Positions 1 to 42,889 of a DNA stretch of 42,889 nt are shown piece after piece. The stretch lies in NCBI GenBank assembly GCA_014896555.1, contig JADBKC010000008.1, forward strand, positions 1-42,889, written 5' to 3'. Within the stretch, counting starts at the first letter, position 1. Each line of letters begins with the position of its first letter. Below the pieces are notes generated by a model that made no database searches, was not told the DNA's origin, and saw nothing but the letters and a program-made list of their open reading frames with translations. This DNA comes from Caryophanales bacterium. GTDB lineage: Bacteria; Bacillota; Bacilli; Bacillales; DSM-4216. Both the position numbers and the translations under genes were made by a program.

Positions 1-55
1 GATGGAGAAAGAGTTTTCCAAAGCCTTTTGCCATTTCAAGCAGAATATCTTGCAT
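1..55 (-). CDS. minJ: MinJ-like membrane/PDZ protein, N-terminal fragment
   Basis: Only the first 18 codons of a minus-strand gene are inside the window; the rest lies beyond position 1. The start codon is the ATG at 53-55, preceded by a GGTGG-type ribosome binding site about 10 nt upstream. The visible residues (MQDILLEMAKGFGKLFLH) form a short amphipathic start leading toward a hydrophobic segment, which resembles the beginning of MinJ, the topology protein linking DivIVA to MinD at division sites. The call rests mainly on location, because minJ follows ctpB in Bacillus subtilis and relatives. With so little sequence the family cannot be proven. Confidence 0.5.
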   Translation of the reverse strand, partial: MQDILLEMAKGFGKLFLH

Positions 56-314
56 CAAAAGGAAACCACCATCCTTTCTTCCGTCTCGCCGTTTTGTCTT
101 TATTCTCATTTTATCAAATGAATGATCAAAACACATAAAAAATTACATAAAGATCAAAATGGAAACCTAGCGGGCTTCTTTCCATCTCCGCAATTTCTTT
201 TAAAAGAGTGCCCCTTGATCCATGTTCTCGCCAACAGAATCAAAGGGGCAGCGACGGTTTGCTGCAAGAACATTCGATCTCTCATGAAGCAGACATCAAT
301 GGAAAAAAATCCTC

Positions 315-1799
315 TTATGGACTTTGTTTTGTATGGCCACTTTTTTCATCACTGCTGACAACCTTTAGTGCTACTTTCAGCTGCAGGTCGTTTTCATCTT
401 TTTTCATTGCTTCCATGATTTTCGTCTCAAGCATTTGCGCTGTCCTTTGATCAATTTGTCCGTTTACTTTCATTCGATTTTCCATTTGAAAGGCGCGAAC
501 CGCTTTTTCCGTTTGAGCACTAAAGTAGCCATCGGTCCGCCCGGGAGCATATCCCAGTCCATCCAGCATTTCTTGGGCATTTTTTACTTGATCGGTATTC
601 ATATCTTTCTTAAGTGGTTTGTCAATTTGAAGAGGATGAACGTAGAAATAGTCAGGCTGCTTCACCACAATGTTCGGTTCAATCCCTTTATGATGAATCC
701 AATTACCGTTTGGCGTCAACCATTTATAGGTGGTCAATTTAATATTGCTGCCATCGCTAAGGGGAACCGCTTGCTGAACCGTTCCTTTTCCAAATGTTTT
801 TTGCCCGATTAAAGTGTACCCTTCTGCCTCCTTTAGTGCTGCGGCCAATATTTCGGATGCAGAAGCGCTTCCACCATCTGTCAGTACCACAATCGGATAA
901 GGCTTGGCCTTTTTTTTCGAAGAATAATATGGTACCTTCTTGCCAGATCGTTCCTCGATTTGCAAATACGGCTTATGATTCGTGACCAGCTCTTTTAAAA
1001 TTTCTTCAACGCTTGTCAATAATCCTCCTGGATTTCCTCGAACATCGAGAACGAGTCCTTGTATGTGTTCCTTCTCTAATTGCTTTAATTTTTTTTTAAA
1101 GTCCTTTCCCGTTTTTTCCGAAAAAGAGGTAATTTCGATATAACCTAGTCGTTTCCCATGTTCTTGCTTGATGTTTCCATAAACCGTTTGAATCGGTATT
1201 TCATCCCTTTTCACCTTAAATGTCAACGGCTTTGCTGCGCCATCTCTTCTAACTTCCAACGTGACGGTTGTTCCCTTCTTCCCGCGAATTTTTTTGGTTG
1301 CCTTATATAAGTCCACCCCCTCTACGTTTTTTCCGTTGACTTTTATAATCTGGTCATTCGGCTTTAGTCCTGCCTTTTCCGCAGGTGAATCTTTTAAGGG
1401 CGAAACGATTAATAATTTTCCGTCTTTTACTGAAATTTCAGCCCCAATCCCTTCAAAAGCAGAGTCAAGAGAATCATTAAACTGGTGAGCGGTTTCAGCA
1501 TCCATATAAACGGAATAAGGGTCTTTCAAAGCAGCAAGCATTCCGGAAATCGCCCCTTCCACTAGCTGCGCGCTGCTCACCTTCTCCACATATTTATCCG
1601 AAATTAATTCATACGCCGCTTCCACTTTATGAAGTTCATCCGGCAGCTTGTAAGACGCCTCCCCTGTTCTCATTTGGCTAGGCTCCCGGCTTTCTTGTGG
1701 TGTCCTTTGATCCCAAATTTTCAGTCCTGCGTAAGTGCTCCCTGCGCCTACTAAAAAAGAGCACGATACAAGAAGTGCAGCCCATTTTCGCTTCATCAC
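315..1799 (-). CDS. ctpB: S41-family C-terminal processing serine protease CtpB
   Basis: A 494-residue secreted or membrane-anchored protease. Residues 1-25 form a signal/anchor sequence, a PDZ domain covers roughly 110-200, the S41 catalytic core roughly 205-385, and a peptidoglycan-binding domain roughly 400-465. The Ser-Lys-Gln catalytic set is visible: Ser313 in GGSASASEI, and Lys338 and Gln342 in FGKGTVQQ. The 25- and 4-residue spacing matches the family. In B. subtilis CtpB cleaves SpoIVFA in the forespore-mother cell space and helps trigger processing of pro-SigK. A GGGGG ribosome binding site precedes the start. The neighbour downstream is the MinJ-like gene, as in other Bacillaceae. 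Upstream, the usual M23/ftsEX neighbour has been pushed about 11.6 kb away by the hom-kdp block. Confidence 0.93.
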   Translation of the reverse strand: MMKRKWAALLVSCSFLVGAGSTYAGLKIWDQRTPQESREPSQMRTGEASYKLPDELHKVEAAYELISDKYVEKVSSAQLVEGAISGMLAALKDPYSVYMDAETAHQFNDSLDSAFEGIGAEISVKDGKLLIVSPLKDSPAEKAGLKPNDQIIKVNGKNVEGVDLYKATKKIRGKKGTTVTLEVRRDGAAKPLTFKVKRDEIPIQTVYGNIKQEHGKRLGYIEITSFSEKTGKDFKKKLKQLEKEHIQGLVLDVRGNPGGLLTSVEEILKELVTNHKPYLQIEERSGKKVPYYSSKKKAKPYPIVVLTDGGSASASEILAAALKEAEGYTLIGQKTFGKGTVQQAVPLSDGSNIKLTTYKWLTPNGNWIHHKGIEPNIVVKQPDYFYVHPLQIDKPLKKDMNTDQVKNAQEMLDGLGYAPGRTDGYFSAQTEKAVRAFQMENRMKVNGQIDQRTAQMLETKIMEAMKKDENDLQLKVALKVVSSDEKSGHTKQSP

Positions 1800-1952
1800 T
1801 CATACATCCCCCTGTCCAAAAGCCTCCCCCTCGTTTTGAAGGTTTTGGCTTAGCCTGACGTTCGTGTCATTATATATATTCATAGAAAGGACAAGTTATG
1901 AAGAGAAAGGATGGGCTGCCAAAAGAAACTAACCTATAAATTTTCTATCCCA

Positions 1953-3197
1953 TTATATAGAAATCCCAGATATGACAGCACCTTTTAAGCTGGCACTGCT
2001 TGGTTCAAGCGCTAGTTCATTTAACACTTCAAAAATTTGCAGGATCATTTCCTTTTGGTGCAATTGCTCTATCGTTTCTCTTGTGGCGGCGATATGATAA
2101 TAATAGGCAGTAGTGATCTTGCCCTTATTGTGTATTTCAATATTTGGCTCAGATAAAGGTTGTTCCGTCAACACGACCCATTCCGTTTCAGCGGTATTGG
2201 AAAATGTTTGAGAAAAGCAAGGTTTTTTCCCAACCGAAGTTTGTTTGAGCACATGGATTAAATCTTCCACCATGGCGCTGGCAGTTGGATACTTTCCAGC
2301 ACCGGGTCCTTGAATCGTCACTCTTCCAATTAAGCTTCCTTGGAAGGAAACAGCATTCTCCACTCCTTCTACACCGTAAAATGGATGCGTCGACGGTACA
2401 AAGACAGGCTTGACAAAACCTTTCAAATGGCTTCCTTCTTTTTTTATATCTGCTACATGCTTTACACGACATTGCAGGTGATCGGCAATTTCCATTACTT
2501 CACTTGTGATATGGGTGATCCCTTGCTTTTCAATCGTTTCCCATTCCGGCTGAATTCCCCAGCCAACGTTGCTTAATATCAAGAGCTTATAAAACGCATC
2601 GGTCCCTTCGATATCATTAGAGGGATCCGCTTCGGCATAGCCTCTTGTTTGAGCGTCTTTTAACGCTTCATGAAAACTGATTTTCTTATCTCTCATTTCC
2701 GATAAAATAAAATTCGAAGTGCCATTTAATATTCCCTGTATTTCTTCCACTTCATTGACCCTTAACAGCGCAAGCGTTTGAAGGATCGGGGTTCCACCAG
2801 CCGTCGTTGCTTCAAAACCTATTTGGACGCCATTTTCTTTTGCTTTCTTTAACAGTTCCTGACCGTGGCGGGCAAACATGACTTTATTGGCAGTGATGAC
2901 GTGGATACCTTTTTCTATTGCCATTGATAAATAAGTATGGCCCGGCTCTTCTCCCACTATCGCTTCAAATATCACTTGCAAGTCTGGAATCGCCAAAATG
3001 TCTTCAAATTGGGTCGTAACGATCACAGACTCATCTACATTCCGTTCTTTTTCCGGATGTTGAATCAAGATTCCCGCAACTTCCACTTCTTTCCCAAGCA
3101 GCTGTTTCAGCCGACTTTGATGGGATTGAATCGATTGATAAACTCCTTGTCCCACTGTACCAAAACCCAAAATGGCTGCTTTAATTTTCTCTGTCAT
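1953..3197 (-). CDS. hom: homoserine dehydrogenase
   Basis: A 414-residue NAD(P)-dependent homoserine dehydrogenase, which reduces aspartate semialdehyde to homoserine, the branch point for methionine and threonine. The N-terminal Rossmann motif GFGTVGQGVY is at about residues 11-20. The catalytic-core stretches VITANKVMFA, GTSNFILSEM and YAEADPSNDIEGTDA are intact. The C-terminal part after about residue 340 looks like a shortened ACT-type regulatory domain; B. subtilis Hom is slightly longer. An AGGAGG site lies just before the ATG. The gene stands alone, without thrC or thrB, and is preceded by a SAM-I riboswitch with its terminator. This implies that the copy serves methionine synthesis and that another hom-thrC-thrB operon may exist elsewhere. 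Confidence 0.93.
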   Translation of the reverse strand: MTEKIKAAILGFGTVGQGVYQSIQSHQSRLKQLLGKEVEVAGILIQHPEKERNVDESVIVTTQFEDILAIPDLQVIFEAIVGEEPGHTYLSMAIEKGIHVITANKVMFARHGQELLKKAKENGVQIGFEATTAGGTPILQTLALLRVNEVEEIQGILNGTSNFILSEMRDKKISFHEALKDAQTRGYAEADPSNDIEGTDAFYKLLILSNVGWGIQPEWETIEKQGITHITSEVMEIADHLQCRVKHVADIKKEGSHLKGFVKPVFVPSTHPFYGVEGVENAVSFQGSLIGRVTIQGPGAGKYPTASAMVEDLIHVLKQTSVGKKPCFSQTFSNTAETEWVVLTEQPLSEPNIEIHNKGKITTAYYYHIAATRETIEQLHQKEMILQIFEVLNELALEPSSASLKGAVISGISI

Positions 3198-3285
3198 GTC
3201 TGCTCCTCCTTCACATCGATCTAGAATGCTTTTATTGCAACCCCTGGTTGATACTCCTCGATACTAACAAAACGGCTCTAAATGG

Positions 3286-3316
3286 AAAAACGTCCTCTTC
3301 TTAAGAAGAGGACGTT
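3286..3316 (-). terminator. intrinsic terminator of the SAM riboswitch expression platform
   Basis: A perfect inverted repeat (AACGTCCTCTTCTT / AAGAAGAGGACGTT) spans 3289-3316. On the minus strand a T run follows it at 3286-3290. It lies between the SAM aptamer and hom, where the OFF-state terminator of an S-box leader belongs. Confidence 0.9.
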
Positions 3317-3328
3317 GATGGACTCCTC

Positions 3329-3444
3329 CTCTTATCTTTCAGATCTATTACAAGATCTGTAGGACTTAGCACCTTTTCAAGCAGTACCGCTTGAAGGTTG
3401 CCGGGCTTCATTGGGCCTAATCCCTCCGCCGCTCTTGATAAGAG
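3329..3444 (-). promoter_or_regulatory. SAM-I (S-box) riboswitch upstream of hom
   Basis: Read on the minus strand, the segment shows the S-box hallmarks in order: P1 5' strand CTCTTATC (3437-3444), AGAGCGGCGGAGGGA, GGCCC-ATGAAGCCCGGCAACC, AGGTGCTAAGTCC, and P1 3' strand GATAAGAG (3329-3336). A terminator follows directly. Known S-box leaders bind S-adenosylmethionine and terminate transcription when it is abundant, so hom should be induced by methionine/SAM limitation. The -10/-35 elements upstream of 3444 are not clear to me. Confidence 0.95.
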
Positions 3445-3479
3445 TGAAACATTCATTATTGACAATTTGTTGTGAATAA

Positions 3480-3611
3480 ATGAAAAAAAAAGAAACTTTT
3501 GAACAAATTATAGTGAATCTATGGGCTGAAGTCAATGCTCTTTTGAATGATCTGCGTCGTTCTGCTTGTCCATGTTCGATATGGAACTGCTACAGACAAT
3601 CGACGCGCTAA
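3480..3611 (+). CDS. possible 43-residue Cys/Arg-rich peptide
   Basis: An open frame from the ATG at 3480 to the TAA at 3609-3611. It starts MKKKETFEQIIVNLWAEV and ends with a Cys-rich, basic tail (SACPCSIWNCYRQSTR). Its composition is more protein-like than the surrounding AT-rich DNA, but there is no Shine-Dalgarno sequence in front of the ATG and I do not recognise the family. It lies divergently just upstream of the SAM riboswitch. It may be a real small protein, the remains of a longer gene, or chance. Confidence 0.25.
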   Translation: MKKKETFEQIIVNLWAEVNALLNDLRRSACPCSIWNCYRQSTR

Positions 3612-3818
3612 CTAAGAACGATCGAACATTCGCACTGTAAAGGTTTTGATGTATTGTATTTCTTTTACAAACAAAAATTCGTCACGTATAGATGGTTCTC
3701 AGGATTCCTAAAAGAGATTTCAGGCTTTCTTTTTCTCGCGATATTCACAACATTTCAGATAACCTTTATACATTGATATCCTCTTTTTTAATAAAAGCTA
3801 ATGGCTTTTCTATTATCA

Positions 3819-3977
3819 TTAATTAGTAGTAATAAGTTTAACCTTCTTACATTTTTGTTTCTTAGCAAAAAATTCAAGTCCCAATTCCTTTATTTTCTTC
3901 AATACTGTCTAACGATATAATTTCACATTCTTCTTGAGAGTTTTGCGAAGATCTTCATCAACCAGTGCATTATTCAT
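3819..3977 (-). pseudogene. decayed coding remnant with an in-frame stop
   Basis: On the minus strand one frame reads MNNALVDEDLRKTLKKN, then a TAG, then continues in the same frame as a Lys-rich stretch (TVLKKIKELGLEFFAKKQ) to a TAA. The continuous amphipathic, charged character on both sides of the stop suggests one former gene. No ribosome binding site is visible and I do not recognise the family. Confidence 0.3.
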
Positions 3978-4397
3978 TGCCTGTATTCATACCAATGGGC
4001 AAAAGGTAAAAGAATTCATATAAGCCTTTGTTGTAAGTTTCTTTGTATAGGAGTCTTGTTTATATTCTTCAGATTGTTCGGAAAGTTATTAAATATGGAA
4101 AGGTGGGACCATTTTCCAAATGATAAAATGAGTGTACTCTTTTCTATAATGGATATCCTTTACTATTGGATTGGGAATGGAACCGCCTGTACTTCCATTC
4201 TGAAGGATTTTTTGCATGAATACATAATTTTGAAGATAATAAGTAGAATGATCTAATTTAATTAGTAGAATGCTAGTAATGTTGTCTATATGAAACTGCT
4301 TTTGGGGTAATCAGCAGCTATGAAGAATGGTCAATCCTTAGGTAACATTCGACAATGTTTAAAAACTGAGCTAATAATAAGACCAACATAAAAATAA
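3978..4397. other. AT-rich intergenic stretch without a convincing gene
   Basis: Open frames exist on both strands: 4056-4256 on plus, and a minus-strand frame of about 50 codons over the same bases. None has a ribosome binding site or a recognisable domain. With the broken frame at 3819-3977, this looks like degraded DNA between hom and the yjcZ-like gene. Confidence 0.4.
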
Positions 4398-4435
4398 CGG
4401 GCTGATTCAGAGAGACAACTCTAAAAATCAGCCCG
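4398..4435. repeat. inverted repeat/hairpin CGGGCTGATT...AATCAGCCCG
   Basis: A 10-bp perfect inverted repeat with an 18-nt spacer. On the minus strand it is followed by TTATTTTTATG, so it can act as the terminator of the yjcZ-like transcript. Its GGGCTGATTCAGAGAGAC start also resembles a transposon end, which is the alternative. Confidence 0.5.
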
Positions 4436-4599
4436 CATCATAGAAATACAATGTTCAACCTTTTTCCCAGACTTATCGTTTAAAAGTGATTGCCGGAATA
4501 GAGAAAGAATGACAATGTTCGAACGCATCGGTTTCGATAACCGGATTTTGTCGAAACTTTTTCCAGGTCAAATATTCTTTTCTCGCAGCAAGCACCTTA

Positions 4600-4695
4600 C
4601 TAGTAACCGAAACCAACGAAAGCCGTACCAACAATAATCAACAAAATAAACAACACAACAATTAACGCAAAGCCGCCTGCATAAGCTCCGCCCAT
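4600..4695 (-). CDS. YjcZ-family sporulation peptide
   Basis: A 31-residue hydrophobic peptide: it starts MGGAYAGGFALIVVLFILL and ends VGTAFVGFGY. Glycine/tyrosine-rich ends around one membrane-spanning helix (about residues 9-25) are the signature of the YjcZ/YhfH-like very small spore proteins of Bacillaceae. A strong GGAGGTG site (4701-4707) lies 5 nt before the ATG. A SigK-like promoter can be drawn upstream. The molecular role of this family is unknown; members are seen in spores. Confidence 0.85.
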   Translation of the reverse strand: MGGAYAGGFALIVVLFILLIIVGTAFVGFGY

Positions 4696-4723
4696 ATTAA
4701 CACCTCCATTTGTGAGTACAGAA

Positions 4724-4751
4724 TAACATATTCCAAATACCCCTCAAATGT
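4724..4751 (-). promoter_or_regulatory. candidate SigK-type promoter of the yjcZ-like gene
   Basis: On the minus strand AC (4750-4751) is followed after 17 nt by AATATGTTA (4724-4732). The mother-cell SigK consensus is AC-N16/17-CATANNNTA, so one -10 base deviates. The position, about 30 nt before the start codon, fits a spore gene. Confidence 0.4.
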
Positions 4752-4784
4752 CCGGGCGCGTGTATCTGTCCACCGATTTTTTCA

Positions 4785-4818
4785 AAATGAAAAAAGAGAC
4801 TGGCGAGTGCCAGCCCCT
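4785..4818 (-). terminator. terminator of the kdp operon
   Basis: The hairpin CTGGC-ACTC-GCCAG on the minus strand (4800-4813) is followed by TCTCTTTTTT. It lies about 115 nt downstream of kdpD and is the first terminator after the operon. Confidence 0.75.
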
Positions 4819-4929
4819 AGTTTACCTTTTCTTTGAATAAAAACAAACAGCATCGATTTCATTTCTGTAGGTTGCGACAAACATCTGTTCAATTAAAGTT
4901 TTTCATATTAAGTTTCTTTCAATAATCCA

Positions 4930-6060
4930 TTAGCGATCCGACACAATGAAAACATCTACATATTTCAGCTTTCTCATGATGACATTAATAATCGACCCTT
5001 TCCAAATTTCTTCCCACCGCGTCCGAGCGGACATTCCCATAACGATTTGTGTTATTTTATATTGTCTTGACACTTCTACAATTTGTTGAGCCACCTTTCT
5101 TGATTTAGCTTCTTGAATAATAAATGTGGCACCAAATTGCTCAGATAGTTTTTTCCACTCATGGATGGCTTTTTCATCTTGATAACCTGATGGTTTAATG
5201 TGAAGAATATAAAGCTCGGCATTTAAACGATGGGCAATCCGCCAGCCTCTGCGAATTAATTTCTCTGCATTTGGTCGGTAATTAACACATACTAAAATTT
5301 TTTCGTGTATGCCGGATGGTTCTTCAATGCCTAATTCGGTTCTTTCTTTTTCTAGCCGCAAATCAATATCATCTGCAATTTCACGCAATGCCAACTCACG
5401 TAAAGCAACTAAATTTCCCTTGCGAAAAAAATAATTTAAGGCTTGCTGAATTTTTTCTTCACTATACACTTTTCCTTCTTTAATACGTTCACGGAGAGTT
5501 TCCGGGCTTACATCTATGATTTCAATCTCGTCCGCTTCTTTGAGAACGGAGTCCGGCACTCTTTCATTTACTTGTATACCCGTAACCTGCTGGACAATGT
5601 CTTGGACACTTTCTAAATGTTGTATATTCATAGCCGTCCAAACATGAATCCCTGCTTGAAGGATTTCTTGAATATCTTCATAGCGTTTTTTATTTTTTGA
5701 GCCAGGGACATTGGTATGTGGGAGCTCATCAATAATGACGACATCCGGATTTCGTTTCATAATTGCTTCCACATCTAATTCCTGAAACTTGCGTCCCTTG
5801 TAATGAATTGTTTTTTTTGGAATGATTTCTAGATCCTTGATTTCGGCTTCTGTATCAGCACGACCATGAGTTTCGACTAATCCAATGACAATGTCCACCG
5901 CTTTTTCTTTGAGGTCGTGTGCATCCCTTAACATATGAAATGTTTTACCAACACCCGGAGCCGCCCCAATATAAATTTTGAGGCGACCTTTTTTCATTTT
6001 GTTAATTTTTTTCAAAATTTCTTCCGGGCTCATTCTTTTGTATTTTTTTTCGCTATTCAT
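4930..6060 (-). CDS. kdpD: short KdpD: nucleotide-binding and UspA domains without histidine kinase
   Basis: A 376-residue protein corresponding only to the cytoplasmic N-terminal part of sensor kinase KdpD. The KdpD domain (about 20-230) carries Walker A GAAPGVGKT (residues 32-40) and Walker B VVIIDELPH (about 107-115). A universal stress protein domain occupies about 250-375. The four membrane helices and the kinase core of full-length KdpD (about 900 residues) are absent, and no kdpE follows; a terminator does. Short KdpD proteins are known from other bacteria. In S. aureus the USP domain of KdpD binds c-di-AMP, so a role in tuning the pump by nucleotide is plausible but is inference. It starts 17 nt after kdpC. 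This is not a recent truncation, because it ends cleanly after the USP fold. Confidence 0.88.
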   Translation of the reverse strand: MNSEKKYKRMSPEEILKKINKMKKGRLKIYIGAAPGVGKTFHMLRDAHDLKEKAVDIVIGLVETHGRADTEAEIKDLEIIPKKTIHYKGRKFQELDVEAIMKRNPDVVIIDELPHTNVPGSKNKKRYEDIQEILQAGIHVWTAMNIQHLESVQDIVQQVTGIQVNERVPDSVLKEADEIEIIDVSPETLRERIKEGKVYSEEKIQQALNYFFRKGNLVALRELALREIADDIDLRLEKERTELGIEEPSGIHEKILVCVNYRPNAEKLIRRGWRIAHRLNAELYILHIKPSGYQDEKAIHEWKKLSEQFGATFIIQEAKSRKVAQQIVEVSRQYKITQIVMGMSARTRWEEIWKGSIINVIMRKLKYVDVFIVSDR

Positions 6061-6077
6061 ATCCTATGAACCCCTTG

Positions 6078-6644
6078 TCAAGACTTGTCTTGAACTATCT
6101 TTTGCAAGTCCATATTCAGTTTTAATACATTCACTCTTGGTTCTCCAAAAATCCCCAGCATTCTTCCTTCGATATGCTTTTTCACTAAATCATTTAGCTG
6201 TTCTTCAGACAAACCAGTAGCTTTGGCAACAGAAGGAACTTGGAAGAAAGCCGCGGCAGGACTAATATCCGGATCCAATCCTGAACCTGAATTCGTGATT
6301 AAGTCTAACGGAACGTCTTCTTTCGTTTTACCAGGATTTTTCTTTAACCAGTCTTCAGCTGCCTTTTCTGTTCGTTGGATCATTTCTTTATTAGATGGAG
6401 CATAGTTTGGCGAACCTGAAGCCGCTGCATCATCGTTGATGGAAGAAATACGTCCATGAAAATATTTTGGATCTTGGAACAATTGACCAATCAACTCTGA
6501 GCCTACCGCTTGTTTTTGATTATTATAGATCATACTGCCATTTGCCTGATGAGGGAAAAGCACTTGAGCAACCCCGGTCATCACAACAGGATATCCTAAA
6601 CCGAATAAGAGGATCATCACAAACGCTAAACGAATAAATTTCAT
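6078..6644 (-). CDS. kdpC: potassium-transporting ATPase subunit KdpC
   Basis: KdpC is the single-span chaperone-like subunit of the KdpFABC potassium pump. The chosen start gives 188 residues with one N-terminal transmembrane helix (about 5-25). Conserved family stretches follow: the asparagine-rich SGSPNYAPSN, GLDPDISPAAAFFQ and GRMLGIFGEPRVNVLKLN. The ATG at 6651-6653 directly abuts GGGAGGA. The ATG three codons later (6642-6644) is 9 nt from it and is the better start. The gene is separated from kdpB by the IS110 element, so it may be expressed less, or from another promoter, than kdpFAB. It is followed by short kdpD. Confidence 0.93.
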   Translation of the reverse strand: MKFIRLAFVMILLFGLGYPVVMTGVAQVLFPHQANGSMIYNNQKQAVGSELIGQLFQDPKYFHGRISSINDDAAASGSPNYAPSNKEMIQRTEKAAEDWLKKNPGKTKEDVPLDLITNSGSGLDPDISPAAAFFQVPSVAKATGLSEEQLNDLVKKHIEGRMLGIFGEPRVNVLKLNMDLQKIVQDKS

Positions 6645-6653
6645 AGAACTCAT

Positions 6654-7063
6654 TCCTCCCTCAATAAAGTTTATTTTTCTCCCGAATACTCGCTTTTTCT
6701 CAAAATTTCATAGACACTTAATAGAATACACACCTCATTTAATGGATATATGTTGAATTTTTTTAAATAATTTACATGGTAGGGGGCATCCTATCAACCA
6801 AATTGTATTTATTTGGTAAAAATAAGGTATAACCGTGCTTCATCATCTCCACATCACTCACGGTCGCTAACCCTCCCACATCTCTCCGGATTGAATTCCA
6901 TACATTCCTTCGTCCTGCGTATCCATGAGGTGGAGGTTGGATATGCTCCTTTGCTGGGTCACATGCCCGTATGGAATAAATAAGCTCCAACTCTGCACTA
7001 TTGGTGTTTGTCATTTGAGATCATTACGGTATTCTGAAATGATTTCATGAACTTAATAAAGCC
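6654..7063 (-). other. segment between transposase gene and kdpC; possible IS non-coding (guide) RNA region
   Basis: About 400 nt separate the transposase stop from kdpC. An 80-codon open frame (6772-7014, minus) starts without a ribosome binding site and resembles no family I know. The segment 6800-7010 is visibly more GC-rich than its surroundings and full of purine-rich runs and short complementary stretches, as in a structured RNA. IS1111-type members of the IS110 family encode their target-choosing RNA (bridge or seek RNA) between the transposase stop and the right end. I infer this may be such a region. Alternatively it is unrelated foreign DNA. Confidence 0.4.
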
Positions 7064-8347
7064 TTAAGCTGCCTGTAATGAATCGATTTGAGGCAAACCT
7101 CTCAATAACTTTGAACCATCAAATTCACACTGTTTTTGACCAATGACAAATAAGACACGTAGTAATTTACAACACAAGGCAATCAGTGACTGCTGTTTCT
7201 TCAAAGGTCGATCAGGACGCTTTGTGTAGTATTGATGCAGGGCTTTAAACGTTGGATTATGGGCAACGAGTGGACGAATGGCCAAGTATAAAGCTCTTCG
7301 CAATCGACTTCGTCCTCGTTTTGTGATCTTGGTTTGCCCCTTAAACTTCCCGGAACTATGTTCACGTAATGACAGCCCTGCCAGATTTACTAATTGCTGG
7401 GGATGACTATACTTTGTTATATCCCCGACCTCAGCGAAGAATAGCGCGACTGTTGTAGGACCTAAGCCTTGAATATTGATCATTTCCTTCGCTCCAGGTA
7501 TCGTTACTACAAGTGCTTCCAGATCCTTATCTAACTGTCCTAATTGCTCTTTGTATAGCTCATATTGATCGAGTAAATAATCCAATTCACGTTTAGCAAA
7601 CTTGATACCAATTTGGATACCAATGCTCTTTTTCGCTGCTTCTATTAACTTTGTAGCTCGTTTGATTCCTACACCACGGTTTACTTCTTGTTTCCATTTC
7701 GCAAGAACTTCTTCTGATGTCATTTCTTTAATCTGAGAGGGGAATGGAAAGTTTCTTAATGTACAAAGAGCTGCCTTTCCTTCCCAGTCTTTAAATACAT
7801 CGAAAAACTCCGGAAAGTAACGCTGGATGTGATTTTGAATACGACCTTCTGTGATCATAAGCTGCTGGATGAGCTGATCTCTTAATTTGACGCCTTCTCT
7901 TAGCTCTGCATAGATGCCATCTAAGAGATTTGGTACGGAGTATCGCCCATCTTTAATCAGCTGTGCAATCACACGTGCATCTTTCGTATCGTTTTTAGTT
8001 GGAGAGTTATCATCCAGCTCTTTAGTTTTTTTGACATGCATAGGATTGACCAAGACAAAGTCATAACCTTTAGCAGTCAAGAAATAGGCCAGACTCAGCC
8101 AGAAATGACCGGTCGGCTCAACACCAAAAATGACATGTGTTTTTTGGTGTTCCTTTTGATGCCTCGAAACCCAATCAAGCAGTTTTTGATAGCCATGTAT
8201 GCGATTTTCAAAGATCAGTCTTTTTCCAAATTCGATTCCTCGATCATCCTGAGCTCGAGCGACGTGTTTGTCTTTGGCGATATCAATGCCTACAATTAAT
8301 GTTGATGGTGTAATTTGCGAGATTTTACGATTTTGCGTATAATTCAT
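7064..8347 (-). CDS. IS110-family DEDD transposase/recombinase
   Basis: A 427-residue complete transposase. The N-terminal RuvC-like DEDD domain shows Asp22 (VGIDIAKD), Glu77 (GVEPTGH) and Asp120/Asp123 (NDTKDARVIAQL). A long helical linker follows. The C-terminal Tnp20 domain (about 290-375) contains GLGPTTVALFFAEVGD and the serine-bearing LSLREHSSGKFKGQTKITK. Both catalytic parts look intact. AAGGAGGACTCAAG precedes the ATG, and a SigA-like promoter lies upstream. The gene splits kdpB from kdpC. Members of this family insert by RNA-guided recombination and usually make no target duplication. Confidence 0.95.
   Translation of the reverse strand: MNYTQNRKISQITPSTLIVGIDIAKDKHVARAQDDRGIEFGKRLIFENRIHGYQKLLDWVSRHQKEHQKTHVIFGVEPTGHFWLSLAYFLTAKGYDFVLVNPMHVKKTKELDDNSPTKNDTKDARVIAQLIKDGRYSVPNLLDGIYAELREGVKLRDQLIQQLMITEGRIQNHIQRYFPEFFDVFKDWEGKAALCTLRNFPFPSQIKEMTSEEVLAKWKQEVNRGVGIKRATKLIEAAKKSIGIQIGIKFAKRELDYLLDQYELYKEQLGQLDKDLEALVVTIPGAKEMINIQGLGPTTVALFFAEVGDITKYSHPQQLVNLAGLSLREHSSGKFKGQTKITKRGRSRLRRALYLAIRPLVAHNPTFKALHQYYTKRPDRPLKKQQSLIALCCKLLRVLFVIGQKQCEFDGSKLLRGLPQIDSLQAA
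7072..7093 (+). repeat. right inverted repeat of the IS110 element, inside the 3' end of the transposase gene
   Basis: CCTGTAATGAA-tcg-ATTTGAGG on the plus strand matches, in inverted orientation, 8432-8453 at 19 of 22 positions. It overlaps the last codons of the transposase (DSLQAA). Some similarity continues outward on both sides (TTAATAAAG, AGCT). Confidence 0.7.
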
Positions 8348-8400
8348 CTTGAGTCCTCCTTGGTAATTATTAATTCGGGGTCAATGCATTGACACCCTGT

Positions 8401-8430
8401 ACTATACCAAGAGGGCTCTTTTTGTTTCAA
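8401..8430 (-). promoter_or_regulatory. SigA-like promoter of the transposase gene
   Basis: On the minus strand TTGAAA (8425-8430) and TATAGT (8401-8406) are separated by 18 nt. The transcript would start near 8395 and carry a roughly 50-nt leader, too short for a typical 5' bridge RNA. Confidence 0.6.
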
Positions 8431-8431
8431 A

Positions 8432-8453
8432 CCTCAAATTTCTTCATTACAGG
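8432..8453 (-). repeat. left inverted repeat of the IS110 element
   Basis: On the minus strand it reads CCTGTAATGAA-gaa-ATTTGAGG, the partner of 7072-7093. It lies only 14 nt beyond the kdpB stop codon, so the left junction with host DNA must be at about 8454-8466. Confidence 0.7.
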
Positions 8454-8466
8454 AATAGCTCCTTTA

Positions 8467-10506
8467 TTAAACGAATACCCCGACAAAAAGATCAATGAGC
8501 TTAATACCAATAAATGGAGCGACTACTCCCCCTAAACCATAGATTAATAAGTTTCGACGCAATAGCTTTGCAGCTGGCATCGGCTTATAAGGAATCCCTT
8601 TTATCGCCAATGGAATCAATAAAGGGATAATCACCGCGTTAAAGATTAATGCCGATAAAATGGCGCTTGTCGGCGAATGCAGCTGCATAAAATTTAACAC
8701 TTTCATTTGCGGAATAGCCACTGTAAACATAGCGGGTAAAATTGCAAAGTATTTCGCAATATCATTGGCAATACTAAAAGTGGTTAAAGCCCCGCGTGTC
8801 ATCAATAACTGTTTCCCAATAGAAACCACTTCAATGATTTTAGTTGGGTCTGAATCAAGATCGACCATATTGGCAGCTTCTTTCGCAGCTATCGTTCCAC
8901 TGTTCATTGCTAATCCCACATCTGCTTGCGCTAGAGCAGGGGCATCGTTTGTCCCATCTCCTGTCATGGCCACTAAATGACCTTTTGATTGCTCTTCGCG
9001 AATGACCCGTATTTTATCTTCAGGTTTGCTTTCAGCAATAAAATCATCGACTCCTGCTTCTCTCGCAATGGTAGCCGCAGTTAATGGGTTGTCGCCCGTA
9101 CACATAATCGTCTTAATTCCCATTTTACGCAGTTCTTCAAACCGTTCTTTCATCCCTGGCTTTACCGTATCTTTCAAGTAAATCATTCCTACAATTTTCT
9201 CTCCCACAGAAACGGCTAATGGTGTACCACCTTGATTGGCTATTTGATCGTTTTTTTCCTTTAAATCACTAGGAATTTGTCCACCTAATTGTTCAACATG
9301 TTTTTGTATGGCATCCACTGCTCCCTTACGGTAGGACACACCATTAATATCCATGCCACTCATCCGCGTTTCAGCAGCAAATGGAATAAATTCGGCATTT
9401 TCATATTGAGATTCATCCATCGAAAATCCTTGATTTCTTGCCAATTCTAAAACAGAACGTCCCTCTGGTGTTTCATCTTTTAAAGATGAGAGAACCGCCG
9501 CTTTACGAGCTTCTTCCTCTGTTGCTGAACCAACCGGTATAAACTGCGAAGCCATCCGGTTACCAAATGTGATGGTTCCTGTTTTATCGAGAATCATAGT
9601 ATTGATATCTCCCGCAGCCTCTACCGCTTTACCAGACATGGCTAATACGTTAAATCGCGTAACACGATCCATTCCAGCAATACCAATAGCGGAAAGAAGC
9701 CCTCCAATCGTTGTTGGAATTAAACAAACAAGTAAAGCAATCAGGGTAACGACCTGTAATTTCACGCCTACATAATTGGAAATGGGTACTAATGTGATGA
9801 CAACCATTAAAAAAATGAAAGTTAGCGTAATAAGTAACGTATTTAATGCCAATTCATTCGGTGTTTTTTGTCGTGAAGCACCTTCAACAAGTGAAATCAT
9901 TTTATCTAAAAATGAATCACCAGGATCGGCAGTGATTTTTACTTTGATAGAGTCACTTACTACCTTCGTTCCACCTGTAACAGAACTAAAATCTCCCCCC
10001 GCTTCTTTAATCACAGGAGCTGACTCACCTGTAATTGCTGATTCATCAATGGACGCTAAACCTTCAATAATTTCTCCATCCCCCGGAATGATATCACCTG
10101 TTTCCACTAGCACAATATCGCCTTTTCGTAACTGAGTGGAAGAAATTTTTTCGATTTCCCCTTTTTGATTGATCCGTTTAGCCATTGTATCTGATTTCGT
10201 TTTCTTTAATGAGTCAGCTTGTGCTTTTCCTCTCCCCTCAGCAAGTGCTTCGGCAAAGTTTGCAAACAGAATCGTGAACAACAAGATGATAAAAACAGCA
10301 AATACATATCCTCGATTTTGTATATCAAAATAATGAGGCATCAAAAGCATCAACAATATAATAAAAGTTCCTATTTCGACAACAAACATGACCGGATTGC
10401 GCATCATCACAAGCGGATTTAATTTTTTAAAGCTGTCCATGACAGCTTGTCGTATAATGGAACCTTGAAAGAGAGACTGTTTTTTCCTTTCTGATTTCAT
10501 GCTCAT
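8467..10506 (-). CDS. kdpB: potassium-transporting ATPase ATP-binding subunit KdpB
   Basis: The P-type ATPase subunit of KdpFABC, 679 residues, full length. The actuator motif TGES is at residues 159-162; its Ser162 corresponds to the serine whose phosphorylation inhibits E. coli KdpB. The phosphorylation motif DKTGT begins at Asp307. [18 protein letters not shown] is the P-domain hinge. Membrane helices lie at about 40-85, 220-280 and in the last 110 residues. AAAGGAGGAAGAA precedes the ATG, and it starts 12 nt after kdpA. A further AAAGGAG just after the stop was probably the original ribosome binding site for kdpC before the IS110 insertion. Confidence 0.96.
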
Positions 10507-10518
10507 TTCTTCCTCCTT

Positions 10519-12204
10519 TTAACGAATCGTTAAAAATTCAGCAATAGGACCTAATACAAGGACAGGGAAGAATGTTAATGCTCCGATCACTAATACAGTA
10601 CCAATCAAAATCACTCCAAACGTCGCGTTATCGGTTCTAAATGTCCCCACTGTCTCCGGAACCGGCTGTTTTTGAACTAATGAACCAGCGACAGCTAACA
10701 TGACAATAATCGAAACATATCTTCCCAGCAGCATGACGATCCCAGTCGAAATATTCCAGAAAGAAGTATTATCTCCCAGTCCTTCAAAACCGGAACCATT
10801 ATTAGCCGCTGATGAGGTGTATTCGTATACTACTTGCGAAATCGCGTGAAAGCCTGGATTGCTAATGGCATCCGTCCCTAGATGTGTCATAAAAGCAATC
10901 GCCGATGGAGCTAAAATAATGAATGGATGCAGCAACAAGGCAATCACAATCAGTTTTAATTCCCTCGGTTCGATTTTTCGGCCTAAAAATTCCGGTGTAC
11001 GTCCAACCATGAGCCCTGCCAAAAAGACGGCGAGAATCGCATACATTAACATATTGACAAAACCAACACCGTCACCGCCAAACACATTGTTTAACATCAT
11101 TAACGAAAGTGGAACTAACCCACCTATTGGAGTGAGGGTATCATGCATATTGTTGACCGATCCTGTTGTAGCAGAAGTCGTTACGGTCGTAAACAAACTG
11201 GACAACGTAGTGCCAAAGCGCACTTCTTTTCCTTCCATATTTCCTTGTGAAGAAGAGAAACCTAACTTATTAAGCGCCGGATTGCCAGCCTGTTCCGCAT
11301 AGTATTCGACGGACAGTAAGACAAGGAAAATGGCCAGCATCGTTCCGAAAAAAACCCAACCTTGTTTCCGGTTTTTCACCGCTAAACCATAAGTAAAAGG
11401 AATAGCAGCTGGAATGCACCACATAGACAACATTTCAATGACACTCGTGAGAGGATTTGGGTTTTCAAAAGGGTGAGAAGAGTTTGCCCCGAAAAATCCT
11501 CCACCGTTCGTTCCTAAATGTTTAATCGACTCAAGTGAAGCTACAGGTCCCAAAGCGAATGTTTGTACTTTTCCTTCTAATGTAGTAACCGTTGTACTGG
11601 AAGCGAATGTTTGCGGTACGCCTAATGCAACAAGACAAAGCGTAACTAGAACGGAAAGAGGAAGTAGAACTCTAACATTCGCTTTAACGAAGTCTTGATA
11701 AAAATTACCAATCGTTTTTCCTTTTTTAGATAAAGCACGAATTATCGCCATCGCTACGGATATTCCCGTTGCCGCAGACGTAAACATCATCATTGTGACA
11801 AAAATCATCTGTGATAAAATGGAAAGACCTGTCTCACCACTATAATGCTGCAAGTTTGTATTGGTCATAAAGCTGACCACTGTATTAAACGTAAGCGTAG
11901 GTTCCATATTATCTATTTTTGTGGAATGCAAGGGCAAATACTTTTGAAATCTTAATACGAGATAAGAAATTCCTAAAAGAGCGGCATTGACAGAGAGTAA
12001 AGAAAATGCATATTTTTTCCACCCCGTCGCTTCAAGACTTTGAATGCCGGATATTCGATAAATTATTTTTTCGATTGGCCAAAAGAAACGATCTAACTTG
12101 CTAGACTCTTTAAAGAAAACAAGATGCAAATATCTCCCTAAAGGTAGCGCGATCGCGATTAATAAAGCAATAACTATAAGAAACTGTAATATGGTGTATC
12201 CCAT
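10519..12204 (-). CDS. kdpA: potassium-transporting ATPase channel subunit KdpA
   Basis: The K+-binding, channel-like subunit of KdpFABC. It has 561 residues with about ten transmembrane helices and the four pore-loop signatures of the SKT superfamily, including FNTVVSFMTNTNLQHYSGE, GTNGGGFFGANSSHPFENP, TTSATTGSVNNMHDTLTP and SSAANNGSGFEGLGDNT. The size equals that of the E. coli protein. The start ATG is 35 nt downstream of kdpF. It is part of the riboswitch-controlled operon and should work with KdpB, KdpC and KdpF as a high-affinity K+ pump under potassium limitation. Confidence 0.96.
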   Translation of the reverse strand: MGYTILQFLIVIALLIAIALPLGRYLHLVFFKESSKLDRFFWPIEKIIYRISGIQSLEATGWKKYAFSLLSVNAALLGISYLVLRFQKYLPLHSTKIDNMEPTLTFNTVVSFMTNTNLQHYSGETGLSILSQMIFVTMMMFTSAATGISVAMAIIRALSKKGKTIGNFYQDFVKANVRVLLPLSVLVTLCLVALGVPQTFASSTTVTTLEGKVQTFALGPVASLESIKHLGTNGGGFFGANSSHPFENPNPLTSVIEMLSMWCIPAAIPFTYGLAVKNRKQGWVFFGTMLAIFLVLLSVEYYAEQAGNPALNKLGFSSSQGNMEGKEVRFGTTLSSLFTTVTTSATTGSVNNMHDTLTPIGGLVPLSLMMLNNVFGGDGVGFVNMLMYAILAVFLAGLMVGRTPEFLGRKIEPRELKLIVIALLLHPFIILAPSAIAFMTHLGTDAISNPGFHAISQVVYEYTSSAANNGSGFEGLGDNTSFWNISTGIVMLLGRYVSIIVMLAVAGSLVQKQPVPETVGTFRTDNATFGVILIGTVLVIGALTFFPVLVLGPIAEFLTIR

Positions 12205-12238
12205 GATATAAAGCTCCCCCTGTTCTTCATACGAGTAG

Positions 12239-12319
12239 TTAAAATTTCTCAGGATAAATCAATGCATACACTAAATAAACAAACAACATCAAAGTGAAAG
12301 TACCTATGATCCAGATCAT
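12239..12319 (-). CDS. kdpF: KdpF, small stabilising subunit of the Kdp pump
   Basis: A 26-residue single-helix peptide. It starts MIWIIGTFTLMLFVYLVYAL and ends YPEKF, matching the KdpF pattern (a hydrophobic helix ending in a short YP-containing tail just before kdpA). Its ATG overlaps the TGA of the preceding small ORF (ATGA), suggesting translational coupling. KdpF is known to stabilise the KdpABC complex in the membrane. Confidence 0.88.
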   Translation of the reverse strand: MIWIIGTFTLMLFVYLVYALIYPEKF

Positions 12320-12420
12320 TGTTCTTCATCTCCATTTACTACTCGGTCACACCAAAAAATGAATCCATAAAATGTCCAAAACGTGAGAGCCAATAATATA
12401 ATCATCCCCAAATCCCTCAT
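12316..12420 (-). CDS. 34-residue membrane peptide at the head of the kdp operon
   Basis: A small ORF starting MRDLGMIILLALTFWTFYGF and ending with an acidic tail (VVNGDEEQ). It has one transmembrane helix (about residues 5-24) and a GGGAGG site 8 nt before the ATG. It overlaps kdpF by 4 nt (ATGA). Similar tiny proteins with a WxxY/F helix are often seen just before kdpF in other bacteria, but I know no assigned function. Coupling to kdpF suggests a pump-associated peptide. Confidence 0.75.
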   Translation of the reverse strand: MRDLGMIILLALTFWTFYGFIFWCDRVVNGDEEQ

Positions 12421-12540
12421 CACGCTTACCTCCCAGTAAACAAATAATTTTGTTTTTCCATCCAAAAAGAAGTATATTTACATTTTTTCATTTCAAAGGT
12501 TCATTATTTCCGAAATTGAACAATTCTTACTGATCAAAAC

Positions 12541-12576
12541 AATAAAAACCAACAGGAGGTTATCCTGTTGGTTTTT
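12541..12576 (-). terminator. intrinsic terminator of the kdp riboswitch leader
   Basis: The stem CCAACAGGA (12549-12557) / TCCTGTTGG (12563-12571) is followed on the minus strand by TTTTTATT. It lies between the c-di-AMP aptamer and the first ORF. The upstream GGAGGTGTTAT (about 12590-12600 on the minus strand) can alternatively pair with ATAACCTCC inside the terminator, giving an antiterminator. Confidence 0.88.
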
Positions 12577-12602
12577 GGGCGCAACAAATAACACCTCCTC
12601 TC

Positions 12603-12750
12603 ACAACGCTTACGAGGTTAGCTGACGGATTCGGGTGATGAGAGTCACCCTACTCATTCAGAACCTGGACAGTTTCTGAACAAGATTCACCCCATGCGAC
12701 CTATAAGATCACAGTTGGTTCCCCCGCTCCTTTCGGACTCAGCGACTATT
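12603..12750 (-). promoter_or_regulatory. ydaO/yuaA-type c-di-AMP riboswitch controlling kdp
   Basis: The minus strand carries the conserved landmarks: GTCGCTGAGTCCGAAAGGAGC, GGGGGAACC, GGGGTGAATC, GTAGGGTGACTC, CACCCGAATCCGTCAGC and TAACCTCGTAAGCG. P1 closes between AGTCGCT (about 12740-12746) and AGCG (about 12607-12610). Known ydaO riboswitches bind c-di-AMP and terminate transcription of potassium-uptake genes. The leader therefore should silence kdp when c-di-AMP, which rises with K+, is high. Confidence 0.95.
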
Positions 12751-12783
12751 AAGGAAATAATGAACTTATGAAATTAATGCCAT

Positions 12784-12811
12784 GTTATACCTTGCTACGA
12801 GATATGTAAAG
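12784..12811 (-). promoter_or_regulatory. probable SigA promoter of the kdp leader
   Basis: On the minus strand a -10 TATAAC (12784-12789) lies 16 nt from CTTTAC (12806-12811). The -10 is good and the -35 weak. It sits about 35 nt upstream of the riboswitch, where transcription must begin. Confidence 0.5.
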
Positions 12812-12829
12812 GAACAATTTTACAAAAAA

Positions 12830-13265
12830 ATAAGTGATTAACCTCCAATTTTCATTATGTAAGCGCTTAAAATTTCTATTTTTTTATATTTTCTTATTTT
12901 ATCACTTTATTTCGAGTATCCTCACGAAAAATTCATTTGTTGGAAAGGTAAGATATTTTGTCCTTTTGACGATGGAGGATATTGGTAAAATGATAAGATA
13001 TTGCAGTTTTTTGAAAACACATGTTTAAAAATACAGGGATTTATAACCATCAAGAAAACCTTATTGCATAAAAAAATTTAGCATCTCAAAAAATTATCCT
13101 ATTTTTGGAGCAATGGGACTAGAATGAGATAGAGATGCCTAATGAAGGCTTTAATATTTTAAAAAAGTATTTTCTGCTCAATCGACAGTCTTTTCCTTAG
13201 AAGATTAGGAGCTGTTCTCCCCACTTTTAAATTTTTATCTACTATATATTTCCATTTGTTTATTA
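12830..13265. other. AT-rich intergenic stretch; one cre-like site, no gene seen
   Basis: Between the kdp promoter and the M23 peptidase terminator I find no gene with a ribosome binding site. TGTAAGCGCTTAAA at 12858-12871 matches the CcpA cre consensus at 13 of 14 positions and lies about 50 nt upstream of the kdp promoter. Whether it is used is unknown. Confidence 0.4.
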
Positions 13266-13316
13266 GCGAAAAAATACACAACTTGCCACCTTATAGAAAC
13301 AAGTTGTGTATTTTTA
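13266..13316 (-). terminator. bidirectional terminator after the M23 peptidase gene
   Basis: A 15-bp perfect inverted repeat (AAAATACACAACTTG at 13271-13285 and CAAGTTGTGTATTTT at 13300-13314) with T runs on both sides. It ends the minus-strand ftsE-ftsX-peptidase transcript. Confidence 0.88.
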
Positions 13317-13396
13317 TGGAGTATATTTTATCTAAGATTTATCCCCCACTGATGGATGTGGATGTTTCTTTTTTTGTAAAAGGCACTTTTTCCAGC

Positions 13397-14665
13397 TTAA
13401 AATTGAATATATTTCCGCGGATCTACCGCATATGTTTTAGCCGGAGTCCATGGTCCTTCATGAATTTCAAAATGAAGATGCTGACCGGTTGATTGTCCTG
13501 TGCTTCCCATATAGCCGATCACTTGTCCTTTCGAAACGTGGCCTGATTGAACAAGGCGTGCAGACATATGGGCATAAACCGTCGTAAATACTTTTCCGTT
13601 AATGGAATGCGAAATAAAAATACAGTTTCCGTAAGAACTAGAATAATAGGATCGAATGACTTCTCCTGATGCAGCAGCCACAATTGGAACGTTGGCACCA
13701 CTGTTTGCGATATCAATTCCTTGATGGAATTCAGAACCTCTGTTGCCAAACTCAGAAGAAATCACCCCTGCTGCTGGCCGAGTAAAGGTCCCCGACGAAA
13801 CTTCAGGCATTGGACCTTGGCTCGTGGACTGACCGGAATTTTCATTGCCAATTGGCTGTTGTGGTGATGCGGCCTCATCTTTTCGATTTTTTTCGCTTTG
13901 AATCGCATTTTGAATAGCTATTTGCTGGGATGCCAGCAATTCTTGTTCTTCTTGAAGACTTAGTTTATCATTTTCAACGTCTTTCTGTTCTTTTGCTAAC
14001 TGCTTCATCACTGCGTCTTTTTCCGCCCGTTTGGCATTTAAACGTGCTGTTAAATCTTTTAAATCCTGCACCATTCCTGTTAAACGATGCAGCTCTTTTT
14101 CTACTTCTTTGCGATTATTCTCTAACTTTTCCTCATCTTTTTTTTGTTCGTCCAAAATCGTTTTATCGGCGTTTACAAGAGTAGTCACAGCTGTAGCGCG
14201 GTCGATAAAATCACTAAAGCTTTCAGCACCAAGCAGCACATCTATGTAACTCGAGCTTCCCCCGCTTTGCTGAAGTGCGCGCGCTCGTTCTTTTAACACC
14301 TCATTCCGTTCTTGAATCCGCGTTTGAATTTCTTTCATTTCCTTTTTCAGCTTTTCAATTTTTTCGTTTGTCTCTTTCATTTGTTTTTGCTTCTCAGCAA
14401 TTTTTAACTCGGCATCTTGAGCAGCCATATCGATCGCTTTCATTTCCTTTGCTAACTTGCTTTGCTGATCTTTTAACTCGTTAAGTCTTTTGTCTTTTTC
14501 TTGAAGATGATGTTGAAGGTTTTCCTTTTTTTGTTCAATTTGCGTATTTTTCGATTCCAAATCTGAAAGTTTTGAAGCAAAAGCGGCTTTTGTGAAGCCA
14601 AAATTACTTCCAAGCCCTAAAGAAGCCGCCAAAGCGGCCGAAAGAACGACTCTCTTTTTCACCAT
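13397..14665 (-). CDS. EnvC-like coiled-coil M23 peptidase, probable FtsEX partner
   Basis: A 422-residue secreted protein: signal peptide (about 1-30), long coiled coils (about 32-130 and 165-265), a Pro/Gln/Ser-rich linker and a C-terminal LytM/M23 domain (about 295-415). The zinc and catalytic residues are present: His314 and Asp318 (HQGID) and His396/His398 (QHLHFEIH). M23 proteins with this build are activated by the FtsEX ABC complex in several bacteria (EnvC, PcsB-like logic). Here the gene directly follows ftsX. It could be an active endopeptidase or an activator; the intact metal ligands favour activity. Its usual downstream neighbour ctpB is displaced by the hom-kdp block. Confidence 0.88.
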   Translation of the reverse strand: MVKKRVVLSAALAASLGLGSNFGFTKAAFASKLSDLESKNTQIEQKKENLQHHLQEKDKRLNELKDQQSKLAKEMKAIDMAAQDAELKIAEKQKQMKETNEKIEKLKKEMKEIQTRIQERNEVLKERARALQQSGGSSSYIDVLLGAESFSDFIDRATAVTTLVNADKTILDEQKKDEEKLENNRKEVEKELHRLTGMVQDLKDLTARLNAKRAEKDAVMKQLAKEQKDVENDKLSLQEEQELLASQQIAIQNAIQSEKNRKDEAASPQQPIGNENSGQSTSQGPMPEVSSGTFTRPAAGVISSEFGNRGSEFHQGIDIANSGANVPIVAAASGEVIRSYYSSSYGNCIFISHSINGKVFTTVYAHMSARLVQSGHVSKGQVIGYMGSTGQSTGQHLHFEIHEGPWTPAKTYAVDPRKYIQF

Positions 14666-14730
14666 AAATCCCCTTTCCCTATCATTTTTTTCTTTTTTCC
14701 AGCGTTAAAAGTATGTAGATCTAAAAAACT

Positions 14731-15615
14731 TTAAATTTTCAAGAAGCGGCGAACAGACAAGAAGCTTCCCCATATTCCGATAAAAACGCCGACCAATAAA
14801 ATAATGGCGCTTACTTGGAACACAAAAGGCGTATAGGAAAGAATTTGGATAAAATGATCATGCACATGCGATTCAAAATATTGATAGATGACTTTATAGA
14901 CAACCGCCACAAATGCGATTGGAGTGACAGATCCTAAAATTCCGATCCAAAGCCCTTCCAGTAAAAACGGCCAGCGAATAAATGAATTGGTAGCTCCCAC
15001 TAGTCTCATAATCTCAATTTCTTTTCGCCTTGAAAAAATATTCATTTTAATTGTGTTCGAAATTAAAAACATGGCGGTGAATAATAATCCGATCAGGAGT
15101 ACCAAGCTGACATTTCTTGCTGTTTCTAGCACCTGAAACAATTTTTTGACTTTCTTTTCTCCATAGACGACTTTTTCCGCATGTCCAAAATGGCTTATTT
15201 TCTCGGCCACTTTGGACGTATCTTTCGGATTTTTCGTTTTGACGATGAACACATCGTAAAGAGGATTATCTTGTTTAAAAAGTTTAAATTCGTTTCCCAT
15301 GTCTTTAATTAAATTTTGCAATTCTTGTTCTTTTGAGGAAAACTGAACCGATTTCACTTGGGGCATAGATTCAATTTGTTCCTTGAGTTCTTCTTCGTCT
15401 TGTTTGCTGGCATTAAGAGCGATATGTACTCTGATTTCAACGTCTTTTTCCATATCCGTGGCTGCTTTGTTCATATTAAATAAAATGATCAGAAACACTC
15501 CGAACATTAATAAGGTGACAGTCACTGCCGAAACGGATGCGAACGTCATCCAGCCATTTCGGCCAAGGCTCTTAAAGCTTTCTCGAAAGTGGCGACGCAG
15601 TGTTCTAGCTTTCAT
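14731..15615 (-). CDS. ftsX: cell-division ABC transporter membrane protein FtsX
   Basis: A 294-residue FtsX. Helix 1 is at about 22-48, the extracellular domain at about 50-165, and the last three helices form the FtsX/MacB-like core from about 170, including the conserved SRRKEIEIMRLVGAT stretch. The open frame extends 46 codons further upstream, but the ATG at 15613-15615 gives the family start (MKARTLRRHFRESFK). That start overlaps the end of ftsE by 11 nt, indicating translational coupling. With FtsE it transmits ATP hydrolysis to cell-wall hydrolases outside the membrane, here probably the adjacent M23 protein. In B. subtilis the partner is CwlO. Confidence 0.95.
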   Translation of the reverse strand: MKARTLRRHFRESFKSLGRNGWMTFASVSAVTVTLLMFGVFLIILFNMNKAATDMEKDVEIRVHIALNASKQDEEELKEQIESMPQVKSVQFSSKEQELQNLIKDMGNEFKLFKQDNPLYDVFIVKTKNPKDTSKVAEKISHFGHAEKVVYGEKKVKKLFQVLETARNVSLVLLIGLLFTAMFLISNTIKMNIFSRRKEIEIMRLVGATNSFIRWPFLLEGLWIGILGSVTPIAFVAVVYKVIYQYFESHVHDHFIQILSYTPFVFQVSAIILLVGVFIGIWGSFLSVRRFLKI

Positions 15616-16291
15616 ATCCGTACTCACCTCGCTGCTCGTCGCGTACAATCCGCCCGTTATCAATCGCAATGACCCGATGACGGTTTGTATTGACAATTTC
15701 TTTGTTGTGAGTCGCCATGACAATGGTCGTGCCTGTTCGGTTAATTTTTTCAAAAAGATTGATAATGTCCCATGACGTCTCAGGGTCTAAATTTCCAGTT
15801 GGTTCATCTGCGATCACCACTTTCGGACGATTCACAATGGATCGCGCAATTGAAACGCGCTGCTGTTCCCCGCCCGAAAGCTCGTCGGGAAACATTCTCG
15901 CTTTATGCTTCAAACCGACAAGTGCTAACACTTCCATTACTCTTTTCTTAATGTTTTCTGGGGTTTCTTCGATCACTTCCAACGCAAAGGCGACATTTTC
16001 ATAAACCGTCAGCGTCGGCAATAGTTTAAAATCTTGGAATACAACCCCAATATTTCTCCTCAAAAACGGAACTTTGCTGTTTTTCAAGGTAGAAACGGTG
16101 GTCCCATTGACAATCACAGTTCCTTTTGTCGGTTTTTCTTCCCGATATATCAGCTTAATAAAGGTCGACTTGCCAGCACCGCTCGGGCCAACGATGTAAA
16201 CGAATTCTCCTTTATTGATCCGTACATTAAAACCATTAGCCGCCACTACACCGTTCGGGTACTGTTTAAAAACATCCTTCATTTCTATCAT
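15605..16291 (-). CDS. ftsE: cell-division ABC transporter ATPase FtsE
   Basis: A 228-residue ABC ATPase. Walker A is GPSGAGKST (about 36-44 from the chosen start), the signature is LSGGEQQRVSIARS, Walker B is VVIADEPTGNLD, and the H-loop lies in MATHNKE. The frame opens 8 codons earlier, but AGGTGG lies 7 nt before the ATG at 16289-16291, giving the typical start MIEMKDVFKQYPNG. It forms the FtsEX complex with the overlapping ftsX. Confidence 0.96.
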   Translation of the reverse strand: MIEMKDVFKQYPNGVVAANGFNVRINKGEFVYIVGPSGAGKSTFIKLIYREEKPTKGTVIVNGTTVSTLKNSKVPFLRRNIGVVFQDFKLLPTLTVYENVAFALEVIEETPENIKKRVMEVLALVGLKHKARMFPDELSGGEQQRVSIARSIVNRPKVVIADEPTGNLDPETSWDIINLFEKINRTGTTIVMATHNKEIVNTNRHRVIAIDNGRIVRDEQRGEYGYES

Positions 16292-16528
16292 TCTAAAACC
16301 ACCTAAGTCTTTCATTTCTTGTTGAATCTATAACAATAAACCATTTTTTTAGGGAAAAATCGCAAAATCTATCGAATTTTCAACTCAAAACTCATTATAG
16401 CATTGAATATCTTTTTATCATTGAAAATTTATGTTACATTTTGATTTCACTTTGTAAAGAAATGATCGCCGAAAAGTCCGCAATGCAGGCTGAGGAAGAT
16501 AAGCGAAAGAACACAACCGTTCCCACAA

Positions 16529-16560
16529 AAAAAGCCAAGTGCTTCCATCGCACTCAGCTT
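16529..16560 (-). terminator. terminator after cccB
   Basis: On the minus strand AGCTGAGTGC pairs with GCACTTGGCT around a 7-nt loop and is followed by TTTTTTTG. It lies about 80 nt downstream of the cccB stop and separates it from ftsE. Confidence 0.85.
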
Positions 16561-16642
16561 CCTTTCTCCTTTAAGCAAAAATCTCTATCTTCTCCATTAA
16601 ATGGGTTGCCTCCATAACCGTCATAATAATTTCAACCTCATT

Positions 16643-16960
16643 TTATTTTTTATTGGCCAGCCATTCAGCTATTTTTTCGGCGTCTTTTCCTTGCACAATT
16701 TTTGGAGGCATTTGTCCGCGGCCATTTTTCAAGATATTTAAGATTTCCTCTTTGCTATACTTAGAACCAACTTTTTGCAAAGAAGGACCGACCCCGCCTT
16801 TTAAATTTTCTCCATGACAGCTAATGCACTTATTGTTGTAGATCTGCTGCGGGTCATTTCCTTTATTAGCCGATTCTTTTGAAGCATTATCGCCATTGCC
16901 TCCTCCACAAGCGGCAAGCAGAAACGATGTTCCAAGTATAAGCCCCATTAACTTTTTCAT
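16643..16960 (-). CDS. cccB: cytochrome c-551, membrane lipoprotein
   Basis: A 105-residue small c-type cytochrome. It has a lipoprotein signal with lipobox LAAC (Cys18), a Gly/Asn/Ser-rich linker, and then a haem domain with CISCH (Cys45, Cys48, His49) and the axial Met84 in GQMPP. It carries electrons at the outer face of the membrane, as CccB does in B. subtilis, where the gene also precedes ftsE. Good AGGAGG site upstream. Confidence 0.93.
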
Positions 16961-17182
16961 TTTTATCCTCCTTTGTGATAATAATAGAACTACTAAGAAA
17001 TTATACCAATTTTATTTCGCTTTGAAACCGTCCCACACCCTTCCATTCTGCGATAGCATCACGGAAATGCTGTAGAACCATCCTTTTCACAAATTGTTTC
17101 CATTTCGTGAAATTCCGTTGAATCTGACAAAAAACCGATTTTCTATTTTTTATTATGAACACAATGAATGAAAAAAATCTTC

Positions 17183-17767
17183 CTATGATAAATATTCTAC
17201 AAACGTCATACCAACTTCTTCTTTAAACAATCGGCTGAAATAGGATGGACTTAAGTATACTTGATCTGCTATTTGTTTTAATGTAAGAGAGCAGCCATAA
17301 TTCAATTGAATATATTGAATAGCGCTTTCAATAAAGGTTTTTTAGTCTGAAGTAAAATGGCTATTCCCCTTGATCGATTGATGAAGTTCTTGGTTGAGTC
17401 CTCGAGGCAAAACCCGTTCCAATGCTCGATACAATTCATTTTTGGAAAGCGGTTTCAACAGATAAGCTGAAAATCCTGAGTTGATCGCTTCTTGTACAAG
17501 CTCAAACATTTTCAAATGCGACACGATAATAACGGGCAAATCTGAATATAATTGCAGCGCAGATCGTCCAAATTTTATACCATCCATGTCTGACAGCGAA
17601 ATATCTAAAATCAACGTGCTCGGACGGCTTTGTTTTAAAAGAACCATCCCTCTTTGAGCCGTATTCGCCTCGAAAATAGTCAGAAAACGAAATTTGCTTT
17701 TCTCGATGAACGTTCTCCTTTCTTTTCTTGAATGTTTGTCGTTATCGACAATTAAGACTTCAGCCAA
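17183..17767 (-). pseudogene. broken response regulator (receiver + AraC-type HTH)
   Basis: The first 141 codons encode a CheY-like receiver: the acidic pair region VDNDKHS, the phosphoacceptor Asp in LILDISLSDMDG, a conserved Ser (IIVSH) and the Lys in LLKPLS. A TAA at 17342-17344 ends it, but the same frame continues without shift into an AraC-family helix-turn-helix (SLTLKQIADQVYLSPSYFS and FKEEVG). That part ends early at a second stop (17183-17185), before the second HTH helix and tail. The original was a YesN-like regulator. No partner histidine kinase is nearby. The receiver alone could still be made, but the DNA-binding part is lost. Confidence 0.8.
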
Positions 17768-18032
17768 TTGTTACCCTCCTTGTTAATATGATAGATAAAA
17801 TGATCTTTCCATTGTTTTAAAATTTCACTTTCTTATTTTTAAATTTTTTCACTTTGAAATTTACTGAATAATAGTAGTTCAAAAAACAATATTGAAAAAC
17901 AGTCCATAAATTTAAGCTTTCACCAGATAAAATTCAACATTTTCTCCAAAGTATCTCCTTCTATTTGCAAAATTCAATCAAGAATAATAGGTATTCGTGG
18001 AAAAGCAGATACTTATATTATAAATCTAAATA
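17768..18032. other. AT-rich intergenic stretch
   Basis: Very A/T-rich DNA upstream of the broken regulator. I see no gene, repeat or clear promoter in it. Confidence 0.4.
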
Positions 18033-18248
18033 CTATTTCCATAAAAATAAAAATGAAATATAAACACCACAAAATACAATGCATAAAATGGAAAGAAATA
18101 TCCGAAAAATACTGCAGAAAGAGGCAGCTGCGGCATTTCCTTTATCATAGCGGAAAAAAAGAATCGTAGAGCGGTTTAATCGTTTCGTGCTCACCTCGTA
18201 AGCGAGCAGTTCATAAATGAAGATTTTTAAATCAAGCAAGAGGTTCAA
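18033..18248 (-). CDS. doubtful 71-residue hydrophobic ORF
   Basis: An open frame with a charged N-terminal half and a C-terminal hydrophobic segment (about 47-70, ILCIVFCGVYISFLFLW). No Shine-Dalgarno is visible before the ATG and I recognise no family. It may be a relic of a membrane-protein gene or chance. Confidence 0.2.
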   Translation of the reverse strand: MNLLLDLKIFIYELLAYEVSTKRLNRSTILFFRYDKGNAAAASFCSIFRIFLSILCIVFCGVYISFLFLWK

Positions 18249-18329
18249 TAAGAGCGTTTGTTTAGTGGTTTTTGTACGGATACTTCCATTTTACTAAATA
18301 AAACCATTCTCTTTTTCATGTCAAAATAA

Positions 18330-18385
18330 GAGGTCGCCCCTGAACGAACTGGATTCGTTTTAAGGGTCGGCCCCACCTGTGTTCT
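18330..18385 (-). terminator. probable terminator after prfB
   Basis: On the minus strand CCCTTAAAACGAA pairs with TTCGTTCAGGGG around a short loop, flanked by further GC pairing (GGCCGACC / GGCGACC). The following T tract is weak (CTCTTATTTTG), so termination is less certain than folding. Confidence 0.5.
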
Positions 18386-18506
18386 GCTTCCCTTTAGCCG
18401 TCTCGACATTTCGATTATACGCCGTCAGCTGAAGATAGACATTCGTTCAAGTCGGCCTTATAACACAATATGCCGAGTAGTAGGCTCCAATAGTTAACGA
18501 AAGCCA

Positions 18507-19608
18507 TTATTTCAGCCGAGAACGAAGATAGGCATCGATAAACATATCGATTTCACCATCCATTACCGCTTGTACATTTCCGGTTTCTGTATTGGTACGA
18601 TGGTCTTTCACCATGGAGTACGGATGAAATACATAGGAACGTATTTGGCTTCCCCAGCCAATTTCCTTTTGTTCGCCGCGGATTTCTGCCAATTCTTTTT
18701 CCTGCTCTTCCAATTTTTTTTGATATAATTTCGCTTTCAACATGTTCATCGCCCGTTCGCGGTTTTGAATTTGCGAACGTTCTGATTGGCACGTCACAAC
18801 AATACCAGTCGGCAAGTGGGTAATTCTGACCGCGGAATCGGTTGTGTTGACGTGCTGTCCGCCCGCACCGCTTGAGCGATACGTGTCGATTTTCAAGTCT
18901 TCATTGCGAATTTCAATTTCTACTTCCTCATTAAATTCCGGCATCACATCACAAGAAACAAAAGAAGTGTGGCGCCGTCCAGATGAATCAAATGGAGAAA
19001 TGCGTACAAGACGGTGGACTCCTTTTTCAGCCTTTAGGTAGCCGTAAGCATTATGTCCTTTAATTAACAAGGTAACACTTTTAATGCCTGCTTCATCTCC
19101 AGGCAGGTAATCAAGCGTTTCGACTTTATATCCTTTCTTTTCCGCCCATCTTGTATACATGCGAAGGAGCATAGAGCCCCAGTCTTGCGATTCTGTTCCT
19201 CCAGCACCGGGATGTAGTTCCAGTATTGCATTATTTTTATCGTATGGTTCGCTTAACAGCAGCTCCAATTCATATCGATTCAGACGTTTTGTGAAATCTT
19301 CCAGCTCTGATTCCAATTCTGATTTTAATTCTGCATCGTTTTCTTCTTTTACAAGATCATAGGTTAAATCAAGATTTTCTTGCGTTTCTAAAAGATCTTT
19401 ATACTCTTTGACAAGATCTTTTAGTCCATTGGCTTCATTGATGATGGTCTGGGCTTTTTGCTGGTCGTTCCAAAAATCTGGCTGCATCATAATGTCATCC
19501 AATTCCGCAATGCGCGCTTCTTTATTTTCTAAGTCAAAGAGACCCCCTAAAATCCGCTAATCTCTTAGCTGTTTTATCCAGTTCATTTCGAATCTCAAAA
19601 AGTTCCAT
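18507..19608 (-). CDS. prfB: peptide chain release factor 2, with programmed +1 frameshift
   Basis: RF2 recognises UGA/UAA and releases finished proteins. The main frame (18507-19502 and upstream in frame) holds the GGQ motif ([19 protein letters not shown]) and the codon-recognition region. The first 24 codons lie in another frame, starting at the ATG at 19606-19608 ([20 protein letters not shown]), and reach a UGA in CTTTGAC. A +1 shift there continues into [14 protein letters not shown], as in B. subtilis. GAGGTGAG lies just upstream; the ATG at 19609-19611 is the alternative start. RF2 scarcity favours frameshifting, giving autoregulation. It lies downstream of secA. Confidence 0.95.
19533..19548 (-). 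promoter_or_regulatory. RF2 programmed frameshift site
   Basis: On the minus strand an internal Shine-Dalgarno-like AGGGGG (19543-19548) lies 3 nt before CTTTGAC (19533-19539). This is the canonical stimulator plus slippery CUU-UGA-C arrangement of prfB. Confidence 0.95.
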
Positions 19609-19741
19609 CATTCTCACCTCATTGTTCAATCTCGTAGCTATTTGTATTCTAGCTCCACCTAAATTTACCAGGTAGGAGAGCCGCCTTTTCTAATCTCAGT
19701 AGAAAAGAAAAGGCGGCAAAAGATTCTCTGTTGGAAAACGA

Positions 19742-22255
19742 TTATCCTGCCGTTTTACCGTGGCAGTTTTTATATTTTTTGCCGCTTCCGCATGGACACG
19801 GATCGTTGCGGCCGATATTGACTTTCTTGCGGAATGGCTGGCGTTTTACTTTTTCACCGTCTTCTTTTGGATTGACCGCTTGGCCTTTCGCCACTTCTTG
19901 TCGTTCCAAATTGTTGTGGATTTCCGCTTTCATAATATATTTTGCCGTTTCTTCTTCAATCGCTTTAATCATAAGCTCAAACATCTGATAACCTTCATTT
20001 TGATACTCGCGAAGCGGATCAATTTGCCCGTAGGCACGCAAATGGATGCCTTCCCTGAGCTGTTCCATAGCATCAATATGGTCAATCCATTTGGAGTCGA
20101 CCGCGCGCAGAAGAATGACTTTTTCAAATTCGCGCATCTGTTCTTTCGATAGGCTCTCTTCTTTTTCATCGTAGCGTTTCTGCACTTTCGAAAAAATCAG
20201 ATCCACCATCTCGTCCGGCTCTTTTCCAAGCAAATCTTCTACTGTGACATCTCCTTCTGGAAGAAGATTGGCATTGACATAATCAATGATCCCTTGCAAA
20301 TTCCACTGTTCCTCGTCTTCTGCGTCAGAAGCATGGGACTGAATCACTCTTTCAAGAACAGAGCGAATCATATTCTCAATAATAGAACGTAAATTGTCCG
20401 ATTCCAACACTTCATCACGCTGTTTATAAATGATTTCCCGCTGTTGGCGCAGGACATCATCGTACTCCAATAACCGCTTCCTGGCATCAAAGTTATTGCC
20501 TTCCACACGTTTTTGCGCAGATTCGACCGCTCTTGTGACCATTTTGCTTTGAATAGGCTGAGAATCATCCATTCCGAGACGCGCCATCATGTTTTTCAAA
20601 TTATCAGAGCCGAAACGCCTCATTAACTCATCTTCCATCGATAAATAAAACTGGGTCACCCCTGGATCGCCTTGGCGTCCTGAACGTCCCCGGAGCTGAT
20701 TGTCGATCCGGCGAGACTCATGCCGTTCTGTCCCGATCACGGCAAGTCCGCCTAATTCGCTTACCCCTTCGCCCAGCTTAATATCGGTTCCGCGACCGGC
20801 CATATTCGTTGCGATGGTGACAGCCCCTTTTTCCCCTGCATGGGCGATGATTTCCGCTTCCCGCTGATGGTTTTTGGCGTTCAATACGTTGTGGCGGACA
20901 CCTTTTTTTGTCAGCATCTTCGACAACAATTCAGATGTTTCAATGGCCACTGTCCCTACAAGCACAGGCTGACCTGTCATATGGCGCTGATAAATATCTT
21001 CCACTACTGCGCGAAATTTCCCTTCCATCGTTGCATAGATCAAATCAGGACGGTCTTCACGGATGACAGGCTTATTGGTAGGAATGACAATGACTCTCAT
21101 ATTGTATATATTGCGAAATTCTTCTTCCTCCGTCTTTGCCGTTCCGGTCATCCCGGCTAGTTTCGCATACATCCGAAAATAGTTTTGGAACGTGATCGTG
21201 GCCAACGTCATGCTTTCGTTTTGAATTTTCAATCCTTCTTTTGCCTCAATGGCTTGATGCAGCCCGTCGCTGTAGCGGCGTCCTTTCATCAAGCGCCCTG
21301 TAAATTGATCGACAATGACAATTTCCCCGTCTTGAACGACGTAATCCACGTCACGGTGCATGCTCACATGAGCTTTTAAAGCTTGGCTGATATGATGGTT
21401 GAGTGTAACATGTTTTAAATCAAACAAGTTATCAATTCCAAAATATTTTTCCGCTTTGTTGATGCCTTCTTCTGTCAGCAGCACGGCTTTCGTTTTTTCA
21501 TCGTACGTATAATCCTCATCGCGTTTTAACGTTTTGACAAACGCATTGGCTTGGATATAAAGCTGAGTGGATTTTTCCGCTTGTCCGGAAATGATTAACG
21601 GTGTACGGGCTTCATCGATCAAAATCGAGTCTACTTCGTCGATGACAGCGTAGTATAGAGGGCGCTGAACTTTATCTTCTTTATATAAAACCATGTTATC
21701 TCGCAGATAATCAAATCCAAACTCGTTATTTGTCCCGTATGTAATGTCTGCTTGATAAGCGGCTTTTTTCTCTTCTTTTGACATGCTGTTTAAGTTAAGC
21801 CCTACAGTGAGTCCAAGAAATTCATAAAGCTTGCCCATTTCCGTGGCGTCCCGGGAAGCTAAATATTCGTTTACCGTCACAACGTGGACACCTTTTCCAG
21901 CGAGAGCATTTAAATAAACCGGCATGGTGGCGGTCAACGTTTTCCCTTCACCTGTTTTCATTTCGGCTATATTGCCTTCGTGAAGGGCAATGCCCCCCAT
22001 AAGCTGAACTTTGTAAGGATACAGGCCGAGAACTCGCCGGGCCCCTTCCCGTACAACGGCAAAAGCCTCTATTAATAAGTCATCTAACGATTCTCCGTTT
22101 TGATGACGCTTTTTAAATTCTTCCGTTTTGGCACGAAGTTGATCGTCAGAGAGCTTTTCCATTTCAGAACTAAGTGCGTCCATTTGGTCAGCCATCTTTT
22201 CCAGACGTTTGACCTCGCGTTTGTTGGCATCAAATAGTTTATTTAGTAGTCCCAT
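19742..22255 (-). CDS. secA: preprotein translocase ATPase SecA
   Basis: An 837-residue motor ATPase of the general secretion pathway, acting at SecYEG. Walker A MKTGEGKT is at about residues 101-108. The [19 protein letters not shown] segment carries Walker B. The [26 protein letters not shown] motif of the second ATPase domain and the C-terminal zinc-binding tail [14 protein letters not shown] are intact. Length and motifs are typical of Bacillaceae. It precedes prfB, the usual order. Confidence 0.97.
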
Positions 22256-22513
22256 TCATTGTACTCTCCTTTATTAGCTTTCAAAACTCTCTTCTGACTA
22301 AAATGTGTATCAACACTGGATAAGAAGATCGAACAAAAGTGTTTGCATGTGATCAACCATTTATAAATGAAGATCACTGCACTTTTCCACTATTTTATAA
22401 TACCACTGCAGCTATACAGTGACAACTTTTGTAAATAGCGTCCGACAGTGTGGAAATAAACCTTCTTAGTGTGAAATGATGCGAGAATCGCTGTTTTTTT
22501 TCCAAAACAAAGA

Positions 22514-22598
22514 GCCAGACTTCCTCCGAAAGCACAACGTACGTCTATTGACGATCCAACACCCATGTGCTTTATCTTTTAAATCGGAGCAGTCTGGC
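22514..22598 (-). ncRNA. long branched hairpin between hpf and secA (terminator or structured RNA)
   Basis: Three consecutive paired blocks are nested: GCCAGACT (22514-22521) with AGTCTGGC (22591-22598), CTCCGA with TCGGAG (22524-22529/22584-22589), and AAGCACA with TGTGCTT (22530-22536/22566-22572). At the tip CGTC-tatt-GACG forms a small stem. The minus-strand side is followed only by CTCTTTGTTTTGG, a weak T run. It probably ends the hpf transcript, but it is larger and more elaborate than a normal terminator. Confidence 0.5.
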
Positions 22599-22626
22599 CC
22601 TGTAATCAGCCTCTTATGAACAATCT

Positions 22627-23178
22627 TTAATTCGTTTCAATTAAACCATATTTGCCGTCTTTTCGGCGGTATACAATATTGGTTGCATTTGTTTCGGCGT
22701 CTGTGTAAATGAAGAAATTATGCCCTAGCAGATTCATTTGTAAAATAGCTTCTTCACTGTCCATCGGCTTTAAGCTAAATTGTTTTGTCCGGACAATGGG
22801 AAGTTCGCTCTCTTCTTCAGCATTTGACTCTCCACTTTCATTGATGGTGAAAAGCTCTTTTGTACTTCCTTGTTCTCTCAGTTTTCGATTTACTTTCGTC
22901 TTATGTTTGCGAATTTGACGTTCGAGCTTGTCGACAATTAAATCGATTGCTGCATACATGTCTTGATTGCGTTCTTCTGCGCGGAGCACAAGATGCGGAA
23001 GGGGAATCGTAACCTCCACTTTCGCCATTTTATCTGGATAAACTTTCAAATTTACATGAACGTTTGCATCTGGAGTTTCATTAAAATAACGTTCTAATCT
23101 TCCAATCTTTTTTTCGGCGTATTCACGGATTGCCGGAGTGACTTCAATGTTTTCGCCTCGAATGTTGTAGTTCATCAT
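22627..23178 (-). CDS. hpf: long ribosome hibernation promoting factor
   Basis: A 183-residue long-form HPF that pairs 70S ribosomes into inactive 100S dimers in stationary phase or stress. The S30AE/RaiA domain covers about residues 2-100 (MNYNIRGENIEVTPAIREYA). A linker follows, and then the C-terminal dimerisation domain from about 125 (VRTKQFSLKPMDSEEAILQMNLLGHNFFIY in part). AAAGGAGG lies 7 nt before the first ATG, with a second ATG immediately after; either may be used. It sits upstream of secA and downstream of the flagellar fliDST genes, as in B. subtilis (yvyD). Confidence 0.96.
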   Translation of the reverse strand: MMNYNIRGENIEVTPAIREYAEKKIGRLERYFNETPDANVHVNLKVYPDKMAKVEVTIPLPHLVLRAEERNQDMYAAIDLIVDKLERQIRKHKTKVNRKLREQGSTKELFTINESGESNAEEESELPIVRTKQFSLKPMDSEEAILQMNLLGHNFFIYTDAETNATNIVYRRKDGKYGLIETN

Positions 23179-23372
23179 GCAAACTCCTCCTTTTGTGCAA
23201 GAAGCTAAAAGCTATATGTATATATTTCGTTTTTCCCTCTTTCTTTCCTGCCTAATCTTCGAAAAAACTGTGTCCTTTTTTTGTCCAATTTCTCTATGGT
23301 TTAAAGGATACCTCATTTTTTTCAAAAGGCGGCTGACTTCTCTTCATAAGAAAAAAACGGTCATAAAAGTGA

Positions 23373-23769
23373 AAAGGGTTGTCCCAAAAACCCCTTTTAA
23401 ACAAGAAAATGCGTTGAGACTTTATAATACGAGAAGAAAAAATCGTACTCATTTTATGGCATTATCGATAATCACGAAATGTACTCGCTTTCCGAAGGCG
23501 TCTCAAAGCCTCCTCGCTCGTCCCTCGCTGCGGGGTCTCGCTTGGCTCGCTTTCCCCGCAGGAGTCTCGCAAATTTCGCGATCATCACATTAAAATGTAA
23601 CATAGCCCAATGCAAAAAAAATCGCCTTTTCCATTACATGTAAACGCCGAGCTAACATTAAATGGAGGCGATTTTTTTAAGTCACTATTCAGCTAATTTG
23701 ACTGATTGTAACATGATACACAAAAAAAGGTGTCCCTGGGTCAATAACTGACTTTTGGGACAGCCCTTT
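23373..23769. repeat. MITE-like element with terminal inverted repeats
   Basis: AAAGGGTTGTCCCAAAA (23373-23389) is repeated inverted as TTTTGGGACAGCCCTTT (23753-23769), 16 of 17 identical. Inside is a second inverted pair, GATAATCACGAAAT (23467-23480) with ATTTCGCGATCATC (23573-23586). That pair encloses a GC-rich palindromic core, CTGCGGGG (23528-23535) with CCCCGCAG (23554-23561). No transposase is encoded. The right end abuts the stop codon of the gene at 23770. It looks like a non-autonomous transposon remnant or a repeat family of Bacillaceae genomes. I see no other copy in this window. Confidence 0.6.
23612..23680 (-). terminator. strong bidirectional terminator inside the repeat element
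   Basis: AAAAAAATCGCC..TCCATT pairs with AATGGA..GGCGATTTTTTT, with long A/T runs on both sides. It can end the flaG-fliDST-ORF transcript on the minus strand before hpf. Confidence 0.8.
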
Positions 23770-24174
23770 CTAATGGACTATATACGATTTGAAAGTGTTT
23801 TGAATTTCACGAAGCCAACAGACAAAAGCAGGGTACAATACATATTCCATCATCCGTTCTTGTTCGGACGCAGCATGTTCATTTTCTATCAAAGCTTTCA
23901 TATGATCTTCTAAAGTTTGAAAACCAGAAACAGCCTCTAAAGCCTTTTGATCTTCTTGTAAAAACTCAGAAATGGTTTTATTGGCAAAATGAATTTCGTG
24001 AAAAGCATGAATCACGTCTTTCAGCATCGTTTGAACAGATCCGGGATTTCGTCCTTGAAGAAAACCGGAAATAATCCAAACCAATCCTTCATCAATCGTT
24101 TCCAAAAGCTGAAGATAGTCTCTCAGCAATTGAAATTGATTTTCTGTCAAATATACTTTTGGCAATCTTTCCAC
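23770..24174 (-). CDS. unknown helical protein at the end of the fliDST operon
   Basis: A 134-residue, predicted all-helical, soluble protein without cysteine-rich or catalytic motifs (start MERLPKVYLTENQFQLLRDY). It begins directly after the fliT stop codon (24175), so it is almost certainly co-transcribed and coupled with it. I recognise no family. Position and helical build are compatible with another small flagellar secretion chaperone, but that is only inference. In B. subtilis hpf follows fliT directly, so this gene is an addition. The MITE-like element starts at its stop codon. Confidence 0.75.
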   Translation of the reverse strand: MERLPKVYLTENQFQLLRDYLQLLETIDEGLVWIISGFLQGRNPGSVQTMLKDVIHAFHEIHFANKTISEFLQEDQKALEAVSGFQTLEDHMKALIENEHAASEQERMMEYVLYPAFVCWLREIQNTFKSYIVH

Positions 24175-24525
24175 CTATTTTCTTTTATCATAAAACACAC
24201 CATCCATTGGCAAAGATGCATACGGATTCATATACTTTCGCATATTTTGCTTTTTGTTGTGAATTCCATGAATGCTTTGTTTGATCTCTGCTTGAATTCC
24301 TTTTAATGCTTTTTGAATCACATCATTCCATTTCATGATGGTTTGGACAAGCGTCTTTTCCTCCGCAGTAAATGGGGGTTTGAGGCTTTTTAGGACCTGC
24401 TCCCGCTCATCGAGCAAATCAAGCAATTTCTTGATCCATTCATCTCGATCTGCTGCTTGCGGCTTTGCTTGAACATGGTAAAACAATTGCTGCGTGATAT
24501 AAAAACAGGTCCGCATGTCTCCCAT
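24175..24525 (-). CDS. fliT: flagellar export chaperone FliT
   Basis: A 116-residue helical protein, the size of B. subtilis FliT, which is the chaperone of the cap protein FliD. The frame is open 20 codons further, but the ATG at 24523-24525 overlaps the fliS stop by one base (TAATG), the normal coupled start, giving MGDMRTCFYITQQLFYHV. Weak sequence conservation is usual in this family; position decides the name. Confidence 0.85.
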   Translation of the reverse strand: MGDMRTCFYITQQLFYHVQAKPQAADRDEWIKKLLDLLDEREQVLKSLKPPFTAEEKTLVQTIMKWNDVIQKALKGIQAEIKQSIHGIHNKKQNMRKYMNPYASLPMDGVFYDKRK

Positions 24526-24926
24526 TACACTCGACCGCCTGACCCGTACTGCTGTTTCCGGTGTTCCTGTACCGCTTGTTTCCATGTATCACGCAGTTCC
24601 GTAATGAATTCCATCACCTCATCTATTATCTCGAGATTGTTTTTTACATTGGCTTCAATGAGACGGCGATTCATATAATCATATACAGCCATTAAATTTT
24701 TGGACAGTTCTACATCCATATTTAACGTAACCATCAATTCACGAATAATATTTTTCGCTTTTTGGATGTAGGTGTTTTTCTTTTCAAAATTTTTGGCTTC
24801 GATCGCTTTCTTTGCCTGAAGCAAAAATTTCAGGCAGCCATTATAAAGCATTAACGTCAACTCGCCAGGCGATGCAGTAGAAACAGCATTCGTTTCGTAA
24901 GCTTGGTAGGGATTATTGATTGCCAT
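24525..24926 (-). CDS. fliS: flagellar export chaperone FliS
   Basis: A 133-residue FliS, a four-helix chaperone that binds flagellin (and FliW in Bacillus) before export. The start MAINNPYQAYETNAVSTASP and the stretch LMLYNGCLKFLLQAKKAIE are typical. AAGGAGAG precedes the ATG. Its natural client, flagellin, is not encoded in this cluster. Confidence 0.95.
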   Translation of the reverse strand: MAINNPYQAYETNAVSTASPGELTLMLYNGCLKFLLQAKKAIEAKNFEKKNTYIQKAKNIIRELMVTLNMDVELSKNLMAVYDYMNRRLIEANVKNNLEIIDEVMEFITELRDTWKQAVQEHRKQQYGSGGRV

Positions 24927-25053
24927 GTTCGTATCTCTCCTTTAGTAGTCTGTGATTGTTTCTGTCCATAGTCCATTTTTAATGACCTTTAAGAGCCCGG
25001 GAAGACTGTTCATCACAAGCGGGACAATCCGCCCCGCTTACCCAGTTTTCTCC

Positions 25054-26892
25054 TTACTTGCCGCCAGAAAGCATCTGCGTTAAATATAACGATTGCTGAT
25101 TAGCTTGTTGAATCGCCTGTTCCATTGCATTGAATTGATTGTAATAGCGGTTTTCCAAGTCATCCAATCGGCTCTGCATATCATTTACGCGATTGTTAAT
25201 ATCATCTAATTGACGGCCGATCGAAAATTGCTGGTTGGTCGAATACGAATTGCCGGCTTTATCCTTTAATTGATTCATCGCATTATTGACCGTATCATAC
25301 AGCTGCTGGACAATGCCGCCATCGCCACGGAAAAGATTTTCAACCGATGTCGGATCATTTTGGATCGCTTGTTTCAACTTCGCTTCATCAATGATTAATT
25401 TTCCGCCGTCTAAAAAGTTGCTTGAAGTCGTAATGCCGATTTTGGCTATTTGGTTATAGTTTGTGGAAATGGAATCATTTTGGACCGTACTGTAAAAATT
25501 GGTGCGCATCTTGCTTAAAAGGCCCGTTAAAATCGGATCGTTGCGCAAAAGACCGCTTTTCGCCTTTTCATCCCATTGCTCCTGCTGCTTGTCCGTCAAT
25601 TGCTCCCGCTGGTCATCTGTCAAAGGCGGATAATCTCGATATCGTTCCTCCGACGTTTTCTTACTAATCTTGTCGATCAAATCATTATATTTATCTATAA
25701 AGTCTTTTATATTTTTATACACGGTATCACTGTCATTCGTCACCGATACGCTGACCGGTCCATCAAACGTTTGTTTAAGAGTAAAATTGACCCCATTAAC
25801 TGTAAATGTGTTGGAATTGCGCTCAGTATCTAAGCCGTTTAAAGTAAACTTAGCGTTTTGCCCTTCTTGAATCCTAACGTAAGTACCCGTATAAGTATTC
25901 GTAGAAGTGTCCAGTGTAGTAGCATCGCTTGTATCCAAACTAAGCGCCTTGGCAAATTCTCCGGTAATTTGAAGATCCGATTTTGTACTATCGGGGTTAA
26001 ATTTTCCCGTTTCTGTCCGTACAACAGACATTTTCCCTGAAAAAGAATCATAGAACATGTTGACACCGGCGCTGGAAGAATTCACTTTATTAATGACGGT
26101 ATTCAATGAATCGCTCCCTTGAACAAGGAATTTTTCCGTTACTTCCCCTTTAGATGTCCAAGAATCAATGGAAAAAACGCTGTATTTTTGTGTACTGTCT
26201 GTTGTTATATAATCTACTTTAATGGTGCTGTCTTTTGTCAATGGATTTTTAAATTTTAATGCAGCATTGCCATTTTCATCAACATAAACATAAACATCTT
26301 TATCACCTAGCGTAGCGTTTGGGTCTGTAACAACGTTATATGTCTGCCCGTTCACCTTAACGTTCCAATCAGAAAAAGTGCTTGAATTAAAGTTTGTTTC
26401 TCCCAATTGAAAGGTTGTTCCATCTGCTGTTACAGTAATCGATTTTGTTGCAACACCGCCCTGTTTCCAATTTGGACTGGTAACAAATGCTTGGTCTTGC
26501 AAACTTGTAGTCGGGTCAAATTTGGTAGGATCGGCTGCGATCGAATTATTTGCTGTAACTGTCGCAGCACTGGCCAATTGTGTCACTTTGGAAATGCTGT
26601 AAGAGGTCAGTCCTGCTGCACTTGATGCCGTCGCTGTCACTTTTGTGTCGTCGGATGATGTTACTTGACGAGCGCGATAATTTGTCGTCAGCTTCATTTG
26701 TGTGAGGAGGCTTCGGAAATCGAGAAGGGCAGAATTCATATCGCGGTAATCATCTCTCTGCCATTCGAGAATTTGTTTTTGCTGCTTTAACTTATCCAAT
26801 GGCACTTTTGCCGCTGTCATTAACTGTTTCACCATGGAATCAATGTCCATGCCGCTGGCGAGTCCTGTGATTCGTGTTACCATATTTCCCAC
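25054..26892 (-). CDS. fliD: flagellar cap protein FliD (hook-associated protein 2)
   Basis: A 612-residue filament-cap protein. The N-terminal GLASGMDIDSMVKQLMTAAKVPLDKL and the C-terminal coiled coil (VNDMQSRLDDLENRYYNQFN) are the conserved self-assembly regions. The middle (about 100-400) is Thr/Asp/Ser-rich, variable and surface-exposed. It is about 110 residues longer than B. subtilis FliD, all in the exposed region. It lies between flaG and fliS in the usual order. Confidence 0.95.
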   Translation of the reverse strand: MGNMVTRITGLASGMDIDSMVKQLMTAAKVPLDKLKQQKQILEWQRDDYRDMNSALLDFRSLLTQMKLTTNYRARQVTSSDDTKVTATASSAAGLTSYSISKVTQLASAATVTANNSIAADPTKFDPTTSLQDQAFVTSPNWKQGGVATKSITVTADGTTFQLGETNFNSSTFSDWNVKVNGQTYNVVTDPNATLGDKDVYVYVDENGNAALKFKNPLTKDSTIKVDYITTDSTQKYSVFSIDSWTSKGEVTEKFLVQGSDSLNTVINKVNSSSAGVNMFYDSFSGKMSVVRTETGKFNPDSTKSDLQITGEFAKALSLDTSDATTLDTSTNTYTGTYVRIQEGQNAKFTLNGLDTERNSNTFTVNGVNFTLKQTFDGPVSVSVTNDSDTVYKNIKDFIDKYNDLIDKISKKTSEERYRDYPPLTDDQREQLTDKQQEQWDEKAKSGLLRNDPILTGLLSKMRTNFYSTVQNDSISTNYNQIAKIGITTSSNFLDGGKLIIDEAKLKQAIQNDPTSVENLFRGDGGIVQQLYDTVNNAMNQLKDKAGNSYSTNQQFSIGRQLDDINNRVNDMQSRLDDLENRYYNQFNAMEQAIQQANQQSLYLTQMLSGGK

Positions 26893-26896
26893 TCTC

Positions 26897-27250
26897 CTAA
26901 ATTTTCTTATCTACTAAAATTCCTAAATAGTTTGCCATCGCCGCATAAATATCTAGCAATTTCTTTGGCGGGATTTCTTTCACCACTTCGTTCGTTTCAT
27001 CGTTCACAATCTTCACATAATATTCTTTCAATTGATCATGCAACACAAATTTCAAATGAGTGTTGGATGATTTTAAAAAATGATTCATGCTCTCGACAAT
27101 CTCTTGTACTTGCTCTTTTGAGTGACTTAGTTGAGGGAAAGCTGGCTGTTGAGTCATCGTTGTTTGATCTTCAGCTGTCCGTTTCAGTACGTCTTGCTGC
27201 AACGTCACTGCCTGATAAATCAATTCCGAATTGGCTACTTTCTCAACCAT
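26897..27250 (-). CDS. flaG: flagellar protein FlaG (YvyC)
   Basis: A 117-residue protein with the conserved FlaG core in its second half: HLKFVLHDQLKEYYVKIVND and VVKEIPPKKLLDIYAAM. The open frame extends four codons upstream to a GTG that abuts the GAGGGGAG site. The ATG at 27248-27250 has better spacing (11 nt). FlaG influences filament length in other bacteria. It is first in the flaG-fliD-fliS-fliT transcript and is preceded by a SigD-like promoter. Confidence 0.9.
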   Translation of the reverse strand: MVEKVANSELIYQAVTLQQDVLKRTAEDQTTMTQQPAFPQLSHSKEQVQEIVESMNHFLKSSNTHLKFVLHDQLKEYYVKIVNDETNEVVKEIPPKKLLDIYAAMANYLGILVDKKI

Positions 27251-27293
27251 TTTCCGAACCACTCCCCTCTGATAACTCTACATCCTATTCTTT

Positions 27294-27320
27294 TTATCGT
27301 CAGCGGCCGGCTTTTTTTTA
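27294..27320 (-). promoter_or_regulatory. candidate SigD promoter of flaG-fliDST
   Basis: On the minus strand TAAA (27317-27320), 15 nt, GACGATAA (27294-27301). The consensus is TAAA-N15-GCCGATAT, so 6 of 8 bases of the -10 match. The B. subtilis homologous operon is SigD-controlled. Confidence 0.55.
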
Positions 27321-27372
27321 TCTTTCTCTCTTATAATTCATGCTTAAGGTAAATAATTTTGGAGGAATCACC

Positions 27373-27447
27373 ATGTCTGATATTTTGAATTCAAGACTCC
27401 AAGATGAAACAATGATGTTCTGTTCATTAAACTCTTACCTAAAATAA
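27373..27447 (+). CDS. possible 24-residue peptide or gene relic
   Basis: GGAGG lies 7 nt before an ATG opening MSDILNSRLQDETMMFCSLN, ending at the TAA at 27445-27447. The ribosome binding site is good but the product is very short and unrecognised. It may be the start of a lost gene in front of the glycine-rich protein gene. Confidence 0.3.
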   Translation: MSDILNSRLQDETMMFCSLNSYLK

Positions 27448-27461
27448 GCTGTTTGCCTAAA

Positions 27462-27488
27462 ACAATATTAGAACAAACGCATATTTTA
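27462..27488 (+). promoter_or_regulatory. candidate SigK promoter of the Phe/Gly-rich protein gene
   Basis: AC (27462-27463), 16 nt, CATATTTTA (27480-27488), a full match to the mother-cell SigK pattern AC-N16/17-CATANNNTA, about 40 nt before the start codon. Confidence 0.55.
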
Positions 27489-27528
27489 AAGTGAGCTGTT
27501 AAGCTGAGTAAAATGAGGAGGAATGAAA

Positions 27529-27801
27529 ATGCACCCTGATATGATCAGTGACGAAAGAATAATTGGAAGACCATTTGGGTTTGGGTTCGGAAGACCTTTC
27601 GGATTTGGAAGGCCATTTGGATTTGGCAGACCGTTTGGGTTTGGCCGACCATTTTTCGGAGGATTTTTAGGAGGTTTAACTTCAGCAGCTTTACTTTCTC
27701 CTTTCTTATACGGTCCAGGCTTTGTTTATGGGCCTCCCTACGGATACGGAGGATTCGGGGGATACGGTTACCCGTACTGGGGCGGCGGCTTCGGCTGGTA
27801 A
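27529..27801 (+). CDS. Phe/Gly/Tyr-rich repeat protein, probable spore coat-type
   Basis: A 90-residue low-complexity protein. After a normal start (MHPDMISDERIIG) come about five copies of GRPFGF (residues 13-42). A hydrophobic hinge follows (FLGGLTSAALLSPFLYGPG), and then a Gly/Tyr tail ending YPYWGGGFGW. The ATG at 27529 lies 7 nt from AGGAGG; the ATG two codons earlier is too close to it. The SigK-like promoter upstream and the composition suggest an insoluble spore-surface protein. The family is not recognised. It is on the strand opposite to the flagellar genes. Confidence 0.75.
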   Translation: MHPDMISDERIIGRPFGFGFGRPFGFGRPFGFGRPFGFGRPFFGGFLGGLTSAALLSPFLYGPGFVYGPPYGYGGFGGYGYPYWGGGFGW

Positions 27802-27816
27802 TCACAGACAATATAA

Positions 27817-27870
27817 AAAGGGCCATCGGCTTTTCGACTTTTTTGAATTGCGAAGCCTTGGCTCTTTTTT
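27817..27870 (+). terminator. terminator between the Phe/Gly-rich protein gene and the hydrolase gene
   Basis: AAAAAGGGCCA..GGCTTTTCG pairs with CGAAGCC..TGGCTCTTTTTT; T and A runs on either side allow use from both strands. Confidence 0.8.
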
Positions 27871-27963
27871 ACTTTAAATAGCCCTTTTTATAAATTCACA
27901 ATTATGCCGAAGTTTGCTGTTGCAAAAAATAAAACCATACAGATTGATCTCTCTAAAGATAAC

Positions 27964-28839
27964 CTATATCCGCTGTCTAACGGTGTATAGTTTTTTTGAT
28001 AATAATTCTAACTCCTGTTTGACATTCAATATCTCTGTAAACTTGTGAGGCAAATGGTGAAACCCTGATTCCAGCCCTTTCAGTCCACCGGCAATAGAAG
28101 CAATGGTATCGCTGTCACCACCTCTATTAGCTGCTTCGATCACTACTTCTTCAAACGTATGGCAATTCCAAAGCCAATGCAATACCCATATTAACGTATG
28201 GACTACATAGCCATCAGGAGGGCAATCTGGCTCTTTACGAAAGCAAACAGAAGAATAGCGCGTATTCATCACTTCTTTTTCAATGGACGTTTTCAAATTT
28301 TCCCCATTTAACAATCGAAACGCTATTTTATTATAGATTAAACAAGCTTCTGCTGCTTCATCGGCGTAATGGGTCATTTTTGATTGCAGAAAGGTAATCT
28401 TCTCCATCATCTCTTGATTGGAATAAGCAAGCGCCACCGGGAGGCATCTCATTAAAGATCCGTTGCCGCTGCTTTTTCCTTGTTGCGCACAATGAACGTG
28501 AAACGCCGTTTGAAACCAATCTCCTTGATAATGAGAAAGAACAAGGCTTATCGTTCGTCCAACTCCCTGCGGATTCCGACGATGCCATTTTAAAAATTCC
28601 TCTCCAATAGCTGGAATTGGGTTTTCTGGATTTTGGATGATTCCGTTGGCAACGGCAATCATCATGTCCGTATCATCCGTTGCCTCCCCTGGGTTTAATG
28701 ACAGCCAGCCGCCTCCGATAATCGTTTTGATTTTCCCGTACTTTTCTTTAATTTCTTCTTTATTCATACATTCGGTAGTCGCTCCGAGTGCATCACCCAC
28801 TGCCGCTCCAAACAATCCTCCTTGAATTTGGTCAAGCAC
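27964..28839 (-). CDS. ADP-ribosylglycohydrolase (DraG/ARH family)
   Basis: About 291 residues. The family removes ADP-ribose from proteins or nucleic acids using two Mg ions. Metal-binding motifs are intact: TDDTD (about 54-58) and GGDSDT (about 241-246), plus the early GAAVGDALGA loop. The frame opens at an ATG at 28852-28854, but this ATG is itself part of the Shine-Dalgarno (GGGGGG). A GTG at 28837-28839, 7 nt further on, is the likely start (M/V-LDQIQGGLFG). It lies alone, opposite in strand to two glycine/aromatic-rich protein genes, where flagellin would be expected. The substrate is unknown; no ADP-ribosyltransferase is visible nearby. Confidence 0.88.
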   Translation of the reverse strand: MLDQIQGGLFGAAVGDALGATTECMNKEEIKEKYGKIKTIIGGGWLSLNPGEATDDTDMMIAVANGIIQNPENPIPAIGEEFLKWHRRNPQGVGRTISLVLSHYQGDWFQTAFHVHCAQQGKSSGNGSLMRCLPVALAYSNQEMMEKITFLQSKMTHYADEAAEACLIYNKIAFRLLNGENLKTSIEKEVMNTRYSSVCFRKEPDCPPDGYVVHTLIWVLHWLWNCHTFEEVVIEAANRGGDSDTIASIAGGLKGLESGFHHLPHKFTEILNVKQELELLSKKLYTVRQRI

Positions 28840-29012
28840 TGTTAATCCCCCCATGCTACATGCCGTCTATCCAATAAAATTCCTTTTATTTTTAAGTAGG
28901 CAAAACGCCTATTTCTTTTGTTTGCAAGATATTCGCCCAGCATTTCTCTCCGCATTTGCATATGATTGATTGAGCTTGCAAAATTATAACAAAATTCTAA
29001 GGAGGAAAAGGT

Positions 29013-29315
29013 ATGTCTTTTATCAACAATGAAATGAATGGATTCTTTCCTGAATATCCTTTAGAAGAAGAACGTGTAGACGGTTATCCTTATGGCGGCT
29101 ATCCAGGCATGGGAATGGGGTATCCTTACGGGCAGTACGGATATGGACATCATTATCCTGGATATGGTCACTATGGACATTACGGATATCATAATGGATA
29201 TGGACATCATTATCCCTATCATCCGCACCATCATTACGGAGGCGGATGGTACGGCGGACATGGCGGATATGGAGGATATGGCGGATATGGAGGATATGGC
29301 GGAGGCGGAAGGTAG
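29013..29315 (+). CDS. Gly/Tyr/His-rich protein, probable spore-associated
   Basis: A 100-residue protein. A short acidic N-terminal part (MSFINNEMNGFFPEYPLEEE) is followed by a Gly/Tyr/His-rich region built of YGHYGHYGY-like and HHYPYHPHHHYGG segments, ending in four GGYGGY repeats. AAGGAGG lies 8 nt before the ATG. CATATGATT at 28959-28967 could be a SigK/SigE-type -10 but no good -35 fits. The composition recalls coat and crust proteins, and the His clusters could bind metal ions. No family recognised. Confidence 0.75.
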   Translation: MSFINNEMNGFFPEYPLEEERVDGYPYGGYPGMGMGYPYGQYGYGHHYPGYGHYGHYGYHNGYGHHYPYHPHHHYGGGWYGGHGGYGGYGGYGGYGGGGR

Positions 29316-29387
29316 CAGTAGTATGAAAGATTTCAACCAAAACGTTTCAACCGTCGTTTAATAATTGGATGGCATCCATTTTGCGTG

Positions 29388-29424
29388 ATCAGGTTGTCGA
29401 GTAATCCTCGAAAGCCTGATCCGC
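29388..29424 (+). terminator. hairpin after the Gly/Tyr/His-rich protein gene
   Basis: GATCAGG..TCGAG / CTCGA..CCTGATC forms two stacked stems about 70 nt after the stop codon. There is no U tract, so it is a weak terminator or an RNA 3'-end stabiliser. Confidence 0.4.
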
Positions 29425-29546
29425 TATCTTACTCCGTTTATTAAGAGAAACAAGGGTAAATGTGAATCATTACATATATCTACCTAGAATACTGTGAAGA
29501 TGCTCCCATTCATTTCAGTTTACGCAGAGAAACGGTTGATTTTGTT

Positions 29547-29651
29547 TTAAGCTAAAGAATCTTTTGAAGAAAAACAAATTCGTTTCTGCGTCAAAATACT
29601 CGGGTTTATAGCCAATAAATGTATTTTCGTTTTTGCAAAGGTGGCTGCCAT
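29547..29651 (-). CDS. possible 34-residue peptide downstream of csrA
   Basis: AAAGGAG lies 7 nt before an ATG (MAATFAKTKIHLLAINPSIL), with a stop at 29547. It occupies the place where hag begins in related genomes but does not resemble flagellin. The ribosome binding site is the only support. Confidence 0.3.
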   Translation of the reverse strand: MAATFAKTKIHLLAINPSILTQKRICFSSKDSLA

Positions 29652-29705
29652 CCCAAATCTCCTTTTGCCGCATTGGCAAAAATCAAAAAAATGAATATAC
29701 TTTCT

Positions 29706-29933
29706 TTATTCGTTTTTTGGCGAGGCAATGATGGAAAATAGATCGGCGATTCCTTGTGATGCTTCGGCGTTTTCCGCTTGAATTTCCAAATAGACTTCTT
29801 TTCGGTGGATATCGACATGTTTTGGAGCTTCGATCCCGATTTTCACTTGATCTCCTTTAACCCCCAAGACAGTGATCTCTATATCATCGCCAATTTGAAT
29901 CGTCTCGCCCTTTTTTCTTGTCAGCACCAGCAT
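29706..29933 (-). CDS. csrA: carbon storage regulator / translational repressor CsrA
   Basis: A 75-residue RNA-binding dimer protein, [20 protein letters not shown] through [16 protein letters not shown], both typical. In B. subtilis CsrA represses translation of hag and is sequestered by FliW, whose gene lies 6 nt upstream here. With no hag next door, its main target must be elsewhere. Confidence 0.97.
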
Positions 29934-29939
29934 CTTGAT

Positions 29940-30374
29940 TCACCCTCTCTCGAGCGCAAATAGGGGGGTTCGCACATTGTATTTTCCGTCATTTAAAATG
30001 ACTTGTTTTCCTTTTCGATTCGTCTTGTTTAAAATGAGAGGGGCCTGAAGGTTGGCAGTTGTGTTTTGAAACGGCTCTTTCACCGTTAAAATAACCAGCA
30101 CTAGGACTTCTTCTTTCTTTTTTACATCCAGCTGATCTAATGTCAAATCATCAAGCGCAAATTGATAGTCTTTAAAAAAGACAAATGGATCGGATACCAC
30201 AAATGCTAGCTCAGGCGTTTGAACCGATTGAAGAATCCAATATACTTCATTTTCCGGAAGCGGCAGCAAGACAAATTCCTTTTCCTCCAAAAAGCCTGGA
30301 ATCCCTTTTTCAAATTGCCAAATATCGGCTTTTTGCACTTCTATTTTGCCGTGATACTTCGTTTCGATCATCAT
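29940..30374 (-). CDS. fliW: flagellar assembly factor FliW
   Basis: A 144-residue FliW, the protein antagonist of CsrA and binding partner of flagellin. Conserved features are GIPGFLEEKEFVLLPL, the middle VSDPFVFFKDYQF and the C-terminal stretch PLILNKTNRKGKQVILND. AAAGGAAGAGG precedes a double ATG. Transcribed yviE-fliW-csrA. Confidence 0.96.
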   Translation of the reverse strand: MMIETKYHGKIEVQKADIWQFEKGIPGFLEEKEFVLLPLPENEVYWILQSVQTPELAFVVSDPFVFFKDYQFALDDLTLDQLDVKKKEEVLVLVILTVKEPFQNTTANLQAPLILNKTNRKGKQVILNDGKYNVRTPLFALERG

Positions 30375-30391
30375 TGCCCTCTTCCTTTATT

Positions 30392-30982
30392 CTAAATTTC
30401 TTGTTCGTAGTGGATCCCTTTGTATTTTAAATGGACAAAATCAATTTTCAATGATGGGTACTGGGCCATCTGGATGGAAACATTTCCAGGTTGATAATCT
30501 ATGATTGGTTTTTTTGCTTTCGTATGATTTTCTGCTTTATGCAAATCCCAATCGATTTTTAATTGATCGGGTTCATAATGAATTTTTACGCTGAAATATG
30601 GCGGGATAAAACCAATGTTAAATTGGTGCTCAGGGCGCTCGCTGTTGCGTTTCGCTTGTTCGGCCAAAGGATTTCCTTTATGTTCAATCTCCATCAATTC
30701 ACGCCCATCTTCCGCACGTCTTGCAATCCCTTCCAGCCAGTCTTGGTACCCGATTTCGGCAGCTTCTTCTATTCGTTTAGAAATAGGCTTTAAATCCATC
30801 GATTCCCATGCTTTCGTTTGATCAATGGTTAAACCGCCTCTTGTCCGTTCAATGTGAAGTTCAGCTTTCGCCTGTTTCAGATCGAGCTGAGCAGGAGGCT
30901 GTTCAATCGTTTGTTTAGGAGGAGTCGTGGCAATAGATATTTGCGCTTTTTGCGACTGGATGCGAATTTGCGGAAATTCCAC
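30392..30982 (-). CDS. yviE: YviE-family protein (DUF6470)
   Basis: A 196-residue protein (MEFPQIRIQSQKAQISIATT...). Paired beta-rich segments, the IERTRGGLTIDQTKAW region and a C-terminal FVHLKYKGIHYE tail are typical of YviE, found between flgL and fliW in Bacilli. The function is unknown. It begins a sub-transcript after the terminator that follows flgL. Confidence 0.85.
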   Translation of the reverse strand: MEFPQIRIQSQKAQISIATTPPKQTIEQPPAQLDLKQAKAELHIERTRGGLTIDQTKAWESMDLKPISKRIEEAAEIGYQDWLEGIARRAEDGRELMEIEHKGNPLAEQAKRNSERPEHQFNIGFIPPYFSVKIHYEPDQLKIDWDLHKAENHTKAKKPIIDYQPGNVSIQMAQYPSLKIDFVHLKYKGIHYEQEI

Positions 30983-31146
30983 TTCTTTTCACCTCGTGAT
31001 GAACCAGTTGGTTTTTTCAAAGGGGGATCCTCTCGCCATTCTTCCTGCCTCTTGCAGGGAGATAAACTGGCAGCCCAATTAGCGAATCTAAAGCTTGCAA
31101 ATCGATATGAAAGCATCTATTGATGATGGCTGATCAAGTCCTTTGC

Positions 31147-31179
31147 AAAAAAGGGCCAACTCGAATAGGAGTCAGCCCC
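31147..31179 (-). terminator. terminator between flgL and yviE
   Basis: On the minus strand GGGGCTGACTC pairs with GAGTTGGCCC and is followed by TTTTTT. It sits directly after the flgL stop codon, so yviE-fliW-csrA need read-through or their own promoter. Confidence 0.85.
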
Positions 31180-31188
31180 GCCAGCCTT

Positions 31189-32067
31189 TTACGTCAAAAA
31201 GTCCATCAATGTCGGCTGAAGAACTCTAGCACCTACTGCTAACGCTGCACGGTGAACGCTTTCCTGTGCCGTTAAATCCGTAATGGCTTTCTCGTAGTCC
31301 ACATCTTCGTTATCCGAAAGAACTTTTGTGGCAATGACCTCTTGGTTATCTACACGCGATTCCATCATTTCGAGTCGGTTTTGACGAGCCCCAAGGTCAG
31401 CACGGGCATTATTGACCGCATCCAGATGTTGGTCGATTTTATCCAAATAGCCTGCTGGGTTGTTGCCCTGGTCAAGTTGATCTGTAAGATTCTTTAAATC
31501 TGAAAATAAATCAGAACCAAACACTTTTTCTCCCGGTACATTTACTGGCAAATAAATTCCTTTCGAAAGTTCGATTTCAACCGGCTGGGTTGTTGTTGGA
31601 AACGTTCCATTGCCATTATTCGCTTGAAGATCTACCGGCTTTGTGGTCGTATCCGCCCCATTAAACAAATATTTATCTCCAAATTTCGTATTCGCAACCT
31701 CCGCCAAATGGTCGCGAAGTTGTTTAATTTCCGCTGAAATGGCCTGTCTTTGAGAAGCATCATATGTATCATTGCTGGCTTCCACTACAAGTTCGCGGAT
31801 TCTTTGCAAGGCTTGTCCCGCATTATCTAGGGCTGCGTCCGAGTTTTCTATCCAATTGTACGCTTCGGAAAAATTCCGTTTATATTGCTGCACTTCTGAT
31901 AGGTTCGTACGATAAGAAATGCCTTTCATGACCACCACTGGGTCATCGGAAGGACGATTGACCTTTTTCCCGGTGTAAATTTGATTTTGGAATTTCGACA
32001 GCCGATCATAGCTGGAGCTTAGATTGCGAAGCATATTGTTGGAAAGCATAGATTGAGTTACACGCAT
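31189..32067 (-). CDS. flgL: flagellar hook-filament junction protein FlgL
   Basis: A 292-residue hook-associated protein 3. The N-terminal MRVTQSMLSNNMLRNLSSSY and C-terminal DVDYEKAITDLTAQESVHRAAL coiled-coil ends are flagellin-like. AAGGTG lies 7 nt before the ATG at 32065-32067; an ATG two codons earlier is too close. It joins the hook to the filament with FlgK, whose gene is 15 nt upstream. Confidence 0.95.
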   Translation of the reverse strand: MRVTQSMLSNNMLRNLSSSYDRLSKFQNQIYTGKKVNRPSDDPVVVMKGISYRTNLSEVQQYKRNFSEAYNWIENSDAALDNAGQALQRIRELVVEASNDTYDASQRQAISAEIKQLRDHLAEVANTKFGDKYLFNGADTTTKPVDLQANNGNGTFPTTTQPVEIELSKGIYLPVNVPGEKVFGSDLFSDLKNLTDQLDQGNNPAGYLDKIDQHLDAVNNARADLGARQNRLEMMESRVDNQEVIATKVLSDNEDVDYEKAITDLTAQESVHRAALAVGARVLQPTLMDFLT

Positions 32068-32082
32068 ATACATTCACCTTCC

Positions 32083-33801
32083 TTACCGGCCTACAATGCC
32101 CATTCCGTTGATGACTTTGTCAAGCATTTCATCAATGACCGTAATATTGCGGGCAGCAGCATTATAGGCATGCTGATATTTGATGAGATTCGTCATTTCT
32201 TCATCCAATGACACGGAGCTGACAGATTGTCTTCGTTCATCCGCTGACTGAAGAAGCGCATTGCTGTTATTGGACAGCCGCTGAGCCTGCTGGGAATCAA
32301 CGCCGAGACCGCCGATGATTCCTTCATAATAAGAATTAATCGTACCTGTAGTAATCGGGACATTTACTTGACCTGCACCATTTCCAAAATTCAATTGGAC
32401 TGGATTGTTGTTGCTGTCTTGAACTCCTACAAGAGTATAAGGCTGAGATAAATCCATCGAAAAAATATTACCTAAATTAATCGCATTTTTTCCGTCTCCT
32501 GATAATTTATTGGAAGAAGCTGCGATATCTTTTGTTCCTATATTTGAGTTTAATTGAATATATTTTGCTGCACCATCAATACTCGTACTCGGTAAACCAT
32601 TAAAAGTAAAAAAGGTATCGGTACCTTGATTTTGGTTTAGATCATACCCTTTTTGATGGACCGTATTAAACAATGTCCCGAACGTATAAGCAAGCTTATC
32701 CAATTTATCTTCCATGTCCGGATAAATGCCCGCTGTTATCGGATCTCCATTCGTATCTACACCGACTTTATAACCATATGATTCAATTAATCCTCGCAAC
32801 TTTCCTTGAGAAAAAGTTACATTGCCATTTTGATAAAAAGAAATCGAAGCCACTGACTGTCCAGACACGATATCATTGTCCATTCGAGACAGATCATCCG
32901 GTTGATAAACCACTAAATTGTCTATAGGACCTGTCACCGTGCTTGTAAATTGATTTGGTTGATTGGACGAAAATCCCAGCTGATTGAATTGACTGCCATC
33001 CACAATCGTTACTTCGTTGTTATTGGAATCTTTAACGGGGGCACCATTCGCATCCAAAAGCGTAATTTTATATTGCCCTTCCGCAATATCAAGAGCATTG
33101 CCCCCGGATGGAATTTTGTCCACTTTCACATTTAAATAGCTTGACAGTTGATCGACAAGACGGTCGCGCTCATCGTACAAGTCGTTCGGCAAATAGCCGT
33201 TTGGCTCCACTTCTCCAATCTGTTGGTTCAGTTCGGCAATTTGCTTCAAGATCGAATTGACATCTTTAATGCCAACCCTGATTTGATTGCCTAAGTCTCC
33301 TTGGATGTCGTTTATGGAGTTGGATAAATAATGAAACGTATCGACAACTCCTTGTGCCCGTTGAAGAACGACAGAACGAGCTCCTTCGTTTTCTGGATTG
33401 ACGCTTAAATCTTGGAGAGATTGCCAAAATTGATTCATTGCGGCAGACAAGCCATCTGTATCGCTTGGCTCGGCAAACACATCTTCCAACCGGCTTAAAG
33501 CCGTCGAACGTGAATCCCAATAACCTAGTTTGTTATTTTCGCTGCGGTATTGTACATCTAAAAACTGTTCGCGAACGCGTTCAACAGAACCCGCTTCCAC
33601 TCCTGTTCCCATTTGCCCCGGAATTTGAGGCCCGTTCATTGAAGCAGGGGGGTAAGGCTCTGTTTCGACAAAATTGACGCGCTGACGGGAATAACCCGGA
33701 GTATTGGCATTGGCTATATTATGGCTTGTTGTATATATAGCTGTCTGTTGAGCCATCATCCCCCGCTTAGCGACTTCTAAACCATGAAAAGTGGAAGTCA
33801 T
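32083..33801 (-). CDS. flgK: flagellar hook-associated protein FlgK
   Basis: A 572-residue HAP1. The N-terminal rod/hook motif (STFHGLEVAKRGMMAQQ, with the TTSHNIANANTPGYSRQRV signature) and the C-terminal SLDEEMTNLIKYQHAYNAAA are conserved. The central surface domain (about 230-430) is expanded relative to B. subtilis FlgK. It follows flgN in the standard order. Confidence 0.96.
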   Translation of the reverse strand: MTSTFHGLEVAKRGMMAQQTAIYTTSHNIANANTPGYSRQRVNFVETEPYPPASMNGPQIPGQMGTGVEAGSVERVREQFLDVQYRSENNKLGYWDSRSTALSRLEDVFAEPSDTDGLSAAMNQFWQSLQDLSVNPENEGARSVVLQRAQGVVDTFHYLSNSINDIQGDLGNQIRVGIKDVNSILKQIAELNQQIGEVEPNGYLPNDLYDERDRLVDQLSSYLNVKVDKIPSGGNALDIAEGQYKITLLDANGAPVKDSNNNEVTIVDGSQFNQLGFSSNQPNQFTSTVTGPIDNLVVYQPDDLSRMDNDIVSGQSVASISFYQNGNVTFSQGKLRGLIESYGYKVGVDTNGDPITAGIYPDMEDKLDKLAYTFGTLFNTVHQKGYDLNQNQGTDTFFTFNGLPSTSIDGAAKYIQLNSNIGTKDIAASSNKLSGDGKNAINLGNIFSMDLSQPYTLVGVQDSNNNPVQLNFGNGAGQVNVPITTGTINSYYEGIIGGLGVDSQQAQRLSNNSNALLQSADERRQSVSSVSLDEEMTNLIKYQHAYNAAARNITVIDEMLDKVINGMGIVGR

Positions 33802-33835
33802 AAATATTCCTCCGTTTCTTTTATACTAGCTTCCA

Positions 33836-34318
33836 TTAAGCCTTTGAATCGAAAAGAGACCGCCCTTGCCTTTCTTTCATTTTTTGATTGGGGTGGGAAT
33901 ACGTTGCATCCTTTGGCTGAGGATGAAGCAAGTTTAAACTGAACGTGATAAATTGAAGAGATTGATAAATTAATTGCTGGTTCAAATGATTTTGTTGTTT
34001 TAACGATTCCACAACGTCCATAAGCTTCTCTCGCAACTGGAACAGCTTTTCTTTCTCTTCATCCACGGCTTTCTCTAAGCAGTCAGAAATGGTTGCATTC
34101 TCCCGTCCCAGCCAGTTTGCCACCTCTTTTTTCCGTTCTCTCTCCATTGTCTGTATGGCGGCAATATATTTCTGTTCCTTAGCAAGCAGATTGTTTAGCC
34201 CGTCTACATCGTTCTCTTTTACAATCTTTTCTTTTTCCTGCTCCAATTCATACAGAATCTCATGAAGGGCATACAATTTTTCCATTATCGTAATAACTTG
34301 AGCAGCAGACATTTTCAT
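33836..34318 (-). CDS. flgN: flagellar export chaperone FlgN
   Basis: A 160-residue all-helical protein (YALHEILYELEQEKEKIVKE) typical of FlgN, the chaperone for FlgK and FlgL. The ATG two codons into the frame has the better distance from the AGATGGGA site. It lies 9 nt after flgM. Confidence 0.9.
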   Translation of the reverse strand: MKMSAAQVITIMEKLYALHEILYELEQEKEKIVKENDVDGLNNLLAKEQKYIAAIQTMERERKKEVANWLGRENATISDCLEKAVDEEKEKLFQLREKLMDVVESLKQQNHLNQQLIYQSLQFITFSLNLLHPQPKDATYSHPNQKMKERQGRSLFDSKA

Positions 34319-34327
34319 CCCATCTTT

Positions 34328-34591
34328 CTATCCGCGGTAAAAACGAAGTATGCCTTTGGCAATTTCTTCCGGATGAGGCTTATACTCGCCGCTTTCAATC
34401 TTTTGCTTAAGCTCATTTACTTTTTTCTGTCGATCTCTTGTCAGCTGGGAGGCTTCCTGCATTTCTTTTGCTGCAGCGGAAATTTCGACTTTATCCTTCT
34501 GGGTATGTTCCGATTGCTTGGACTCATCAAACTTGTTCATAGCCTGTTTGTAAAGATTCACGCCGGATAAGCCGATAGGTTGGATCTTCAT
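34328..34591 (-). CDS. flgM: anti-sigma-D factor FlgM
   Basis: An 87-residue FlgM. It starts MKIQPIGLSGVNLYKQ and its SigD-binding half includes KDKVEISAAAKEMQEA and VNELKQKIESGEYKPHPEEI. It holds SigD inactive until the hook-basal body is finished and FlgM activity is relieved. A near-consensus SigD promoter lies just upstream, forming a feedback loop. It heads flgM-flgN-flgK-flgL. Confidence 0.95.
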   Translation of the reverse strand: MKIQPIGLSGVNLYKQAMNKFDESKQSEHTQKDKVEISAAAKEMQEASQLTRDRQKKVNELKQKIESGEYKPHPEEIAKGILRFYRG

Positions 34592-34632
34592 CCCATATCC
34601 CTCTTTTCTTTTCCGTTGTTCCTATGTTCATT

Positions 34633-34659
34633 ATATCGGTTTGATTAAGAAAAAGTTTA
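34633..34659 (-). promoter_or_regulatory. SigD promoter of flgM
   Basis: On the minus strand TAAA (34656-34659), exactly 15 nt, ACCGATAT (34633-34640). The consensus is TAAA-N15-GCCGATAT, with one base different. It ends about 40 nt before the flgM start. Confidence 0.85.
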
Positions 34660-34750
34660 GCAGCCGTTCATAGTTCCTTTTTCCTTTTTTCCATTATCTT
34701 TTCCTCTTTTCCGCCTTCTAAACAGCCCTGAATGATTTTTTCACAACTAG

Positions 34751-35155
34751 TTATTTCGTGTCATCCTTCGAGTAATAAGTAATATTTTTTTCCCGTTTTC
34801 TTTCCTGTTCTTTTTCAAACGTCTCTAAATCGTGGCGCAATTGATCGGCACAATCGGAACATAATTTTCCTTTTGTAATAATTTTCCCACAATTGTCGCA
34901 CGGATATCCCATGTTTGGGAAAACGGCCGGCAGCAGTCTTCCTTTCCGCACCCATTTATAAATCAATTCTTCGTCCACTCCCGTCGCTTCCACTACCCTC
35001 GAGATGGTGGCGGCCCGATTTTCTCTTTTTCTCAAAAATTTATACACTTTGTCATAAAGATTTTCCTCTTCTTTATAGCAATTTTCACAAACGTCGCGAA
35101 AACTTGTTTTCATAAACAGCGACCCGCAGCGGGGGCAGTTTGAAATCTCACCCAT
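34751..35155 (-). CDS. yvyF: YvyF-family flagellar-operon zinc-ribbon protein
   Basis: A 134-residue protein with an N-terminal zinc ribbon (CPRCGSLF and CENCYKEEE). A helix-turn-helix-like middle (ISRVVEATGVDEELIYKWVRKGRL) and a second zinc site (CDNCGKIITKGKLCSDC) follow. This is the TIGR03826/YvyF type found between comFC and flgM. Its role is not established; the fold suggests nucleic-acid binding. Confidence 0.9.
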   Translation of the reverse strand: MGEISNCPRCGSLFMKTSFRDVCENCYKEEENLYDKVYKFLRKRENRAATISRVVEATGVDEELIYKWVRKGRLLPAVFPNMGYPCDNCGKIITKGKLCSDCADQLRHDLETFEKEQERKREKNITYYSKDDTK

Positions 35156-35256
35156 TATTTCTTTCCTCCCGTTTAATCTCCTTTTTCTTAATATCGTCTT
35201 CCATTGCCAGTCATGAAGTTTTTTGATGTCAAAACGAATTTCCTGCCCATTTGAAC

Positions 35257-35952
35257 CTATCCTCTTGCCAATGTCAAGGCGAGCACAGTTTGTGCACCAT
35301 AGTTTTTTAGCACTTTGGCCGCATGTCTTAAAGTAGAGCCGGTCGTATAAATATCGTCCACCAGTAAAATCGTCTCGCCGGCAAGTGATACAGGGCGTAT
35401 CATATAAAATACTTCCGGCAAATGAATTCTTTCAGTCCGTGACTTTTTCGATTGTTTTTCCGTATGGATGCGTCCTAACAGCTCTTCTGCAGCAAATCCC
35501 GCTTCCTCAATAAGTGCCTTTGCTTGGTTAAACCCCCGCTCCTTTAGACGTTCCTCGCTCAAAGGAATGGGGACAATCCTGTCAGGAGCCATCAATTGGA
35601 TCTCTGCTCGTATTTCAGAAGCAAAGCAGTGCACTAAATGATAATCACCCCGATATTTAAAACGAGCCAACCACTCTTTCATACCTTTATTATAATAAAA
35701 CAGCGATACATTTTTTGTTAAAACATTCCGCCAGTTTTCATCTTTCTCCCAGCGAACGCAATCCAAGCAGCAAAGCCTTTCAGAAGGACATTCTGAAAGC
35801 GGCCGCCCGCAAACGGAGCAGCGACCCCCACCACTTATTCGCTGAAATTGTTCTTGGCAATCCGAGCAAAGCGTGGGTTCTTCTTTTAATCGGAACACCG
35901 TCAGCCAAGAATGTCGAGAGAATTGCTCTTTCCCGCAATATAGACAATTCAA
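35257..35952 (-). CDS. comFC: competence protein ComFC (phosphoribosyltransferase-like)
   Basis: A 231-residue protein with an N-terminal zinc-binding part (CLYCGKEQ, CSDC, CSVCGRPL) and a phosphoribosyltransferase domain with its PRPP motif ILLVDDIYTTGSTLRHAA. ComFC (ComF/GntX family) is needed for DNA uptake and interacts with ComFA. It overlaps comFA by 4 nt. The comFB gene found between comFA and comFC in B. subtilis is absent. Confidence 0.94.
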   Translation of the reverse strand: MNCLYCGKEQFSRHSWLTVFRLKEEPTLCSDCQEQFQRISGGGRCSVCGRPLSECPSERLCCLDCVRWEKDENWRNVLTKNVSLFYYNKGMKEWLARFKYRGDYHLVHCFASEIRAEIQLMAPDRIVPIPLSEERLKERGFNQAKALIEEAGFAAEELLGRIHTEKQSKKSRTERIHLPEVFYMIRPVSLAGETILLVDDIYTTGSTLRHAAKVLKNYGAQTVLALTLARG

Positions 35953-37328
35953 TCAATCAACCCCTTTTTCTTTGCATCCCGGTTCATCCGTTCGATATGG
36001 CGAATAGCTTTGATGATTTCTCTCGTAAGTCCGTAATGAAAAAACATGATTTCTCCATCGGGATAATCAGCGCTTCTTCCCACCCGGCCGGATATTTGTA
36101 CAAGTGCGCTTTCGTCAAAAATAGACTCCTCTGCTCCCACTACTGCTACATCAAGATTTGGAAATGTAACCCCTCGTTCTAAAATAGTCGTTGTCAACAT
36201 AACTGGAATTTCTTTTCGGCGCATACCTTCTACCTTTTCGATGCGCGCGGGGTCTTCAGCGTGGACGGCTTCAATTCGAGAATGAAGCGTTTGAAACAAA
36301 GGGAGGGCGCTGTTTATCATACGAACGCTAGGAAAGAAAAGAAGAGCTTGCTTATTTCTTGCCAAACGGTTTTGTGTCCAGTCTTTCAGTTCTTTTGGAA
36401 TACGGCCTTTTTCAAACGATTTTTTCCAATTCCCTATCCAGCGTACTTTTGGAACGGGGAGAGGATGGCGGTGATAACGGGCGGGTATAGAGACAAATTT
36501 TCTTTTTCCTTGCCGGCATTGCTGCTGCCATGTTTCATTGGGGGTGGCCGTTAAATAGATCATGGCCGAGGAAGGGTTGCGCGATTTTTCCACCGCATAT
36601 TGCAACGTGGGATCATAGGAATAAGGGAAGGCGTCGACTTCATCTACGATTACAACGTCAAACGCTTCTTTGTATCGATACAATTGATGAGTTGTGGATA
36701 TAACAAAAGAGCCGTATTCATTTCGCTGCGGACTTCCTCCGTACAACGCTGTAATAGGAATCAATGGAAAAACTTTTTGCAGCCTTGTGGCTAGTTCTAA
36801 AACAACATCTGTCCTCGGAGCAGCAATACAGACGCGCTCTCCTTTTTGAAGGGCAGCATTTATCCCGTAAAAAAGAATCTCTGTTTTCCCAGCTCCGCAA
36901 ACAGCCCAAACCAATAAGTCTTCTTTCTTTTCTACCGCATTTTGAACGGCACAAGCTGCCGTTTCTTGTCCTTCGGATAAGCGGCCGTCCCACTGAAGCC
37001 ACTCTTGACTAGTGATGGAATCGGGAGGCGGCCCTTTCCACGAAACTAAAGGAGTGCATTCGGATACACGCCCCATCACTACACAATGGCGGCAATAAAC
37101 GCAAAACTTTTGACAATGGGCACAAGGAAAAGAGGCAAACATCTTGGGATCGCGATTTCCGCAGCGGGCGCAAACGTAAATTCGGCCCTCTTTGCGAATC
37201 CCGTCTTCCAATTGCAAATAACCGTTGTTTAGATGGTGTTGAATCAAATCTTGAGGAAATGAAAGTTCTGAAAGAAGCAAATGGCGGCCGGACAAAAAAA
37301 ATTGGACAGAAGGAGAAAAACGGTTCAT
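35949..37328 (-). CDS. comFA: competence DNA helicase/translocase ComFA
   Basis: A 459-residue DEAD-box-like ATPase that helps drive single-stranded DNA through ComEC. It has a four-cysteine zinc finger (CARCGNRDP..CAHC..CVYC), Walker A AVCGAGKTE, Walker B VIVDEVDAFPY, motif III YLTATP and motif VI QISGRVGRSADYPDG. AAAN5TTTT-type DNA (37423-37435) upstream may be a ComK box, and a palindrome surrounds the presumed promoter region. Confidence 0.95.
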   Translation of the reverse strand: MNRFSPSVQFFLSGRHLLLSELSFPQDLIQHHLNNGYLQLEDGIRKEGRIYVCARCGNRDPKMFASFPCAHCQKFCVYCRHCVVMGRVSECTPLVSWKGPPPDSITSQEWLQWDGRLSEGQETAACAVQNAVEKKEDLLVWAVCGAGKTEILFYGINAALQKGERVCIAAPRTDVVLELATRLQKVFPLIPITALYGGSPQRNEYGSFVISTTHQLYRYKEAFDVVIVDEVDAFPYSYDPTLQYAVEKSRNPSSAMIYLTATPNETWQQQCRQGKRKFVSIPARYHRHPLPVPKVRWIGNWKKSFEKGRIPKELKDWTQNRLARNKQALLFFPSVRMINSALPLFQTLHSRIEAVHAEDPARIEKVEGMRRKEIPVMLTTTILERGVTFPNLDVAVVGAEESIFDESALVQISGRVGRSADYPDGEIMFFHYGLTREIIKAIRHIERMNRDAKKKGLID

Positions 37329-37374
37329 ATTTCACCCCTATTTCAAAATGAAGAAGAAGATCGTTGAACGGCTT

Positions 37375-37405
37375 AAGGAGGCTGATATAATATAGCAGCC
37401 TCCTT
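37375..37405. repeat. palindrome upstream of comFA
   Basis: AAGGAGGCTG and CAGCCTCCTT form a 10-bp perfect inverted repeat around ATATAATATAG. There is no T run, so it is probably not a terminator. The TATAAT-like loop suggests an operator overlapping a promoter, or the 3' end of the degV transcript. Confidence 0.5.
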
Positions 37406-37422
37406 CCGTGTTGGCTGAATAG

Positions 37423-37435
37423 AAAATGGTTTTTT
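37423..37435. promoter_or_regulatory. possible ComK half-site
   Basis: AAAA-N5-TTTT, the ComK AT-box pattern, about 95 nt before comFA. ComK sites normally need two such boxes; I found only one clear copy. Confidence 0.3.
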
Positions 37436-37438
37436 TAC

Positions 37439-38287
37439 CTAGAATAGCTTTTTCGCCCAAGTCATTCCTAAAGCTCCCTCGCCAAGATGGGTGCCAATTA
37501 CAGGGCCGAAATAACTAATCTGGAATTGTGTTTCTGGATATTGATTCTTTAACTCTTCCATCCAGGCGGAAGCCTCCTGTTCGCGATTGGCATGGATAAT
37601 GGCCGCTTGGAGGGGAATTCCTTTCTGATAGTCTTCTGAAAATAATTGTTCGATCCGTTTTAACGCTCTTTTTTTGGTACGGATTTTTTCAAAAGGGACA
37701 ATGACTTTGTTCTCAAAGCGGAGAAGAGGTTTTACTTGCAGCAAATTCCCCACAAACGCTTGAGCTCCTGTCAGTCTCCCTCCTCTTTTTAAATGGGCAA
37801 GGTCGTCCACCATAAAATAAGCGCGGAGAGTTGCTTTCAATTCATCCAGCTTCTTCAATATATTTTGAGGCTCTATTCCTTCCCTTGCCATCCGACTTGC
37901 AGCCAGTACATAAAATCCTTGAGCGGCACAACTGATTTCAGAGTCATAAGAAAACACTTCAAGTCCATCGACCATTTTCGCTGCCGCAACAGAAGTTTGA
38001 TAAGTACCGCTGATCCCGCTGGAAAGAAGAATGCAAACAGCAGCATCATATTCTTTTGCTAAATCTTCAAATAGCTCTACAAACTGACCGATGGAAGGCT
38101 GGGAAGTCGTGGGAAGCTTCTGTTCGTTCTGGACTTTTTCATAAAACTGTTCCGCCGTAATATCCACTTCTTCTCTAAACGACTCTCCGCCGATCACCAC
38201 ATTTAATGGAATCATATAAATGTTCCATTCTTTTCGCAGCGTTTCTGGAATATAAGATGTACTATCTGTTATAATCGCAATTTTCAC
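37439..38287 (-). CDS. degV: DegV-family fatty-acid-binding protein
   Basis: A 282-residue DegV/FakB-type protein that binds a fatty acid in a deep pocket and can present it to a fatty-acid kinase. It starts (as V/M) KIAIITDSTSYIP. The family motifs TTSQPSIGQF, LLSSGISGTYQT and GGRLTGAQAFVGNLL are present. The frame extends 27 codons upstream, but GGAGGTG lies 6 nt before the GTG at 38285-38287, which fits the family start. In B. subtilis degS-degU lie next to degV; they are not here. Confidence 0.92.
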   Translation of the reverse strand: MKIAIITDSTSYIPETLRKEWNIYMIPLNVVIGGESFREEVDITAEQFYEKVQNEQKLPTTSQPSIGQFVELFEDLAKEYDAAVCILLSSGISGTYQTSVAAAKMVDGLEVFSYDSEISCAAQGFYVLAASRMAREGIEPQNILKKLDELKATLRAYFMVDDLAHLKRGGRLTGAQAFVGNLLQVKPLLRFENKVIVPFEKIRTKKRALKRIEQLFSEDYQKGIPLQAAIIHANREQEASAWMEELKNQYPETQFQISYFGPVIGTHLGEGALGMTWAKKLF

Positions 38288-38353
38288 TTGAACACCTCCT
38301 ATACATTTGTTTGTTGACGGGACGAACTTCATCATATGAAATATTTTCTTTTG

Positions 38354-38386
38354 ATGGTCCTTGAACAAATATATGTTTAAGGACCA
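38354..38386. repeat. 13-bp hairpin/palindrome in the degV upstream region
   Basis: ATGGTCCTTGAAC and GTTTAAGGACCAT (one G-T pair) around AAATATAT. No U tract follows on either strand. Its place, 70-100 nt before the degV start, suggests an operator or an mRNA leader hairpin. Confidence 0.45.
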
Positions 38387-38524
38387 TAGAACCCGACTGT
38401 CGTTTTTTCAGTTGAGAAGTCGCGAACGACTTGCATATTATTGCCCATTTTCTCTATCATTGTTAAATGTGGTTTTTATTTTATCAGAAAACAAATATTT
38501 TTCATCTTTTTTCTGCAGCATAAA

Positions 38525-38538
38525 TGAAAACGTTTTAT
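38525..38538 (+). promoter_or_regulatory. cre-like site upstream of the tre promoter
   Basis: TGAAAACGTTTTAT matches the CcpA cre consensus (TGWAANCGNTNWCA) in 12 of 14 positions and ends 7 nt before the -35 box. Confidence 0.5.
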
Positions 38539-38545
38539 AATTTTC

Positions 38546-38574
38546 TTGACATCTTGTATATACATGAATACAAT
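38546..38574 (+). promoter_or_regulatory. SigA promoter of treP-treA
   Basis: TTGACA (38546-38551), 17 nt, TACAAT (38569-38574). The -35 and spacing are ideal. A TreR-like operator fills the spacer. Confidence 0.88.
38554..38565 (+). promoter_or_regulatory. TreR operator, proximal copy
   Basis: TTGTATATACAT, one base off the perfect palindrome, between -35 and -10, so repressor binding would block RNA polymerase. Confidence 0.75.
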
Positions 38575-38585
38575 AAAAGTAATTC

Positions 38586-38597
38586 TTGTATATACAA
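38586..38597 (+). promoter_or_regulatory. TreR operator, second copy
   Basis: TTGTATATACAA, a perfect palindrome identical to the known Bacillus TreR core, just downstream of the transcription start and 32 bp (three helical turns) from the first copy. Confidence 0.82.
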
Positions 38598-38680
38598 ATT
38601 TAACTTCGTTTTCACATGGTGATGCAGCGTTTTCATAATATTTTAAGTTTTCTATCTTAAACTATTATTTTGGCTACCAT

Positions 38681-38694
38681 TGAAAACGGTTACG
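38681..38694 (+). promoter_or_regulatory. cre-like site at the treP ribosome binding site
   Basis: TGAAAACGGTTACG matches the cre consensus at 13 of 14 positions and lies immediately before GGAGGGG of treP; bound CcpA could act as a roadblock. Confidence 0.55.
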
Positions 38695-38706
38695 GAGGGG
38701 AAAGAA

Positions 38707-40125
38707 ATGAGTGAATATCGTGATTCTGTCCGACAAATCATTGAAGCGCTCGGCGGCAAAGAAAATGTCAACACTGCGACTCACTGCGTTACTCGTCTTC
38801 GTCTCGTTTTAAATGATGAAGAGAAAGTCGACAAACAGAAGTTAGAAAACATTGATCTTGTAAAAGGATCATTTTCTGCAAATGGACAGTTTCAAGTGGT
38901 CATTGGTCAAGGAATTGTGGATAAAGTATATGATGTATTCGTTCAAGAAACCGGCATCGGGACTACCTCGAAAGAAGAGGTGAAAAATGCGGCAGCCCAA
39001 AAAATGAATCCGCTTCAACGTGCGATTAAAGTATTGGCGGATATTTTTATACCGATCCTTCCAGCGATCGTTACAGCCGGTCTCTTGATGGGGATCAATA
39101 ATATTTTAACAGGACAAGATATTTTTTACAAAGAGAAATCCTTTATAGAGGTTCACCAAAATTGGGCCGATATTGCTAGCATGATTAACTTGATTGCCAA
39201 TACGGCATTTACATTCTTGCCAGCATTAATTGGTTGGTCAGCTGTAAAGCGGTTTGGAGGCAGCCCTTTGCTTGGGATCGTACTGGGCTTAATGCTTGTT
39301 CACCCAGATTTGCTGAATGCTTGGGGCTATGCTGAAGCGAAAGCAAAAGGCGCCATCAAGTATTGGGATTTATTCGGATTGAAAGTTCAGCAAGTCGGTT
39401 ATCAAGGACAAGTATTGCCGATTTTGTTTGCTTCCTATTTGCTGGCAAAAATCGAAGTATTTTTGAACAAACGTGTTCATGACTCCATAAAGTTGCTAGT
39501 TGTAGCACCAGTCGCATTGCTCATTACCGGATTCGCCTCGTTTATTATCATTGGTCCAGCCACTTTCTGGCTTGGTAATGAAATTACGTCAGGGATTGTA
39601 TGGATCTTTGACCACTTTGCATGGCTTGGTGGACTGATTTACGGAGGATTATATGCAGTCCTTGTCATTACGGGAATGCATCACACCTTCTTGGCCGTCG
39701 ACTTGCAGCTGATCGGAACGACTGGAGGAACTTTCTTATGGCCAATCCTCGCTCTTTCTAATATCTCTCAAGGATCAGCAGCATTGGCGATGATGTTTTT
39801 GGCTAAGAAAAACCAAAAATTGCGCGGCCTTTCAGGAACCGCAAGCCTATCCGCTTATTTAGGAATTACGGAACCAGCGATGTTTGGTGTCAACTTGCGG
39901 TATCGCTACCCATTTATTAGCGCTCTGATTGGATCGGCCATTGCGGGCATGATTCTCTCCATTGGCAAAGTGAATGCTTTTTCCATCGGAGTTGGAGGTT
40001 TACCGGGATTTTTGTCCATTAAACATCCATTCTGGGGAACATTTTTCCTTGGAATGGGGATCGTGCTCGTAGTTCCATTTATTCTCACGATCATTTTTAG
40101 CAAATTTTCAAAAGAAGAAATTTAA
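38707..40125 (+). CDS. treP: PTS trehalose transporter subunit IIBC
   Basis: A 472-residue enzyme II that imports trehalose and phosphorylates it to trehalose-6-phosphate. The IIB domain (about 1-90) has the phosphorylated cysteine in TATHCVTRLRLVL. The IIC domain (from about 105) has about ten helices with the conserved GMHHTF and GITEPAMFG motifs. GGAGGGG lies 6 nt before the ATG at 38707; an upstream in-frame ATG at 38680 lacks a site. No IIA domain is encoded, as in B. subtilis, where a glucose-type IIA serves. Confidence 0.95.
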   Translation: MSEYRDSVRQIIEALGGKENVNTATHCVTRLRLVLNDEEKVDKQKLENIDLVKGSFSANGQFQVVIGQGIVDKVYDVFVQETGIGTTSKEEVKNAAAQKMNPLQRAIKVLADIFIPILPAIVTAGLLMGINNILTGQDIFYKEKSFIEVHQNWADIASMINLIANTAFTFLPALIGWSAVKRFGGSPLLGIVLGLMLVHPDLLNAWGYAEAKAKGAIKYWDLFGLKVQQVGYQGQVLPILFASYLLAKIEVFLNKRVHDSIKLLVVAPVALLITGFASFIIIGPATFWLGNEITSGIVWIFDHFAWLGGLIYGGLYAVLVITGMHHTFLAVDLQLIGTTGGTFLWPILALSNISQGSAALAMMFLAKKNQKLRGLSGTASLSAYLGITEPAMFGVNLRYRYPFISALIGSAIAGMILSIGKVNAFSIGVGGLPGFLSIKHPFWGTFFLGMGIVLVVPFILTIIFSKFSKEEI

Positions 40126-40135
40126 TGGAAACATT

Positions 40136-40170
40136 AGGGGTCAATCGCTTAGCCTTGACCCCTCTCTGTT
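40136..40170 (+). terminator. terminator-like hairpin between treP and treA
   Basis: AGGGGTCAA (40136-40144) and TTGACCCCT (40155-40163) form a 9-bp perfect stem followed by CTCTGTTTT, 10 nt after the treP stop. It would reduce transcription of treA relative to treP. Confidence 0.7.
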
Positions 40171-40252
40171 TTGAACCACTTGAAAAAGAATTGTTAGTCA
40201 AATGGAATAGGAGTACTTTTTTCACATTGATTCCCTGTTCTACTACACCAAG

Positions 40253-40335
40253 AAAGGAGGAAGCACAGGAAGCGGTTTTGCTAAACGTTAGCTGTTCCCC
40301 TCTTATTTGAGGCGGGGTTTTCCTGTGCAGCGAAA
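40253..40335 (+). promoter_or_regulatory. structured treA leader: Shine-Dalgarno separated from the start codon by a folded RNA
   Basis: The only strong ribosome binding site before treA, AAAGGAGG, lies at 40253-40260, 75 nt from the ATG at 40336. Between them GCACAGGAA (40263-40271) and TTCCTGTGC (40320-40328) form a perfect 9-bp closing stem. Inside it are two perfect hairpins: GCTAA-acg-TTAGC (40280-40292) and CCTC-ttattt-GAGG (40299-40312). Folded as a three-way junction, the RNA brings the Shine-Dalgarno to about 9 unpaired nt from the start codon. No in-frame start exists nearer to it. CCCC..GGGGTTTT inside could alternatively act as a weak terminator. Confidence 0.6.
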
Positions 40336-42006
40336 ATGAAGCAGCCATGGTGGAAAAAAGCTGTAGTATATCAAATTTATCCCAAAAGCTTCTATGATGC
40401 TTCCGGCGACGGAATTGGCGATATTAAAGGAATCACAGCCAAACTTGACTATTTAAAAACACTAGGCATTGACTGTATTTGGATTACTCCTATTTATCAA
40501 TCGCCTCAAAGGGATAATGGTTATGACATAAGCGATTATTATTCCATCGATGAAACATACGGAACGATGGATGACTTTAACGAGCTTTTAAAAGAAGCCC
40601 ATAAACGGGAAATCAAAGTGATCATGGATATAGTTGTAAACCATACTTCCACAAAACATTCATGGTTTATCGAATCGCGGAAATCGAAAGAAAGTCCGTA
40701 CCGCGATTTTTATATTTGGAAAGATGGCAAAGAAAACGGCGAGCCCCCAACCAATTGGGAGTCAAAATTCGGGGGATCGGCTTGGCAATATGACGATGAG
40801 ACTGGCCAATATTATTTGCACCTATTTGACGTGACACAAGCGGACTTAAATTGGGAAAACGAAACATTGCGAAAAAAACTATACAATATGATGCATTTTT
40901 GGCTTCAAAAAGGAGTCGATGGCTTCCGTCTCGATGTGATAAACTTGATTTCCAAAGACCAGCACTTTCCGGACGATCCAACAGGGGACGGGCGAAAATT
41001 TTATACCGACGGCCCCCGCATTCATGAATATTTGCAAGAAATGAACCGTGAAGTGTTTTCCCAATACGACATCATGACGGTCGGGGAAATGTCCTCCACT
41101 ACGATAGAGAACTGTATTCTTTACACACATCCAGACCGCCGGGAATTAAATATGACGTTCCATTTTCATCATTTGAAAGTGGATTATCCAAACGGCGAAA
41201 AATGGGCAAAAGCAGAGTTTGATTTTCAACAATTAAAAACGATTCTGTCTACCTGGCAAACGAAAATGCAGGAAGGCGGAGGATGGAATGCTCTCTTTTG
41301 GTGCAATCACGACCAGCCTAGAATTGTCTCCCGCTATGGAGACGACGGCCGCTATCGAGTGGAATCGGCCAAAATGCTTGCCACCACGATCCATATGATG
41401 CAAGGGACTCCTTATATTTATCAAGGAGAAGAAATTGGAATGACCAATCCTTATTTCAAATCGATTGAAGAATATCGGGATGTGGAATCTCTGAATATGC
41501 ACAAAATTTTGCTTGAGCAAGGAAAAAGCGAAGCCGAGGTAATGGAAATTCTCATGCAAAAATCACGCGATAACTCGCGGACACCTGTTCAATGGAACGA
41601 TCAGGAAAATGCCGGTTTTACAACTGGGACTCCTTGGATTGGACTAGCTAAAAATTATAAGGAAATTAATGTAGAAAAAGCGCTTGAAGATCCCGATTCT
41701 ATTTTCTATCACTACCAAAAATTAATTAAGCTGCGAAAACAATATGATATCGTGACAGAAGGAGATTACCAGCTGATCTTAAAAGATGACCCTCAAATTT
41801 TTGCTTATCTTCGCACAGGACAAGGTGGAGAAAAGCTGCTCGTGGTAAACAACTTTTTTTCCAAGGAAACGATATTTGAAAAACCGGAATTTCTAGAGGC
41901 AGATTCTGGTGAAGTACTGCTTTCTAATTATATAGACACACCAGAGCATTTCCGCCGACTCGTGCTGCGCCCGTTCGAGTCTGTTGTATATTATATTGGT
42001 GGCTAG
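40336..42006 (+). CDS. treA: phospho-alpha-(1,1)-glucosidase TreA (trehalose-6-phosphate hydrolase)
   Basis: A 556-residue GH13 enzyme splitting trehalose-6-phosphate into glucose and glucose-6-phosphate. The catalytic residues are Asp in GFRLDVIN, Glu in VGEMSS and the transition-state Asp in NHDQPR. The start MKQPWWKKAVVYQIYPKSF matches the family, so the ATG at 40336 is right although no Shine-Dalgarno is adjacent. An oligo-1,6-glucosidase is the closest alternative family member; the treP neighbour decides. No treR follows, unlike in B. subtilis. Confidence 0.94.
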   Translation: MKQPWWKKAVVYQIYPKSFYDASGDGIGDIKGITAKLDYLKTLGIDCIWITPIYQSPQRDNGYDISDYYSIDETYGTMDDFNELLKEAHKREIKVIMDIVVNHTSTKHSWFIESRKSKESPYRDFYIWKDGKENGEPPTNWESKFGGSAWQYDDETGQYYLHLFDVTQADLNWENETLRKKLYNMMHFWLQKGVDGFRLDVINLISKDQHFPDDPTGDGRKFYTDGPRIHEYLQEMNREVFSQYDIMTVGEMSSTTIENCILYTHPDRRELNMTFHFHHLKVDYPNGEKWAKAEFDFQQLKTILSTWQTKMQEGGGWNALFWCNHDQPRIVSRYGDDGRYRVESAKMLATTIHMMQGTPYIYQGEEIGMTNPYFKSIEEYRDVESLNMHKILLEQGKSEAEVMEILMQKSRDNSRTPVQWNDQENAGFTTGTPWIGLAKNYKEINVEKALEDPDSIFYHYQKLIKLRKQYDIVTEGDYQLILKDDPQIFAYLRTGQGGEKLLVVNNFFSKETIFEKPEFLEADSGEVLLSNYIDTPEHFRRLVLRPFESVVYYIGG

Positions 42007-42017
42007 ATCCACTGCTG

Positions 42018-42043
42018 CCCGGATATCTCCGGAAGATTTTTGT
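42018..42043 (+). terminator. weak terminator after treA
   Basis: CCGGA-TATC-TCCGG (42019-42032) followed by AAGATTTTTG, 12 nt after the treA stop. Confidence 0.45.
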
Positions 42044-42176
42044 TTCACTAAATATGCTCTAAATGCTGCCAGATAGCCGCTATTTTCTCCCCGTAAAACA
42101 GAAAACTATCTAGATTGGCAAATAATAAAAGAGAGTTAAAATCTTTTGATAGTAAAAGGAGAAAAACTGGATCAGA

Positions 42177-42217
42177 AAAAACAGACTGGGGGATCCGAAT
42201 CCCCAGTCTGTTTTTAG
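42177..42217. terminator. bidirectional terminator between treA and luxS
   Basis: AAAAAACAGACTGGGG and CCCCAGTCTGTTTTT form a long perfect stem around GATCCGAAT; it serves converging transcripts. Confidence 0.9.
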
Positions 42218-42472
42218 GTTCATGCTTGCGATAAAGAGTCCCGTAAACCCTCAACAACAAAAATTGAGCCATTTTTTAAAGATATTCTCGATTTTCTCCA
42301 TCGAACTCAAGTGATTTCAATCCGAGAATTATAAACCCGTTATCTTGAAAGCTAAGGACTGCGCCTGTTGAATTTGAAGAATGAGATGGGAGACTTCCAT
42401 ATTTTGACTCATTCATAACGACATTGCTATGACCACTACAATATTTTTTATCTTCGTATCGCGGACGTTGCT
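42218..42472. other. intergenic stretch after luxS
   Basis: A minus-strand frame (42276-42497) overlaps the luxS end but has no ribosome binding site or recognisable domain. Nothing else is seen. Confidence 0.35.
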
Positions 42473-42889
42473 CTATTTTGCAAAAACTTCCGTCCATTCG
42501 TCGCGTTTAGCCAGCATCTTTTCCGCAATCTTTTTCGCCCCTTCTAAGCTATGGCTTGCCGCCCAGCCGCATTGAACTTCATTGCAAGCCGGAACTTCAT
42601 CCGCTTTTAACACGTCTTGAAGCGTTTTTTCTAAGATCGTCAAAATGTCATTATAATCTTCATGGTTAATAACCGATAAATAAAAGCCTGTTTGGCATCC
42701 CATAGGGCTGATATCCACAATTTTATCTGAATAATTTCGGCTAAACTCCGCCATCATATGCTCCAAGGAATGCAAAGCCGGCATTTCCATATGTTCTTTG
42801 TTTGGTTGGCAAAAACGGATATCGTATTTATAAATCTTATCTCCGTTTATACCTGTTTTGACACCTGCTAACCGTACATACGGAGCTTT
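42473..42889 (-). CDS. luxS: S-ribosylhomocysteine lyase LuxS, 5' end outside the window
   Basis: The last 138 residues of LuxS; about the first 15 lie beyond the window. The visible part starts [13 protein letters not shown]. The metal ligands are present in HSLEHM (HxxEH) and in CNEVQCGWA, and the catalytic cysteine in MGCQTGFY. LuxS converts S-ribosylhomocysteine to homocysteine and the AI-2 precursor in the activated methyl cycle. It is complete at its C-terminus. Confidence 0.96.

Follow-up and report, generated by a model that had tools for sequence, protein, structure and literature searches.

A predicted folded spacer between a strong Shine-Dalgarno sequence and the treA start codon: a probable split ribosome binding site in a Caryophanales bacterium and Bacillus smithii

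Two adjacent genes for trehalose utilization, treP and treA, are located near the 3' end of the window (the complete analyzed stretch of 42,889 nucleotides, contig JADBKC010000008.1 of a Caryophanales bacterium). The two genes and the elements of the leader between them, all on the forward strand, are as follows:

38707-40125 (+), treP, trehalose-specific PTS EIIBC (TIGR01992, 687.8 bits, above cut-off)
40136-40163 (+), hairpin of 9 bp directly 3' of treP (AGGGGTCAA/TTGACCCCT), read from the sequence
40251-40260 (+), distal Shine-Dalgarno (SD) sequence AGAAAGGAGG, a 10-nt perfect complement of the Bacillus anti-SD
40263-40271 (+), 5' arm of the bridging stem, GCACAGGAA (sequence and folding)
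40272-40295 (+), inner hairpin 1, predicted by folding, imperfect, sequence not conserved
40296-40316 (+), inner hairpin 2, predicted by folding, one bulge, sequence not conserved
40320-40328 (+), 3' arm of the bridging stem, TTCCTGTGC (sequence and folding)
40329-40335 (+), spacer AGCGAAA, single-stranded and without usable SD (sequence and local SD pairing)
40336-42006 (+), treA, alpha,alpha-phosphotrehalase (phospho-alpha-1,1-glucosidase; TIGR02403, 898.2 bits, above cut-off)

The treP gene has an ordinary ribosome site of its own (GGAGGGG preceding the ATG), in agreement with the original prediction made from the sequence alone. This site is adjoined by a near-consensus CcpA cre-like site (TGAAAACGGTTACG, 38681-38694), and two TTGTATATACAT/A-type palindromes, which we take to resemble TreR operators, are found further upstream (38554-38565 and 38586-38597). 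Elsewhere in the window, a SAM (S-box) riboswitch (3329-3444) and a c-di-AMP (ydaO) riboswitch (12593-12754), both on the reverse strand, score above the gathering score. A scan of the region between treP and treA revealed neither a promoter nor a canonical terminator. The hairpin following treP has a weak T tail and is terminator- or processing-like, but the terminator scan did not report it. Both the 3' half and the tail recur in B. smithii (GCCTTGACCCCTCTCTGTTTT), similar hairpins are found between treP and treA of several other Bacillales, and the element is possibly an attenuator or a 3'-end stabiliser of treP.

The start of treA is secure, since the encoded protein (N-terminus MKQPWWKK) aligns with its relatives from residue 1 and a TAA at 40282 closes the frame upstream; no in-frame ATG, GTG or TTG is present between this stop and the treA ATG. 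Direct reading of the leader yields the order AGAAAGGAGG, AA, GCACAGGAA, 48 nt, TTCCTGTGC, AGCGAAA and ATG 40336. As originally predicted, the distal SD ends 75 nt (linear) from the ATG and no closer ribosome site was found in the leader, local SD pairing at treA being weak (-4.1 kcal/mol, and -1.5 kcal/mol in B. smithii). Likewise, the gap is indeed closed by a 9-bp perfect stem (40263-40271/40320-40328), the whole structure comprising 66 nt and leaving 2 + 7 = 9 nt outside the stem. The inner hairpins had also been described as perfect, which does not hold for the predicted fold: hairpin 1 contains mismatches and hairpin 2 a bulge.

The sole congener available for comparison was Bacillus smithii (chromosome of 3,368,778 bp; treA locus L004, G001:C1 426211-430872), such that conservation within the genus is read from two sequences. 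The two treA genes share 94 % protein and 91 % DNA identity. The B. smithii leader has the identical 10-nt SD (10/10), a gap of 76 nt and no local SD; thus, in both genomes the SD is placed at a non-functional linear distance from the start codon, with no nearer SD. The stem arms are identical at 17 of 18 positions (8/9 in the 5' arm, 9/9 in the 3' arm), whereas the enclosed interior displays 29 matches versus a shuffled mean of 27.1, a value reached by 21 % of the shuffles. Ahead of the SD leader, a stretch of 115 nt aligns poorly between the congeners (68/132 columns). The distance between treP and treA is considerably larger in B. smithii than in the window, the surplus sequence being located before the SD. 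The only difference in the arms, G-C to A.C at the base of the stem, breaks a pair, and no compensatory change is found between the two sequences. Since the B. smithii interior is predicted to extend the stem into a single long hairpin, the closing stem rather than the three-way junction appears to be the conserved part; the originally proposed junction is retained for the fold of the window and is not shared by B. smithii. Leader-peptide attenuation or reinitiation was considered as well and rejected, since neither species has an ATG, GTG or TTG at normal spacing (4-13 nt) after the distal SD; the closest TTG (40278) follows the SD at 17 nt, in a frame that is not conserved.

Outside the genus, ~108 other treA genes of Bacillales were compared, nearly all of which carry an ordinary SD no more than 15 nt from the start codon (local SD pairing of about -7 to -15 kcal/mol), and loss of the local SD among these relatives is confined to the genus of the window. 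One apparent exception (L065) proved to be a mis-picked start, the conserved ATG following AAGAATGGTGC; in case of a second one (L091) the match starts inside the gene, which places its leader outside the comparison. An ordinary ribosome site in relatives had been named at the outset as evidence against the proposed role of the stem; such sites are present in other families, but not in the congener, which shares the feature. For this reason the split leader would represent a trait of the genus and not a chance feature of a single genome, as judged from the available leaders.

The unit of SD plus arms has no second copy in the genome of the window or in B. smithii and is absent from up to 395 further genomes. 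This bears on the insertion of a mobile palindrome or terminal-inverted-repeat element behind the SD, which the original prediction had offered as an alternative. Inverted repeat ends enclosing a differing interior and absence from other families would fit such an element, but the multiple dispersed copies of mobile palindromic repeats were not found in the genomes searched, the single copy occupies the same position in both genomes, and the interiors are unrelated though ends and position match; such an insertion is therefore extremely improbable. The arms might also act at the DNA level, with CACAGGAA and TTCCTGTG as half-sites for a DNA-binding protein and no RNA folding. Their conservation without covariation and a spacing kept within 1 bp agree with this explanation. 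However, the arms sit within the treA leader after the SD, the arm pair has no other copy in either genome at the searched spacing while regulators usually have several sites, the scan found no promoter-like site nearby, and the missing local SD is left unexplained, rendering DNA-level half-sites quite unlikely.

Folding of the wider 106-nt stretch is not unusual compared to shuffles (z -0.61), that of the 75-nt gap alone is moderately unusual (z -2.4) and that of the B. smithii gap strongly so (z -7.5). A flush perfect stem of at least 9 bp arises in 1.6e-4 of the mononucleotide shuffles of the window gap, and a stem score of at least 22 in 0.0064 of its dinucleotide shuffles (0.0015 in case of the B. 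smithii gap); the shuffle statistics of the window gap alone are suggestive only. Most pairs of the outer stem are predicted to form with a probability of ~0.9 or more from 37 to 65 °C in both species, most stem pairs reaching ~0.98 at 55 °C, while SD and AUG are predicted to be open. With the stem folded, the predicted effective spacing decreases from 75 to ~9 nt in the window, matching the distance originally proposed, and from 76 to ~11 nt in B. smithii.

These predictions also bear on a conditional switch that would turn treA on by formation of the stem, whether as a thermosensor, a protein-gated site or a ligand riboswitch. A bridge that needs to fold could be naturally switchable, and both genomes may be assigned to a thermophilic lineage, B. 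smithii having been described as thermophilic (PMC4995803). However, little thermal switching is to be expected from a stem predicted to be stable from 37 to 65 °C. The riboswitch-like control considered in the original prediction finds no support: conservation would be expected of a ligand-binding core, whereas the interior is at shuffled-level identity, which speaks against an aptamer, and no Rfam family matches at the site. Overall, a conditional switch is highly unlikely.

A survey for bridged starts covered 2.4 Mb of B. smithii with 2,241 ORFs, 71 starts being eligible (strong distant SD, no local SD). Only treA (score 26) attained a bridging stem score of at least 20, as compared to 0.32 expected from shuffles, and no second convincing bridged gene was found in these 2.4 Mb, where ORFs were called mechanically and weak cases could be missed. 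A looser bridge scan in B. smithii mainly picked up starts inside genes, 3' of the true start, and these were discarded.

Since B. smithii retains the SD, the arms and the effective spacing despite a diverged interior, the treA leader is best interpreted as a split (accommodated) ribosome binding site, a reading to which we assign a probability of roughly 70 %; of the interpretations offered originally, structure-dependent initiation is thus the one that fits. In this model, the 30S subunit would dock on the exceptionally strong AGAAAGGAGG, and the 66-nt stem structure between SD and ATG would stay folded, cutting the spacing to ~9 nt (~11 nt in B. smithii) and thereby allowing the AUG to reach the P site. 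The enclosed sequence would merely have to be folded aside, a requirement that would account for an interior that drifts between arms that are kept. We infer in vivo folding of the stem and initiation across it by the ribosome, and that TreA output is thereby set apart from that of TreP. The bridging structure, kept in the sole congener and absent outside the genus, restores functional spacing by prediction. Counting against a split site are arm pairs without covariation and an inner architecture that is not common to both sequences, the unremarkable folding of the wider stretch, and a looped-out unit that is ~4 times the 16-17 nt of phage T4 and may not fit within the 30S subunit. That folding of the bridged site is actively gated, be it co-transcriptionally, by an RNA helicase or by another protein, and sets the TreA/TreP ratio is an unlikely extension.

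Alternatively, the SD may act as a STAB-SD-like stabiliser, binding the 30S subunit non-productively and blocking RNase J1 from the treP side, with the hairpin adding protection and treA starting with little SD help. A strong SD far from the start in a 5' UTR is a known Firmicute stabiliser, as in cry3A mRNA (PMC4113751), and a processed 5' end could follow the hairpin located behind treP. Such a function would, however, practically deprive treA of a ribosome site (local pairing of -1.5 kcal/mol in B. smithii) and accounts neither for the arm placement giving 9-11 nt effective spacing nor for arm conservation. We consider it doubtful as the explanation of the leader, although a stabilising role could coexist with bridging or replace it. 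The treA and cry3A leaders are both Bacillus leaders with a strong SD-like sequence at a long distance 5' of the start codon; a STAB-SD does not direct initiation, whereas treA lacks a second usable site.

A split ribosome binding site is also described for E. coli thrS (PMC3936740), where, as proposed for treA, a long hairpin is accommodated by the ribosome without unfolding. That paper, however, regards the structured modules of thrS as standby sites 5' of the SD (PMC3936740), whereas in treA the structure is flanked by the SD and the AUG. Documented examples of initiation across a folded spacer are rare; those identified are two T4 genes, and literature searches under other wordings for bacterial hairpins between SD and AUG returned none. 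If correct, the treA leader would provide a chromosomal bacterial case with a spacer ~3 times longer, present in two species with the loop sequence randomised, implying that bacteria use the same trick. It would further test the size of structure tolerated by the 30S subunit between SD and P site, and would serve as a warning that genes of this kind escape gene finders and ribosome-site models.

The closest counterparts are T4 genes 38 and 25, in which a structure between SD and AUG cuts the spacing (gene 38, 22 to 5 nt; gene 25, 27 to 11 nt) and destabilising the intervening structure lowers initiation (PMC3014915). As in these genes, RNA structure in the treA leader would bring an overlong spacing to a functional distance, and, as in case of gene 25, the arrangement is lineage-restricted. 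Differing from T4 (gaps of 22-27 nt, 16-17 nt removed), the treA gap measures 75-76 nt with a structure of 65-66 nt, and it is located in a bacterial metabolic operon together with an unusually long SD. Thus, the treA leader probably represents a larger version, in a bacterial operon, of the split-site arrangement known from phage T4.
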